From positions 1-49,339 of the IMG/VR virus record IMGVR_UViG_3300050033_000169: a DNA stretch of 49,339 nt. The stretch is one strand, 5' to 3'. This document shows, one piece after another, positions 1-49,339 of the stretch (within the stretch, counting starts at the first letter, position 1; each line of letters opens with the position of its first letter). The notes below the pieces were generated by a model. That model was not told the DNA's origin and ran no database searches. It worked only from the letters and a program-made list of their open reading frames with translations. This DNA is from a virus. The position numbers and the translations under genes were made by a program.

Positions 1-2493
1 AGTAGCGGTATAGTCACCGTGCCCAACTGAATTTGATCCAAATGCTATTTCGTTATAGGGGGTTGCGGAACTCGGCTCTACGTTATATCCGTAATAGTCG
101 CTCAACTGAGGGCCTGTCACATGAGTTACCCCGCCAGACGCAAACTGTCCTGCACTGTACCCGAAGGCTGTCGATCTATTTAGCCCCGCTCCGCCATATG
201 CAAAGGCGTTGTTGCCAAAAGCCGCGACAGATGATCCCCACGTTGCCGCCGCGCTGTTATAAAGGGAGCCGACATAAAGAGAGGTATAGTTGGTCCACAT
301 GTCTACATTATTGAAATTCTGGCCAGAAACCGGGACGCCCAGACTGACAGCGTGCCCCCCGCTGCTTCCACCCGTAGAAAGTGTGAGAGTACAGACAGGA
401 TTGGTCCCACTCGCGCAGATATTTTGCCAAGAGTATGTATCTAGCGCCGCCACGCTTCCCGTCCAGTAACTTGCCGCCATCTGGGTAATAAAGGAGGTGT
501 AATTTGTGCCACTTGTCGCGTTTGCCTGCGGCGGCGTGATCCGGTTTTGATCATGAATATCGACCGTATAAGGGATTAACTCAGTAGGGTACAAAAGGAC
601 TGATCCCTGCATGTTTGGCGGAGCAACGAGATTCGCCGGAATCACTGAGCCAATGACGGTGCGAAATGTGTACATCGGATAAGCAGCCCCTGCAAGATAG
701 GCAGCCAGCGTCTGCGTGCCGCCCACCGTTGCCCCCGCTTGATTGTTAATGTACGGGTATCCCATGAGGGGCATCGAATCTACTTTGATCAGACCAGGGA
801 GATTCCCGTAAGGGGGGATAACCACAAACCCTTGATCTGCGTTCGACCCCACACAAATAGTGCTATCGTAGGCCGCAGTAGACGAGCCCGCAAATAAACC
901 ACTGGAGTCGTTATCGTAGGGAGTGAAGGAGTATATCGTTGGATACCCGCCTCCATTCTCGCAACTAAATCGAGAATGCCCTTCAATGAGCACGCTACCG
1001 TAGTCATCTATCCACCGGACATTTGTAAAACCGGAAGCGTAGGGGACGAAAGTCGAATTCTCAATCACGAGTTTCCCACTGTTGTTTGGGTCAGCGCCCC
1101 CCCCAATGTACATGAAGGCAACGTTGTTTTCTGTCGGAGTCCATGAGGCGCGCGAGTCCTTGACGATTACCTGATCTGCTATCGTTTTGAATGCAAATGA
1201 GGAATTGAAGGTGATGTCGTCGAACGTCACGATTGCAGACATTTGGTTGTAACTAAGTGCTGCGTAAGCATTGAGGGCCACACCCGGTGCAGATGCCGTT
1301 GCCGGCAAGGTGATGGTAATGAAACCGCTCCCCACATAGCTAATGACTGCGCCCAGCGGAACTCCCGTGCCGACGATCGGATAACCTTGATAAGAGGGCA
1401 GGCCCGCAGTGCTAGACACGCTGGCAATCGTCGTGCTTCCGCTTGTCAGAGTCCCTGTAAAGCTGATCGGAGTAGCCGAGCGCGTGTTCTGCACATCGAC
1501 CGCGTAGCTAGCGATTCCCGAGCCAAAGATAAGATGCCTGAAGTTATATTTGGTTGAATCTATATCGTTGTTGTCGACGTGAACCACTCCCAGACCGCCT
1601 GCGAAAGTGATGAGCGACGCCCCACCGTCTACGGAGAGAAACTGAGCGCCTGAATCGCTGAATGTATACGCGGTTGCATTTAGCTGGGTGATCGTCACCG
1701 GGCCTGTCGCCGTCACCGCAAAGTTGCTTGTTACGGAGCAGGTTCCATTTACCGTGTACGTTCCTGCTGCGAAGGAAATGGTTGCCGCACCGTTCTGGGC
1801 CGCAGTCGCCGCCGCGCAAATTCCGGTCGATGGCGTCGAAGGGATGGTTCCCGTAGGGTCCGCGTTGTAGGGTGGGCTGGAGACGTTAATAGCGCTGTTG
1901 ACGCTTGCGTTCACTTTGCCAGCCACGACGGTGCCTGTCGTCACGCTGCTTGGCGAGATCGGCTGGCCGTTGACGATGTTCGCGGCAGCACCCGCTGCTG
2001 TGGTAGCTCCCGTGCAGCCATTGGCGATAGCGTTTTGGCCAATACATCCCGCTGTGGGAATGACAATCTGTGAAGATGGATAGCAGTCCTTGCATAGCGT
2101 CACTGGTTGCGTATAGCATAGCGGTCCCGTGGTGCAGTTCGGCGTTCCCTGCCCGCTGCTCGCCACAATGTCATATCCGGTATCCAGAGCGGCGAAAGCG
2201 ATGTATCCACCGGGGTTCACGGCATTTGAGGCGTTGGAATAGAAGGGATTCGAGAGCGAGTGGGTTCCGTCGGAAGTCAGGATCGCCAGCGTCTGAGTTC
2301 CGGTCAGGTAGATGCTGATCTTCGCAGCCGGAATCACGCCCAGGAGCTTATTGCTTGACTGTGCTCCCTGAGTGGTTGCCGAGATGCCTCCGAGCGTCGA
2401 TGTTCCCTGAATGGCTCCGGTCTGGCCAAGCCCAGATAGCGGACACAGAAGCAACGCGAGAATAAACAGTATTTTCTTCACGACTTCTATCAT
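1..2493 (-). CDS. Exported beta-helix-like spike/adhesin, C-terminus beyond the left edge
   Basis: An uninterrupted minus-strand frame runs from an ATG at 2493 to base 1 (831 codons, no stop), so the gene is cut by the window edge. Residues 1-24 form a Sec-type signal peptide: a short N-region with two Lys, a hydrophobic core FILALLLCPL, then small residues. The rest is low in charge and rich in Gly, Ser, Thr and Ala, with repeated short beta segments such as TYTVNGTCSVTSNFAVTA and ITITLP. This resembles the pectate-lyase-like beta-helix of phage spikes and depolymerases. The composition matches the 661-residue protein at 11670-13655, which also has a signal peptide. A GTG at 2481 is an alternative start; neither start has a strong Shine-Dalgarno site. 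The role in glycan binding or cleavage is inferred. Confidence 0.75.
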   Translation of the reverse strand, partial: MIEVVKKILFILALLLCPLSGLGQTGAIQGTSTLGGISATTQGAQSSNKLLGVIPAAKISIYLTGTQTLAILTSDGTHSLSNPFYSNASNAVNPGGYIAFAALDTGYDIVASSGQGTPNCTTGPLCYTQPVTLCKDCYPSSQIVIPTAGCIGQNAIANGCTGATTAAGAAANIVNGQPISPSSVTTGTVVAGKVNASVNSAINVSSPPYNADPTGTIPSTPSTGICAAATAAQNGAATISFAAGTYTVNGTCSVTSNFAVTATGPVTITQLNATAYTFSDSGAQFLSVDGGASLITFAGGLGVVHVDNNDIDSTKYNFRHLIFGSGIASYAVDVQNTRSATPISFTGTLTSGSTTIASVSSTAGLPSYQGYPIVGTGVPLGAVISYVGSGFITITLPATASAPGVALNAYAALSYNQMSAIVTFDDITFNSSFAFKTIADQVIVKDSRASWTPTENNVAFMYIGGGADPNNSGKLVIENSTFVPYASGFTNVRWIDDYGSVLIEGHSRFSCENGGGYPTIYSFTPYDNDSSGLFAGSSTAAYDSTICVGSNADQGFVVIPPYGNLPGLIKVDSMPLMGYPYINNQAGATVGGTQTLAAYLAGAAYPMYTFRTVIGSVIPANLVAPPNMQGSVLLYPTELIPYTVDIHDQNRITPPQANATSGTNYTSFITQMAASYWTGSVAALDTYSWQNICASGTNPVCTLTLSTGGSSGGHAVSLGVPVSGQNFNNVDMWTNYTSLYVGSLYNSAAATWGSSVAAFGNNAFAYGGAGLNRSTAFGYSAGQFASGGVTHVTGPQLSDYYGYNVEPSSATPYNEIAFGSNSVGHGDYTAT

Positions 2494-2540
2494 AAGCGAA
2501 TTGAGAAAATGAGGAGTTGCGGAATTCGGAAGTTGTGGTA

Positions 2541-2570
2541 TTCTTTGGGAATGGAGAAGTGGTTTATAAT
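2541..2570 (+). promoter_or_regulatory. Candidate promoter of the cargo cassette
   Basis: A perfect -10 hexamer TATAAT lies at 2565-2570 in the 131-bp gap between divergent genes. The matching -35 is poor (TTCTTT at 2541-2546, 18-bp spacer). A small hairpin, GGGAG-TTGTAG-CTCCC, follows at about 2580-2595, before the endonuclease start at 2625. Confidence 0.4.
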
Positions 2571-2624
2571 AGGGGGACAGGGAGTTGTAGCTCCCCATCA
2601 TGTCACACCGGAGGCAAGTCCGAT

Positions 2625-3131
2625 ATGAGCACCCCTGAACCATCTTATCGCGAAATTCCCCTCACGCAAGGTCAAGTCGCCATTGTTGACGCTGCCGATT
2701 TTGAATGGCTGAATCAGCACAAGTGGTGGGCACAATACGACCCCCATACGCAGGGATACTATGCGAATACGCAGATCAAGCTCGCGTCTAAATACTGGCC
2801 TCACTATTCGATGCACAGGATGATTCTAGGATTGGAGCGTGGCGACACGCGAGAGGGAGACCATTGGAACGGAAATTCCCTCGACAATAGGCGGTCAAAC
2901 CTGCGTATTACGGACAATCATGGCAATGGTCGAAACCAGCGCAAGAACTCGCGAAACACGTCTGGCTTCAAAGGCGTGCAGTGGCGGAAAGACCGTTCTC
3001 GCTGGTTGGCTGTCATAAGGGTCAATAGGAAGTTGATATACCTTGGGATGAGGAAAACCCGCGAAGATGCATATGCGCTTTATTGCGAGGCTTCAAAAAC
3101 GCATCACGGTGAATTTGGGAGAGTGGCGTGA
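2625..3131 (+). CDS. HNH homing endonuclease with AP2-like DNA-binding domain
   Basis: The 168-residue protein carries an HNH core at residues 64-94: a His in YSMHRM, then GDHWNGNSLDNRRSNLR with the conserved DH-NGN-DNRRSNLR pattern. An AP2-like region follows at about 113-155 (SGFKGVQWRKDRSRWLAVIR, then IYLGMRKTREDAYALY). This order is typical of free-standing phage homing endonucleases that nick DNA and spread by repair. The ATG at 2625 is chosen because GGAGG lies 10 bases upstream; the frame is open further upstream but that sequence has no domain. It is the first gene of a plus-strand cassette, and its stop overlaps the GTG of the next gene, so it may have brought the cassette in or marks its border. 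Confidence 0.88.
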   Translation: MSTPEPSYREIPLTQGQVAIVDAADFEWLNQHKWWAQYDPHTQGYYANTQIKLASKYWPHYSMHRMILGLERGDTREGDHWNGNSLDNRRSNLRITDNHGNGRNQRKNSRNTSGFKGVQWRKDRSRWLAVIRVNRKLIYLGMRKTREDAYALYCEASKTHHGEFGRVA

Positions 3132-4378
3132 GCAAGAAACCGATCCTGTTCGTCAGTGACTCTATATCGGCCAGTAGCGGCCTAGGTCGCATAACAAAAG
3201 ACTTGGCTGTTCGCGTCCACGAGAATCTTGGCGACGTTTACCGCGTCGGAACCGCTGGATATGGAGGCTGTGGGAGCAGTCGATTTCCGTGGCCTGACTA
3301 CCATTTTCACGATGTAAACAACTGGCTTCTCCCGGAACTGCCCGCAATCGCCGCCGACTTTGCAGGCGATGAAGAATTGCGGATTATGTTTGTTTGGGAT
3401 GCTTCGCGTCTCTATTGGCTAGGCCAACCCCAACTGTGCCCGATCCCCCAGCTTCGCCATTGGGTCGAGACAGCAAACATCAAAAAGTACCTGTACGGAG
3501 CGATAGATGCAGAAGGTCCCGGCGGTAAACTACCTCACCAGATCGCCGAAACAATGAAGGGGTTCGACCGCGTGCTGGACTACTCTGCGTTTTCATCGAA
3601 GATAACCGGTAATCCAGACCATCTACCGCACGGCCTCGACTCCAAGGTGTTCTATCCACGTCGCGGGCAACACTCATGGGTCGATAATCCTTCCGCGCCG
3701 GGAACTGATCGGCAATGCACTGCGTGTGGGGCGATAGATTGCAGTTCGGCCGGAGATTGCGAATGCACGCCTGACAGTCCGCGACAGCGCCTTATCAAGC
3801 ATGGATTTCAGGGGCTCACGCCAGACTCGCTGCTCATCGGCATCGTGGCCACCAATCAGGCGCGTAAGAACTGGCAACTTGGCATTGAGACATGCCGCAT
3901 CCTGCTCGACAGGGGCCATGACGTTCGCTTATGGGCTCACACGGACGTTCTGGACCGCTACTGGTCCATTGGCAACCTGATCGTCGATTACGGGCTCACT
4001 GGACGCGCGGCGATCACTAATCAGCGGTTCACAGACGAGCAGCTTGCGCAGATGTATTCCGCCTGCGACGCGACGCTCTGCATCGGCCCCGAAGGTATGG
4101 GGTTCCCAGCCATGGAGTCTCTGGCGTGCGGCGTACCATGTATTGCCGGGAGCTATGCCGCACAGGCTGAATTCATCCCGAAGTCGATGCAGGTTGAACC
4201 GATAGCCTACTTCCATGAAGGGGCCTTCTGCTCGAAGCGTCCGGTTCATGAAGCGTTGAAGTGGGCAATCCGAGTGGAAATGAATCTCGGGAAAAAGGCT
4301 AGCTTGCCTTCGGAGTTTGATTGGAACGGACCAACGCTCTGGCCGGCATGGGAATCTTGGTTTAGGAAAGGACTGTAA
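3128..4378 (+). CDS. GT-B (GT4-like) glycosyltransferase
   Basis: The 416-residue protein begins with GTG, overlapping the preceding stop, with GGGAGAG upstream. Its Rossmann-type N-terminus (PILFVSDSIS) and the nucleotide-sugar signature PEGMGFPAMESLACGVPCI at about 321-339 match GT4 glycosyltransferases, where the Glu residues contact the donor sugar nucleotide. HGLDSKVFYP at 168-177 matches the family's HGvD-F-P motif between the domains. Residues 197-213 carry five Cys (CTAC, C, CEC), which looks like a small metal-binding insertion not usual for the family. It probably transfers a sugar to a host surface glycan, or to phage DNA or virion protein. The next gene's ATG overlaps its TAA. Confidence 0.82.
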   Translation: MSKKPILFVSDSISASSGLGRITKDLAVRVHENLGDVYRVGTAGYGGCGSSRFPWPDYHFHDVNNWLLPELPAIAADFAGDEELRIMFVWDASRLYWLGQPQLCPIPQLRHWVETANIKKYLYGAIDAEGPGGKLPHQIAETMKGFDRVLDYSAFSSKITGNPDHLPHGLDSKVFYPRRGQHSWVDNPSAPGTDRQCTACGAIDCSSAGDCECTPDSPRQRLIKHGFQGLTPDSLLIGIVATNQARKNWQLGIETCRILLDRGHDVRLWAHTDVLDRYWSIGNLIVDYGLTGRAAITNQRFTDEQLAQMYSACDATLCIGPEGMGFPAMESLACGVPCIAGSYAAQAEFIPKSMQVEPIAYFHEGAFCSKRPVHEALKWAIRVEMNLGKKASLPSEFDWNGPTLWPAWESWFRKGL

Positions 4379-4917
4379 TGAGCATCGAATATGCACTAAC
4401 TGTTCCAGGTTGGATGACGGAAGAAGAGTTGATCTGGCTTGCCATCGCCGCAGGAAATAAATCCCTCATCGTAGAAGTCGGCTCATGGATGGGACGATCT
4501 ACGTCTGCTCTGGCGGAAAACACGCTCGGCATAGTCATCGCCTGCGACACTTGGGAGGGATCTGAGGAGCACTTCGACATGCTGCGCGACAAGCCGAAGG
4601 GGTGGCTCAAAGAGCAGTTCCTTGCTCACGCTGGACGCTACGAGAACATGGCTTTCTTCCAGTCGCGCTCTCTCGATCTGGCGGCGGCGCTGGTAAAGCT
4701 AGATATACGCCCAGATATGGTGTTCTTGGATGCCAGCCACGACTACGAATCAGTGAAGGCAGACATCCTCGCGTGGATGCCGTTGCTGCGTCCGGGAGGC
4801 GTACTATGCGGACACGACTACGACCCGCCGAACTGGATGGGAATCAAGCAGGCGGTGGATGAACTTATTCCCGACCGGGTAGTGGTGACGGCAACGACGA
4901 TCTGGAGGACTGCATGA
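4378..4917 (+). CDS. Class I SAM-dependent methyltransferase (Methyltransf_24-like)
   Basis: The 179-residue protein has the SAM-binding glycine-rich loop VEVGSWMGRSTSALA at about 32-46, an acidic strand end ACDTW at 55-59, and FLDASHDYESVKADI at 116-130 followed by LLRPGGVLCGHDY. This pattern is typical of small-molecule and sugar methyltransferases found in O-antigen and capsule clusters. It overlaps both neighbours by a few bases (TAATG and ATGA), so the three enzymes are translationally coupled. A role in methylating the sugar or glycan handled by the flanking glycosyltransferases is inferred from position. Confidence 0.82.
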   Translation: MSIEYALTVPGWMTEEELIWLAIAAGNKSLIVEVGSWMGRSTSALAENTLGIVIACDTWEGSEEHFDMLRDKPKGWLKEQFLAHAGRYENMAFFQSRSLDLAAALVKLDIRPDMVFLDASHDYESVKADILAWMPLLRPGGVLCGHDYDPPNWMGIKQAVDELIPDRVVVTATTIWRTA

Positions 4918-5570
4918 GTCTCACAAGAGCAACAATTCCCGTCTTTGTGCCCGTGGTCAACAGGTTCGATCTGCTTAAGCGGTGCCTAGATTCGCTGTCG
5001 ATTCGCCTGACCACGGAGCCGGTCGTTATCAATAACTCAGGGAACAAACTGCCGGAAGAGTTTCACCACTACACGATCATCACTCCCAAGAATCAACTCA
5101 CCTTTTCCCAGACTCAGAATGCCATGCTTGAACTGGCCGTCAAAACCAGAAATCCTTTCTACTTCTTCATGCACGCGGACGCAGAAGACAACGAGGGCAT
5201 CCTCGACAAGCTCTTCGACATGGCCATGATCCAGCGGGACAAGTGGGGAGTCATCTTCACGTCTTACGATGCCCTGGCGTGCTTCAACACGGAGGCGATG
5301 CAGGCTATCGGCGGGTGGGATGAAAACCTGCCGTGGTATCTCGGAGACTGCGACTGCTACAGGCGCTTGAGGCTTGCCGGATATCCGGCACTGAAGAGTA
5401 ACCTCCGGGTGAAGCACACGCCCAGCCAGACGCTCAACTCAGACCCGGAAATAAAGCGTCAGGTGCAACGGGATACTGCCGGGTGGCGCGAATACTATTT
5501 TCTAAAATGGGGTGGTTCAAACGAGCAAGAGAAATACGAGGTGCCCTTCGATGGCAAAGCGCAAGGCTAA
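4914..5570 (+). CDS. GT-2 (GT-A fold) glycosyltransferase
   Basis: The 218-residue protein starts with a GT-A strand (IPVFVPVVNRFDLLKRCLDS). A DXD-like metal/nucleotide motif, HADAED, is at 87-92, and GGWDENLPWYLGDCDCYRRL at 133-152 is the acceptor/catalytic loop typical of GT2 enzymes. This is shorter than many GT2 proteins but covers the catalytic domain. It is coupled to the methyltransferase by an ATGA overlap. With the GT-B enzyme it forms a two-transferase glycan-modification set, probably altering host surface polysaccharide to exclude other phages, or decorating a phage product. Confidence 0.78.
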   Translation: MSLTRATIPVFVPVVNRFDLLKRCLDSLSIRLTTEPVVINNSGNKLPEEFHHYTIITPKNQLTFSQTQNAMLELAVKTRNPFYFFMHADAEDNEGILDKLFDMAMIQRDKWGVIFTSYDALACFNTEAMQAIGGWDENLPWYLGDCDCYRRLRLAGYPALKSNLRVKHTPSQTLNSDPEIKRQVQRDTAGWREYYFLKWGGSNEQEKYEVPFDGKAQG

Positions 5571-6048
5571 CGAGCAGCGCGCGCAACTCAGCTTTCAGCG
5601 GCCGGAAGATTTGCGTCTCTACGAATTTCTTGCGAAGCGGGCCTACGAAGCGCGATACGACCTCTCGACATTTATCCTCGTCAGCCTGCATGAGGCATTC
5701 AAGGGCCAGATCGAAGATGAGGAAGTGAGCGCGTTGGCGGAAGAGGCTATACGTTTAGTGCAAGATCGCACCAAACCTGCCGAGGTTGACCGCGTAGATG
5801 TTTACAGGGTGAGCGGTAGCGGCGCGGCGACACTCATCGGCAGTGGACCTCCGGGGGGCTCTATGGTTGATATCACTCCCGTAGAGTCGCCACCCGTAAA
5901 GCCGCCGTCAGTTTCGATGGATCAAGCCATGAGGCAGGCAGAGGCGCAGATTGCCTCTCTCGACGCCATCGCCTCAACCGTTATGAAGAAGAGGGGCGCT
6001 CGAATCAAGGGCGTACCGACACCACCTGAAATGCCAAAGGAGAAGTGA
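5551..6048 (+). CDS. Small protein with ribbon-helix-helix-like N-terminus
   Basis: The 165-residue protein starts at an ATG with GAGGTG upstream and overlaps the previous gene by 20 bases. The first 60 residues (RAQLSFQRPEDLRLYEFLAK, then AYEARYDLSTFILVSLHEAF) look like a beta strand followed by two helices, as in RHH DNA-binding proteins. The remainder is Pro/Val-rich linker and a short helix ending in a basic tail. The RHH reading is inference. One 22-bp palindrome of the dispersed family lies inside the gene (5754-5775, coding LVQDRTK), so the protein could be connected with those sites, but nothing proves it. Confidence 0.6.
   Translation: MAKRKANEQRAQLSFQRPEDLRLYEFLAKRAYEARYDLSTFILVSLHEAFKGQIEDEEVSALAEEAIRLVQDRTKPAEVDRVDVYRVSGSGAATLIGSGPPGGSMVDITPVESPPVKPPSVSMDQAMRQAEAQIASLDAIASTVMKKRGARIKGVPTPPEMPKEK
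5754..5775. repeat. Dispersed 22-bp palindrome, copy 1 (intragenic)
   Basis: The core GTGCAAGATCGCAC is flanked by TTTA on the left and CAAA on the right. The two arms are near-perfect inverted repeats, and the sequence matches nine other copies in the window. This copy is translated within the RHH-like gene. Confidence 0.75.
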
Positions 6049-6049
6049 T

Positions 6050-6562
6050 ATGACACAACGTCCGATAGGATTCAACGGTAAGCCTATACCCCATGGTATG
6101 CTCTACAGCGACTACACGCCAGAGCAGATCGAAGCAGCTTGCAACGCTCCCGACTTTGAGGAGAAGTGTGCACACGCTCAAGAGAACATGGACAAGATGG
6201 GCGAGTTGATGCGATTGCAACTAGACAAGGATATTAAGGGATTGGAGATGAAACAGCGCAGTGAAGGGCTTTCTTCACCGTATGAATATACTGTGCGAAG
6301 AGTGGTTCATTTGTCGGAGATCGGGGAGTTGACCGACGATCAAATCAATATTCTTCGTTCTATTCCTAAGAAGAAAGACTTGCTAGCGTTTCACATCTCA
6401 ACCGAGCACGATACAGATATTCCGCAGACAGTCAACGGGGTAGACGAGGCACTCCCTCCCGATCCAGAAGTCGAAAAACCAACCATTTGCCCTCGATGCG
6501 GAATGACAAAATATGAAGGCAGTCGAACGTATCATCTGCCTAGTTGCGGTCGGGGTGCGTAA
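6050..6562 (+). CDS. Hypothetical protein with C-terminal zinc-finger motif
   Basis: The 170-residue protein has a strong AAAGGAG site before its ATG. The C-terminus contains CPRCG and a later HLPSC (residues about 147-167), a plausible CxxC/HxxxC zinc knuckle. The middle is helical and charged. The overall family is not recognised. It follows the RHH-like gene by one base and ends the coupled part of the cassette. Confidence 0.65.
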   Translation: MTQRPIGFNGKPIPHGMLYSDYTPEQIEAACNAPDFEEKCAHAQENMDKMGELMRLQLDKDIKGLEMKQRSEGLSSPYEYTVRRVVHLSEIGELTDDQINILRSIPKKKDLLAFHISTEHDTDIPQTVNGVDEALPPDPEVEKPTICPRCGMTKYEGSRTYHLPSCGRGA

Positions 6563-6605
6563 AGGTGTCCCAAGTCCTCCACCGCTACCTCAGTAGGAGA
6601 TTGAA

Positions 6606-6920
6606 ATGACTACTCTGCATGTTGAATCAGGTCCAAAGTTTACTATCGAAGAGCGGTTTATGAAGGAGACTCCCGAGTATCCAATGGGAAGCTACCTACT
6701 TCTCTGGAATGGTCATCCTCAGATTGCAACTGGCTATTTCGAGAATGAACACCCCGGCCATCCGTCATCCTATTGGCACGGCGGACCTCCGTTTGTCGTC
6801 ATGGAAATAGGTGAATGGGATTTCACGCCGAGTCGCGTTCTCGATATAGATGCCCCAACTCGTCAACGGTTACTTCTACAGGCGACCAACAAAGAAACGC
6901 CCAAGGACACTGCCCTTTAA
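6606..6920 (+). CDS. Hypothetical small protein
   Basis: The 104-residue protein is preceded by TAGGAGATTGAA. It is acidic and aromatic (GSYLLLWNGHPQIATGYF, YWHGGPPFVVMEIGEWDF), probably a compact beta fold. No family is recognised. Its last 98 bases overlap the 3' end of the convergent minus-strand gene at 6823-7743, so the cassette joins the late block with no spacer and no terminator. Confidence 0.6.
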   Translation: MTTLHVESGPKFTIEERFMKETPEYPMGSYLLLWNGHPQIATGYFENEHPGHPSSYWHGGPPFVVMEIGEWDFTPSRVLDIDAPTRQRLLLQATNKETPKDTAL

Positions 6921-7743
6921 TCGGATCATCGCAGGAATGGCGTCTCATCGGGTCGTCCGGAGACGCCTTTTCCATCTGCGGAAGAATCGTGAACATGTCC
7001 TCGCGCGCCTTCACGATGCGGTGATCGTCAGCCCGGTACGGAATGCGCCGCGATTGAATCAGATCCCCGAGCACGTCATCGGCCTGCATCTTGTCCAGCC
7101 ACACGCCCGCGGAAATGTCTGTCATCTCCCGCCAGACCTCGCGCCACGAGTCCGTGAACCCCTCAGCCTTTCCACCTTTGCGCCGGCCAAACCGGAGGCA
7201 GCTTTTCTGGATGGGATGCTGGTAGCACTTGGTCCAGTGAGAATGCCGTCTGCCGCCCCGTGACGCCCCGATGACGACCGCGGTGAGGGTAACGTCCCTC
7301 TGAAGCGCTGCGAGCTCGCCTACCGTGCCCCAGCCGTGGGAAAACGACCTTAAAGCGTCGTCGTCGAGGTAAGACACGAGCACGATGCGGTGAAGTCCTT
7401 TGGCCGTCTCGAACAGGTTAGATCGCCAGGAGTGCTTGCCGAATTCCACGTCCGGCAGCCGGGACATTTGCCCAAGCTTGCGGCGGATGGCCAGCGAAAT
7501 TACCTCAGCCATGAACCCGACGTGACGCACGACGGAGATTGCAGCCAACTCGCCGCAAGTCACATCCTTCACGGCGGTGATGGCGCGGATTGAGTCGAGG
7601 GGCTGACCGGTGAGGAGCCCGCCTTCGACGCCAGCGTAAAGCAGTCCGAGAGGGCTGATGCTGCGCGGCTCATGGGTCTTTTCTAGGCCAAGGCGCCGCG
7701 AGCATCTATCGAAGATGTCAAATGTCTGCGCGGAGAGGATCAT
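6823..7743 (-). CDS. Cas4/RecB-like protein with four-cysteine (Fe-S-type) arrangement
   Basis: The 306-residue protein opens with LSAQTFDIFDRCSRR, the N-terminal pattern of Cas4/AddB-like PD-(D/E)XK nucleases, where one Cys near the N-terminus (C14) pairs with three near the C-terminus (C271, C279, C285 in SCDDPIKGQCPWAFLCW). Such Cys ligate a 4Fe-4S cluster in the family. The expected GxxD and D/ExK catalytic segments are not clear: the region GELAALQRDVTLTAVVIGAS occupies their place without an obvious acidic-lysine pair. It may be catalytically degenerate or only distantly related. It is the last gene of the late block, starting four bases inside the end of the previous gene. Confidence 0.6.
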   Translation of the reverse strand: MILSAQTFDIFDRCSRRLGLEKTHEPRSISPLGLLYAGVEGGLLTGQPLDSIRAITAVKDVTCGELAAISVVRHVGFMAEVISLAIRRKLGQMSRLPDVEFGKHSWRSNLFETAKGLHRIVLVSYLDDDALRSFSHGWGTVGELAALQRDVTLTAVVIGASRGGRRHSHWTKCYQHPIQKSCLRFGRRKGGKAEGFTDSWREVWREMTDISAGVWLDKMQADDVLGDLIQSRRIPYRADDHRIVKAREDMFTILPQMEKASPDDPMRRHSCDDPIKGQCPWAFLCWSPVEVTVDELGHLYRERDSA

Positions 7744-9884
7744 TGCGGCTTCAGGAGATCGCCCACGCTCTTCTTGTTGGCTGTGACACCAGCAGCAGCA
7801 AGCGCGGCAATACGCGGGTCTATCTGGATTCCCTGCTTCTTGGCCGCATCGAGAATGGGTTGAAGGTTAGCCCCCCGCATTTCCGGTGGAACCTGCGCGA
7901 TTTGCTCCGCAGTAGGCTTGCTCAGAAACTCAATCACTTTCGGGCTTCTCAACAGGGCAGCATACCCCTGCTTGCCCACTTCGTAAGTTGATCTTGCCGC
8001 TACATCCATTCCCACGTTACCCCAGTTCCCTTCCATAGCGTTACGGATGGCATCGAAGACGAAAACCGACGTGAGCAGCGGAGAGTACCCGGTACGAGCT
8101 TTCTTTTCTTTTGCAGCGATAGCTTCCTTGTTGGCTTGAGTGAGTTCTTCCGCGCCTACGGTGGTAGGTTTCCCTGATTCGGAGGTCGCTCTCTCCAATG
8201 GGCTTCCAGACGTGAGAATGCGCTGGTGAGGCTTAGGCGCTGGCCCCGCTTGCGGCGGCTTATATTCAGGCGCCCTTTCAGTGAAAGGCTTAACCTCTCC
8301 CAACTTCGGCGGCTTTGGTGACGGAACTTCAATGGTCCCATATTTAGTAAACTGCGCCTTCGATCCGTGCGCAGTGTTAAGGTCTTTTTCGATGCGATCA
8401 GCCAACCGCACTCCGTCAGGACCAAAAGCGCGGAGACGGGCAAGGAAGCTCTGCTGGCCGCGCATGTTTCCAAGAAGACCGTGAGTTTCGGGATCGGCGA
8501 GGATACTACGCAGTGGGGATGAACGGTCGCGGAAAGACTCAGCCCAAGAGCGCCATGCAGAGCGGGCCGCTCCCGCCTCTTCTGTCAGCCCGTGATCCTT
8601 GGCAATGCGGTCCATCTCGTCAACAATGCCGGGCACGCCTGTTTCCTTGTCTCCCTCCAGCATAACTTCGTACAAATGGTATGTTCCGCCAGATAGACCC
8701 CCTTTTCGCATCGCTGCCCCAATGCGAGAACGAGCGTCATCCAATTCATCGTATGTCAAAGCCCCGCTTTTATTCTTTACCAACTTCTCGAACTTCTCAA
8801 ACAAAGGAGGCTTTGACTCCAAGGCGCTCGTGTTTTCATGGGCGCGATAGACAATCTCCGCCGTGCTTTCAGGATCAGCCTCATACGATGCCAGCTTCGG
8901 CTTGAGTGTCTTGTAGAGATTATCCGCATCGGTGTGTACGCGATCTTCGACTTTCTTTAAATCGACCTTCGCGGAACGCTCGCCCTCGTTTAGCGATGAT
9001 TGCAGTTTTCCATGCTGTTCGGTTGCAGCCTTGTGCTCTTGAGTCAATCGCTGGTTCTCGGCCTCTGTTTTTTCTGTGGCTGTTTTGTGCTCTGCTTGCT
9101 TGCGGAAATACTCTCCTTGAGCAGCCTTATGCTCGGCTTCGGCTTTGGCTCGGGCGCCTTGAGCGCTGCTCTCGTGCCCTTCGGCGGCAACCTTCTCTTG
9201 ATTGCGCTGCCTTGCGGCTTCCATTGCGTCCTTGGTCCCAATTTCCTTGGCTTTTTCGCCCACTAATTCCCTGTTTTCCTGTGTTTTTTCTACAAGGCCT
9301 TTAGCGGTTTCCTTGCCTGTATTCGTGAGGGAACGCGCCACATTGCCGGGAGTCTTAGTTATCGTGTCAGCAATGGGTTTGACAACAGGACGCATACCCT
9401 CCGCAACCATCGGGGCGGTTTGGATTGCCGTCCCAAGAGCCGTTCCTACTTCCGCCGGGTTGATGCCTTCATTCGGCCCCAACTGCTCCACGCCGCGCTT
9501 AATGCCCGCACCAACGAACGGTAGAGCATAGGCTCCATGTTCGGCAACTTTGGCGGGGTTTCCTTCACTCGCAGCAGTGATTCCTTGGCCTAGTTCGCCA
9601 GCTATCCGCTTGCCGCCTTGGTATGCGCCTTCCGCCAACTGCACCGCAGGACCGCCTGCCGCCTTCAGCGCCGATGCGATGGGATGCTGCTTGAGTTCCT
9701 GTTTCTGCGCTTCTCCCTCTTCTTTACCGACGCCGAAAGTATGCCCGAGGGACTGCCAGAAACCCTCTTTTGGAGCGGCGGGAGGTTCGCTAATCTGTTG
9801 AGCTTTGGAGAAGTCTAGGTTTACTGTACCGGCATCGTTGATGGGTACGGCCTTGGAAAAATCGAGTTTTACCGGCTCTGGCAT
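7740..9884 (-). CDS. Internal virion / ejection-type protein
   Basis: The 714-residue protein is rich in Ala, Glu, Lys and Gln. Residues about 200-310 form a long charged coiled coil (AEAEHKAAQGEYFRKQAEHK and neighbours). There is a Gly/Ala-rich segment near 90-140 and a hydrophobic stretch near 585-600 (SPLLTSVFVFDAIRNA). Size, composition and place among tail genes fit the internal proteins that podoviruses eject into the host envelope to extend the channel. No transglycosylase or peptidase motif is visible. The ATG overlaps the TAA of the preceding gene (TAATG), so the two are coupled. Confidence 0.6.
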   Translation of the reverse strand: MPEPVKLDFSKAVPINDAGTVNLDFSKAQQISEPPAAPKEGFWQSLGHTFGVGKEEGEAQKQELKQHPIASALKAAGGPAVQLAEGAYQGGKRIAGELGQGITAASEGNPAKVAEHGAYALPFVGAGIKRGVEQLGPNEGINPAEVGTALGTAIQTAPMVAEGMRPVVKPIADTITKTPGNVARSLTNTGKETAKGLVEKTQENRELVGEKAKEIGTKDAMEAARQRNQEKVAAEGHESSAQGARAKAEAEHKAAQGEYFRKQAEHKTATEKTEAENQRLTQEHKAATEQHGKLQSSLNEGERSAKVDLKKVEDRVHTDADNLYKTLKPKLASYEADPESTAEIVYRAHENTSALESKPPLFEKFEKLVKNKSGALTYDELDDARSRIGAAMRKGGLSGGTYHLYEVMLEGDKETGVPGIVDEMDRIAKDHGLTEEAGAARSAWRSWAESFRDRSSPLRSILADPETHGLLGNMRGQQSFLARLRAFGPDGVRLADRIEKDLNTAHGSKAQFTKYGTIEVPSPKPPKLGEVKPFTERAPEYKPPQAGPAPKPHQRILTSGSPLERATSESGKPTTVGAEELTQANKEAIAAKEKKARTGYSPLLTSVFVFDAIRNAMEGNWGNVGMDVAARSTYEVGKQGYAALLRSPKVIEFLSKPTAEQIAQVPPEMRGANLQPILDAAKKQGIQIDPRIAALAAAGVTANKKSVGDLLKPQ

Positions 9885-11293
9885 TATTGCACTACCCCTA
9901 GATCGACCTTCCCATCGCTCCAGTGCATTTTCCCGTCATTACCAGGAACCTTCATAGTTGCCCCGCTAGGCTTCGCCCCTACTTTCGGAATGCTACCGGC
10001 AACTGGATTCGCTCCGGTCGCACCTGATAACGATGCCTTTTTCGCCGCTATCGCTTGTCTTGCAGCATCGGCTATTTGTAGCCTCTGCTTATCGCTGAAC
10101 CATGTTCCGGTAGTAGCATGATGCGCCTTTGCCTGCCAACTATCGAGCCAGCTTTGCGAACCTTGCAGGATGTCCTGCTGCACCTTCGTCATCCTGAATC
10201 CAGTTGAAGGCTGAGTCGCAGTAAAAAACTCGTGTTGAAGGGAAAGATCACCAGGGCCGTCGTAAACCTTGCCCTCCAGATAAGTGTCGATGTTCATGCT
10301 GGCAGCTTCAAGAGGAGCTATCTGCTTGGCGAAGTATCCAGATTTATGCATCCCTCCCGGAGCATCCCGCATCTCCCCAGTCTTGGAATTCATTAACTGA
10401 CTCTGACCTTTATCCCCTTCGACAACCTCCCATGTCCCCTTATCCTGCTCGCGCGCATTCAACGACCGTTTAAACCTGCTCTCAATCTCGGCCTGCCTCT
10501 TGTCGGCTTCAACCTGCTTCTCTTTGGCTTTCTTGTCCGCCGTGTCAGTCTTGGCCTGCTCGCCTTTTTGGAAGTCATCCTGCATGGCTTTTAGTGCTGG
10601 TCCACCCTCCCCAGATTGAATCTGAGCGTTTGTGAACGTCCTCCCGTGCTCATCCGTTCCGCCAACCAATACGCCGCCCTGAATATCCAACTTGGAGTTT
10701 TTCGGGAGCACGTTGCCCATTGCTCCCATCGCTCGCTCTATCGCTTCATTCTTGATCGCACTAACCTGATCTTGAGGCATTCCAGATGCCAGCAGTTGCG
10801 CACCACCGGCATCTATCTTCTTCCGCTCGAAGGCCAATTTCTGATCGTCGGTTTGCTGGGCAGCATTCAGCTTCCCTTGCTCATCTGCCGCAACCGTCCC
10901 GCCCTTCGGAGTTGCATTCGTCAATGGCGCGGTCTGGTATGTTGCCCCGTCAGGATGGGTCATTTTGTGCAGCTTCGATACCAGCGTGCCCATCTGTGAG
11001 GGATGGGAATAAAGCTGCGTGATTGCGTCCACGTACTGCTTTTGTTGATCAGGATTCAGCGTGCCGTACTTGCGGCCCATCTCCAACTGCGATTCGAGTT
11101 GCTGCGCCTTGGCTTCAGTTGCCTGCTCGCCCTGCCTCTGCGCCTGCTGACGCTTATCCTCGTCGATCTGCGGAGCTTCCCCAGACACGACTTCTGCCGT
11201 GCGCTTGGCGACAGGCTCCAGCACCGCGCCTACAGCCTTAGCGCCAGTGGCAAGCCCTGAACCGGCTTCTTTGAGAATGTCCGCGAAACTCAT
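9884..11293 (-). CDS. Internal virion-type protein, Gln/Lys-rich coiled coil
   Basis: The 469-residue protein has a strong AGGAAAGGAAC site before the ATG. Its N-terminus has a small Gly/Ala helix (SGLATGAKAVGAVLEPVAKR). Long amphipathic, Gln/Lys-rich helices follow at about 45-100 and 235-285, and an Ala/Gly/Pro tail ends in VDLGVVQ. No enzyme motif is seen. Its coupling to the 714-residue protein suggests that the two are partners in the ejected core. It could also be a tail-associated scaffold-like protein. Confidence 0.55.
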   Translation of the reverse strand: MSFADILKEAGSGLATGAKAVGAVLEPVAKRTAEVVSGEAPQIDEDKRQQAQRQGEQATEAKAQQLESQLEMGRKYGTLNPDQQKQYVDAITQLYSHPSQMGTLVSKLHKMTHPDGATYQTAPLTNATPKGGTVAADEQGKLNAAQQTDDQKLAFERKKIDAGGAQLLASGMPQDQVSAIKNEAIERAMGAMGNVLPKNSKLDIQGGVLVGGTDEHGRTFTNAQIQSGEGGPALKAMQDDFQKGEQAKTDTADKKAKEKQVEADKRQAEIESRFKRSLNAREQDKGTWEVVEGDKGQSQLMNSKTGEMRDAPGGMHKSGYFAKQIAPLEAASMNIDTYLEGKVYDGPGDLSLQHEFFTATQPSTGFRMTKVQQDILQGSQSWLDSWQAKAHHATTGTWFSDKQRLQIADAARQAIAAKKASLSGATGANPVAGSIPKVGAKPSGATMKVPGNDGKMHWSDGKVDLGVVQ

Positions 11294-11317
11294 TCAGTTC
11301 CTTTCCTGCTAAAGTAC

Positions 11318-11614
11318 TTAATTGACAATGAAGTAAGACACACAAAGCGGATTTGTGACTATAGCCACATTGTTTGCAATTGTGAAGCTAGTGCCTGCCG
11401 TACGCGCCGAAATAGTCAGTCCGCCCACGAGCGTTGCCACTGTTGAGTTGCAAGTCACGCCGAGTTTGGTTCCTAGAGTGCCATCCGTCATCGCGAATAT
11501 CTGGCTGTTGGCCGTGACTGCCGTAGTGTTGACCACGATTGAGCTAGATACCGCATTTGTAGGTAGAGCTACGCTGCCCGTCACCCGAAATTCAAACCCT
11601 AAAATCGCGCTCAA
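11318..11614 (-). CDS. Small beta-rich tail-fibre C-terminal-type domain
   Basis: The 98-residue frame begins at a TTG (11614) because no ATG is available after the in-frame stop near 11633, and the ribosome site is weak. The content (GSVALPTNAVSSSIVVNTTA, TISARTAGTSFTIANNVAIV) matches the stand-alone or C-terminal beta domain seen at the ends of tail-fibre proteins, with the GTSFTI-type motif. It lies 55 bases after the stop of the spike at 11670, so it may be a spike-associated cap, or a domain separated from it by a frameshift. Confidence 0.55.
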   Translation of the reverse strand: MSAILGFEFRVTGSVALPTNAVSSSIVVNTTAVTANSQIFAMTDGTLGTKLGVTCNSTVATLVGGLTISARTAGTSFTIANNVAIVTNPLCVSYFIVN

Positions 11615-11669
11615 AAACCTAACCGTTTACCTATGCGCGCAGGCACCGCATTGTCATCAACTGGGTTGC

Positions 11670-13655
11670 CTAGTAGCTCGGATACCACTTCGCTGCTGTT
11701 GGATCGTAGGTCATAATCAGTTGTTTTCCAACGATTCCAAGGGATGTAATCGCTATGTTTCCTGCGGTTGTTGTTGTGAAAGCCGCGTCTGGAATCAGGA
11801 ACAACTGGCAAGTAGTCGAATCTACCATGCCAATAAAAGAGTCAGGTATACAAAACGTGGGGACCGTAATCGTATTGATCGCCGTCGTTCCACCCACATG
11901 AAAAACCTGAGTTTGTGGGGTAATTGTTGAAGCTGCTGTTATTACAGATTGGGTTGAAAGATTTGCTGGACCGCCAGCGATGGACGCTGCTGATGTGAGC
12001 AAGCTGTACCCGGAGATGTTATTGCCCCCGCCGTCGATGAACGGGGAGCTAAGCACCACAGCATTTGCCGCTGTTCCCATTTTTATAAAGCTATTAGCCA
12101 AATGGAGAAGACAAAAACTGTTGTCAGTCACTATCCCGTAGGTCCCGGTGTTTAAGTCTTGCATGAAAAGGTTGTCAAAAAACGCTTGATCCTTGTTCCT
12201 GAATTGGGCATATCCGATAGCAGCAGCCCAAGGAAATGCATCATTAGTTGAGTAGAACATACCCGATGCATCGACTGTAAACATATCCCGTGTTGTAGAA
12301 ACTGCGAACCCATAAGAGTTCGAGTTGCTGAACATAGTCCCTGCGTTAAGCGTGAGACATGACAGTCCGCATAGTACGTTGTAACCGTTTGTGAAGGTGA
12401 GAGGGGCCTGTATAGCCATGTTTACCAACAGTTGTGTATTCCCGAATCCTTCTAGACCAACTTTGTCCATGAACCCGTTGGAAAGATTTGGGCTCGTACC
12501 CCCGATGCTTACCCCGGTAAAATTTGCTGTCTCGCCGCCCCATCCCAAAAGGGCAACATCGTTAAAGAAGAAGTTCGTTCCAACCGATATAGACGGAACC
12601 AAAATTGCTGCTTTGCCGTTGAAACTGCTGTCAAGCGTTCCATTTCCAGCGCCAAAAATGGCGAGATGGTTGAGCGAAATAGTTGGCACAGAAAAGAAAC
12701 ACCCATTTTGTGCGGTGTTTGGTCCGGTGCAGTTAGTTCCGAGCATTGCGGGAGTGGGAACTATAAATGTTGATTGGGAACCAGACCCACTAATCTCATA
12801 GCCTTTTCTGAGTGCCAGATTCGTGTTAACTTCTGCGCATCCAGTCGTCGTCGAGTAGGTATAGAATTCGGGTTGCTCAACAAGCATGTAACCAGCCGGG
12901 AGCACTAACGGCTGGCAGTTGGACTGTGCTGCGGTCCATGCGGCGAATAGCGAGTCATTTGCAGTGGTCTGCGTCACGTTGTAAGCAGCACTGTCAAGAT
13001 GACCCCATACAAGTCGTGCCTGTCCGGTGTAAGTTCCATTCGCAGAACCCGGAGATACTGTAATAGACTGCGCATTGTTCACTATAGTGATCGTGCTTCG
13101 GGCAACAACAACGCCAGAATCTGCCATCGTAATATCTTGCGTCATGCTCGTAACGAAGGCGATTTTTCCCACGTCCGTAGCAGTGAAATTGCAATCGCTG
13201 GCGGGACATGTGATAGTGGAAGATGTAACAACCGTGCTAGCATCTCCCACGGTCTGGCCATCGGCTTTGACACCATAGCCAACAGCATAAATACTATTAT
13301 CTAATGCAGCGGGTACCACAGTGCCAGCCGCGACGGTGCCTGGTACATTCAGGTTATTGCCGGTTGCATCTGTGGTGATGTTCGTCGGACCTACTGTAGT
13401 CGATGTGCCTGCCCCGTAGCCCGGAATGGCGTAAGGACCGCCGCTGCTGACTGTGCCGGAGCCACCACTTCCGCCGACCAGCGTCGGCACACCGTTGAAG
13501 CAGACGTAATACGCGCCCGTCGAGATGAGCACCCATGACCCACTGTTTCCGCACGTCGCAGGAAGTGTCCTGACGTAGGACGGAGCGGGAATGTTGATCT
13601 GCGCATAGGATGCAGGAGCCAACGCGAGAATGAACAGCCAAAGCCACTTACGCAT
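11670..13655 (-). CDS. Exported spike/fibre protein with Sec signal peptide
   Basis: The ATG at 13655 is chosen because AAAGGAG lies six bases upstream; a longer frame starts 39 bases earlier without support. Residues 1-18 (MRKWLWLFILALAPASYA) are a textbook Sec signal peptide with an S-Y-A cleavage site before QINIP. The 661-residue protein then has a small N-terminal domain (ATCGNSGSWVLISTGAYYVC, a motif common to phage tail proteins of this kind), Gly/Ser-rich linkers and a beta-helix-like middle (SFNGKAAILVPSISVGTNFF, FMDKVGLEGFGN). It is probably a receptor-binding or depolymerase spike. An exported precursor is unusual for a virion protein. Confidence 0.72.
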   Translation of the reverse strand: MRKWLWLFILALAPASYAQINIPAPSYVRTLPATCGNSGSWVLISTGAYYVCFNGVPTLVGGSGGSGTVSSGGPYAIPGYGAGTSTTVGPTNITTDATGNNLNVPGTVAAGTVVPAALDNSIYAVGYGVKADGQTVGDASTVVTSSTITCPASDCNFTATDVGKIAFVTSMTQDITMADSGVVVARSTITIVNNAQSITVSPGSANGTYTGQARLVWGHLDSAAYNVTQTTANDSLFAAWTAAQSNCQPLVLPAGYMLVEQPEFYTYSTTTGCAEVNTNLALRKGYEISGSGSQSTFIVPTPAMLGTNCTGPNTAQNGCFFSVPTISLNHLAIFGAGNGTLDSSFNGKAAILVPSISVGTNFFFNDVALLGWGGETANFTGVSIGGTSPNLSNGFMDKVGLEGFGNTQLLVNMAIQAPLTFTNGYNVLCGLSCLTLNAGTMFSNSNSYGFAVSTTRDMFTVDASGMFYSTNDAFPWAAAIGYAQFRNKDQAFFDNLFMQDLNTGTYGIVTDNSFCLLHLANSFIKMGTAANAVVLSSPFIDGGGNNISGYSLLTSAASIAGGPANLSTQSVITAASTITPQTQVFHVGGTTAINTITVPTFCIPDSFIGMVDSTTCQLFLIPDAAFTTTTAGNIAITSLGIVGKQLIMTYDPTAAKWYPSY

Positions 13656-13665
13656 AAATCTCCTT

Positions 13666-14058
13666 TTAGGGCAGGAACAGAATATCCACGACATCGCCTG
13701 GGGTTCCAGCGACGTACCATTCGGCTAAGTTAGTTGAGTAGTTGATGGGCGTGCTCATCGATCCCGATCCGCCTGGTTGTCCGCCGGGGAGCAGCATCCC
13801 ATTTCCCGCCGTTCCTAAATTCACCGCCGCCGGAGTGGTCACGCTGACATTCGGCCCACCATAGCGGATAGGATTGGCTGCATTGTTTTGGAACTGTAGC
13901 CACTGGACAATGCAATCGCCAACAGCCCACGGAGTGAATCCGCCTGCGGTATTCTGAGGCCCCGAGAGGGCTCCGGTGTTCGCTGGAATCCCTGCAATGA
14001 TGGGTGTAATCCCACTCGCGGGAATCGTTACCTGAAAATTCAACCTTGGAAGTGCCAT
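13666..14058 (-). CDS. Small virion-associated beta protein
   Basis: The 130-residue protein has AAGGAG upstream of the ATG. It is Gly/Pro/Asn-rich with alternating hydrophobics (LNFQVTIPASGITPIIAGIP, AEWYVAGTPGDVVDILFLP) and looks like a single beta sandwich. It sits between spike and tail genes with a 10-base gap, so a tail or decoration role is likely. No family is recognised. Confidence 0.6.
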   Translation of the reverse strand: MALPRLNFQVTIPASGITPIIAGIPANTGALSGPQNTAGGFTPWAVGDCIVQWLQFQNNAANPIRYGGPNVSVTTPAAVNLGTAGNGMLLPGGQPGGSGSMSTPINYSTNLAEWYVAGTPGDVVDILFLP

Positions 14059-14068
14059 TGTTTTCTCC

Positions 14069-14674
14069 TTAACTTATTCCCATCGCGTTGATTGATTCCA
14101 GCGCGCTGTCTTCCGGGGATGCCATGCTCAACAAGTCTTGCCCCGCCGCGGGAGCCGCCGCCGGTGCGCCGCCAGGGATGCCCATCGCAATCTCCGCCGC
14201 GCTTGACGCGATACCGTTCACGTCACCTACCTGCTGCTGACGGCGTTGCTCGGCCAACTGAGCCTCATTGCCGATATTCGAGCTTGCGGAATCCATAAGG
14301 CTACCACCATGGCTCAAGGATGACTCCGCAGTGCTCTTCTGAAGCCCTCCGACGAGGTTGATGATGTTTCCCCTGTTCGCGGCTGTTGCTGCCTCTGTAG
14401 AGGCTGCTGTGCCCCCGGAACGGGTACCGAAGTTGGCATCCTGAAGGCGCTGCTGCTCTACCTGCCCCTGACCGGCGCTGATCTCGGGAGCGAGAGCCTG
14501 AGAAATCTTGGTTGGATCACCGGAGAGGATGTCTTCGTTGAATCCGGCCCCGGCAGTCGTCAGTCCTTCCCCTACGCCGGTTTGGTAGTCCCCCAGAGCG
14601 CCAAACTTCTTCTGCTCGCCCTGAGTGGGGTCACCAGACGCCAAATCAAAAATGCCACCCACAAGACCGCCCAA
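14069..14674 (-). CDS. Hypothetical virion-associated Ala/Gly/Gln-rich protein
   Basis: The 201-residue protein starts with TTG, supported by GGAGG placed seven bases before it; no ATG is available. It begins with GGLVGGIFDL, has helical Ala/Gln-rich segments (VEQQRLQDANFGTRSGGTAA) and an Ala/Pro tail near 165-180. The composition resembles small ejection or internal proteins of podoviruses. The function is not established. Confidence 0.55.
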   Translation of the reverse strand: MGGLVGGIFDLASGDPTQGEQKKFGALGDYQTGVGEGLTTAGAGFNEDILSGDPTKISQALAPEISAGQGQVEQQRLQDANFGTRSGGTAASTEAATAANRGNIINLVGGLQKSTAESSLSHGGSLMDSASSNIGNEAQLAEQRRQQQVGDVNGIASSAAEIAMGIPGGAPAAAPAAGQDLLSMASPEDSALESINAMGIS

Positions 14675-14702
14675 GTTACACCTCCATCACAGGATACCCC
14701 TA

Positions 14703-15794
14703 TCAGACGAAAACGACCACAGGTAATCCAACCAAAAGAAACGCGGCATTTGCCGTCAGCTGGATACTGACCGTATTAAGAGCCGTCACATACCCGATCA
14801 GATTGGAGAATATACCCGCCTCTGTCGAGTTCACTACGCCCACTAAGACCGCGCTTCCCACCGTGGCGCCGGGCACCGTTCCCGATGCTGTATACGTGCC
14901 CGCTGAGCCTTGAGGACCAATAGCTATAATCCCCTTGACGTAGCCCCCACCGCCACCTGAGCCGTTCGCCGCCGTCGTGATCTGACCCTCTGCGTTTACG
15001 GTCAGGTTTGTGTTCGTGTAGCTCCCCGGCGTGACAGCGGTTGCGCCGATAGCCAAAGTCACTGAGCCACTTGAGCCACCGCCAGTGAGTCCCGTACCTG
15101 CCGCAACGTCTGTGATCGTTCCTCCGCCGCCAGCAGCAGGGGTAGCATCCGCCCAAAAGTCTGCTCCGTCGAAATAAACGATCCCGAAGCCGTTAGGTGG
15201 AATAGACTGAGCCCCAAAAACCGCCCCGGAATCGGAGATAATTGTTGCCGTGGCGGAGGAGTCATTGTCGATGATCGTGAACCATGGAGCGTTGACCGTA
15301 GCCGCATTGAAGACCACCACGGCGCTCGAATCGGTGCCAATAATGACCTTTTTCCCATTATCGGAGTTCTGCATCGCATACTCCGGGTTCCCAAGCTGGT
15401 CATTCACGAAGCCCAACACTGGGAAGTAGATAATGTTCCCTTCATTGGCATTGAACGTGGAGACCTTCGCTGTTCCTCCAGAGATGGACCCCGATGATGG
15501 TGAAACAATAGTCGATGCTGTTACTGCGGCGGTCGCTGCCTCCGCCGCCTGCGCCTTCACCTGAGCGGGAAGATTGGCGAAGGCCTGCTCATGGACCGTC
15601 AACCCATCGAAGGCAACCCTCATAGAATTGGCTACATCCCCCATCGTTGAGTTTTCATTGAGCGCAGGAACAGCCCGCATCGACGGGGGGTTGATGGCGG
15701 GGGACTGCTGACTCTTCGGTATTCCAGGCCAGTTCGAAGACTTGTTCGATGGCGATGTTGGCGGATTCTTCGGTGCTCCAGGCCAGGGGCTCAT
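14703..15794 (-). CDS. Tail-fibre-like or tail-associated beta protein
   Basis: The start is the ATG at 15794, which overlaps the preceding TGA (ATGA) after GAAGGTGGG. The 363-residue protein has a Pro/Ser-rich N-terminus, an Ala-rich helix near 85-105 (AQVKAQAAEAATAAVTAST), and several Gly/Ser/Thr beta domains joined by Gly-rich linkers (PAAGGGGTITDVAAGTGLTG; GSGGGGGYVKG). The motif ITDVAAGTGLTGGGSSGSVT is typical of phage tail-fibre repeats. It probably forms a fibre or a connector to the nozzle encoded just upstream. Confidence 0.6.
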   Translation of the reverse strand: MSPWPGAPKNPPTSPSNKSSNWPGIPKSQQSPAINPPSMRAVPALNENSTMGDVANSMRVAFDGLTVHEQAFANLPAQVKAQAAEAATAAVTASTIVSPSSGSISGGTAKVSTFNANEGNIIYFPVLGFVNDQLGNPEYAMQNSDNGKKVIIGTDSSAVVVFNAATVNAPWFTIIDNDSSATATIISDSGAVFGAQSIPPNGFGIVYFDGADFWADATPAAGGGGTITDVAAGTGLTGGGSSGSVTLAIGATAVTPGSYTNTNLTVNAEGQITTAANGSGGGGGYVKGIIAIGPQGSAGTYTASGTVPGATVGSAVLVGVVNSTEAGIFSNLIGYVTALNTVSIQLTANAAFLLVGLPVVVFV

Positions 15795-18700
15795 AGCTGC
15801 CCACCTTCGCCGCCACTTGGACGGAATAATGGGACGTTCTTGAACTCGCCACCCCATGGTTTCACGGCAATTGAGCAGCCTTCCAAGTAGACTTCCAAAC
15901 TTGGGTCTGACCAATCAAACTGCGTCTGGAGAAGTTTCCACTTCGACGGAGAAACCTTTGTCGTAAACTTCGTGATCTGGCCACCTGTCGAGTCTAGGAT
16001 TATGGGATTGGGCGCGTAGCTGCCATTATTCGCGTCCACCGCAAAAAAGCTCACCGTGGCCCCGGAATCGCACTTGTATTCGAACGTTGCCTCATATGCC
16101 GTCATCCATCCCTGACCGCCGATGCCGGGCGTTGCCACGGTTGCCACGGGCGCCTCTACTCCATTCGACACCAGCAACCGCACAGAGCCGTCCGCGCAGC
16201 CTACGAGGTTGCCCTGGATGCTTTCGCCTTGATTCGAGCCGTGGATGGTTGCCGGAGGATCATAGAGGTCGTAAATCCATCCCATGTGCTCCGTGTCGAA
16301 TACGAGAGTGTGCGGTTGCCCATCACCAAGCCCGATGTAGTCCCAGTACATGTACGGGCCTTGCTGACTAAATTGCTGACGCTCCGGCTGCGAATCATCA
16401 GGCGGATAGATCGTGACGCCGTTGCGTACCACTGGCTGCGGCGTCGAGCCCTCGTGGACGAATAATGGGTAAAGGTCGGAATCGGTGATTGACTGCGACC
16501 CTAATCCACGATTCGAATAGTGAATCCCATCATCCACGCGGAAGAAGACTTTGCCTCCGCCCTGCACGATGAGGCAGCGGGGGATGAACAGGCCTCTGCT
16601 TATCCCCGCATCCTGAGCCGTCCACACCGAACCTGAAGTACCTGTCACAGTGGCAAGAGCATTAAAGAAGTTCGGCGTCATCACCCAGCCGCGCTTGATC
16701 GAGAACACCGCCGCGTATCCGCCAGTCATCGCTCCGTTGACTAGGGCCTCAGATGGGTCTGTAAGGTCAAATTGGTTGGTATCCGCCCATGAATCCAGGT
16801 TGCTTCCGTTGCACCAATAGATCGTGCCCGGCCTCAGCGGGTCTCCCACCGCGAAGATGAAGTTGATATTGTCTGTCGGCCCAAACATGTACGGCAACGG
16901 CTGATTCGCCAGGGATGGCTCTGCAATGTTGTAAACGAGATTCGATCCATCGGGAACGCCGGGAATCGCAACCTGAGTATTGCTCGTGGGCCGCGTGATG
17001 AACACGTAGGGAAGCTGTGTCGGGTAACCAATGAGCATGATGGTTCCCGGAAGCCAGCGCGTGTTGAACTTGTTCCCTGAAGCCCAGGAGATGATTCCGC
17101 CGGATACGTTCACCGTCCCCGATTCGGGCAGATCGATCGACGGGACGGGCTCATAGTCCGTGTAGGTCATCTCCTGATTGTTCGCAGCCTCCAAGTCGGT
17201 CAGAGCGTCAGTGATCGGCGTGGGAGGATTCGTGTTCGGCCCCGTGGCAACGTAGGTGTAGTTCGGAAGCCCCACATCCTGGCGGTAATAGTCAATCTTG
17301 TCCACCTGCGGATCAGGGGAATAGACCACCGTGATCGTGTTTGCGAGAACAGGTAACGTTTCTGGCGTCGAAGTCGGGCTCGGATTAGACTGCGCACCGG
17401 TGAGGGAGGAGCGATATTTATACGCATACGAAACAGCGGTTCGGATGCCTTGGGTTAAGGGCGGGATGATCGTGACTGGTTCTCCCGGCTTGGGTGATCC
17501 TTCGAGAAGCAGGATGCGGCCCGAGTGGTACCAGTAATCGTAGTCAATCTCGATGCCGTAGATTCCAGCCGCCGCGAAAGAAACGACCACCGTGGTCCGC
17601 GCGTAATCTCCGCCATCGCCATGCGTGTAGTTGTCTCTCGGAAGAAGCGGATACCCCTCTGCCACAGTGATAGTCTGGCCGCTGTTAGACAAGCCTACCG
17701 ATGCGCTTTCGCCGCTTCCCGATGCGACTGCTGAAACGAGCGATGCACCTTCAATGCCCCAAATGCAGTCATCGTGTGAGGTCAGAACGAAGGTGTACTG
17801 TCCAGGGGCGGGAATGTAAATCTTACCGTAAACGACGAAATTGAAGTTCTGATATGCCGTGTTCGTCGGATAGGTTGTGGTGATTGGAGAAGGGAATACG
17901 GGCGCTTCCCCTACAACCGCGCTTTCCGGCGAGATAGAAAACCATTCCATTGGGACACTTGGAGAGCCGATTCCAGGAAGTCCAGGAATCCCCGCCGGCT
18001 GTGGAGGAACTGCGCTCGAGCCAAAGGACGCATCGAAAATGAACGAATTCCCAGTCGTACTGCCGGCGGCGTTGGAAGTCGAGCGGGGGATGCCGCCGCC
18101 TGTGTCACCCGGGTTCTTCCATATGTACGAGCCGGTAGGCCCTGAAATGGGCGAATCGCCCCAGTAGTAGAGGGCAAGCGTTCCGAGGATGGACATGTTT
18201 GGAGGAAGCGCTTCCGTGGTCACTTCGCCTGCAATCGTGAATGACCCAGAGTTTGCGCTGAACGTGTCGCCAATCGAATTGATGCCGATCTGGAATGCCA
18301 CTGCCCCGTAGGGAACCTGAATGGCGACACCGATATTTGCCCCTACGTCGACCACGGAAGGCACAAAGAGCGGTGCCACTCCCTTCCCGATGACATTGCC
18401 AGCACCATCGGTGAATGCGCCTATTACCACACTCGCTGTGCCCGGAGTCAGGCCGGTCCCGGCAATCTGAATGAACTGCCCAGGAAATCCGGGATCGGCA
18501 GGAACTACCCATGCCGCAGACGTGTCGGTAGGCGCATGAGGGAAGCCATTGATCGTTGCCGTTCCGGTTAAAGCCGTGATGGTGATGGTTGAAGCGTTCG
18601 CCACATCGACAATGAATGGAGCTGTCCCATCGGGAGTGGGGGAAGGCAATCCGTTCAGTTCGCCATAACTGTAGTTCGGATTCTGGCCGTTGTAGTTGGT

Positions 18701-19291
18701 CCAAGGAATCGCCGTCGCCAATAGGTTTGGGGTTACTCCACCAAATAGAACTACGCTATTCCCTGTGCCTATCGTAGGCGCGAGAGGCGGTTCCTTGATG
18801 CCGGTCTTGTAGACCCGACCGTCAGAGCGAACTTTCAGTTGACCAAAGCAGTTGAACGTCGCCGAGGAGTCATTCAGCGCGAACTTAGTGTAGATCGTCG
18901 CACTCTGCGAACTGTCGAACACGTAGGCCCACGGCTGCACTGAGGCGTTGGGCCGGAACGGAATGATGGAGACAGGATCGCCGCTGAGCCCGATAGCAAT
19001 AATCGTGTCGTTGGCATAGAGGTTTCCAGCCGCGTCGACGGAGATCAACACAAAGCCATCCGCAGGGCCTGCCGGCGTGGTGTCGTTGACGCGACAGATC
19101 GACTGTACCGATGAGTCAAGGATAATAGCGGAGGAATCGATTACGATGGGGTTACTAAGCTGATTCCTTAGTTCAAATTGTCCCTCTCCGTATCCGCGCG
19201 TGTTCACCGCAACCGCAACTTCTCCCGGCCCCAAGCGATTTACCGGGGAGGCAATATTTAAACCTCTGAAATTGTCAGGCCTTTTGGCCAT
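15791..19291 (-). CDS. Large nozzle-like tail protein with PA14/GLEYA-like insert
   Basis: The ATG at 19291 has GAAGGAG upstream and overlaps the end of the previous gene. The 1166-residue protein opens with RPDNFRGLNIASPVNRLGPG, the N-terminal pattern of podoviral tail-hub (nozzle/gp12-like) proteins. Its C-terminal half contains propeller-type strands (WCNGSNLDSWADTNQFDLTD, SIKRGWVMTPNFFNALATVT, VFFRVDDGIHYSNRGLGSQS) seen in such proteins. About residues 470-560 look like an inserted PA14/GLEYA-type carbohydrate-binding fold (VVYGKIYIPAPGQYTFVLTS followed by HDDCIWGIEG). T7 gp12 is about 800 residues, so the extra length fits an insertion. Assignment rests on pattern and gene order. Confidence 0.6.
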   Translation of the reverse strand: MAKRPDNFRGLNIASPVNRLGPGEVAVAVNTRGYGEGQFELRNQLSNPIVIDSSAIILDSSVQSICRVNDTTPAGPADGFVLISVDAAGNLYANDTIIAIGLSGDPVSIIPFRPNASVQPWAYVFDSSQSATIYTKFALNDSSATFNCFGQLKVRSDGRVYKTGIKEPPLAPTIGTGNSVVLFGGVTPNLLATAIPWTNYNGQNPNYSYGELNGLPSPTPDGTAPFIVDVANASTITITALTGTATINGFPHAPTDTSAAWVVPADPGFPGQFIQIAGTGLTPGTASVVIGAFTDGAGNVIGKGVAPLFVPSVVDVGANIGVAIQVPYGAVAFQIGINSIGDTFSANSGSFTIAGEVTTEALPPNMSILGTLALYYWGDSPISGPTGSYIWKNPGDTGGGIPRSTSNAAGSTTGNSFIFDASFGSSAVPPQPAGIPGLPGIGSPSVPMEWFSISPESAVVGEAPVFPSPITTTYPTNTAYQNFNFVVYGKIYIPAPGQYTFVLTSHDDCIWGIEGASLVSAVASGSGESASVGLSNSGQTITVAEGYPLLPRDNYTHGDGGDYARTTVVVSFAAAGIYGIEIDYDYWYHSGRILLLEGSPKPGEPVTIIPPLTQGIRTAVSYAYKYRSSLTGAQSNPSPTSTPETLPVLANTITVVYSPDPQVDKIDYYRQDVGLPNYTYVATGPNTNPPTPITDALTDLEAANNQEMTYTDYEPVPSIDLPESGTVNVSGGIISWASGNKFNTRWLPGTIMLIGYPTQLPYVFITRPTSNTQVAIPGVPDGSNLVYNIAEPSLANQPLPYMFGPTDNINFIFAVGDPLRPGTIYWCNGSNLDSWADTNQFDLTDPSEALVNGAMTGGYAAVFSIKRGWVMTPNFFNALATVTGTSGSVWTAQDAGISRGLFIPRCLIVQGGGKVFFRVDDGIHYSNRGLGSQSITDSDLYPLFVHEGSTPQPVVRNGVTIYPPDDSQPERQQFSQQGPYMYWDYIGLGDGQPHTLVFDTEHMGWIYDLYDPPATIHGSNQGESIQGNLVGCADGSVRLLVSNGVEAPVATVATPGIGGQGWMTAYEATFEYKCDSGATVSFFAVDANNGSYAPNPIILDSTGGQITKFTTKVSPSKWKLLQTQFDWSDPSLEVYLEGCSIAVKPWGGEFKNVPLFRPSGGEGGQL

Positions 19292-20621
19292 TCGGCGACT
19301 CCTTCGCAAAATGGGGATCCCGCTCTTCTCCGCGATTGCCCTGATCTATTACGTCTGGAAGGAAGATTCCTAGCGCGGAGTACTGGCGATTCTTCAGTCT
19401 GCAATACCCCTCGAACTGCTGGAAAAGTGGAAGCGTGTCGAAGAAGTCCTTGCCTTGCTGCTTAAACATACAAACATGCTGCGAATAGTTGAGTACCGCA
19501 TCCACGCCCGCCCGGTCGAGCTGGATAAGGCTCGAGTCACTTGTCGGGATTGGCGCATTGCCCACGACTGTCAACACGGCGGAAACGATAGATCCATTGC
19601 TGGGGATGTTCGGTGCCAGAGAGACAAGATCAGTGCCACCAATAACAACTTGAGGATCGCCAGCGGGCCAAGTTTGCTCCCAATTCTGTGCGTAGGCGTC
19701 CATCTCCTTGAAGGATGGCGTGTCAACCGGAATCGACCCAATCGCGGCACTGAGCAGCCATGGCATCTTGATCATCGCCTTCTTGAACTGCTCGTATCGC
19801 TGAATACAATACTTGGCGCGTGACTCATCCCTGCCCTCCGGAGAGTTCGCCAGCACGTCCGCCAAGACGCCGTAGACCAGCGCGGGGGTCCAATCGTCGG
19901 GAATGCCTACAAGGGTGCTTGCAGGGGGCGCAAACGGCGCTCCGGAGAAGGGAACAAGCATATCCCATGTGCCAGGCTGGTTAGGGGGACAAGAGCAGTC
20001 GAAAGCCAGCGGGGAGTTTGCCGTAATCATCCACGAGTCGGGCGGCCCGGGCTGGATGGTCAGCAACACGCCAAATGAATCCCGCGTCGTCACATCTTCC
20101 CTTCCGAGAGCGTATGGCGAGACGAAAGAGGAGTCTGAAGGCATCCACCGCACCCGCTGCAGGTCCAGCGTGGAGTCGGGAAGGATGGTCGTCGTCGAGA
20201 GCAACGGAGATGATTGAAGCAGATTCACCGTATTCGCGGCAGACGCCAACAGAAGCTCATCGCGGCGATATTGAAGCGAATTCGCCAACTGCGTGATGTT
20301 GAACTGGTTTGTACCCGTCCAGGTTCCGCCGCTCATCGGCTCCATCAGCATCGCTTCGACTTGGCTGTAGATGTCCGTGTCGGTAACGGTGCGCTGCCGC
20401 GGCGAGCCTGCGAAGTTCAAAGTGTTCCACGTATCGCCGGGGTTGAAATCAAAGGTGAAGTCAATAATACCCGGAGCTTGAGTCTGGGCATTCAAAACTC
20501 TAAGTGCCTCAATAATATATAAGTTGGCCTCAGCAACGGGAATGTTGACGTTTGCGGTATCCTGCAAGCGCCGCATCAGCGCAGCGCGAAGCTGGCCCAA
20601 ATTTAGGTAGGCGTATGGCAA
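19275..20621 (-). CDS. Head-tail adaptor / tail-tube-A-like protein
   Basis: The 448-residue protein starts with TTG directly after the TGA of the upstream gene, with GGAAGAGGG as ribosome site. The N-terminus (LRAALMRRLQDTANVNIPVA, EANLYIIEALRVLNAQTQAP) is the helical bundle typical of podoviral adaptors (gp11-like), which start with a helix near the portal and continue in beta structure. It pairs with the second adaptor-like protein at 20889-21887. The next gene is the nozzle, matching the T7/P22 order portal, adaptor, nozzle. Confidence 0.55.
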   Translation of the reverse strand: MPYAYLNLGQLRAALMRRLQDTANVNIPVAEANLYIIEALRVLNAQTQAPGIIDFTFDFNPGDTWNTLNFAGSPRQRTVTDTDIYSQVEAMLMEPMSGGTWTGTNQFNITQLANSLQYRRDELLLASAANTVNLLQSSPLLSTTTILPDSTLDLQRVRWMPSDSSFVSPYALGREDVTTRDSFGVLLTIQPGPPDSWMITANSPLAFDCSCPPNQPGTWDMLVPFSGAPFAPPASTLVGIPDDWTPALVYGVLADVLANSPEGRDESRAKYCIQRYEQFKKAMIKMPWLLSAAIGSIPVDTPSFKEMDAYAQNWEQTWPAGDPQVVIGGTDLVSLAPNIPSNGSIVSAVLTVVGNAPIPTSDSSLIQLDRAGVDAVLNYSQHVCMFKQQGKDFFDTLPLFQQFEGYCRLKNRQYSALGIFLPDVIDQGNRGEERDPHFAKESPNGQKA

Positions 20622-20879
20622 TCAGTCCCTCTTCCGCGCTGCAGCCTTCCGCGTCTTCGCCTTGGCTTTCTTCTTACCGCCCAGGGTCGGTCCGTCGGCG
20701 GTCAGCTTCTTGCGTCCGGACTCGCGTTCAATCTGCTCCTTTTGTTCCTCATTAGCCTCTGGCTTCCAGTTCGACGATTGCGCCTTTTGGTTGGCAGCCT
20801 TCGATGGATCACCGAGAAAGTTTTCGAGCTTATTTTCTATGCCAACGGCATCGTCAATCAATGAACTGTTTTGCGCCAT
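20622..20879 (-). CDS. Small protein with strongly basic tail
   Basis: The 85-residue protein has an acidic/neutral N-terminal half and a C-terminal half dominated by Lys/Arg (LGGKKKAKAKTRKAAARKRD). There is no recognised fold. It is packed between two adaptor genes with no spacing. The tail could bind DNA or RNA; the same style of basic peptide occurs in the 42-residue protein at 25332-25460. Confidence 0.65.
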   Translation of the reverse strand: MAQNSSLIDDAVGIENKLENFLGDPSKAANQKAQSSNWKPEANEEQKEQIERESGRKKLTADGPTLGGKKKAKAKTRKAAARKRD

Positions 20880-20888
20880 TACATCCTC

Positions 20889-21887
20889 CTAGAAAGGGCT
20901 CGACCGCATCGTGGAACTGTTAAACCATGGCCCGACCGTCATCCGGCTCATCGCGGCCCTCATGTCCACCATGTACGAATCAACTGCGTCCCGGTCCAGC
21001 AGCCGCAAAGTCTTCAGGCGCGTTAGGAAGTCCGTCTCCGACTCCTTCTTGAGCCCGAGGAAATTCGCGCCTGCGCCCTTCGCCGCCATGATATCGCGCC
21101 GTCCCTCAGCGTCCCGGTAGGCCCAGGTCAGCGCCTTCTGTGTCACCACTTCCTCGCTGATCTGTGATGGCAGCATGTCACTGTTATTGGCCAGGTACGG
21201 CCACTCTACGACCGCGTACCACTGGTAGGCAATCTTCGTTGTCGGGTAGGGGTAAAGCTCGTAAAGCTGCTGATTCAGGGTTGCCGATGGTGTCGACGTG
21301 CCAGCGCCCCGGCGATCCGTGCCCAAGGGGAGCATTCGGTATGGGTTCGAAGCTATCTGCCGGGAAGGGTCAACCAAGTCCTGCGAGCGCCGGCCAGTCC
21401 AGATATCCATCGACCACTGATCGAACATGTCTGCCACGTTGAGCCAGCGCTTGAATCCCACCGGTGCGGGGATGTAGGCGCCGTACATCTGGTAAGCCAC
21501 CCCAGTATAAAACGGCAGAGGATCGATGAAGTTGCGGTCCAGGGTCAGCACGATGGCTGCCGGGTTCGTCGTGTCCATCGCGATGATTGAATAGACCGAA
21601 TAACCCTGCGCCCTGATCTGCTGCGTCGTGGGACTCCAGTAGAAGGGCAAGGCAAGCCACTGAGCCGATGCCGCCGCGTCTCCGATGACCTGATTACTGC
21701 CCAGAGCGAACGTGCATGAGCCGCCCGTCGAGACGTTCGGCGTGGAGAATCCTCCCTGCTGGAGTTGGAAGCTCCAGAGCATGGAATCCTGAACGATCTT
21801 GAAGCTTCTATTTATCAGTCGCTTGGCTCGGACGCGGCTGAGCGCAGGCACCAAGTCGGTAAGCTCCGAGGTCATGTCAATCAGCAT
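20889..21887 (-). CDS. Adaptor-like structural protein
   Basis: The 332-residue protein has GTGAGGAACA before the ATG. Its N-terminus (LVPALSRVRAKRLINRSFKI, VQDSMLWSFQLQQGGF) is the long-helix bundle seen in head-completion/adaptor proteins. The middle is beta-rich and the C-terminus helical (EEVVTQKALTWAYRDAEGRR). It is preceded by a terminator-like hairpin, so its transcript probably arises by read-through from the capsid operon. It is the most likely first ring on the portal; the 448-residue protein is the alternative. Confidence 0.5.
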   Translation of the reverse strand: MLIDMTSELTDLVPALSRVRAKRLINRSFKIVQDSMLWSFQLQQGGFSTPNVSTGGSCTFALGSNQVIGDAAASAQWLALPFYWSPTTQQIRAQGYSVYSIIAMDTTNPAAIVLTLDRNFIDPLPFYTGVAYQMYGAYIPAPVGFKRWLNVADMFDQWSMDIWTGRRSQDLVDPSRQIASNPYRMLPLGTDRRGAGTSTPSATLNQQLYELYPYPTTKIAYQWYAVVEWPYLANNSDMLPSQISEEVVTQKALTWAYRDAEGRRDIMAAKGAGANFLGLKKESETDFLTRLKTLRLLDRDAVDSYMVDMRAAMSRMTVGPWFNSSTMRSSPF

Positions 21888-21905
21888 TGTTCCTCACAAA
21901 ACAAA

Positions 21906-21931
21906 GGGCCGAGGCCGCGAAGCCCCGACCC
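21906..21931 (-). terminator. Terminator-like hairpin after the capsid operon
   Basis: On the minus strand the arms GGGTCGGGGC and GCCTCGGCCC (two mismatches) enclose a six-base loop TTCGCG and are followed by TTTGTTTTG. It lies between the small structural genes and the adaptor gene, so it may lower expression of the tail genes relative to capsid. Confidence 0.6.
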
Positions 21932-21953
21932 GAAGGTAAATGACAACCGAAGT

Positions 21954-22286
21954 CTACTGCCCGATTGCAGCCAAGCGAACCGTTTCGCCGGAAAGATTGA
22001 CAGCCGCTCCCACTTGAAGCCCTGTCGCTACCACAAACCACACCAGTTGCCACTGAGTGAATCCGCTGTTTAGCGCGCGGGGCACAGCAACATAGTTACC
22101 GCTCTGCGACACGCCGCCGACAAGCTGATGGATATAACTGTTGAATCCGAAACTCTGCGGGCTGATCGCGTCACCGCCCTGCACGTAGCTTGCAGAGCCT
22201 GCGATGTCGAGGGGACTCCAATACATCCCCCCGAACGTCTGCTGGAGCCCGATAATCGGATGCGAACTGCCTACACCTTGCGCCAT
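21954..22286 (-). CDS. Small structural protein, candidate capsid decoration
   Basis: The 110-residue protein has AAGGAGACGGC before the ATG. It contains aromatic/Gly beta segments (GGMYWSPLDIAGSASYVQGG; QLVWFVVATGLQVGAAVNLS). It is encoded after the capsid gene and before a terminator. Position and size suggest a head decoration or head-completion protein; no family is recognised. Confidence 0.55.
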   Translation of the reverse strand: MAQGVGSSHPIIGLQQTFGGMYWSPLDIAGSASYVQGGDAISPQSFGFNSYIHQLVGGVSQSGNYVAVPRALNSGFTQWQLVWFVVATGLQVGAAVNLSGETVRLAAIGQ

Positions 22287-22295
22287 GCCGTCTCC

Positions 22296-22958
22296 TTAGA
22301 ACCCGCCGAAGCGGAACATGATATCAGGGAAGTAAGTGAGGCTTGTCCCTGCTCCCGTTACCGGCTGGACAGTTTGACCCCAGGAAGTGCCGCTGGTCGG
22401 AACCGTTGCACCAGTTTGGAACGTCGCAGCGCCAGCCGCGCTGGGCCATACAGGCTGCCCAAGCACTGCCGTAGCAGCGTTGATGGTCTGCACTCGTCCG
22501 GCACCGACAAAGAGCATCGTGTAGTTGCCAGGAGTCGGACCGTTCGGCGCGGCGTTAACCGTAGCTGGGTTGATAAACACACCGCAGAACAAAGACTTTA
22601 ACCCAAGAGTATTCGCTTGGTCTGCCGTGGTCACCGTGGGAATGTTGTACGCCGTCTCGGGCTGTGCGCCCTGAGTCGCGCCTGAGTCAAGCAGGATGAA
22701 CGCAGGCATGCCCTCCAGCGCAAGAGAAGCCGTCGCGCCTGAATCAAGTTGCACAACCTGATACGCGCCGTCGTAGAGGTTCGTCCCAGCGGCGGCCGCG
22801 TTCTGTGCTTCGCTCTGCCCGAGCACGATCATCTTGCCAGGGTTCATCCCCATGTAGTAGGGGTTCCCGGCGATGTCGGCCTGCCCGGTGGGGCTGACGC
22901 TGTTCAGCGTATTGAGTGGACCTGGGAGCCAAATTCCCGGCGTTGAAATGCGAGCCAT
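22296..22958 (-). CDS. Structural protein next to capsid gene
   Basis: The 220-residue protein has CAAGGAGATAAC before the ATG. It is uncharged and Gly/Ala/Thr-rich (ARISTPGIWLPGPLNTLNSV; GMNPGKMIVLGQSEAQNAAA), ending in PDIMFRFGGF. The composition is typical of virion beta proteins. Encoded directly after the major capsid protein, it may be a decoration or vertex protein. No homologue is recognised by eye. Confidence 0.6.
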   Translation of the reverse strand: MARISTPGIWLPGPLNTLNSVSPTGQADIAGNPYYMGMNPGKMIVLGQSEAQNAAAAGTNLYDGAYQVVQLDSGATASLALEGMPAFILLDSGATQGAQPETAYNIPTVTTADQANTLGLKSLFCGVFINPATVNAAPNGPTPGNYTMLFVGAGRVQTINAATAVLGQPVWPSAAGAATFQTGATVPTSGTSWGQTVQPVTGAGTSLTYFPDIMFRFGGF

Positions 22959-22986
22959 GTTATCTCCTTGAATCTAAATCGTTTGA

Positions 22987-24210
22987 CTACCCGAGTATCC
23001 CGTAGCACTGCTGGTCTTCACGCGGGGTGGGGTTGTAGAAGTTCAGCACATGCCTCAACCACTGTATGTACAGGAACGGGTTTTCCGGCCACCGCGCGGG
23101 GTCCATGAAGTAGTAGTTCACCGGTGCGCCATCGGCCTCTCGGTACTTCCACACATCCGGAGTAATCCAGAACAAAGGCTCACCAACCACGATGGTGTTC
23201 AAGCCGCCAGCTAAGCCGTTCTTCGTCGGGTTGGACGTGAAGCCCAGGTTAGGAAGGTTCGAAATGCCCTGATTGCCGAGCATGGCCTGAGTCAGGGCGA
23301 ACTGCCCGGTCTGAATCGCTCCCGGGGCCGCTGCGGTACCGCTCACGCTTGTGAACAGGTTCGCGATGGAAGGCTTCGGAGCGCTCGCTGGCACAATGTC
23401 GTCGTAGAAGATGGTTGCGTTTTCTAGCTTGATGCCTTCCCAGTTGATGTGCTTGTCATCGCGCGTGAAATACCGCTCTTGACGCTGGAAGGCTGCAGTG
23501 ATCGAAGAGTACCCCAGGTATGAGGTCACGCCCAGCTTGTCTCCGCCGTTCTGGATCGGAGTCAGGTAGGTCTTCAAAAGGGTCTGGTAGTTCGGAGGAG
23601 CGGGGTTGCCGTTCTGATCGCCGAGCCAGATGGGAGTCGAGTTCAACGAGGCGCCGATTGCGCCGTTGCGTCCCTGGCCGCCGTAGGTCTGGAACACGTT
23701 GCCATCCCACGAAGGGGAAACTCCATCATTGAGCGCTTCCGACATGCCGTTGATGGACGCGAGGCGATTGTCGCTGACGCCATTGCCGGCTGCCTGACCG
23801 TGGCGGAACATGTCGCCCTCGATCTGGAAGTCGATACCCTCCATCATCTGGTTCAGGTAGGCTTCGAGCAGCGCAACGCGGGCCTCAGGGCCTTTGTTCT
23901 GAGCCTCCACCACAAAGTCGTTCACGAGCTTGTACTTGGCGTATGCCTTGGGCTGGAAGAGGCTGGCAGTGATCACCTGCTCATCGACGATGGTTACATC
24001 CTCGCCGGGGAACAGTGCGCCGCCACCGACACCCTGATAGAGCTGAGGCACCTGCATACCAGCGCCGCCGCCAAACGGATCGAATGCTCCGGAGGCTCGC
24101 ATGTAGCGCTGAAAGGGGGTCCCAACATAGCTGTTTTGGTATATATAGCCATCCACGAGCTCGTTGAGGGTAGTAGCGCTTAACTCAGGAAAAAGCGGCC
24201 CAAAAGCCAT
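22987..24210 (-). CDS. Major capsid protein (HK97-fold candidate)
   Basis: The 407-residue protein has AAGGAGAG upstream of the ATG. The N-arm and early segment (FGPLFPELSATTLNELVDGY; PFQRYMRASGAFDPFGGGAG), followed by VTIVDEQVITASLFQPKAYA and YKLVNDFVVEAQNKGPEARV, fit the E-loop, spine-helix and P-domain order of capsid proteins. The length is normal for uncleaved podoviral capsid proteins. It follows a coiled-coil scaffold gene and precedes structural genes, the usual head-module order. It assembles the icosahedral shell. Confidence 0.8.
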   Translation of the reverse strand: MAFGPLFPELSATTLNELVDGYIYQNSYVGTPFQRYMRASGAFDPFGGGAGMQVPQLYQGVGGGALFPGEDVTIVDEQVITASLFQPKAYAKYKLVNDFVVEAQNKGPEARVALLEAYLNQMMEGIDFQIEGDMFRHGQAAGNGVSDNRLASINGMSEALNDGVSPSWDGNVFQTYGGQGRNGAIGASLNSTPIWLGDQNGNPAPPNYQTLLKTYLTPIQNGGDKLGVTSYLGYSSITAAFQRQERYFTRDDKHINWEGIKLENATIFYDDIVPASAPKPSIANLFTSVSGTAAAPGAIQTGQFALTQAMLGNQGISNLPNLGFTSNPTKNGLAGGLNTIVVGEPLFWITPDVWKYREADGAPVNYYFMDPARWPENPFLYIQWLRHVLNFYNPTPREDQQCYGILG

Positions 24211-24233
24211 TTGATTCTCTCCTTAAAATTCAT

Positions 24234-25067
24234 TTACGCAGCGCCGTTTTGCACCTTAGCCAGCGCATTTTCGCGCCAACCGGCGTTGCGTTCATTCTTG
24301 CTGCGCGAAGCCTGCCACGGTTTCTCAGCCTTCGCATCGGATGCTTTGTACGTTGAAAAACGGCTAGGCTGGCCGCGGCGCGTGTGAGGGTTGCTCCCGG
24401 TGCGCTCGCGCTCTTCCTTGGTCCACTGCGCCTTCAAATCGTTGTCGCGCTTCGTCTGAGCGGCTGCGGCTACTTCCGCGCGCTTGCTGGCGACATTGTT
24501 CTTAATTTCCCAAGCATTCTTGAGCGTGAAGTTCTTGTTTCCAAGCGTCCGCTGGCGGTTCACTTCGTCCACCAAATCCTGCGTGCCGCCCAACGGCGCA
24601 CCGAAGAGGCCGAAGTGCTCAGCGTTCAGATCGTTCAGCGTAATCAGCGTGTTCGACTGAGCATTGGAGAAACGGTTCAAATCGTCGCGGGAGATGGCAT
24701 TAGGATCGGGCGAGCCTGGTGCGCGGACCTGTTCAGCCTGCTTTGGCGCAACCACTTCATCGTCGATCATCAGGCCGTACTCCTTAGCCTTCGCGAGCTT
24801 TGCTTCAAGCGCGGCCACTTTGCCCGACTGAGCAATGGACTCCTGAGTGGTAGTCCGTAGCGCGGGCACAATCTCATTGTTGTAGCGGGTAGTGAACTGA
24901 TCCAGTTCCGTCTCGGCCTTTGTCTTTGCGGCACTCAATGCACCGTTGCCGTCGATAACTTTCTTCAGCATTCCCTTAAACTTGCTGTCTCCGAGAATCG
25001 TCTCGTAGGTCTTCAGTTCTTCGTCAGTTAGTCCCGATTCCTGCTTGAGCCATTCGAGTTCAGTCAT
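24234..25067 (-). CDS. Capsid scaffolding protein
   Basis: The 277-residue protein has GAGGAGAAG before the ATG. It starts MTELEWLKQESGLTDEELKT and forms a long charged coiled coil over about 40-110 (AKTKAETELDQFTTRYNNEI; VAALEAKLAKAKEYG). It ends in a basic region (KAEKPWQASRSKNERNAGWR) that could contact capsid. Such acidic coiled-coil proteins directly before the capsid gene act as internal scaffold. No protease domain is seen. Confidence 0.75.
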   Translation of the reverse strand: MTELEWLKQESGLTDEELKTYETILGDSKFKGMLKKVIDGNGALSAAKTKAETELDQFTTRYNNEIVPALRTTTQESIAQSGKVAALEAKLAKAKEYGLMIDDEVVAPKQAEQVRAPGSPDPNAISRDDLNRFSNAQSNTLITLNDLNAEHFGLFGAPLGGTQDLVDEVNRQRTLGNKNFTLKNAWEIKNNVASKRAEVAAAAQTKRDNDLKAQWTKEERERTGSNPHTRRGQPSRFSTYKASDAKAEKPWQASRSKNERNAGWRENALAKVQNGAA

Positions 25068-25097
25068 TTATTTCTTCTCCTCAAAAGTCTCTCAGGA

Positions 25098-25331
25098 TTA
25101 ACGGGGCGGAGCCGGGGGCTGCTGGGGAGCCGATTGCGCCGAAGCGGAAGCCTGCACCTGCTGAAGGCCCTTCATCATCATCTGGATACCCTCTTGGCCC
25201 CCAGGAAACTCCTTTGCGAGTCCCTGAATAGCCTGTCCGAGCATTGCCAGCTTGATGGCAGGCGAAGCTCCCCCTTGCGGAGGAGCCCCCTGCATTGAGC
25301 CTTGCGGTGCGCCTTGTGGCATGGTTCCCAC
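25098..25331 (-). CDS. Pro/Gln/Gly-rich small protein before scaffold
   Basis: The 77-residue protein begins with GTG immediately after the TAA of the preceding gene; an internal ATG at codon 4 is possible. Low-complexity PQGAPQGSMQ and SAPQQPPAPPR ends flank one helix (AIKLAMLGQAIQGLAKEF). This type of protein is common before scaffolds in podoviruses and may bind scaffold or portal. The function is unknown. Confidence 0.6.
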   Translation of the reverse strand: MGTMPQGAPQGSMQGAPPQGGASPAIKLAMLGQAIQGLAKEFPGGQEGIQMMMKGLQQVQASASAQSAPQQPPAPPR

Positions 25332-25460
25332 TTATGCGCGCTTCCGACCGCGACCCTTACGTCCACCCTTGTGCTTCGCCATGTGCTTCGCACCCAGATG
25401 GGGGCCTACGACGGTGAGCTTCTTGTGCTTGCCGCCCTTGTGTCCTCTACGCTTTGCCAT
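25332..25460 (-). CDS. 42-residue Lys/Arg/His/Gly-rich basic protein
   Basis: An ATG at 25460 with GAGGAGAATCATC upstream opens a 42-residue protein containing 16 Lys/Arg, 5 His and 9 Gly, with no acidic residue (starts MAKRRGHKGGKHKKL, ends KGGRKGRGRKRA). It is the first gene after a candidate promoter and is followed without spacing by the next gene. It resembles small nucleic-acid-condensing or RNA-binding peptides. A role in DNA packaging, scaffold neutralisation or anti-nuclease action is only a guess. Confidence 0.7.
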   Translation of the reverse strand: MAKRRGHKGGKHKKLTVVGPHLGAKHMAKHKGGRKGRGRKRA

Positions 25461-25533
25461 GATGATTCTCCTCAGTTTGGATTCAGAGGAGCGGCTGACA
25501 TCGCTGGGCCGTGATCCTGAGTTGTTGATTCAG

Positions 25534-25563
25534 ACTCTAGAGCCACGGGCGAGGCTAAGTCAA
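25534..25563 (-). promoter_or_regulatory. Candidate promoter of the capsid operon
   Basis: On the minus strand TTGACT (25563-25558), an 18-bp spacer and TAGAGT (25539-25534) form a sigma70-like promoter. It lies between the terminator at 25629-25657 and the start of the basic-protein/scaffold/capsid genes, where a promoter would be needed. Confidence 0.42.
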
Positions 25564-25628
25564 ATTCAATCGCTGCTATAGTTTGGGAGTAGTTTGGGTA
25601 TTTGGGTTTTATTTTATTCCGCACAAAG

Positions 25629-25657
25629 AAAGGCCCCCGCGTGAAGCGGAGGCCTTT
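25629..25657 (-). terminator. Intrinsic terminator after the portal operon
   Basis: Minus-strand arms AAAGGCCTCCGC and GCGGGGGCCTTT (12 bp, one mismatch) enclose the loop TTCAC and are followed by CTTTG. It lies 20 bases after the end of the Ig-like gene. One arm abuts copy 2 of the dispersed palindrome. Confidence 0.72.
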
Positions 25658-25676
25658 AGTGCAATGTCGCATCGAG
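25655..25676. repeat. Dispersed 22-bp palindrome, copy 2
   Basis: The core GTGCAATGTCGCAT has TTTA to the left. Only the left arm is canonical. It sits exactly between the stop codon of the gene at 25677 and the terminator stem. Confidence 0.6.
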
Positions 25677-26144
25677 TTAAGTGGTTTGGACGAAGGTCGT
25701 GCTGGAGGGGAACCCAACCGGAGGCGCCGAAGGAGTGATGATGTCGCTCAACGTCCAAGAGGTATTGCTTGCGCTGGACGCCGTGCGGGTGTACGCCAAG
25801 GGAGTTGTGGTGCTCTCCACCCATCCGACAGGAAGCGCGCCGGTTACGATCAGGCCGGTCGCGTCCACTGTGGGACTGACTGCAGGATCGTTCGATGTGA
25901 CGGCGTAAACCGCGTCGGTGGGGGGAACGGAACCGGCTGGTACGAACGTGCCGGTAAAGATTTGGGTGTTTCCACCAGTGGTAGGCAGCATTGTAATCTC
26001 CGAAAAAACAGTGATTTGTGGGAGTTGCGGTTGAAGTTCGCGGAGAATCTCGCGAACGAAATGGAGGACCTTGGAGATTTCGCGGGCGTTGTCCTCGGCT
26101 TCCCGCAATAGGCGATTCAGAATTGCTTTCTCTTTGTGGTCCAT
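25677..26144 (-). CDS. Protein with N-terminal helix and Ig-like C-terminus
   Basis: The 155-residue protein starts after CGAGGCGCTC. Residues 1-45 are a charged helix (KEKAILNRLLREAEDNAREI) and the rest is beta-rich with Thr/Pro/Val (TDAVYAVTSNDPAVSPTVDA, TGLIVTGALPVGWVESTTTP), the look of a bacterial Ig-like (Big-type) domain. Ig-like domains in phage virions usually decorate capsid or tail and bind glycans weakly. It is the last gene before the terminator. Confidence 0.6.
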   Translation of the reverse strand: MDHKEKAILNRLLREAEDNAREISKVLHFVREILRELQPQLPQITVFSEITMLPTTGGNTQIFTGTFVPAGSVPPTDAVYAVTSNDPAVSPTVDATGLIVTGALPVGWVESTTTPLAYTRTASSASNTSWTLSDIITPSAPPVGFPSSTTFVQTT

Positions 26145-26202
26145 GAGCGCCTCGAGATTATCCTACTCCCAGAATAGATTCTCCGGATAGCAATTTTGCT
26201 CA

Positions 26203-26448
26203 CTACTCGGGTTGGCTGTTATCCGAAAGCAGCGCCCTTTGCGCCTGCGGAATCGTGGTTGTTTCCTTGAACACCAATGCCGTCATCACACCACCGGGCC
26301 GGAAGTGCGCCGTGAGTGTTCCTGACTGGCCCTCTTCGTGAATGAAGTCCAGAGTTTCGCGAAGTAGAGAGTTCCATCCCTCCACAGTTTCCGTGTCTGG
26401 TTTGAATGCTGTCTCATCCGTTAGAACGCTTTTTGTTTTGGGGTCCAT
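26203..26448 (-). CDS. Hypothetical small protein after portal
   Basis: The 81-residue protein has TAGGAGAATC before the ATG; part of this site is the portal stop codon. It is mixed alpha/beta and acidic (ETVEGWNSLLRETLDFIHEE; TALVFKETTTIPQAQRALLS). No family is recognised. It belongs to the portal transcript. Confidence 0.6.
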   Translation of the reverse strand: MDPKTKSVLTDETAFKPDTETVEGWNSLLRETLDFIHEEGQSGTLTAHFRPGGVMTALVFKETTTIPQAQRALLSDNSQPE

Positions 26449-26455
26449 GATTCTC

Positions 26456-28585
26456 CTAACTCGTTTTCCGTACTACTCTTCCGCCGCCAGCAGTGCCCTT
26501 CTGAGCAATTGCGGCGGGTTTCTTGTTGGTGTTGGGCCTACCCGCGCCAGCCTGACCGGGCTTCGGTCCCGGCTTCCCTCCGGCATCCTCTGGCGGAACA
26601 AGACCCTCCGCCTTTTCGAGCTTGGCGATCTGTGCCTTCTGGGTAACCTGCTCTTTGGCCCAGTTGAGAACCTTCTCCTTGATCGTCGACCCGTCGATGC
26701 TGCCCCAGTTCGGAAGATCAAACGTGTTCGCAATCGTCTCAGGGTCAACCGGCACACCCTTGCCGAGCAACGCTAGCGTGTCGAGCCTCTGCTTGGCCTG
26801 GGCGATGTAGTGCATCGAATGCGGTGTCATGAACGTCCGCAGATTGCGCGCGAACGTCTTGGCCCGGGTCAACGTCTCCACGCTGGAAGCAACGGGCTGG
26901 CCCATCGGATCGACCGTCTGCTCTCCCGGCATGTGCGAAGGAATCACCATATCCGGGGAATAATCGAACACCGTAGCTGGAATGCCGTCCGTGCCAAGAT
27001 AGTCAATGAGCGTCCGCACCGGCATGTACTGGATCACAAGGAACTTAAGCATCTCCGCCAGGTCTCTGAATCCACGCTCCATCGACCGCGATGTGCCCAT
27101 GACCGTGGGGCCTTCTGCGTCGAGCAGTTTCTCTGGGTCGGAGATGTTGCCGCGCAGCTTCTCAAGCGCTTTGATTTGGTCATGGCCCAACTGGCGAAGG
27201 ATGGACGCCTGAAGGAACTCTACGACCTTCATCACCCACTCGGGCACGTTGTAGCACCATTCCGGCATTGGAGGCTTTAAGACGGGCTCCTTGATGTCTC
27301 CGTCGATGCCCCAGGTAATGTCCGGGCTCAACGGATCAAGCCCTTCCGCTTGCCGCGAGGTGAGCTTGCCGGCCTTCTCGCCAGTGGTGATGTCGATGTT
27401 GTAGACCTTTCCGGGCATTGCGCGAGCCATCGCTACCCGGTAGATCGATCGCATCAGGTCATCAATCGCATCCTGTGTTGCCGCCGTACCGTTGAACAGG
27501 GAATATCCGGTCGGCTCCCATGCCCATTCGTCGAGATAGAAGGGCACCAGGGGAACCATGCTGTGCCAGTCGAATGCTGGGCCATCGTACATCAAAGCGC
27601 CGTCACAATGGATCAGCAGCCGTCGTTGAGGATACACTCGGCAATCATCCTCCGTAGCCGGCCGCGTAACGCTTGCGCCGCCCTCAAAGCGCGTGATTGA
27701 CTGGCCGACATAGGGAACTTTGTAGTACCAGCTTGTTCCCACTTGGCCCATGTCTAACTCTTTGCCGATGAGGTTGCCGTCTTCGCCGAGAATCGGGTCG
27801 CCTTTTTCGTCAACCTCGCCGTAGTTGACTCTCAGGTCCAGAACGTAGGTGTAAAACACGTCGGTATAGCTTTCGAGTTGCCCCTCAATGTTATGAAAGC
27901 GCCAGCGGCTCGTATCGCTCCTTCTGATGTCTTCGCCGCCCTTAGTGCGACCGTACCTTTTCTTCGAGAACGGCTTCAAGAACTGCTGGAACTCAGGGAA
28001 CCTTGCATGAGCCTCAGCAATGCCCATCGGGATGGCCAGCGTGACGATGTAGGCGTTCTGGTAGTCCTTGCTGCGTCCAAGCTGGATCGGGAGCACGTCG
28101 GGCTGCCCCAGCGCCATGAACACGAACTCACCGTCGCCGGCGCCGAACATGGACCGCGAATAGAAGGGATAGATGAACCCGGCCCCCGACACCGCGGCGA
28201 ACTGGAGCGCATCCTTGATGGCGCGGTCGACGAAGGACTCCAGGTAGATTGCCTTCGCCACTCGGCTCATCATGTTTGCTTCTTCGAGGAAGGCTTTGTT
28301 GTCCGTCGAGTAACCCCAGTAGGGGCGGATGTCGGAGAGCGTTTCGACGATTTCCAAGATGCCACGCTTCAGGTCGCCCGTGGTGAACTTGGCCCACTTC
28401 GACGAGACTTTCCCGCCCGTCTTGCCCGCGAGAATGTCCATCGCCCGCTGCATGTCGGACGTGTTGCAGTTCTCCTGCTGCCACGCGATGCCTTGCGAGA
28501 TGCAACGCTTGAGAAACCCGAGCTTGGTTGCATCGGGAGACTCAAAATCGGGGCACTGCCAATTTATCTCGTCTCGCTCAGCCAT
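26456..28585 (-). CDS. Portal protein (podoviral, large type)
   Basis: The 709-residue protein is encoded after terminase and before scaffold and capsid. The length fits P22-type portals (about 725). Helical wing/clip segments are visible: SDIRPYWGYSTDNKAFLEEA near the N-terminus, GYSLFNGTAATQDAIDDLMR (a pattern common in podoviral portals) and a long C-terminal helix. The tail is Gly/Pro/Lys-rich and disordered (KPGPKPGQAGAGRPNTNKKP), a variable feature of barrel ends. Its ATG overlaps the TGA of the preceding gene. It forms the dodecameric entry ring for DNA and docks terminase and adaptors. Confidence 0.82.
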   Translation of the reverse strand: MAERDEINWQCPDFESPDATKLGFLKRCISQGIAWQQENCNTSDMQRAMDILAGKTGGKVSSKWAKFTTGDLKRGILEIVETLSDIRPYWGYSTDNKAFLEEANMMSRVAKAIYLESFVDRAIKDALQFAAVSGAGFIYPFYSRSMFGAGDGEFVFMALGQPDVLPIQLGRSKDYQNAYIVTLAIPMGIAEAHARFPEFQQFLKPFSKKRYGRTKGGEDIRRSDTSRWRFHNIEGQLESYTDVFYTYVLDLRVNYGEVDEKGDPILGEDGNLIGKELDMGQVGTSWYYKVPYVGQSITRFEGGASVTRPATEDDCRVYPQRRLLIHCDGALMYDGPAFDWHSMVPLVPFYLDEWAWEPTGYSLFNGTAATQDAIDDLMRSIYRVAMARAMPGKVYNIDITTGEKAGKLTSRQAEGLDPLSPDITWGIDGDIKEPVLKPPMPEWCYNVPEWVMKVVEFLQASILRQLGHDQIKALEKLRGNISDPEKLLDAEGPTVMGTSRSMERGFRDLAEMLKFLVIQYMPVRTLIDYLGTDGIPATVFDYSPDMVIPSHMPGEQTVDPMGQPVASSVETLTRAKTFARNLRTFMTPHSMHYIAQAKQRLDTLALLGKGVPVDPETIANTFDLPNWGSIDGSTIKEKVLNWAKEQVTQKAQIAKLEKAEGLVPPEDAGGKPGPKPGQAGAGRPNTNKKPAAIAQKGTAGGGRVVRKTS

Positions 28586-28869
28586 CAGTTCACATCCTCG
28601 AATCGCGACTTCGTGCCTACCTTAAGTTCTGGATTCGTCATTGCCTGCGCAAGTGTAGCTATCCCTTCACTGCGCGGCTTGAGAGCCACTTGCGGCCTCA
28701 TATCCGGCAGAGACTCCCACATCCAGAAGTGAAACCACGGACCAGACCACCGTTGATATTCGTAGAGGCTGGATTCAATGTGGTAGCCAGTATTAGGACT
28801 GTGGTCTACGCGAAAGAACAAAGTAAACCAGAACCACCGGCAGTTGATGTCAAGAATTCTCAGTCTCAT
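28585..28869 (-). CDS. Hypothetical Trp/Phe-rich small protein
   Basis: The 94-residue protein has an aromatic N-terminal half (CRWFWFTLFFRVDHSPNTGY; RWSGPWFHFWMWESLPDMRP) with nine Trp and many Phe, then a charged C-terminus. It starts directly after the upstream TAG and overlaps the portal ATG by one base. The function is unknown. Confidence 0.6.
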   Translation of the reverse strand: MRLRILDINCRWFWFTLFFRVDHSPNTGYHIESSLYEYQRWSGPWFHFWMWESLPDMRPQVALKPRSEGIATLAQAMTNPELKVGTKSRFEDVN

Positions 28870-29328
28870 CTAGTTCACCCTCGTTCTTGCGCCTTCAAGT
28901 GGCGCGGGAGACTCTTCCATCGCCGAAATACCATAGACATTATTCTTCTGAGCCTCATTGTCGCGCTCGCTCATCAGCCGCAACGATTCGCGGATGAATG
29001 CCTTCTCCCATACCTTCGTGTCAGCCGATACGAGCCGTTGATTCAGCCTGTCACGCAAGGCCTCGTACTGAGCTCGGCCACGGCTCCACATCTTCTCGAT
29101 GACCTGCGCGTTCTTGTCCCGCTCTTGCTCGTGCAGTTTGCGGAATACGCGGTCCATCTCCTTTGGCTGATTCGTCTTGTGACGGTTAAAGCCGTAAGGG
29201 ATGGGGGCCATTGGTGCGGTGATCTGGACGACACGCGTCATGGGGTTCTCCAGATACCAGAGGACCTCTTTGCCGTTCTCGAATGCCCAGTCGTCTTTCT
29301 GCTCGCCGGGAAGAATAATAAAGCTCAT
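28870..29328 (-). CDS. Hypothetical helical protein
   Basis: The 152-residue protein is coupled to the Mom-like gene by an ATGA overlap. It has a beta N-terminus (SFIILPGEQKDDWAFENGKE) and long charged helices (EMDRVFRKLHEQERDKNAQV, YEALRDRLNQRLVSADTKVW). No enzyme motif is seen. Its position between DNA modification and portal genes suggests a packaging or virion role. Confidence 0.6.
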   Translation of the reverse strand: MSFIILPGEQKDDWAFENGKEVLWYLENPMTRVVQITAPMAPIPYGFNRHKTNQPKEMDRVFRKLHEQERDKNAQVIEKMWSRGRAQYEALRDRLNQRLVSADTKVWEKAFIRESLRLMSERDNEAQKNNVYGISAMEESPAPLEGARTRVN

Positions 29329-29891
29329 GATGCCACCGTTTCTTTCCTGAGTCGATAGGTGAATCGAAACTTTGAAACTCTCGGTATCCTGTCCACTGTT
29401 GCTCCATTTGGGACATGAGATCGCCGGGAGTACACTTTACCACCTACTCCATAGTCGAAGCGCGGCGTCTTCCGTTCTTGATCGGTACGGCCATCTTGCC
29501 GCCAGTTTGCAGCCTTGTAGATGATGCCCGCGTGTCCCGCCGATGGGTCGGCATAAGACACTAGCATTTCAACTGCCGGGAATGTGCCGCGCACCCACTT
29601 GATAGCCTTCGCCATAAACCACGTCTCAGAGTTAAACGGCTCGGAGTCCATGATGTACAACCTTGCCAACTCCCACGCGACATGCACCCGGTATCGTTTC
29701 GCTGTTTCGCGGGGTGGAAGCGCGAACACGATTACGCCAACCAAGAACGGGCCTTTCCACATTCCCAAGGTGGCGGTTACGACACCTGGCCAACGTTTCA
29801 AATAATGCGCCCGCACGAGCGGCTCCGCCTCTGTTCGACTCGCTGGAGATACCGAATAAATCGAGAAATCGGATTTAGGGTAGTCGTTCAC
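29325..29891 (-). CDS. Mom-like (XF1762-type) DNA-modification protein, GNAT fold
   Basis: The 188-residue protein contains HYLKRWPG near 29-36, a GNAT-like core (FLVGVIVFALPP, then ELARLYIMD at 74-82) and the block SYADPSAGHAGIIYKAANW at 112-130. This pattern is that of Mom-like proteins, which in phage Mu modify adenines to block restriction. The GTG at 29891 lies in a 51-bp sequence copied from the terminase end, with GGGAGCGG as ribosome site. Encoding it beside terminase would couple modification to packaging. The call is from memory of the motif and needs a profile search. Confidence 0.62.
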   Translation of the reverse strand: MNDYPKSDFSIYSVSPASRTEAEPLVRAHYLKRWPGVVTATLGMWKGPFLVGVIVFALPPRETAKRYRVHVAWELARLYIMDSEPFNSETWFMAKAIKWVRGTFPAVEMLVSYADPSAGHAGIIYKAANWRQDGRTDQERKTPRFDYGVGGKVYSRRSHVPNGATVDRIPRVSKFRFTYRLRKETVAS

Positions 29892-29938
29892 AGTTCCGCT
29901 CCCATCATCTCTTCAAGTGTTGAGTTTATGCCCACTGG
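29888..29938. repeat. 51-bp direct repeat, left copy
   Basis: The 51 bases are identical to 30198-30248, exactly 310 bases away. On the minus strand this copy contains the end of the 91-residue gene and the ribosome site and GTG start of the Mom-like gene. Confidence 0.95.
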
Positions 29939-30201
29939 TTAACCTCTGTGGAAGATATTTCCAGATGTGGAATCGGATCTTTGAGGAGTGTGACCGTTCT
30001 TCCGTTGGCAAATCGCACACATGTCGGATAAATGTAATCATCGGCAACGTAATTCCCCGCTATCGCCATCCCAATCTTCACGCCCTCATCGAAGGCTAGA
30101 CGAGCGAGAGCTTCCCGCTTGTCGTACCAATGCACGTCTTCGGTATCGGGGTCCATAAAGCGGCCCTGCTCGCTCCACCACTTCTCGAATCCAGCTGTCA
30201 C
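29926..30201 (-). CDS. Hypothetical 91-residue protein inserted between repeats
   Basis: The GTG start at 30201 overlaps the terminase TGA and uses the GGGAGCGG site that is part of the terminase 3' end. The protein (TAGFEKWWSEQGRFMDPDTE, EALARLAFDEGVKIGMAIAG) has an internal WYDKREALARLAFDEG segment, similar in style to small phage proteins of unknown function. Its last codons (NQWA) are read from the duplicated terminase sequence in another frame. It appears to have entered between terminase and the Mom-like gene by the event that made the repeat. Confidence 0.7.
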   Translation of the reverse strand: MTAGFEKWWSEQGRFMDPDTEDVHWYDKREALARLAFDEGVKIGMAIAGNYVADDYIYPTCVRFANGRTVTLLKDPIPHLEISSTEVNQWA

Positions 30202-30248
30202 AGTTCCGCTCCCATCATCTCTTCAAGTGTTGAGTTTATGCCCACTGG
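30198..30248. repeat. 51-bp direct repeat, right copy (terminase 3' end)
   Basis: This copy encodes the last 16 residues of the terminase (PVGINSTLEEMMGAEL), its stop codon and the GTG start of the 91-residue gene. Because it is in functional coding sequence it is the likely original. Confidence 0.95.
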
Positions 30249-32330
30249 ATACCCATAATCAATCTCAATCTCTTCCTCGTCGCCCTCAAACTTGTTCAGC
30301 ACCCGCCGGGTCATGCTTTCCGTATCGTTCATGATGCAGTAGGCGATGCCGTCTCCGAAGATCCTGTCGTCCCGCTTGCCGTCCTGATGGTCCCACCGCG
30401 TCTTGCCGCCTTCTGTCTTGTCGATCTGGAACGCGGGAATCTCGTGCTTCAGCAGGAATGGGTCATTGACCTTGCGCCAGTGATTCTCTACGGCCGTCTT
30501 GTAGAGCGAGAGCATGAAGTTACGGCTCCATTCCGTCGTGTACCAGCCCATGCGCTTTGACTTCTTTTTGTCGTGCTCGGGGTTCATGCCGTCCAGTCGG
30601 CTAAAGTGGTAGAAGTTGCGTTTGTTCCAGCCCATCGAAAGCATCTGAATCTGCGGCGTGTCGCCCAGGCCATAGACCTGCTCGATGCCCACAATCGGGT
30701 GAGTTCCATCAGGCATCTCGGACCCATAGAGTGATGCCAGCGCCATGATGTACGGATGCACCAGCGAGGGGTCAGTCTTGTTCGACCACCAGCACGCAGC
30801 CTGAAAGTCGGGCTCATTCCCGTAGATCGCTTTCCCGTTCACGCTGAGGTAGGTGCCGTCCTTTCCTGTTCCGCCTGAGTTGTCCACGCCGATTCCGTAG
30901 GTGTACCCAGCTTCCGGCCAGCGGTAGATCATGCACTTGCGCTCCACGTCGAACAGGTCGATGCCCGTCTCAACAGGCTGCTTGATCGGAACAAACTCCC
31001 ACCAGAACGTCTTTGCCATCCTCCCGCGAAGGTCGGTGATGTTGCCGTCATAGCTCACTCGGAACCTGTCGGCATCGTAGTCGATGTCCACCGGATCGGG
31101 GCAGTATCGCTCCTGAACCTGCTCGCCGATGATTGACCAGACCGTGTAATCTGAGCGCGTCTCCTCCTGTTTCTTGACCTCCATCAGATTGAATACAAGG
31201 TCTTTCTTTGGCCGAAGGGCTTCGTTGTCGTCCATCGGGCGCTCCTGATAGAACGAATTCTCTTCGCCCTTGCGCCGTGCTTCCTTCAACTCCTGCTCCC
31301 AGTAGTAGGCTTGAAAGTCCTGCATCCTCCAACCGTCGCCCGCGTACTTGCGAATCAAAGGCGTCTGGTGGACGTACTCTGCAGCCTTGGCCATCATCTG
31401 CCGAGTCTCGGTGAGCATCTGCCAGTCCCTTGGTACGGGGTGCTCGCGGCGCCACGTCGGAGTGGGGAACAAGTCGACGGCGATGAAGAATGGGAAGAAT
31501 ATCGGCTGGAGCCTTGCCCCGCCAGATGCCCAGTAGTCCCTGCTGGAGTACCACGTGCGCGCCCACCAGTCCGTGTTTCCGTTGCCCGTCGACTCGAGGA
31601 TCATGAACGTGTTGGGGGAAGGGTGGACGGCCTGAAACAGAGACTTCTCAATCACGTTCGATGCGTCAGGGAAGATTGAGACTTCGGAGATATGAAGGAC
31701 TGACGGAGTGTCACCACGGGCGATACCTGAAGCCTTCTTGCCCGAATACAAGGTCAAGCGCGTATTGGTAGCAGCGAATGCCTTCAGTGACCCGGCGCGG
31801 TCGCTTGTAGGGTTGGCCTTCATCCATGAGGGCATCTCGTTGAAGGCAAGCTCCATCATGCCGCCCATGCGCTCGCAGGCGTCCTGATCGTAGGAGGCTA
31901 CCGCCGCCTTGATGCCGATGCCGAAGTTTACTTTCTTGGCGATGGCCCCTTCGACCAGCGTCGAGATTCCCTGCTGGCGAGCCTTGAGGATCTGTTGCTC
32001 AATGGGAAGCCCGGCCTCTTCGCGTTCGGCCCAGGTGTCGATCAACATGGACTGAGAGAATCGAGCATTGAATCGGACCAGCTTGCTGTCGTCATTGATG
32101 TAGAAATAGCTCTCCATCCAGTAGCGGTCGTCACAGGCGCAGATGGCATACTCATTCTGAATCCAGTTCAATTCATCCGGACCAAGAGCGGACTCCACGT
32201 CTTCGTCGGCACGTTCCGCTTTTTCCGCCAGCGTCTTGAAGTGGGAGTTGAAGCTGTCGATCTGGGAAAGGGAGTGGTATTCGGGAATCCATAGGCCGGT
32301 CTCCGACTTGGCGGAGTGCTCCGAAAGCAT
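30198..32330 (-). CDS. terL: Terminase large subunit
   Basis: The 710-residue protein has a Walker-A-like motif KARQQGIST at 116-124 (the variant P-loop of terminases), a Walker B region VLHISEVS at 211-218, and a motif III-type segment ILESTGNGN at 244-252. The RNase-H-like nuclease domain follows, with acidic residues in GIGVDNSGG (D483), VGIEQVYG (E550) and DDRIFGDGIAY (D654/D655, D660). It cuts concatemeric DNA and drives it into the prohead through the portal. It is longer than most TerL proteins because of extra sequence around 270-460. The upstream region has no clear Shine-Dalgarno site, so the exact start is less sure. Confidence 0.9.
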   Translation of the reverse strand: MLSEHSAKSETGLWIPEYHSLSQIDSFNSHFKTLAEKAERADEDVESALGPDELNWIQNEYAICACDDRYWMESYFYINDDSKLVRFNARFSQSMLIDTWAEREEAGLPIEQQILKARQQGISTLVEGAIAKKVNFGIGIKAAVASYDQDACERMGGMMELAFNEMPSWMKANPTSDRAGSLKAFAATNTRLTLYSGKKASGIARGDTPSVLHISEVSIFPDASNVIEKSLFQAVHPSPNTFMILESTGNGNTDWWARTWYSSRDYWASGGARLQPIFFPFFIAVDLFPTPTWRREHPVPRDWQMLTETRQMMAKAAEYVHQTPLIRKYAGDGWRMQDFQAYYWEQELKEARRKGEENSFYQERPMDDNEALRPKKDLVFNLMEVKKQEETRSDYTVWSIIGEQVQERYCPDPVDIDYDADRFRVSYDGNITDLRGRMAKTFWWEFVPIKQPVETGIDLFDVERKCMIYRWPEAGYTYGIGVDNSGGTGKDGTYLSVNGKAIYGNEPDFQAACWWSNKTDPSLVHPYIMALASLYGSEMPDGTHPIVGIEQVYGLGDTPQIQMLSMGWNKRNFYHFSRLDGMNPEHDKKKSKRMGWYTTEWSRNFMLSLYKTAVENHWRKVNDPFLLKHEIPAFQIDKTEGGKTRWDHQDGKRDDRIFGDGIAYCIMNDTESMTRRVLNKFEGDEEEIEIDYGYPVGINSTLEEMMGAEL

Positions 32331-32367
32331 GGAGAGTTGTTCGGTAGCGAGGCGTTTTGAGAAAATA

Positions 32368-32601
32368 TCAAACCTCTCCGGTGATCATGCAGCGTCCCGA
32401 TGCGTCCATGCACTCGCAGGAATGCTCATGCCTCAATGCAGCCGCTACTCGTTCCGCGCCGTCTTTGGTGAGACCTTCGATTCGAGTGAGGTTTGGAAGG
32501 CCCCCGACGCCATAAATCAAGCCGAGCGACCATCTCTCTTTTCCGTCTTGTATTCCAAACGGCTGATAAACATAAATTCCATTTGGTTCCGATTGGCTCA
32601 T
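32368..32601 (-). CDS. Hypothetical small protein
   Basis: The 77-residue protein starts at the ATG with AAAGGTAATAAG before it. It has a beta N-terminus (SEPNGIYVYQPFGIQDGKER) and ends with a short Cys/His group (HEHSCECMDASGRC), possibly metal-binding. It lies between the two terminase genes. The family is unknown. Confidence 0.6.
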   Translation of the reverse strand: MSQSEPNGIYVYQPFGIQDGKERWSLGLIYGVGGLPNLTRIEGLTKDGAERVAAALRHEHSCECMDASGRCMITGEV

Positions 32602-32605
32602 CTTA

Positions 32606-33367
32606 TTACCTTTCAAACACCATCGGCTTGTTGTGATCGAAGTGAATCGGCTCGCCGGTCGTGACGTGGCTCGCTTCGAGCTGCTTGGGGTTAGTCACGG
32701 CTACGATTTCCTTGAGCCGGTCCTCGGGGTACTTCCAGGTGTGTCCGGATTCAAGTTGCTTGGATTCCTTGTCGCCAGCGTTCACTTGGATAGCGATCTG
32801 CGATCCCTTGGGGATCGGAAGAATGCCACGAGACTTGAGCAACATCTCCATCGCCCTGACGTCCCCGTTGGTCTTTCCTACCACCTTGGTTACAATCGCG
32901 CCGTCTCTTTCGATTACGGTTGCGGTGATGGGTACTTCGTCCGTCGCAGCCTTCACCGTGGAACGCATGACCTTGGGCATGGACGCGGATAGAATCATCT
33001 GAGCTTGGCTGTCGGCGTAGATAAACAGCGCCGTGCCGACGATCTCCCTTAGGCGTAGCGATCCGATTCCAGATGCGTGCGCAATGTCCTCGATACGCAA
33101 GTGGGCGCGGTCAGTCTTGCTGCACTGGTCGTACATCTCAAGGAACTGGCGGGCATCGTCATCTTCGTGCGATCGAAGAACTCGGATGCACAATTCGATT
33201 CCTCCCGGTATTTCCTTTAGTCCCGGCGTGATGACCGGCTCCGTCTGGGGTTCCCACTCGCCATCCTCGTTGTCGAGGTTCCAGCGGTTCTGGAGGCGCT
33301 GGAGTGCGGCCCGCCTGAGTTCGGCGTTGCTCTTGTCACGAGCGGGTTTGAACTTGGCTGGAGGCAT
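32606..33367 (-). CDS. Candidate terminase small subunit
   Basis: The 253-residue protein has a basic N-terminus (PPAKFKPARDKSNAELRRAA), helical segments with a possible helix-turn-helix (LRIEDIAHASGIGSLRLREI at about 91-110) and a beta/charged C-terminus. Size, a DNA-binding-like motif and place just before terL fit a TerS that recognises packaging DNA. Direct sequence similarity cannot be claimed by eye. The ATG follows the TAG of the 55-residue gene without a gap. Confidence 0.5.
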   Translation of the reverse strand: MPPAKFKPARDKSNAELRRAALQRLQNRWNLDNEDGEWEPQTEPVITPGLKEIPGGIELCIRVLRSHEDDDARQFLEMYDQCSKTDRAHLRIEDIAHASGIGSLRLREIVGTALFIYADSQAQMILSASMPKVMRSTVKAATDEVPITATVIERDGAIVTKVVGKTNGDVRAMEMLLKSRGILPIPKGSQIAIQVNAGDKESKQLESGHTWKYPEDRLKEIVAVTNPKQLEASHVTTGEPIHFDHNKPMVFER

Positions 33368-33535
33368 CTATCCCGTTCTCGCCAGAACCCACTCCGCGAG
33401 AAGAAGCAGGTTGACCCTTCCGTGAATCAGCACCGTATGCTCGGCGTCAGGAACGAGGTACATTTCAACTCCCGGCTGCCTGAGCAACTCCTGCATCTGA
33501 TCTGCGATTTGATGGACCTTTTCTTCGCGCGTCAT
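33368..33535 (-). CDS. Hypothetical 55-residue protein
   Basis: An ATG at 33535 opens a 55-residue frame (TREEKVHQIADQMQELLRQP, then MYLVPDAEHTVLIHGRVNLL) that ends in a TAG touching the next gene's ATG. The alternating helix and strands look like a real small alpha/beta protein. It is fully packed between neighbours on the same strand, which supports it as coding. Confidence 0.65.
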   Translation of the reverse strand: MTREEKVHQIADQMQELLRQPGVEMYLVPDAEHTVLIHGRVNLLLLAEWVLARTG

Positions 33536-34027
33536 TTACGGCCTCGTTTGTACGCCGAACTGCTCGACTACTTCATCGCTCACCGGGTTCGTTCCCGGGA
33601 CCGCGGGCGTGTCCATGCTCGCCGTGGATGGCTTCTTGCCGTTGGGCTTCAGCCTGCCCTTATACTTCGCCGGGGGGATGAAGCGCTCGACCAACTGACC
33701 CCGCTCCTCTACCTGCACTGGCATATCTAGCCCAGCTTCCTCGCGTACCTGGTTTGGGGGACGGACGGGGATCTCAACTGTTTCGTACATAGCCGGTTCC
33801 AACTCCACACCGGGATCCAAGTCTTCCACGGTGAAGTCATCGGTCAAAGGCGGGGAGAAACTGCGCGCCGGCCGGAATTCGAGCTTAACGGTTGCGCTGT
33901 AGCCCTGGTACGCTTTGTGGCTGTGGAAGTGGCCGTGAGCCGACAGGCGTTTGTAGATTGCTTCCATGATTGAGTCCAGAGCCTCGTTTCCACTCAGACG
34001 CTTGGGGATCGACTTTTCCTTCGACAT
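33536..34027 (-). CDS. Hypothetical protein
   Basis: The ATG at 34027 has GAAGGAGAAGTGC before it. The 163-residue protein has a basic helical N-terminus (SKEKSIPKRLSGNEALDSIM) and a Pro/Glu-rich, probably extended C-terminal half (VEIPVRPPNQVREEAGLDMP). No family is recognised. Its first 143 bases are also read in another frame by the XRE gene. Confidence 0.62.
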   Translation of the reverse strand: MSKEKSIPKRLSGNEALDSIMEAIYKRLSAHGHFHSHKAYQGYSATVKLEFRPARSFSPPLTDDFTVEDLDPGVELEPAMYETVEIPVRPPNQVREEAGLDMPVQVEERGQLVERFIPPAKYKGRLKPNGKKPSTASMDTPAVPGTNPVSDEVVEQFGVQTRP

Positions 34028-34256
34028 GCACTTCTCCTTCGAGTCTCGCAGCCAACTGCCGCCAGTAGTCAATCCGCGTGGCGTACAGGTTCAATAGTTT
34101 TTGGAGGGTCCGGCTTTGCGGTTTGCGGTCGCCGCGCTCCAGGTAGCAGATGGTTGTCTCTGATACACCGGCCATCGTAACCACTTGCATCTGAGTCAGA
34201 CGAGCCCGCTTGCGAAAAGACTTCAGTTTAGGGCCGTCGAAGATATCCGTCGCCAT
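33885..34256 (-). CDS. XRE-family HTH transcriptional regulator
   Basis: The 123-residue frame carries a Cro/C1-type helix-turn-helix at residues about 8-62 (LKSFRKRARLTQMQVVTMAG, VSETTICYLERGDRKPQSRT). The segment after residue 76 overlaps the next gene in a different frame and is low-complexity, so the functional part is the first 75 residues. A palindrome of the dispersed family lies 25 bases upstream of its ATG, a natural place for autoregulation. It is the only clear repressor-like protein in the window and the best candidate to bind the palindromes. This is inferred from position. Confidence 0.8.
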   Translation of the reverse strand: MATDIFDGPKLKSFRKRARLTQMQVVTMAGVSETTICYLERGDRKPQSRTLQKLLNLYATRIDYWRQLAARLEGEVHVEGKVDPQASEWKRGSGLNHGSNLQTPVGSRPLPQPQSVPGLQRNR

Positions 34257-34280
34257 TCCCTAACAATACCATAACTTGAC

Positions 34281-34302
34281 CTTGATGCGAGATTGCACTA
34301 AA
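34281..34302. repeat. Dispersed 22-bp palindrome, copy 3 (upstream of XRE gene)
   Basis: The core ATGCGAGATTGCAC is followed by TAAA. It fills the short gap between the coiled-coil gene, whose TAG stop it supplies, and the XRE start. Confidence 0.7.
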
Positions 34303-34552
34303 AAGCCGGCTCCGTCAGCCGCGCTACCTGCGCCCGCAGGGATGCGTTCTCGGCTTGATAATTCCGCGCTGCCTCAGACTCGATGCGAAGCATAGATTCA
34401 GCCTCGCTCAACTGCACCTTGAGCGCGTCCAGCTCCGCTTCCGCTTTGGCGAGTGCTGCGAGATGATCGGCGTAGCTCACCATATCGAAAGCGGGATACC
34501 CTTCTGCTGATGGAAATGAGTACCGCTGTATCGGCTCAGTCAGTTTCGTCAT
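34298..34552 (-). CDS. Small coiled-coil protein
   Basis: The ATG at 34552 is preceded by GGGGAGGATGGT. The 84-residue protein is a heptad-rich helix over about 30-80 (AALAKAEAELDALKVQLSEA, NASLRAQVARL). The stop codon TAG is part of palindrome copy 3. It may be an oligomerising accessory protein; there is no known family. Confidence 0.6.
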   Translation of the reverse strand: MTKLTEPIQRYSFPSAEGYPAFDMVSYADHLAALAKAEAELDALKVQLSEAESMLRIESEAARNYQAENASLRAQVARLTEPAF

Positions 34553-34578
34553 ACCATCCTCCCCGCCACATGGAGTCA

Positions 34579-34974
34579 CTAAATCGCAGGACCGCGCCGA
34601 TGCTTGATTTTCAGACTATGCTCAGCCAACAGGCACCCATACGTCTCCCCGGTCTCAGGATCGTACTCGGTATAGGGGCACATCACGGCTTTCGCATCAA
34701 ATCCAGGTTGTTCTCTGGGTCCATTAGGAGATTTAATATTTCCTGCGCTTGCTGGATTTGCCGGTCCGCTAACACAGGCCTGTTCTTTCCGAGGAAACCG
34801 CGAGATGCCGCCAGGTAATTCCACATTCTCAGATACGAGCCTTCCTTCGGTTTTTCCATTCTTCCCCTTCTTCGGCTCTCGCCAATCCGTTCTATGACAC
34901 CTTGGACACTGAACAGGATCACCGCCTAGCTTCCTCTGCTCCCAGTCCTGTTCGCATTGATTACAGTGTGGCAT
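34579..34974 (-). CDS. Zinc-ribbon protein, first gene of the late transcript
   Basis: The 131-residue frame begins with a zinc ribbon (PHCNQCEQDW, then CPRCHRTDW, residues 3-30). It ends with a second Cys/His-rich unit starting at an internal ATG (MCPYTEYDPETGETYGCLLA, then EHSLKIKHRR). The middle (residues 46-96) looks unlike a folded protein and coincides with a nested gene in another frame. The last 34 codons could be a separate gene, because their ATG overlaps the nested gene's TGA (34683). A strong promoter places the likely transcript start at the ATG. Confidence 0.6.
   Translation of the reverse strand: MPHCNQCEQDWEQRKLGGDPVQCPRCHRTDWREPKKGKNGKTEGRLVSENVELPGGISRFPRKEQACVSGPANPASAGNIKSPNGPREQPGFDAKAVMCPYTEYDPETGETYGCLLAEHSLKIKHRRGPAI
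34683..34859 (-). CDS. Nested 58-residue gene
   Basis: An ATG at 34859 with AAGGGGAAGA directly before it opens a 58-residue protein (EKPKEGSYLRMWNYLAASRG, RQIQQAQEILNLLMDPENNL) with normal amphipathic helical composition. It is entirely inside the zinc-ribbon frame. Its stop TGA overlaps an ATG of the outer frame, suggesting translational coupling. Its own ribosome site and better composition favour it over the overlapped part of the outer frame. Confidence 0.62.
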   Translation of the reverse strand: MEKPKEGSYLRMWNYLAASRGFLGKNRPVLADRQIQQAQEILNLLMDPENNLDLMRKP

Positions 34975-34980
34975 GAATGA

Positions 34981-35009
34981 AGTTTATTATTAGTGGGGTC
35001 CAATGTCAA
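34981..35009 (-). promoter_or_regulatory. Strong sigma70-like promoter of the late block
   Basis: Minus strand: TTGACA (35009-35004), a 17-bp spacer, TAAACT (34986-34981). The predicted start, about 7 bases on, is at or next to the ATG at 34974, so the first gene would have no leader. The spacer contains TTAGTGGG, matching one arm of palindrome copies 4 and 5. Confidence 0.62.
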
Positions 35010-35304
35010 GCTATTTTATTATTATTTTCGTTGTTTATTATTAGCGAGAACTTTAGATTCCCATTTTTTCGACCATGCACCGTCGGGACGTCCAAGCCAC
35101 CCCGCCCCGCCTCCTCGGACAAGTCCCGCCGTTCTCCCGCAGCCGCCGGCACCCCGCGCGCATCTGCCCTGCTTTCAACGCGCCGCCGCAAAAGCATCAG
35201 AGCACGAGAACGAGAGCGGGGGAAGGGAAAGAGCCCTCTCCTCCGCCCTGCATAGTGCTCTGTTGACGTATTACTAAAGTGTTGTGCGGTATTGTCGAAT
35301 TTAC

Positions 35305-35332
35305 TTGACATGACGGTATCGTGTGTTAGTGT
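35305..35332 (+). promoter_or_regulatory. Promoter of the small-gene block
   Basis: TTGACA at 35305-35310, a 16-bp spacer and TAGTGT at 35327-35332. The -10 overlaps TTAGTGTGGATAT, which resembles one palindrome arm. The leader then holds a small hairpin AAGGC-AACCA-GCCTT before the first gene. Confidence 0.55.
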
Positions 35333-35374
35333 GGATATGTAAGCAAGAAGGCAACCAGCCTTATGGAGAATGAA

Positions 35375-35575
35375 ATGAGCTTGACAGTTGAAGCACGTAA
35401 ATATCTGGATGCGCGGGAAGAAGCGCCAGCACGATTCAAGAACGCAATCGACAATGCGATGGATGCCCTTATGGGATCATTACGCCGCACGGGTTGGCCT
35501 TTGGCTGGGGATGACCGCGCAGCAGAGTTGGAAGCCGCTGTAGTTAGGTATGTCATACTTTCACGGGCCAGCTAA
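35375..35575 (+). CDS. Hypothetical 66-residue protein
   Basis: The start is the second ATG (35375) because GGAGAATGAA stands before it, the same leader used by the next two genes. The helical protein (LTVEARKYLDAREEAPARFK, NAIDNAMDALMGSLRRTGWP) has no recognised family. It is the first gene of the plus-strand block. Confidence 0.65.
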   Translation: MSLTVEARKYLDAREEAPARFKNAIDNAMDALMGSLRRTGWPLAGDDRAAELEAAVVRYVILSRAS

Positions 35576-35688
35576 CCTTAGCCGCGCCGGACGGCTTTCG
35601 GCTACTACTTGTTTGACTAGGTAGCATCAATCGGCCTGCCGGGAGCCGTAATCCCGGTAGCCGCTACTAGCGGTAAGGAGAATGAAAA
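35576..35688 (+). ncRNA. Structured leader/spacer module
   Basis: After the stop comes ACCTTAGCCGCGCCG, which recurs as ACCTTCGCCGCTCCG after the next gene. The module contains hairpins AGCCG/CGGCT, CCGGGA-gccgtaa-TCCCGG and CCGCT-ACT-AGCGG, ending in GGAGAATGAAAA before the next ATG. The structure is seen in the sequence; function is unknown, perhaps RNA processing or translation control. Confidence 0.45.
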
Positions 35689-35934
35689 ATGCCGAGACAA
35701 TTCACTACCGTTCATGACCGTTACCAAATCAGCGATTCGTGCTGTGGCATGGTCGAGACCGCAACCAGCCTCAAGAAAGCCTCTGAGCTGGCAAAGAATC
35801 ACGCGGATCGCCACGCTGTCGACCACGACAACACAACCACAGTCGTTATCGTCTTCGATGTGATGGCGCGGCGCGACTGCCAGGATACTTGGGAATTTCC
35901 AATAGCTAATGCTCAATCCGCCGCACTTGCTTAA
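35689..35934 (+). CDS. Hypothetical 81-residue protein
   Basis: A mixed alpha/beta protein (FTTVHDRYQISDSCCGMVET, AAELAKNH-like helix, TTTVVIVFDVMARRDC) preceded by AAGGAGAATGAAAA. The pattern strand-helix-strand with a DHDNTTTVVIVFD segment resembles small phage proteins of unknown function. It is flanked by structured spacers on both sides. Confidence 0.62.
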   Translation: MPRQFTTVHDRYQISDSCCGMVETATSLKKASELAKNHADRHAVDHDNTTTVVIVFDVMARRDCQDTWEFPIANAQSAALA

Positions 35935-35957
35935 CCTTCGCCGCTCCGACCACGGCA

Positions 35958-35979
35958 ATTAGTGCAATATCCCACTAAA
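35958..35979. repeat. Dispersed 22-bp palindrome, copy 4
   Basis: TTAGTG on the left mirrors CACTAA on the right around CAATATCC. The sequence is identical to copy 5 at 21 of 22 positions and is followed by the same hairpin. Confidence 0.75.
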
Positions 35980-35985
35980 CCGCTA

Positions 35986-36005
35986 GCCCGGAGCGTTATC
36001 CGGGC
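35986..36005 (+). ncRNA. Leader hairpin A (covarying pair)
   Basis: Arms GCCCGG and CCGGGC enclose AGCGTTAT. The homologous hairpin at 36653-36672 has GCCCAG and CTGGGC, so one G-C pair became A-T with pairing kept. It ends six bases before the ribosome site of the next gene. Confidence 0.6.
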
Positions 36006-36018
36006 AGGAGAATGAAAA

Positions 36019-36213
36019 ATGACAATGAATCAAGTGAGCAAGTTGGCTTTGAAGATCGCCCGCAAGTACAAGGATGCCGAGTCGGTTCGCCGAGGGGATA
36101 TCATCCGCGATGTGGTTCGGACACGCAAACTCAACATGGAAGAGTCGCTCATTCTCGCCGATTGCATCGTCAAGGGTATGTACGCAGCCGGGAAGACAGT
36201 GGTGGTCGCATGA
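36019..36213 (+). CDS. Hypothetical 64-residue basic helical protein
   Basis: Preceded by GGAGAATGAAAA. The helices (VSKLALKIARKYKDAESVRR, NMEESLILADCIVKGMYAAG) look like a small DNA- or protein-binding bundle. Its TGA overlaps the ATG of the DUF551-like gene (ATGA). Confidence 0.65.
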   Translation: MTMNQVSKLALKIARKYKDAESVRRGDIIRDVVRTRKLNMEESLILADCIVKGMYAAGKTVVVA

Positions 36214-36629
36214 ATGGACTGCAAACCATCGAGTGGCGCGATGTGGATTATGAAGTTCCGCCCCCAGGTGAAACCGTACTCGTCTATGGCGGACTCGCAT
36301 TCATTTCTGCCGATGGCGTATGGCATACAGAAATGGAGCGCCCCTGCCGGCCGATTATGTGGCGCGTGACTCACTGGGCAGCACTCCCCTATCCGCCGCA
36401 GTCCCTCATAGACCAGACCGAAACTCAACGTAAGGTCACAGAACTGAAAACGTCTATCGCGCTGCCACACAACGGGTTTGTATCTCCAGCAGAGGCTTCG
36501 ATGAATTTGTGCGATAAATGCCTCGCCGATGGTACGCGGGAGCCGTCTATCGGTCTGGCCCGCTTCCCCAATGATGCATCCTGTTACCTGTGCGCCCAAT
36601 GCGCGGAAGATATTGTAGGGCCACTTTAG
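36210..36629 (+). CDS. DUF551-like protein with C-terminal zinc ribbon
   Basis: The ATG at 36210 overlaps the upstream stop. The N-terminal 60 residues (IEWRDVDYEVPPPGETVLVY, MWRVTHWAALPYPP) match the DUF551 pattern W-x5-P-x3-VL and HWxxLPxPP found in many phages. Residues about 91-135 add CDKCLADGT and CYLCAQC, a zinc ribbon. The function of DUF551 is unknown. The stop TAG lies inside palindrome copy 5. Confidence 0.75.
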   Translation: MNGLQTIEWRDVDYEVPPPGETVLVYGGLAFISADGVWHTEMERPCRPIMWRVTHWAALPYPPQSLIDQTETQRKVTELKTSIALPHNGFVSPAEASMNLCDKCLADGTREPSIGLARFPNDASCYLCAQCAEDIVGPL

Positions 36630-36646
36630 TGCAATATCCCACTAAA
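36625..36646. repeat. Dispersed 22-bp palindrome, copy 5
   Basis: TTTAGTG and CACTAAA arms surround CAATATCC. The left arm contains the stop codon of the DUF551-like gene. Confidence 0.75.
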
Positions 36647-36652
36647 CCGCGA

Positions 36653-36672
36653 GCCCAGCGCGTTATCTGGGC
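36653..36672 (+). ncRNA. Leader hairpin B (covarying pair)
   Basis: Arms GCCCAG and CTGGGC enclose CGCGTTAT. It is the same structure and position relative to a palindrome as hairpin A, with one compensated base pair. Confidence 0.6.
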
Positions 36673-36674
36673 AA

Positions 36675-36696
36675 TTAGGTGCGATCTTGCACCAGT
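36675..36696. repeat. Dispersed 22-bp palindrome, copy 6
   Basis: The core GGTGCGATCTTGCACC is close to perfect. It lies 38 bases upstream of the GTG of the Ala-repeat gene and 28 bases after copy 5, making a double site. Confidence 0.75.
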
Positions 36697-36733
36697 CTAA
36701 CGTAATCAACGACTTACGAGGAAAGGCTCACAA

Positions 36734-37351
36734 GTGAAACTAACTACCACATTTGCACTCCTGCGCAAAGCATCAGCTTGCAAATCGCGCTACGAGTTCC
36801 TCCGCAAGGCGCTATCACGCGAGGAATACGGCGACGATACACCAATTAACATCTTGACCGTCCTTGAAATCAACGGCCTTGACGATACCCTATGGGCGAT
36901 GGTGGCTACAGCCGAGAATTGCGACAAGGTGGCTCGACTTATGGCTGCCGACTTTGCCGAACAGGTTTTGCCTATCTGGCGGAAATACTCGGACGACAAA
37001 CGCCCAGAACTGGCCATCAAAGCAGCGCGAGACTACGTCAACGGGCGGATTAACAGCGATGAGTTGGCTGCTGCTGGGGATGCTGCTCGGGATGCTCGGG
37101 ATGCTGCTTGGGCTGCTGCTGGGGATGCTGCTTGGGCTGCTGCTCGGGATGCTGCTCGGGATGCTGCTGGGGATGCTGCTTGGGCTGCTGGGGATGCTGC
37201 TCGGGATGCTGCTCGGGCTGCTGCTCGGGCTGCTGGGGATGCTGCTCGGGATGCTGCTGGGGCTGCTGCTTGGGCTGCTGCTTGGGCTGCTGCTGGGGCT
37301 GCTCGGGAAAAACAGGCTGAGATTCTCGCGTACCATCTTCGGGAGGAGTAA
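36734..37351 (+). CDS. Protein with long Ala-Ala-Asp/Trp repeat
   Basis: A GTG start with GAGGAAAGG upstream gives 205 residues. Residues 1-110 are a globular helical domain (KSRYEFLRKALSREEYGDD, ENCDKVARLMAADFAEQVLP, IKAARDYVNGRINSDELAAA). Residues 111-190 are a repeat of AAW/AAR/AGD units, predicted as a long helix with Asp, Arg and Trp at regular spacing. The last 16 residues are normal (EKQAEILAYHLREE). Such repeats occur in phage proteins of unknown role; the DNA repeat is prone to length change. Confidence 0.72.
   Translation: MKLTTTFALLRKASACKSRYEFLRKALSREEYGDDTPINILTVLEINGLDDTLWAMVATAENCDKVARLMAADFAEQVLPIWRKYSDDKRPELAIKAARDYVNGRINSDELAAAGDAARDARDAAWAAAGDAAWAAARDAARDAAGDAAWAAGDAARDAARAAARAAGDAARDAAGAAAWAAAWAAAGAAREKQAEILAYHLREE
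37068..37307. repeat. Short tandem repeat (GGGATGCTGCT / GGGCTGCTGCT units)
   Basis: About 240 bases consist of irregularly alternating 6- and 9-base units made of GCTGCT with GGGGAT, CGGGAT or TGGGCT. Several other frames on both strands are open across it for this reason and are not genes. Confidence 0.9.
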
Positions 37352-37356
37352 CCACA

Positions 37357-37641
37357 ATGACTGACAAACGCGACTATACCGTCCCCCAAGTGGCCAAAGA
37401 GTTCTCCTGCTCCGCCGGCACGGTCAAGAACTGGATAAAGGCCGGCAGAGTCAAAGCTTACCGACTCGGCGGTCCTGCAGGACGTGACTACCGAATCCCT
37501 TGGGCTGAGGTGGAACGACTCAAAAGTGAATGGTTATTCTCGCCGGACACAGAACAGCGGCCATCGAATGACGGGCCTTATGCGCCTAGTAAATTTGCCT
37601 GTACAACCTGCGGGGACCTTAACTGCACAGAGCACCCATAA
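37357..37641 (+). CDS. Excisionase-like MerR/HTH_17 DNA-binding protein
   Basis: The 94-residue protein has AGGAGTAACCACA upstream. The N-terminus DYTVPQVAKEFSCSAGTVKN, WIKAGRVKAYRLGG and RDYRIPWAEVERL is the winged-helix pattern of excisionase/HTH_17 proteins. A Cys/His tail follows (CTTCGDLNCTEHP). No integrase is present in the window, so it may be a recombination directionality factor for a gene elsewhere, or simply a regulator. Confidence 0.75.
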   Translation: MTDKRDYTVPQVAKEFSCSAGTVKNWIKAGRVKAYRLGGPAGRDYRIPWAEVERLKSEWLFSPDTEQRPSNDGPYAPSKFACTTCGDLNCTEHP

Positions 37642-37687
37642 CTCACCGGACACAGAGCAGGCATTATGAGTGGGGTAACGAAAGTAT

Positions 37688-37709
37688 TTTAGTGCAATCT
37701 TGCACCAAA
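37688..37709. repeat. Dispersed 22-bp palindrome, copy 7 (best match)
   Basis: The core GTGCAATCTTGCAC is flanked by TTTA and CAAA; the arms pair over ten positions with one mismatch. It lies in the 101-base spacer before the gene at 37743, followed by a small hairpin TTGAAA-TGGG-TTTCAA. Confidence 0.8.
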
Positions 37710-37742
37710 CACCTATTGAAATGGGTTTCAAAGGAGAAACTT

Positions 37743-37919
37743 ATGACCGCCATCGAAGAGGAAATCGAATCCCTGGGCCTCTTCGCCGCCTGCTGCGACG
37801 TTTGGTCCTGCAATAAATCCACTCCGCCTCGGGAACGTGAGCGCCTGGCAAGCCGAGCCGAACGCTACCGTGAACTGCAGCTCGACGCTCTTGAACAGTA
37901 CGAAAGGAATCGCAAATGA
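37743..37919 (+). CDS. Hypothetical 58-residue protein
   Basis: The ATG at 37743 has AAAGGAGAAACTT before it. The acidic N-terminus with Cys residues (IEEEIESLGLFAACCDVWSC) is followed by a charged helix (RERERLASRAERYRELQLDA). It is the first of seven genes that overlap one another by 1-13 bases. Confidence 0.65.
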   Translation: MTAIEEEIESLGLFAACCDVWSCNKSTPPRERERLASRAERYRELQLDALEQYERNRK

Positions 37920-38023
37920 GTCTGCTCTTGATTCTCTCAATCCCTGCCGATTTGACTCTCTTGATCATCGGCGCAATCCTCACTCGTGAAACCATGATCG
38001 GAGGCCGTAAATGGAAACCATGA
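37916..38023 (+). CDS. 35-residue single-helix membrane protein
   Basis: The ATG overlaps the previous TGA. Residues 2-22 (SLLLILSIPADLTLLIIGAI) form one membrane helix, followed by a short basic tail. It is supported by packing and coupling rather than by homology. Confidence 0.5.
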   Translation: MSLLLILSIPADLTLLIIGAILTRETMIGGRKWKP

Positions 38024-38172
38024 TGCACTGGCCGTGGAATGCGGTCATCCTCCTCGCCATCGGCTACGCGCTCCTTGTCTTTGCCATCTGGCGCGTACGG
38101 ATCAACGAACGCCGCGAACAGTGGGCCATGAGGCTCCATAACGTACTCTACGACGACCAGGAGAGGCCATGA
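38011..38172 (+). CDS. 53-residue single-helix membrane protein
   Basis: The ATG has GGAGGCCGTAA before it and overlaps the previous gene by 13 bases. One membrane helix (AVILLAIGYALLVFAIW, residues 11-27) is followed by a charged, probably cytoplasmic tail (RVRINERREQWAMRL). It could be holin-like or a membrane anchor; there is no family match. Confidence 0.55.
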   Translation: METMMHWPWNAVILLAIGYALLVFAIWRVRINERREQWAMRLHNVLYDDQERP

Positions 38173-38399
38173 GTTTCTTTGATGACCAAGAAGACGATTG
38201 GCTTGCAAATGATTGCAAGGGTTCGCCCGACGATTACTACGCTGGCGAGCTTGCCCCTTGGCGCGATGGATTCACAGATACCATCGCTAACGTCCATAGA
38301 GCGCTGCCTGATCCGAAGCGCTCCGCATCAAAGAAGCGCCGTGACCGGCACAAACGGGCTGAGTTGCGGAAAAAGCAGGAATCGCAGGAGAAGCCATGA
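38169..38399 (+). CDS. Hypothetical charged small protein
   Basis: The 76-residue protein has an acidic N-terminus (SFFDDQEDDWLANDCKGSPD) and a strongly basic C-terminus (KRSASKKRRDRHKRAELRKK). This bipolar charge suggests nucleic-acid or protein bridging. It has ATGA overlaps at both ends. Confidence 0.6.
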   Translation: MSFFDDQEDDWLANDCKGSPDDYYAGELAPWRDGFTDTIANVHRALPDPKRSASKKRRDRHKRAELRKKQESQEKP

Positions 38400-38584
38400 G
38401 GCTCGAGAACGCTTATCTGTGCGAATGTGGACTCGTGGGAATCAACTCGATGCAGTGCGATTGCGGGAACCGAGAGGGTTTACTCAACCTGGCAACCGTG
38501 CTCAACCGTAAGATCGTGAGCCGTGAAGCTCAGGCAGTACTTGGGATGCAGGCGGATGCGCTAAGAGAGAAGGTCTACGCATGA
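38396..38584 (+). CDS. Small CxC zinc-knuckle protein
   Basis: The 62-residue protein carries CECG and CDCG (residues 9-24), a compact four-Cys zinc site, followed by a helix (NLATVLNRKIVSREAQAVLG). It lies in the overlapping chain. The role is unknown. Confidence 0.6.
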   Translation: MRLENAYLCECGLVGINSMQCDCGNREGLLNLATVLNRKIVSREAQAVLGMQADALREKVYA

Positions 38585-38766
38585 CCAACCGCATCACTGA
38601 AGGCCCGGCCTGGCTAGAAACGTTATTGCATTATTACGTTTTAACCCCCTGGCGTTCGATCTACGAGTGGACCATCATCACCGTGCTTGCGTTCATCGTT
38701 GCCGTAGCTCTACTCGCCACATTCCAACCGCTTTACAACATCCTGCAATGGAAAGGACTTCTCTGA
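38581..38766 (+). CDS. 61-residue single-helix membrane protein
   Basis: ATGA-coupled. A long hydrophobic helix (WTIITVLAFIVAVALLATF, residues 30-48) follows an N-terminal segment rich in aromatic residues. The last base of its stop codon is the first base of the next ATG (TGATG). Confidence 0.6.
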   Translation: MTNRITEGPAWLETLLHYYVLTPWRSIYEWTIITVLAFIVAVALLATFQPLYNILQWKGLL

Positions 38767-38891
38767 TGATTCACTTGGCGCACGAAATCGCAGCTTTTCT
38801 GTTTTTGGCATGCTATGTGGTTTTGATCGTGGTAGGGGCCGCCTTGATAATCAGAGACCTGCGCCACATTTTCAATCGGTTCATAAGTTAA
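38766..38891 (+). CDS. 41-residue single-helix membrane protein
   Basis: It starts at the TGATG overlap. One membrane helix (FLFLACYVVLIVVGAALII, residues 11-29) is followed by a basic amphipathic end (RDLRHIFNRFIS). It is the last gene before the terminator. Confidence 0.55.
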   Translation: MIHLAHEIAAFLFLACYVVLIVVGAALIIRDLRHIFNRFIS

Positions 38892-38927
38892 CCCGCAACA
38901 CTACCCTCGCTCCACTTCCGCACTACC

Positions 38928-38962
38928 TAGGGCGCTCGGTCCGGTCAACGATCAGCGCCCTA
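38928..38962. terminator. Bidirectional terminator-like hairpin between convergent genes
   Basis: A perfect 9-bp stem TAGGGCGCT / AGCGCCCTA encloses a 17-base loop. It sits between the plus-strand micro-gene chain and the convergent DUF3309-like gene, whose TAG stop it contains. There is no clear U-tract. Confidence 0.45.
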
Positions 38963-39118
38963 CCTCAAGCCAGGAAGCAAGCCCAGCAACATACAGAACA
39001 AAAGAATCAGCAGGATCAGGCCCAGGGCACCGTACCCGTAGCGATAGTGCGGTTCAGGGGCGCGGAATCCATCTGTGAACAGCATCAAGACTAGAACAAC
39101 GATAATCAACGTGATCAT
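38960..39118 (-). CDS. DUF3309-like two-helix membrane protein
   Basis: The ATG at 39118 has GAGGTGCCTCAA before it. The 52-residue protein has two membrane helices (ITLIIVVLVLMLF and GALGLILLILLFCMLLGLLP) joined by a loop ending in YRYGYGALG. This resembles DUF3309 peptides, which have GYGPSG between two helices. It is the only minus-strand gene in this block. Confidence 0.5.
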   Translation of the reverse strand: MITLIIVVLVLMLFTDGFRAPEPHYRYGYGALGLILLILLFCMLLGLLPGLR

Positions 39119-39148
39119 TTGAGGCACCTCGAATAGTTGGATGCAAAC

Positions 39149-39182
39149 AAAACAGCCCCAACCGAGAGGAAGGAGCTGTTTT
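39149..39182 (-). terminator. Terminator or attenuator hairpin upstream of the DUF3309-like gene
   Basis: Minus-strand arms AAAACAGCTCC and GGGGCTGTTTT (11 pairs, one G-T) are followed by GTTTG. It ends 31 bases before the membrane-protein ATG, so it either attenuates that gene or ends an upstream transcript. Confidence 0.5.
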
Positions 39183-39239
39183 GCCATCGAGAAGGAAAAC
39201 GCGTTGAAACGGCCAGGAATCAATCGCACTTGTAGGATA

Positions 39240-39731
39240 CCAAACTATGTGATAAGGTTGCAAGTGGCCAGGAACAAAATTGCAAAAAACCCTGACAATT
39301 CGTTGCATCACGTCAAGGTTTCCGCTTTTGTGCGCCTGGGCTGTGCAGCCGAAAGACTGCCGTCGAGGTTGGCTGAACGCGTGGCCCGGTATCGACGTTA
39401 ATTCCGACCAAAGCCTAAATCCATTGGATAGGCTGAGGATGTTGGACGCTGAAACCTTCGGTGTGTCGGGTGGAACGTACGCAGGATTGAAACCGTCTCT
39501 GGCGCTTTAACTGGCGTGAGGGGCTGGTGCCCCGAGCGCAGGCGTTATACAGGTCAATCGGCAGCATCAATCGCCCCTCCGTTTCAAGCCTCTGTCCTCG
39601 GTTAAGGCTTCAAGCGGGGGTCCCGGGAGAGCGCGTAAAACACCGCCCGAGAGGGTGCAATACGGTTAGGAGTTTTTACAATCTAACACCCGAAGACCGT
39701 TTAAAAGCAAAAGCGCGTCGGAAAGGGAAAT
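39240..39731 (+). other. About 490 bases without a confident gene; possible structured RNA
   Basis: Frames here are short, Arg/Pro-rich and lack ribosome sites. Hairpins are frequent: GGCT-GTGC-AGCC (39339-39350), GGGGC-TGGT-GCCCC (39520-39533), and AAGCCT (39586-39591) pairing with AGGCTT (39605-39610). An alternative GAGGGGC/GCCCCTC pairing spans 39518-39579. The element AGCATCAATCG is shared with the leader at about 35627. A 26-codon frame ending at 39760 (NLTPEDRLKAKARRKGKYEE) looks protein-like but has no usual start codon. Confidence 0.35.
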
Positions 39732-39923
39732 ATGAAGAAAAACAAATATCCAGTCAATGAGAAGTCGTTTTTCGCCACATCTGAAAGTGTTGGGTGTTAT
39801 TGGCGATCGATCAAGAGGGGTAGGCAAATATACAAGGCTGCCAAGGGAACTGGCGCCCTACAAAAGCAGAACTCAACTGGAGATCGGATCGTAGTTATTC
39901 CGCCCGGTGCGATCTTGCACTAA
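39732..39923 (+). CDS. Hypothetical 63-residue basic protein
   Basis: The ATG is preceded by AAAGGGAAAT. The protein (KKNKYPVNEKSFFATSESVG, SIKRGRQIYKAAKGTGALQK) is basic, with a beta end VVIPPGAILH. The last six codons and the TAA come from palindrome copy 8. It faces the next gene head-on; their stop codons overlap. Confidence 0.5.
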   Translation: MKKNKYPVNEKSFFATSESVGCYWRSIKRGRQIYKAAKGTGALQKQNSTGDRIVVIPPGAILH

Positions 39924-39924
39924 A
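39903..39924. repeat. Dispersed 22-bp palindrome, copy 8
   Basis: The core GGTGCGATCTTGCAC is followed by TAAA. It supplies the stop codons of two convergent genes at once: TAA at 39921-39923 on the plus strand and TAG at 39922-39920 on the minus strand. Confidence 0.78.
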
Positions 39925-40237
39925 CATGGGGACCTAGCATCTCCATCAGATCGTTGATCGCTTCTCCGCGCATCACCATCGCCGGCGTATATCGAAGAAC
40001 GGTCCATCCCAACTTAGCGGCGGCATTGTACTTTTGAGCATCAGCCTCGAAACCACCAAAGCTCTGATGCCGCCCGCGTCCTTCAACCTCAACCGCTATT
40101 TTTGATGGGATGAAAGCGAAATCAAAACGCCATTTTCTCGTGGGATGGAAGAGATATTCCCGAACAGGGTCCAACTTCTCGGCTCGGCAATGTAACCAAA
40201 AAGCTTCTTCGCCGGGGCTCAGTGCTTTAGGGATCAT
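39920..40237 (-). CDS. DUF559/Vsr-like endonuclease-fold protein
   Basis: The ATG at 40237 overlaps the previous TGA. The 105-residue protein has EEAFWLHCRAEKL, YLFHPTRKWRFDFAFIPSKI, AVEVEGRGRHQ and KYNAAAKLGWTVLRYTPAMV: the acidic D-(x)n-ExE core and the final strand-helix of DUF559/Vsr-type PD-(D/E)XK nucleases (D39, E51 and E53 candidates in RFDFAF and AVEVEG). It is probably a nicking or repair nuclease in the DNA-metabolism operon. Plant-like DUF559 proteins and phage VRR-type nucleases are alternatives. Confidence 0.7.
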   Translation of the reverse strand: MIPKALSPGEEAFWLHCRAEKLDPVREYLFHPTRKWRFDFAFIPSKIAVEVEGRGRHQSFGGFEADAQKYNAAAKLGWTVLRYTPAMVMRGEAINDLMEMLGPHV

Positions 40238-40599
40238 AGACCTTGGCAATTGGCGATCCTGACTTCTTCCGGAAATTCCATGTACCGCTCGTAGCTCACC
40301 GAGCCCTTGGCGTTGTTCCCGAACCAGTGCGCGACCCGAATAGCCTCCACCGAGTCATCGCGCTTGCTGCCTCCCATGCCACGCCCGTTGGGGTGCTCTG
40401 TGGTGGCCTGCTCGAGTGGGACGAAGAGTCCGCAAAGACAGCAGATACCCCGGTCCAGATCCCAGCGCAGTTCCCGTCGTCTTTGGTACTCAGCTCGGCC
40501 GGCCGTCGACTGAGAGCAGATTTCCCTGCCCCCGACGATGCGCACGGCGCCCTTTGAGCGGCGCTTAGCGCTGACGGGATTGATTCTAGTTAGTCTCAC
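40234..40599 (-). CDS. HNH-type zinc endonuclease
   Basis: A GTG at 40599 overlaps the preceding TGA (GTGA). The 121-residue protein has a basic N-terminus, CCLCGLFVPLEQATTEHPNG and RGMGGSKRDDSVEAIRVAHW. This is the CxxC-H-GRGMGG-x-N/H layout of small phage HNH proteins (compare NinG and HNH-recombination types). It is coupled to the DUF559-like gene, so the two nucleases may act together in replication or repair intermediates. Confidence 0.65.
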   Translation of the reverse strand: MRLTRINPVSAKRRSKGAVRIVGGREICSQSTAGRAEYQRRRELRWDLDRGICCLCGLFVPLEQATTEHPNGRGMGGSKRDDSVEAIRVAHWFGNNAKGSVSYERYMEFPEEVRIANCQGL

Positions 40600-41213
40600 A
40601 CTTCCGACCTTGCGATAGAAATGAGCAGATCGCGGAAAGGTATAGGCGTTGCTATCCGCTGATTCTTGGATAGCCTTTGACACGCTCCCGTCTTGATCGC
40701 TCGCGCTCTTTCTTCGGCAGAGTGAAAGCCATCCTCCAGACGTACAAAATCTCCCTCTGCGCGCCCCCACTTCAATTCAGGTAGATGGACTCCACACGCA
40801 TACAGCCATGTCAGCTTGCGGGCGCGGTGGCCATAATTCGCCTGCTCTACCGCGCAAGTGTATCCCTGGAATCCTTCAATCCAATCAGCGGGAACCCATC
40901 CGCCTTCACGCGGTGGACGCATCAAGCCGAATGCTGGCCATGCCGCCGAGCCTTCCGGGTGTTCCAGAATTCCACCCCACCGGCGTACAGACGCTAAAGC
41001 GGAAGCAAAACAACCTTTATCGTCTCCCTTGATGAGTCGTGGCCAAGTTGTAGGAGCTCCGCCCCAATATCTCCCCCATCGTTCGCATGGTGGGTGGGCA
41101 ACAACGCGATACGGACCGGAGTACTTCCGGGCATCTAGCGCTTCGTCCCACGGGTCCACATCAGGCAAACCGTAGTAGCACCCGCCGCGCATGACAAAAA
41201 GAGCGGCGATCAT
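40596..41213 (-). CDS. Conserved phage protein with PPC and GHRARK motifs
   Basis: The 205-residue protein contains VVAHPPCERWGRYWGG, GGILEHPEGSAAWPAFGLM and TCAVEQANYGHRARKLTWLY. These are the landmarks of a protein common in phages, usually of unknown function. The PPC and R-x-K blocks recall motifs IV and X region of C5-cytosine methyltransferases without the rest of that fold. It overlaps both neighbours by four bases. A DNA-modification link is only a suggestion. Confidence 0.6.
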   Translation of the reverse strand: MIAALFVMRGGCYYGLPDVDPWDEALDARKYSGPYRVVAHPPCERWGRYWGGAPTTWPRLIKGDDKGCFASALASVRRWGGILEHPEGSAAWPAFGLMRPPREGGWVPADWIEGFQGYTCAVEQANYGHRARKLTWLYACGVHLPELKWGRAEGDFVRLEDGFHSAEERARAIKTGACQRLSKNQRIATPIPFRDLLISIARSEV

Positions 41214-41866
41214 GCCGCATGCTCTGCGATGTAGTCGATCGCCAGAGCGAGCAGCTGGCCCGACATATCGTCTATTTCGATCAATTTTCCCACCATCCCA
41301 AGCGCCAGTTTCACCATCTCCGCCTCACCTTTGGAATAGGTGAATTTAAGCGTTTCCTTGCGTTCTAGATGTTGGCCGTGGTCCCTAGATAACCTATCGG
41401 CGAAGTCGCTTTCGGAGAGCGTCTGGGCGGCCTGCAGCACGTCTGGCAAGGCTCTCACGGAACTGCTCACGTTGTTTGCCAGCATCACCATGTTGCACCT
41501 GGGCATGGATATAAGCTGCTCCATCGGCACGTCGGGGAGCTTGGATATGGTTGCCAGGGCCTCTTGGTTGTAGCGCCATGACTTCGGGAATGTAGCCTTG
41601 TTCCATCGATCCAAACTGCGGAAAGGCTTGCCGACTTCCTCATCCTCGAATTGCTCGTAGATGCGTTTCTCATCGGCAATCTTCATGGCGGCGCCCCTGA
41701 GCGCGTACACTTGCCGCGTCAAGGACTCGATACGCTCGTCCGCGGCTTCCATGGTGCGGAGAATGTTCACCACTGGCTTAGCTGCGTCTTCGGATGTCAT
41801 GGCGCGGATGGCGTCAAAGTCTGGAGTGGCGAGATGCAAGATTGCACTAGATTTTGGGGTAGGCAA
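41210..41866 (-). CDS. Hypothetical helical protein in replication operon
   Basis: The TTG start at 41866 has GAGGAGCTATCCAA before it. It gives 218 residues with long helices (ADERIESLTRQVYALRGAAM, MVKLALGMVGKLIEIDDMSG). The first 70 bases overlap the primase-type gene in another frame, and palindrome copy 9 is read in both. A later start at codon 23 would shorten the overlap. The family is unknown. Confidence 0.6.
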   Translation of the reverse strand: MPTPKSSAILHLATPDFDAIRAMTSEDAAKPVVNILRTMEAADERIESLTRQVYALRGAAMKIADEKRIYEQFEDEEVGKPFRSLDRWNKATFPKSWRYNQEALATISKLPDVPMEQLISMPRCNMVMLANNVSSSVRALPDVLQAAQTLSESDFADRLSRDHGQHLERKETLKFTYSKGEAEMVKLALGMVGKLIEIDDMSGQLLALAIDYIAEHAA

Positions 41867-42351
41867 TTGGATAGCTCCTCGAAGCCATACTTTTTGATGA
41901 GGTATTGAGCGACTTGATTACGGTGGATTTGTGCGGCATATTCAGGATAAAGTTTACTCCTCAGCGCCCGCCCCCGCACGGCTATATTTCGCTCCACCGC
42001 TCGCCAGTAGTTCCGCTCTCCAGGTATCACCGCCTGGGCCATGATTGCCAGCCCGTGCTGGCGCTCCAAGAGCTTGAGCCTGTCCTTGTCCCATCGCCGT
42101 TGCTCCCACTCTGGGTTGGGGTTGAACTCGTTCAGCGCCAGGTCTCTGACCTTGAGCCCCATGGCCGCGAGAATCTCGTCTCTCTGGCACCCGGTGAAGC
42201 ATTTCAGCCTCACCCAGCCGTCGTCCGATTCCCATACGGACAGGCTCCGGTTACGATCTCCGTGGGAGTGAAGGCCGGTAGGACAGCGGCATTGCCATCT
42301 TTTACCGGCCTTCTTGCCGTGGAGTTGTTTAGCTATCTGACTCGCCGTCAT
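41797..42351 (-). CDS. Primase-type CHC2 zinc-finger protein
   Basis: The ATG at 42351 has GAGGAAG close before it. The 184-residue protein has CRCPTGLHSHGDRNRSLSVW followed by DDGWVRLKCFTGCQRDEILA (residues 21-61). This is the C-x-C-H...C-x3-C zinc finger of bacterial and phage primases with the downstream GD and SL positions intact. No TOPRIM or helicase domain follows, so it is a stand-alone template-binding part or the N-terminal piece of a split primase. It overlaps the methyltransferase gene by 23 bases. Confidence 0.78.
   Translation of the reverse strand: MTASQIAKQLHGKKAGKRWQCRCPTGLHSHGDRNRSLSVWESDDGWVRLKCFTGCQRDEILAAMGLKVRDLALNEFNPNPEWEQRRWDKDRLKLLERQHGLAIMAQAVIPGERNYWRAVERNIAVRGRALRSKLYPEYAAQIHRNQVAQYLIKKYGFEELSNCLPQNLVQSCISPLQTLTPSAP
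41830..41851. repeat. Dispersed 22-bp palindrome, copy 9 (in overlapping genes)
   Basis: The core ATGCAAGATTGCAC is followed by TAGA. It lies in the 70-base region that two genes read in different frames. Confidence 0.7.
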
Positions 42352-43333
42352 CTTCCTCGTCAATCTCGTCAAGCAGATTCATTTGCCCAGTTGTGTCGGT
42401 CCAGTTATCCGCAACTCCGCTTTCAAGATTCCGCTTTGCTTGGGAGTAGTAACTTGGCTTGAGTTCGACGCCGATAGCGCGGCGACTTTGCGCAACCGAA
42501 ACGTAGACCTCCGAACCAACCCCCATAAAAGGTGTCATAACCGTTTCTCCAGGGTTAGACCAAAGCGTCAGAACTCGCTCGATTACGTCAAGCTGGAGTG
42601 GATGAACATGCTTTTCGTCTTCTTCGTCGCGAGCTTGGATGAACGGGAGAACCCTACCTATCCGAATGTCGTCCCAGAAGGCGGAAGCGTACTGCCGCCA
42701 GATCCAATGCGAGTACCTATTTTCGATCTGATTTCCCTTCCAGTTTTTATACCGCAGCAACTCGGCGGGCATCTCCCGTTCGCCAGCGTACGATTGCAGC
42801 CCCGTAGGATGAGCTATGGGGGCAGGGTTCTCTCCTTTGCGGCGAAAGACTAGCAGGTAGTCAGCAGACGCCACAGAGCAACGGCTGGAGTCATCCACGA
42901 TGGTCTTGTGGGCAAGGTTCTTTGCCATTGTCCGGTTGCGCACCGCCAGAGGCTCTTTCCATATCGAGTACCGGGCAATGTACTTCCATCCTTCCCGCTC
43001 ATGGAGTCGGATGATGTCGCCGGGGAAGTCAATCAGACCATCGGTCCCACAGTTACCTGTCGGCACGTCCATGCAATGCACCGCTGTCATGCGACCGGGA
43101 ACCGTCAGGCGAAAGAGTTCGCGCACAACAAAGGTGTAATGCTCAAAGAACTGGTCGTAGTCCTTACAGTTCGACAGGTCTTTCTCGCTAGAACTGTAGC
43201 AATAGAGTCCTCCGAACGGAGGAGAATATACGGAAAGGTGAATACGTCCGGCAGGTAGGGACTTCATGACCTCGATGCAATCTCCGTTGTATATGGCGTA
43301 CTGTTTGGTGATTTCCTGTTCCTTCACAGCCAT
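42329..43333 (-). CDS. DNA methyltransferase (N6-adenine or N4-cytosine, beta-type order)
   Basis: The 334-residue protein has YNGDCIEVMKSLP near 15-27, the catalytic SPPF at 37-40, and the SAM-binding FMGVGSEVYVSVAQSRRAIG, VELKPSYY block in the C-terminal third. This is the order of beta-class amino-methyltransferases. The target base cannot be told; SPPF is found in both N4-C and N6-A enzymes. It overlaps the SNF2-type helicase by 10 bases, so the two are expressed together. It may protect phage DNA or mark newly made DNA. Confidence 0.85.
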   Translation of the reverse strand: MAVKEQEITKQYAIYNGDCIEVMKSLPAGRIHLSVYSPPFGGLYCYSSSEKDLSNCKDYDQFFEHYTFVVRELFRLTVPGRMTAVHCMDVPTGNCGTDGLIDFPGDIIRLHEREGWKYIARYSIWKEPLAVRNRTMAKNLAHKTIVDDSSRCSVASADYLLVFRRKGENPAPIAHPTGLQSYAGEREMPAELLRYKNWKGNQIENRYSHWIWRQYASAFWDDIRIGRVLPFIQARDEEDEKHVHPLQLDVIERVLTLWSNPGETVMTPFMGVGSEVYVSVAQSRRAIGVELKPSYYSQAKRNLESGVADNWTDTTGQMNLLDEIDEEDDGESDS

Positions 43334-44790
43334 GATGGGTTCTCCTGTTTCTCGGTGAATGTAACGCTGCGGTCGATGGCGATTGCTTGATTCATCTGCT
43401 CGACCAAAGAAGAGAATAGTTCATCTGCGGCCTTGGCTTTGCGCTGGAGGTTCTGCAATACGGACTGCTCGCCTTCCGTGGTTACGATGTCCACGGTTAC
43501 GGGGTTGACTTGCCCAAAGCGCCAGAAGCGGCGGACTGACTGGTAGTACTGCTCGAAACTATGCGATGGAAAGGTTACGGTGTGTGAGCAGTGCTGCCAG
43601 TTCATGCCCCAGCCCGCGATAGAGCTTTTGGTCACGATGCGCTTGATCTGGCCCTTGGAAAATGCCAGCAGCTTCTCTTCCTTGGCATCTTCCGAGTCCC
43701 TCCCTGATATTTGCTCCCCATCGAGTAGCTTTTTGATCAAATCTCCCTCTGGATTCAAGTGGCACCATATGACAGAAGACTCTTGCTCATTCGCCAACGC
43801 CGCCGCCTTCTCGCATCGCTCTTGAATAGTTCGCCGCCGCTCGTCACGCTGTTCTGTCAGTCCCACGGCGGGCAGGGGAAACAGCATGCCAGACGGGAGG
43901 CTATCAGCAATCACCAGATGGTCCTGTTCGATCAGTGGAGGAAGTCTGAACGGCCCATCTTCAAAGCCGATGTCCGATGGACGGCGTATAGCTCGAGCCC
44001 ACGAACACACCCACCGCATAAACGGAATGCGAGCATGTCCTTTGAATCGCCACTTAGCCGCCTCATCTAACTGCTGAAAATTGTTTCCATGATTCCGATA
44101 GACCATCGGTTTTATCGTGTGCTGATCGTTCTTAAAGAACCTTGTCAGCATGTCTACGTACCCAAGTTCCCCCAGGGCCTCGCTGCTTGTGCCGAGTTCG
44201 ATGTAATCGTTCGGCGCTGCGGTGGCAGTGCAGAGCAGCCGGTATTTCAGTTTCTTCATGAACTCGGTGATTCTTCCGCGCAAGGTCCCATCGTAGTTCT
44301 TGAGGATGCCCGACTCGTCGCACACCACGCCAACGAAGTCGGAGGGGTTGAACAGGTGCAGCTTCTCGTAGTTCGTAAGGATGATGTTCTTCCCAAGCGG
44401 CAACTGGCCATTGCGCGATACGCAAGACTCAATGCCGAAATGCTCAGACTGAGCCAAAGTCTGGAATGACACGGCAAGCGGAGAAAGTACTAGCACCCGG
44501 CCATTCTCGTGCCGGGCTACGTTCTCAGCCCACACCAAAAACTGCGGCGTCTTCCCCAAACCGCAATCCTCGAACAGTCCACCGCGTCCCTTGCGGATTG
44601 CCCATTCGGTCAACTGTTGCTGAAAGGGAAATAGCCAGTCGGGTATCCATATCGGATCGAATCCAGACATGCCACCAATCTGAGACTTACTAAACAGGAA
44701 ACGTTCATAGTCTCCCCAATTCCGCTGATCTGGAAGAATCATCTCCGCTCCCATAATAGAGTTGTGAGGCATGTTGATTATTTCGCTCAT
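43324..44790 (-). CDS. SNF2-type SF2 DNA helicase/translocase
   Basis: The ATG at 44790 has GGAGGGACGG before it and overlaps the previous stop. The 488-residue protein shows motif Q/I (FPFQQQLTEWAIRKGRGGLF, then DCGLGKT at 75-81), motif II DES at 158-160, motif III TATAAPN, and motif VI QSVRRFWRFGQ in the second RecA fold. The DES variant of DEAH and QxxRRxxRxGQ are typical for phage SNF2-like enzymes. It probably remodels replication or recombination intermediates. It could also partner the adjoining methyltransferase. Confidence 0.88.
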   Translation of the reverse strand: MSEIINMPHNSIMGAEMILPDQRNWGDYERFLFSKSQIGGMSGFDPIWIPDWLFPFQQQLTEWAIRKGRGGLFEDCGLGKTPQFLVWAENVARHENGRVLVLSPLAVSFQTLAQSEHFGIESCVSRNGQLPLGKNIILTNYEKLHLFNPSDFVGVVCDESGILKNYDGTLRGRITEFMKKLKYRLLCTATAAPNDYIELGTSSEALGELGYVDMLTRFFKNDQHTIKPMVYRNHGNNFQQLDEAAKWRFKGHARIPFMRWVCSWARAIRRPSDIGFEDGPFRLPPLIEQDHLVIADSLPSGMLFPLPAVGLTEQRDERRRTIQERCEKAAALANEQESSVIWCHLNPEGDLIKKLLDGEQISGRDSEDAKEEKLLAFSKGQIKRIVTKSSIAGWGMNWQHCSHTVTFPSHSFEQYYQSVRRFWRFGQVNPVTVDIVTTEGEQSVLQNLQRKAKAADELFSSLVEQMNQAIAIDRSVTFTEKQENPSWL

Positions 44791-45014
44791 CCGTCCCTCC
44801 GATTCCACCGTAACAGCGCATTGAAGCGGTCCGTTACTCCCGGTTGAGTTAGCCCGCAATCCTCGCACTTCACCCAAAATAGCGAGCCGGTTGGCGCTAC
44901 GGGCGCACCGGATACCATTTGATTTGCTCCGATCATCGTTGAATGAAATGACGCCTCAGATGCACACATCGGGCATCCGCTGAGGGTTTCTTCTGGTTCC
45001 AGTTCTACTTTCAT
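44787..45014 (-). CDS. Lar-like (restriction alleviation type) zinc ribbon
   Basis: The 75-residue protein has CPMCAS near the N-terminus, CEDCG in the middle and a final FNALLRWNRR. This matches the Lar/restriction-alleviation family pattern CPxCG - CxxCG - A-xx-WNxR. It lies between two helicase genes and is coupled to the SNF2 gene. In the prototype Lar modulates type I restriction; here the function is inferred. Confidence 0.72.
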   Translation of the reverse strand: MKVELEPEETLSGCPMCASEASFHSTMIGANQMVSGAPVAPTGSLFWVKCEDCGLTQPGVTDRFNALLRWNRRDG

Positions 45015-45016
45015 AG

Positions 45017-46591
45017 CTAAAACTCCTCTTGATATTCTTCAACTGCAGGTTGTGCTTTCTGTTTCTCCCGGTATTTCCGCGCAGATTCCGCGATGAATTC
45101 CTTCACGGCTTTGCGCGGAGTCATCGGGACCACTTCTAAATTGCGAGGCCAAACTCCGAAGCGCTCTTTGAATTTGTTCGCCGCCCATCCTGGCTTGAAT
45201 CCCCGGCTCTGCCCAAAGTCAATCAGACCAGAATAGAATGCCTGCTCTTCGCTTTTTTGAAGACGTTCCTTCTTAACCTTTTTCTCTACTTTCGCGCGAT
45301 GCAGGTCCACTAGCTCGCCGTCGAGTGTAACCGTATCGTCAACCACCAGAACATTCCCGCAGACTAAACACTTAAAAGCTCCTCGGGGCAGAAACTCGCG
45401 GCATATCGAGCACTGCTTCCTCTTCACTTCCGTCGGGGCCGCTTCATCTTTCTCGTAGGCGCTTCCCTTGACGTGTGGAGGCGTGTCGTCTAGCTTCTCG
45501 TGGAAAATGTCGGCAAACCATCCGTAGCGGTTTGCGTTGCCTACCATATCGCACAGGTAGCAGAACTCCTTTCCCTCTGCCGGCCTCATCCCTCTTCCAA
45601 GAGCTTGCACGATGTCAGCTTGATTCTTTCGGGGAGCGGCATCGACGATGCATCGCACGTCCTCATCCACCCCAGTTGACAAACATCCAACACTGACGAT
45701 GCCTTGGGATTCTTTCGACCGGAAACGCTTGAAAATCGGGCTGCGCTCGGATGTGAATGCATCGATGTAATCGAACTTGATTCCTTGCGCGGCAAAGGCC
45801 TCTTGATATGCAACCGCAGTGATCCTCCTTCGAGCAAAAACGAATGTCCTATCGCCTGGGTGGTTCCCCTCCTGACGAGTTCTAAGCCACGTGTCAACAA
45901 TATCGGCGACGACCTCGTTTTTCTCCATGAAATGCGCCGCCGCATTCTCTTGAATGTCTCCATCCGCGCCGGTCTTCAGTTTCTCAATGTCCCTCAGAAA
46001 ATCCAGCTTAGGCCCAATCCCTTTGATCGGCACCAGCCCCACGGACGGGTCTTTCTCGTGGTACTCCAGCATGTCGCTGATAGTCGAAAGCACGATGAGT
46101 TTGCTGAAATGGAGTCCGAGTCCCTTCTTCCATGGCGTAGCGGTCAAGGCGAGAACAATCTTCCACCGCTCCATCAACTTCCACATCCGCGCGTCGGCCA
46201 GGTGTATCTCATCGAGGATCACAAAGTCGAAGTCAGGCAAGTCGCGCGAGTAGAGCGTATCGAAGCAAGCGATCTGCAATTGGCACATTGGATTTGTGCG
46301 TTTATGATTCGCCTGCAAGATGCCAATGTCGTGGATACCTTGATCATCAAACGACTCTAAGGTTTGATCCACAAGCGAGATGCGCGGACATGCAAAGAGC
46401 ACCTTGTTACCCTTTAGCATTGACGACACAGCCAAGTGTGCGGCGATGACCGTCTTCCCATATCCGCACGGTGCCTGCCCGACGATCTTCTTGTGCCCCT
46501 CCTTGACGGCTTGGCGGAACATCGGGATGGCAGGCTCCTGGTACCAGCGGAACGGGCGCAGTGATAGCTTGCGGGCGAAGAGTGAGTGCAT
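45017..46591 (-). CDS. SF2 DEAD/DEAH-type helicase with zinc finger
   Basis: The ATG at 46591 overlaps the previous TAA. The 524-residue protein has Walker A PCGYGKT at 41-47, motif Ia ACPRISLVDQ, DEIH at 127-130, TATP, and motif VI QALGRGMRP, the pattern of UvsW/RadD-like helicases. A four-Cys finger follows (CSICREF, CLVCG) and then a basic C-terminal helical region. It is likely to act in replication restart or recombination. Two different SF2 helicases in one operon suggests recombination-dependent replication. Confidence 0.88.
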   Translation of the reverse strand: MHSLFARKLSLRPFRWYQEPAIPMFRQAVKEGHKKIVGQAPCGYGKTVIAAHLAVSSMLKGNKVLFACPRISLVDQTLESFDDQGIHDIGILQANHKRTNPMCQLQIACFDTLYSRDLPDFDFVILDEIHLADARMWKLMERWKIVLALTATPWKKGLGLHFSKLIVLSTISDMLEYHEKDPSVGLVPIKGIGPKLDFLRDIEKLKTGADGDIQENAAAHFMEKNEVVADIVDTWLRTRQEGNHPGDRTFVFARRRITAVAYQEAFAAQGIKFDYIDAFTSERSPIFKRFRSKESQGIVSVGCLSTGVDEDVRCIVDAAPRKNQADIVQALGRGMRPAEGKEFCYLCDMVGNANRYGWFADIFHEKLDDTPPHVKGSAYEKDEAAPTEVKRKQCSICREFLPRGAFKCLVCGNVLVVDDTVTLDGELVDLHRAKVEKKVKKERLQKSEEQAFYSGLIDFGQSRGFKPGWAANKFKERFGVWPRNLEVVPMTPRKAVKEFIAESARKYREKQKAQPAVEEYQEEF

Positions 46592-46803
46592 TAGTCTTTC
46601 TTCCTGAAAGAGTCTTGCTCTGTGCATGTGGCCCAGTGAGCGGTAGCTCCGGAATCGCCGCCAGTCATGGGATTCATGGGGATTTTCTTGCCATTGGGTG
46701 TTTCCCACCATTCGATGTCATCACCACAACCACGGCACACGCCGTAATCCTTGAACGTATAGCCGTGCGACTTCATTTCATTCAGCGTCTTCGGGAATGC
46801 CAT
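46591..46803 (-). CDS. Small zinc-finger protein, paralogue of the next upstream gene's N-terminus
   Basis: The 70-residue protein has ATGGAGTAGCT before the start. It has CRGCGDDIEWWETPNGKKIP followed by HWATC, giving a C-x2-C ... H-x3-C site. The protein encoded upstream begins with the same plan (CPVCTLDVEIWNSPGKRTIA ... HYEQC), so the two are a tandem duplication. Such fingers often bind single-stranded DNA or partner helicases; this is not shown here. Confidence 0.68.
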   Translation of the reverse strand: MAFPKTLNEMKSHGYTFKDYGVCRGCGDDIEWWETPNGKKIPMNPMTGGDSGATAHWATCTEQDSFRKKD

Positions 46804-46805
46804 AG

Positions 46806-47369
46806 CTACTCCATTTTGGTGCAGGGATAGAGTTCAGGGTGATTCTTCACGAGCTTAACAAAAAGAGAATTCGGAAATGGGTTGTTCCTGATCTTCTGAA
46901 ACACATCCTCCGCGACGTTGGCATAGTGGTACTTACCGTAGCGGAACTGGACTTTCAGCGTTCCGTCCAGCCATCCTACCGCGATCATGTTCTTGTCGGT
47001 GACTCCGTAGAGCTTGATTCCCGAGCCGTGAGCATCCAATCCGCCATCGCGTAGGCCTCTCGCGCCGTCTGTCTGGGAGGGTACTTGTCCTCCTGTAGCA
47101 TGCACACCATCGCGGCGATTGCTATCTCGTCCCGCAGCGTCTTGTACGTTTCCTCTTCCACTTTGCTCCTCCTGTTTTGGTGCAAGATTGCACTGCTCAT
47201 AGTGTCGAATTGCCGGGGTTTTGAAAGACGGCATTGGCTCCATGGCTATAGTTCTCTTCCCCGGTGAATTCCAAATCTCCACATCGAGGGTGCAGACCGG
47301 ACATCGCTCCCAACGGGCATACGAATATCCGGCTGCAAACAACGCCTCTTGTGTGGCCGGAAATGGCAT
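46806..47369 (-). CDS. Zinc-finger protein reading through into KTSC domain
   Basis: The 187-residue frame starts with a zinc finger like that of the downstream paralogue (residues 1-60). It has a middle of poor composition (SGRGNVQDAAGRDSNRRDGV, residues 70-125) and ends in a KTSC domain (MIAVGWLDGTLKVQFRYGKY, YHYANVAEDVFQKIRN). The middle coincides with a nested gene in another frame, and the KTSC part has its own ATG overlapping the nested stop (46988). It may therefore be three genes, with the first having lost its stop. Palindrome copy 10 lies where the zinc finger ends. Confidence 0.6.
   Translation of the reverse strand: MPFPATQEALFAAGYSYARWERCPVCTLDVEIWNSPGKRTIAMEPMPSFKTPAIRHYEQCNLAPKQEEQSGRGNVQDAAGRDSNRRDGVHATGGQVPSQTDGARGLRDGGLDAHGSGIKLYGVTDKNMIAVGWLDGTLKVQFRYGKYHYANVAEDVFQKIRNNPFPNSLFVKLVKNHPELYPCTKME
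46985..47161 (-). CDS. Nested 58-residue gene
   Basis: A GTG at 47161 has a near-perfect GGAGGAGCAAA before it. The protein (EEETYKTLRDEIAIAAMVCM, YPPRQTAREAYAMADWMLTA) has the A-x-EAY-x-AD-x-ML pattern of a frequent small phage/prophage family. It is entirely inside the 187-residue frame. The ribosome site and family pattern make it the more certain of the two readings. Confidence 0.72.
   Translation of the reverse strand: MEEETYKTLRDEIAIAAMVCMLQEDKYPPRQTAREAYAMADWMLTARESSSTESPTRT
47176..47197. repeat. Dispersed 22-bp palindrome, copy 10
   Basis: The core GGTGCAAGATTGCAC is flanked by TTT on the left. On the minus strand it reads as copy 7 does on the plus strand. It lies 15 bases upstream of the nested gene's GTG and inside the outer frame (coding QCNLAPK). 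Confidence 0.78.
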
Positions 47370-47370
47370 C

Positions 47371-48795
47371 TCAGTAGTTGATGGTTACGTGGGGGATGAG
47401 CCCCGCTGCAATAGCTGAGACAATCGTGTTAGCAAGATCCCATTCAATCGGAAGATGCTTGGCTATGGCGTCGATGGCTTCCTTATTCACCTTGCACCTG
47501 TGGTCATCGTCCGCTGCCCGCGCTTCAGCCGCTTCCCGTTCATGCTTGGCTTCCAAAGCAACCCGCATGCGCTCATTTTCGATGGCCTGCTCCTGGTCGC
47601 GCTTGGCTTGTGCGACCGCTTCTTCGGCTCTCCGTGCTGCCGCTTGTTCCGACGCGATGCGCATACCCTCCGCGATCTCCCGGCGCGTATCAGCGTCTTC
47701 CGCTGCCCTTTGAAGGCGCAACGCTTCCGTCGACGATTCTAGCTGGGCCTGTTCCCGCGCGATCCGTGCCGCAGCTTCGATGCGATCCCGCTGTTCCCTT
47801 GCGACGGATTCGGCCCGGAGTTTGGCGAGTTCGGCTTGCTCTTTGTCCCGCGCATCGGCGAGGTCGATAAGTGCTTCCACTCTCATAACCTCGTCATTGA
47901 TGGCGCGCTCTGCCGGAACCGCGAACTCTTGCCAATCACGTTTCCGTTGTTCTTCCAACCACGCAAGGCGAATCGTCAAATCGGTGACTGTTTCGGTTGC
48001 GCCATAGAGGATATGCTCGCGGATGGTCTTGAGCGCTTCCGCGTGTTCATCCACGCGAGTCATTTCCTTGCTTTCCCATTCGGTCAGAGGGCGCAATACC
48101 TCATCCTCGATTCCGCCAACGATCTGCACCAGACGGCGCTTCTCTGCATCGATGGCTGCGATCTTGCGCTTTGTTGCACCAGTCAGTTCCTTTGCTCGCG
48201 CCTCAATGCCGGTGCGGAGCTTCTGGAGTGGACGCGCGAACCGCTTCAGTTCCGTGCGCTTCGGCTCCGTTGAAATGTCGTACTTCTTTGCTTCGGTGAG
48301 ATACCACTGCCGGCCAGCCGCAAGCTGCGCATCGGTGATGGCGCCCGGAGTGAAGAGTAAGTCATCAGCCATCGAGTCGATAACGGCAAGGGCGGTGCTG
48401 GGCGGTTCAGTCGCGATTGTAGACTCGGCACCATTCGATTGAGTCGAGACAGGTTTTTCTGCATCCGCAATACGGGCACGTGTGGATGCAGGCGTAGGGT
48501 CCGGTCCTACCGCATCCAATACGGTGATTACCGGTTCCGCTTCCACCTTCACGTACGGGTACGCGGGGTTGTTCTTAATGTTCTGCCCGAAATAGATGCC
48601 GATGGATGGCGCGGCCACGAGCGCTTGATGCGTCCTGCTGCTCACGTTCTGATAGTGGTACTCGGAGCCAGTTTCGCCGGCGGCGAGTTGCTTGCGGTTG
48701 GGCGGGAACTTCAATCCAAGGGTCTCGGGGCCATAGCGACCTTCCCCGAAACCCACTTCTGCGATCTGCGATGATTCAACTTTGACGTAGTTCAC
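47371..48795 (-). CDS. KTSC domain plus long coiled coil (recombination-operon protein)
   Basis: A GTG overlaps the previous TGA, with CAGGAGTTGAAGC upstream; the protein has 474 residues. Residues 5-85 are a KTSC-type domain (VGFGEGRYGPETLGLKFPPN, YHYQNVSSRTHQALVAAPSI). Residues 150-430 are a charged coiled coil (KRKIAAIDAEKRRLVQIVGG; RRAEEAVAQAKRDQEQAIEN) like the DUF1351-type proteins that precede recombinase genes in phages. The C-terminus is a small alpha/beta unit. KTSC domains are linked to nucleic-acid metabolism; the exact role is unknown. Confidence 0.7.
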   Translation of the reverse strand: MNYVKVESSQIAEVGFGEGRYGPETLGLKFPPNRKQLAAGETGSEYHYQNVSSRTHQALVAAPSIGIYFGQNIKNNPAYPYVKVEAEPVITVLDAVGPDPTPASTRARIADAEKPVSTQSNGAESTIATEPPSTALAVIDSMADDLLFTPGAITDAQLAAGRQWYLTEAKKYDISTEPKRTELKRFARPLQKLRTGIEARAKELTGATKRKIAAIDAEKRRLVQIVGGIEDEVLRPLTEWESKEMTRVDEHAEALKTIREHILYGATETVTDLTIRLAWLEEQRKRDWQEFAVPAERAINDEVMRVEALIDLADARDKEQAELAKLRAESVAREQRDRIEAAARIAREQAQLESSTEALRLQRAAEDADTRREIAEGMRIASEQAAARRAEEAVAQAKRDQEQAIENERMRVALEAKHEREAAEARAADDDHRCKVNKEAIDAIAKHLPIEWDLANTIVSAIAAGLIPHVTINY

Positions 48796-49061
48796 GCTTC
48801 AACTCCTGTCGGGAATGGTGAAGGATGCAAGTCTTCGGGGTCTGGAATCGGTTCGGTGTTCGCGGCCTTGGCGATAGCGCCGGCGACGAAAGCGTTGGCG
48901 AGCGTCACGCACTTCCTCACGTCTTTACCATAAGACGAATGATAATTTCCGCCGCACGCTTCCTCGTGGAAGTAGGTAATAAGCCTCTCCCGCTGCACGA
49001 CCTGCTCGTCAGTCAGCAGGATGCCGTCTTGGACTTGTCCTTCGTTGTCGATGAACTTCAT
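48792..49061 (-). CDS. Hypothetical small protein
   Basis: The ATG at 49061 has AAGGAGAGCAGCA and overlaps the upstream TGA (ATGA). The 89-residue protein (KFIDNEGQVQDGILLTDEQV; GGNYHSSYGKDVRKCVTLAN) has a helical centre and a Pro-rich tail. No family is recognised; it belongs to the recombination operon. Confidence 0.6.
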   Translation of the reverse strand: MKFIDNEGQVQDGILLTDEQVVQRERLITYFHEEACGGNYHSSYGKDVRKCVTLANAFVAGAIAKAANTEPIPDPEDLHPSPFPTGVEA

Positions 49062-49339
49062 TGCTGCTCTCCTTGTACGGGTTTGCCGTCCACGTACTCT
49101 TCCCCTGCAACATAAATCAAATCCTCGATATTGATGTAGTGCTTGCCGTTGGCGTCCTTCTCTGCGATCTGGAAATGACACTCCAAACCTACAGACTCTT
49201 TCAGTGCAGGCCAAAACTTCGTATCGAAGCACGACGCCTCTTCCACTCCGTTATGCTGGCCGAGGAATGAGACAATCAGCCTGCCCCGTACGGCCTTCAT
49301 TGCGGGAATGTCGCCGTTGGCTGGTTTGGCTGCAAGCGC
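49058..49339 (-). CDS. C-terminal part of a protein cut by the right edge (OB-fold-like)
   Basis: The frame is open to the window edge, so the N-terminus is missing; an ATG at 49300 is probably internal. The visible 93 residues (AVRGRLIVSFLGQHNGVEEA, KFWPALKESVGLECHFQIAE, YINIEDLIYVAGEEYVDGKP) have the strand-rich pattern of an OB-like nucleic-acid-binding domain. In its place upstream of KTSC/coiled-coil and helicase genes it could be an ssDNA-binding or annealing protein. This is inference. Confidence 0.5.
   Translation of the reverse strand, partial: ALAAKPANGDIPAMKAVRGRLIVSFLGQHNGVEEASCFDTKFWPALKESVGLECHFQIAEKDANGKHYINIEDLIYVAGEEYVDGKPVQGEQQ

Follow-up and report, generated by a model that had tools for sequence, protein, structure and literature searches.

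Virion glycosylation by phage glycosyltransferases has been reported in mycobacteriophages, where gene sets of the Che8 type encode such enzymes and are proposed to act on virion proteins (Freeman et al. 2023, via PMC11256854 and PMC12619734). The locus analyzed here resembles these sets, as those accounts portray them, in both respects, but its host phylum is probably a different one, and the likeness is one of description rather than of pairwise sequence comparison. The gtrABC O-antigen conversion clusters of P22 and its relatives are also phage glycosyltransferase loci that may vary among relatives, as our locus does. They differ from it in that it contains neither GtrA nor a membrane-embedded enzyme, and we ruled out a gtr-type O-antigen conversion on the absence of GtrA together with the absence of any membrane segment. 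Free-standing phage HNH/AP2 endonucleases (PHROG 99) have the domain order and the sporadic positions that we find for an endonuclease in our locus and its homologues. Our gene differs from them in being the first of an operon, located between an old promoter and a glycosyltransferase gene, and its homing is putative. Finally, the podophages Tunturi_1 and Tunturi_2 (PMC11924767) share with our phage the order of TerL, portal, head and tail genes as well as a spike domain, but profiles of the three glycan enzymes described below (GT-B, methyltransferase and GT2) gave no match in the complete Tunturi_2 genome.

Our analysis concerns a stretch of 49,339 nucleotides, hereafter called the window, which represents the linear, 49.3-kb record IMGVR_UViG_3300050033_000169. 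It gives weak matches to PHROG families for terminase, portal, major head protein and tail fibre, which identify it as a fragment of a tailed phage. The window terminase aligns over 93% of its length, at 30% identity, with those of Tunturi_1 and Tunturi_2, which are isolated Tunturiibacter podophages. A related cassette is found on a contig from an uncultured Acidobacteria assembly, with identities of 61% for GT-B, 85% for the methyltransferase and 49% for GT2. This contig is itself phage-like as far as seen, and its link to a host is thus suggestive only. Together, the terminase kinship and the contig indicate that the host of the window phage is probably an acidobacterium, and the phage group probably infects soil Acidobacteria. 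Two adjacent genes for KTSC-domain proteins are also present in the window (46806-48795, minus strand). We consider it fairly likely that one clade of tailed phages, whose hosts are probably Acidobacteriota, has this cassette as a stable locus for glycan synthesis, and that its glycan would most likely be placed on a virion protein.

Organization and enzymes of the cassette

Seven open reading frames on the plus strand are flanked by a spike gene and the late-block gene g8, both on the minus strand (Table 1). The original prediction of a tightly coupled cassette running against its neighbors is borne out by this arrangement, as is the convergent overlap at its end, where g7 and g8 share 98 bases (6823-6920). 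Family matches and the positions of the reading frames also agree with a glycan-synthesis cassette adjoining the spike gene. The frames are conserved in related contigs, which excludes chance open reading frames. G+C content and codon usage are ordinary in the GT-B, methyltransferase and GT2 genes, and G+C is lower in the HNH gene, g6 and g7 (0.49-0.51). A scan for sigma-70 consensus promoters and terminators found no excess over chance.

Table 1. Features of the cassette region in the window, followed by spike/fibre proteins in related loci (L numbers)
Feature	Position	Strand	Remarks
Tail spike/fibre gene	1-2481	-	Truncated at left end of window; GTG start probable at 2481
GT-B promoter remnant and old start codon	2535-2555	+	-10-like TATTCT at 2539-2544, 6 nt, ATG at 2551
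25-codon open frame from old GT-B start	2551-2628	+	ATGA overlap with HNH start; open frame only
HNH/AP2 endonuclease	2625-3131	+	Window-specific insertion; inserted segment about 2556-3127
GT-B glycosyltransferase, GT4-type	3128-4378	+	GTG start within GTGA overlap; EX7E glutamates E322 and E330
Cys-rich insert in GT-B, about 35 residues	3674-3778	+	Missing in eight relatives; low-confidence model
SAM-dependent methyltransferase, Methyltransf_24 type	4378-4917	+	Family match
GT2-like (GT-A) glycosyltransferase	4914-5570	+	PHROG and PDB profile matches; poor structure model
g5, small conserved protein	5551-6048	+	In nearly all cassettes; starts LSFQRPEDLRLYEFL...
g6, small protein	6050-6562	+	CxxC at C-terminus; N-terminal part common to L017
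g7, small protein	6606-6920	+	Common to L012; 3' end within g8
g8, flanking late-block gene	6823-7743	-	Anchor for cross-record comparison
Spike/fibre protein, L002	7699-10068
Spike/fibre protein, L003	2-1672
Spike/fibre protein, L004	7452-10043
Spike/fibre protein, L005	6957-9929
Spike/fibre protein, L012	4787-9967
Spike/fibre protein, L068	9586-13686
Spike/fibre protein, L070	5783-8308
Spike/fibre protein, L071	2993-7303
Spike/fibre protein, L072	2879-3733
Spike/fibre protein, L075	9802-18118
Spike/fibre proteins, L079-L091

The GT-B protein scores narrowly above the Pfam cut-off for Glycos_transf_1 (PF00534; 27.1 versus 26.4 bits). Its AF2 model (mean pLDDT 77.1) has a clear GT-B fold and matches a GT-B enzyme in Foldseek with an E value of 1.5e-13, and both glutamates of the EX7E motif in the C-terminal domain are invariant across nine sequences. 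In the PDB, the profile search and the fold search both rank first the glycosyltransferase B736L from chlorella virus NY2A (3oy2), with which our enzyme shares the GT-B fold at about 14% sequence identity. Beyond the chlorella virus enzyme, near matches include BshA, HepE and WaaG. These matches represent a general GT4-type likeness and are uninformative on the acceptor. No match to GT-B or GT2 was found by tblastn in 50,697 phage records. The two domains of GT-B are separated by a Cys-rich insert, previously noted as an atypical insertion at residues 197-213. The insert is real and atypical, being absent from all eight aligned relatives, but it is longer than first described, comprising about 35 residues (roughly 183-217). 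Its pLDDT values are below 50 in our model. Judged from the aligned sequences, the insert is an oddity specific to the window; a small zinc-binding element is possible, which is a guess made by eye.

The methyltransferase matches Methyltransf_24 with 67.8 bits against a cut-off of 26.3 (1.8e-18), contains a conserved SAM motif and has O-methyltransferases as its PDB matches. The GT2-like protein matches a PHROG galactosyl transferase family (3.7e-17) and a GT2 profile from the PDB (7e-5); a Pfam search with the window protein returned no hit, and its structure model is poor (pLDDT 52), too uncertain to serve as a query for fold comparison. For g5, a family search returned no match, and by eye a ribbon-helix-helix-like protein appears possible. 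The flanking g8 starts with a DRCPRR-like segment and has conserved late cysteines, by eye resembling Cas4/RecB-type nucleases. A Tunturi_2 gene in a g8-like position is annotated as an exonuclease (weak profile match, E value of 0.006), and a search of g8 against the PDB gave no match.

The endonuclease gene and the displaced promoter

The first gene of the window cassette encodes a protein matching a PHROG HNH family (1e-32), in which the Pfam domains AP2 and HNH_3 are both found, below cut-off. Homologues are present in 5 of 17 records, in every case at sites other than the front of GT-B, with two inside the L013 cassette; Tunturi_2 also has homology to this gene. An HNH gene ahead of GT-B was not found in any relative. 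The endonuclease looks mobile, as judged from the scattered sites of its homologues, and is a putative homing enzyme. The original prediction spoke of a cassette led by a homing endonuclease; the leading position is seen in the window only, and the cassettes of relatives begin with GT-B.

What preceded this arrangement can be read from the upstream region. In L002, the ATG of GT-B is located six bases 3' of a TATAGT box. The L002 promoter and start, including the ATG, recur with one mismatch at the remnant site in the window (0 matches expected by chance), which lies on the far side of the endonuclease gene. A TANNNT box is positioned 6-7 bases 5' of the start in 6 of 10 GT-B loci, the window remnant counted, versus 2.8% of random positions; the nominal P value of 9e-8 for this enrichment is too small, as the sequences are related. 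On a plain reading, GT-B would ancestrally have been transcribed as a leaderless message, and the HNH segment would have been inserted right at its start. Because the GT-B promoter remnant stands 5' of the HNH gene, the latter appears to be a newcomer that arrived later than GT-B. The old GT-B start now opens a short frame overlapping the HNH start, and the HNH gene in turn overlaps GT-B, so that the operon is still connected. We also observe two back-to-back promoter-like boxes between positions 2476 and 2555, TATGAT before the spike GTG and TATTCT before the old GT-B ATG, each at a distance of a few bases.

The cassette in related phages

We gathered relatives by scans with GT-B, g8, g9, head protein and terminase. 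GT-B is present in all ten records that have g8 at good similarity (the window, G004-G011, and contig C123 of G018), a sample that is small, consists entirely of fragments and was partly found via GT-B or g8 themselves. The order spike, GT-B, variable genes, g5 and g8 is seen in L002-L005, L012, L017 and L068. The original prediction had suggested looking for the cassette at other positions in other phages; differing arrangements do occur, with the spike elsewhere in L013 and another gene arrangement in L014, but most loci keep the same order. In the variable part, between one and three GT-A enzymes are accompanied by methyltransferases from several different families, with Glycos_transf_2, Methyltransf_11, FkbM and B12-radical-SAM genes in the set; a methyltransferase was not seen in the L005 and L068 cassettes. 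Within the L004 cassette, positions 13157-14581 encode a B12-binding radical SAM protein, and the g8 match of L068 (G009, about 5740-6657) contains one in-frame TGA. L015/L016 and G017, whose GT-B homologues are remote and found in other contexts, were rejected as cassette comparators.

Among more distant relatives, a glycosyltransferase gene is absent from the short contig C94 of G018, which has g9, g8 and spike. This contig and Tunturi_2 indicate that gain or loss occurred deeper in the group and that the cassette is not carried by all of its wider membership. Eight further candidates for cassette-free relatives (G001-G003, G012-G016) were discarded, as they lack g8 too and are fragments that probably do not cover the region. 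As far as sampled, the cassette appears to be fixed within one clade and absent outside it.

These comparisons bear on the earlier view of the cassette as an acquired module, which relatives carrying its genes as universal core genes of the same context and composition would contradict. We find GT-B in every record that has g8 at good similarity, mostly in the same order and with ordinary composition, together with variable downstream content and distant relatives that lack the cassette. Acquisition in a recent sense does not fit the constancy of GT-B, its place and its composition. That the cassette arrived recently as a mobile unit brought by the HNH endonuclease would account for the endonuclease heading the operon and overlapping GT-B, and for the distant relatives without a cassette. 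We nevertheless regard this as very unlikely, since in relatives the cassette has the same location but no HNH gene at its front, the promoter remnant puts the arrival of the endonuclease after that of GT-B, and the composition of the enzyme genes is ordinary.

Candidate acceptors and the spike leaders

In the pathway that we propose for this stable locus, GT-B would take a host nucleotide sugar and add the first sugar to a conserved acceptor in the cytoplasm. The GT-A enzymes would lengthen the glycan begun by GT-B, and the SAM enzyme would cap it by O-methylation, yielding a phage-specific glycan on a common stem. The constancy of GT-B alongside changing later enzymes suggests such a common acceptor with a diversified outer glycan. 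None of about 45 cassette proteins contains a stretch of 19 residues with a mean hydropathy above 1.5. The GtrA flippase (PF04138) is absent from ten records, with a positive control in 7 genomes, and the thymidylate-synthase-family hydroxymethylase (PF00303) is absent from the same number of records, which are fragments, again with a positive control. The TET/JBP dioxygenase profile (PF12851, Tet_JBP) had no matches in the records and none in the control either. No sugar-nucleotide synthesis gene was recognized in the cassette set. The lack of a membrane protein, GtrA, the hydroxymethylase and a recognized sugar-nucleotide gene makes it most likely that the pathway is cytoplasmic and uses host sugar donors.

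We favor virion proteins as the acceptor, with a host surface glycan as a close second. Two points speak for a virion protein, whether of the capsid, the tail or the spike: the locus goes with the tail module, and virion glycosylation by phage enzymes has been reported. We rate this assignment at slightly less than an even chance. It is weakened by the cassette having its own promoter and a direction against the late genes, by an integrase in two records of the clade, and by the fact that soluble glycosyltransferases can modify cytoplasmic glycan precursors of the host. The same promoter, opposing the late genes, would suit early expression, and the integrase makes lysogenic conversion possible. 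The enzymes may alter a precursor of the host's O-antigen or exopolysaccharide, by which other phages would be kept out of infected or lysogenic cells; the gene kinds are typical of polysaccharide loci, and the composition of the cassette is variable. We find this possible but somewhat doubtful, as GtrA and membrane segments are missing and no initiating or lipid-linked enzyme was identified in the cassette. Glycosylation of modified bases in phage DNA is improbable. Phage glycosyltransferases that act on DNA do exist, according to the account of Pyle et al. 2024 in PMC12619734, and the window contains a DNA methyltransferase gene (42329-43333), but the hydroxymethylase is absent from the ten records and the cassette is located with the tail genes, away from those for DNA metabolism. 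The remaining probability falls to other acceptors.

Decoration of the spike, as originally suggested, is possible, and the link is weakened by the presence of the spike domain in cassette-free phages and by its distance of kilobases from the cassette in two records. The window spike starts with an apparent signal peptide, MKKILFILALLLCPLSGLGQ (judged by eye). The next 115 residues or so form a conserved domain, which gives matches to tail fibre/head-binding proteins from other phages. Judged by eye, the window spike and all 14 distinct homologues (ten further loci, four from a separate scan), one of them from an isolated phage, have an apparent Sec signal peptide at the N-terminus, in which a basic residue and a hydrophobic run are followed by a small-residue/Q boundary. 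The N-termini of Tunturi_2 gp12-gp14 are by eye of the same kind, which indicates that leaders and cassette are not obligatorily linked; Klebsiella phage KA2-1, which has the same spike domain, shows no such leader. To our knowledge, Sec-type leaders are unusual for virion proteins of tailed phages, and we found no earlier report of spike signal peptides in the open literature. Two cysteines of the spike domain are both present in 11 of 15 distinct sequences, both absent in 4 and never found singly. This paired gain and loss is consistent with a disulphide bond, which would imply an oxidizing compartment, although the counts come from related sequences and carry supporting weight only. Bacterial adhesin-specific glycosyltransferases act in the cytoplasm before adhesin export. 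By a similar route, the spikes could be glycosylated by the cassette in the cytoplasm and then exported, as their apparent signal peptide and paired cysteines would allow, and virions would then receive spikes that carry glycans and disulphide bonds, either outside the cytoplasm or upon lysis; we consider this unlikely.

The biology of the cassette is of a known kind, and the apparent spike signal peptides are more surprising than the cassette itself. The locus is a clear example of phage glycan genes in which the first enzyme is constant while those after it change; from this pattern one would expect the acceptor to be shared and the glycans to differ from phage to phage. It also shows an endonuclease gene that has come to stand between a promoter and the gene which that promoter served. 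The apparent spike signal peptides raise a separate, testable question on virion assembly. If the glycan is found on virions, virion glycosylation would also be known from phages whose hosts belong to a soil phylum that has received little study.
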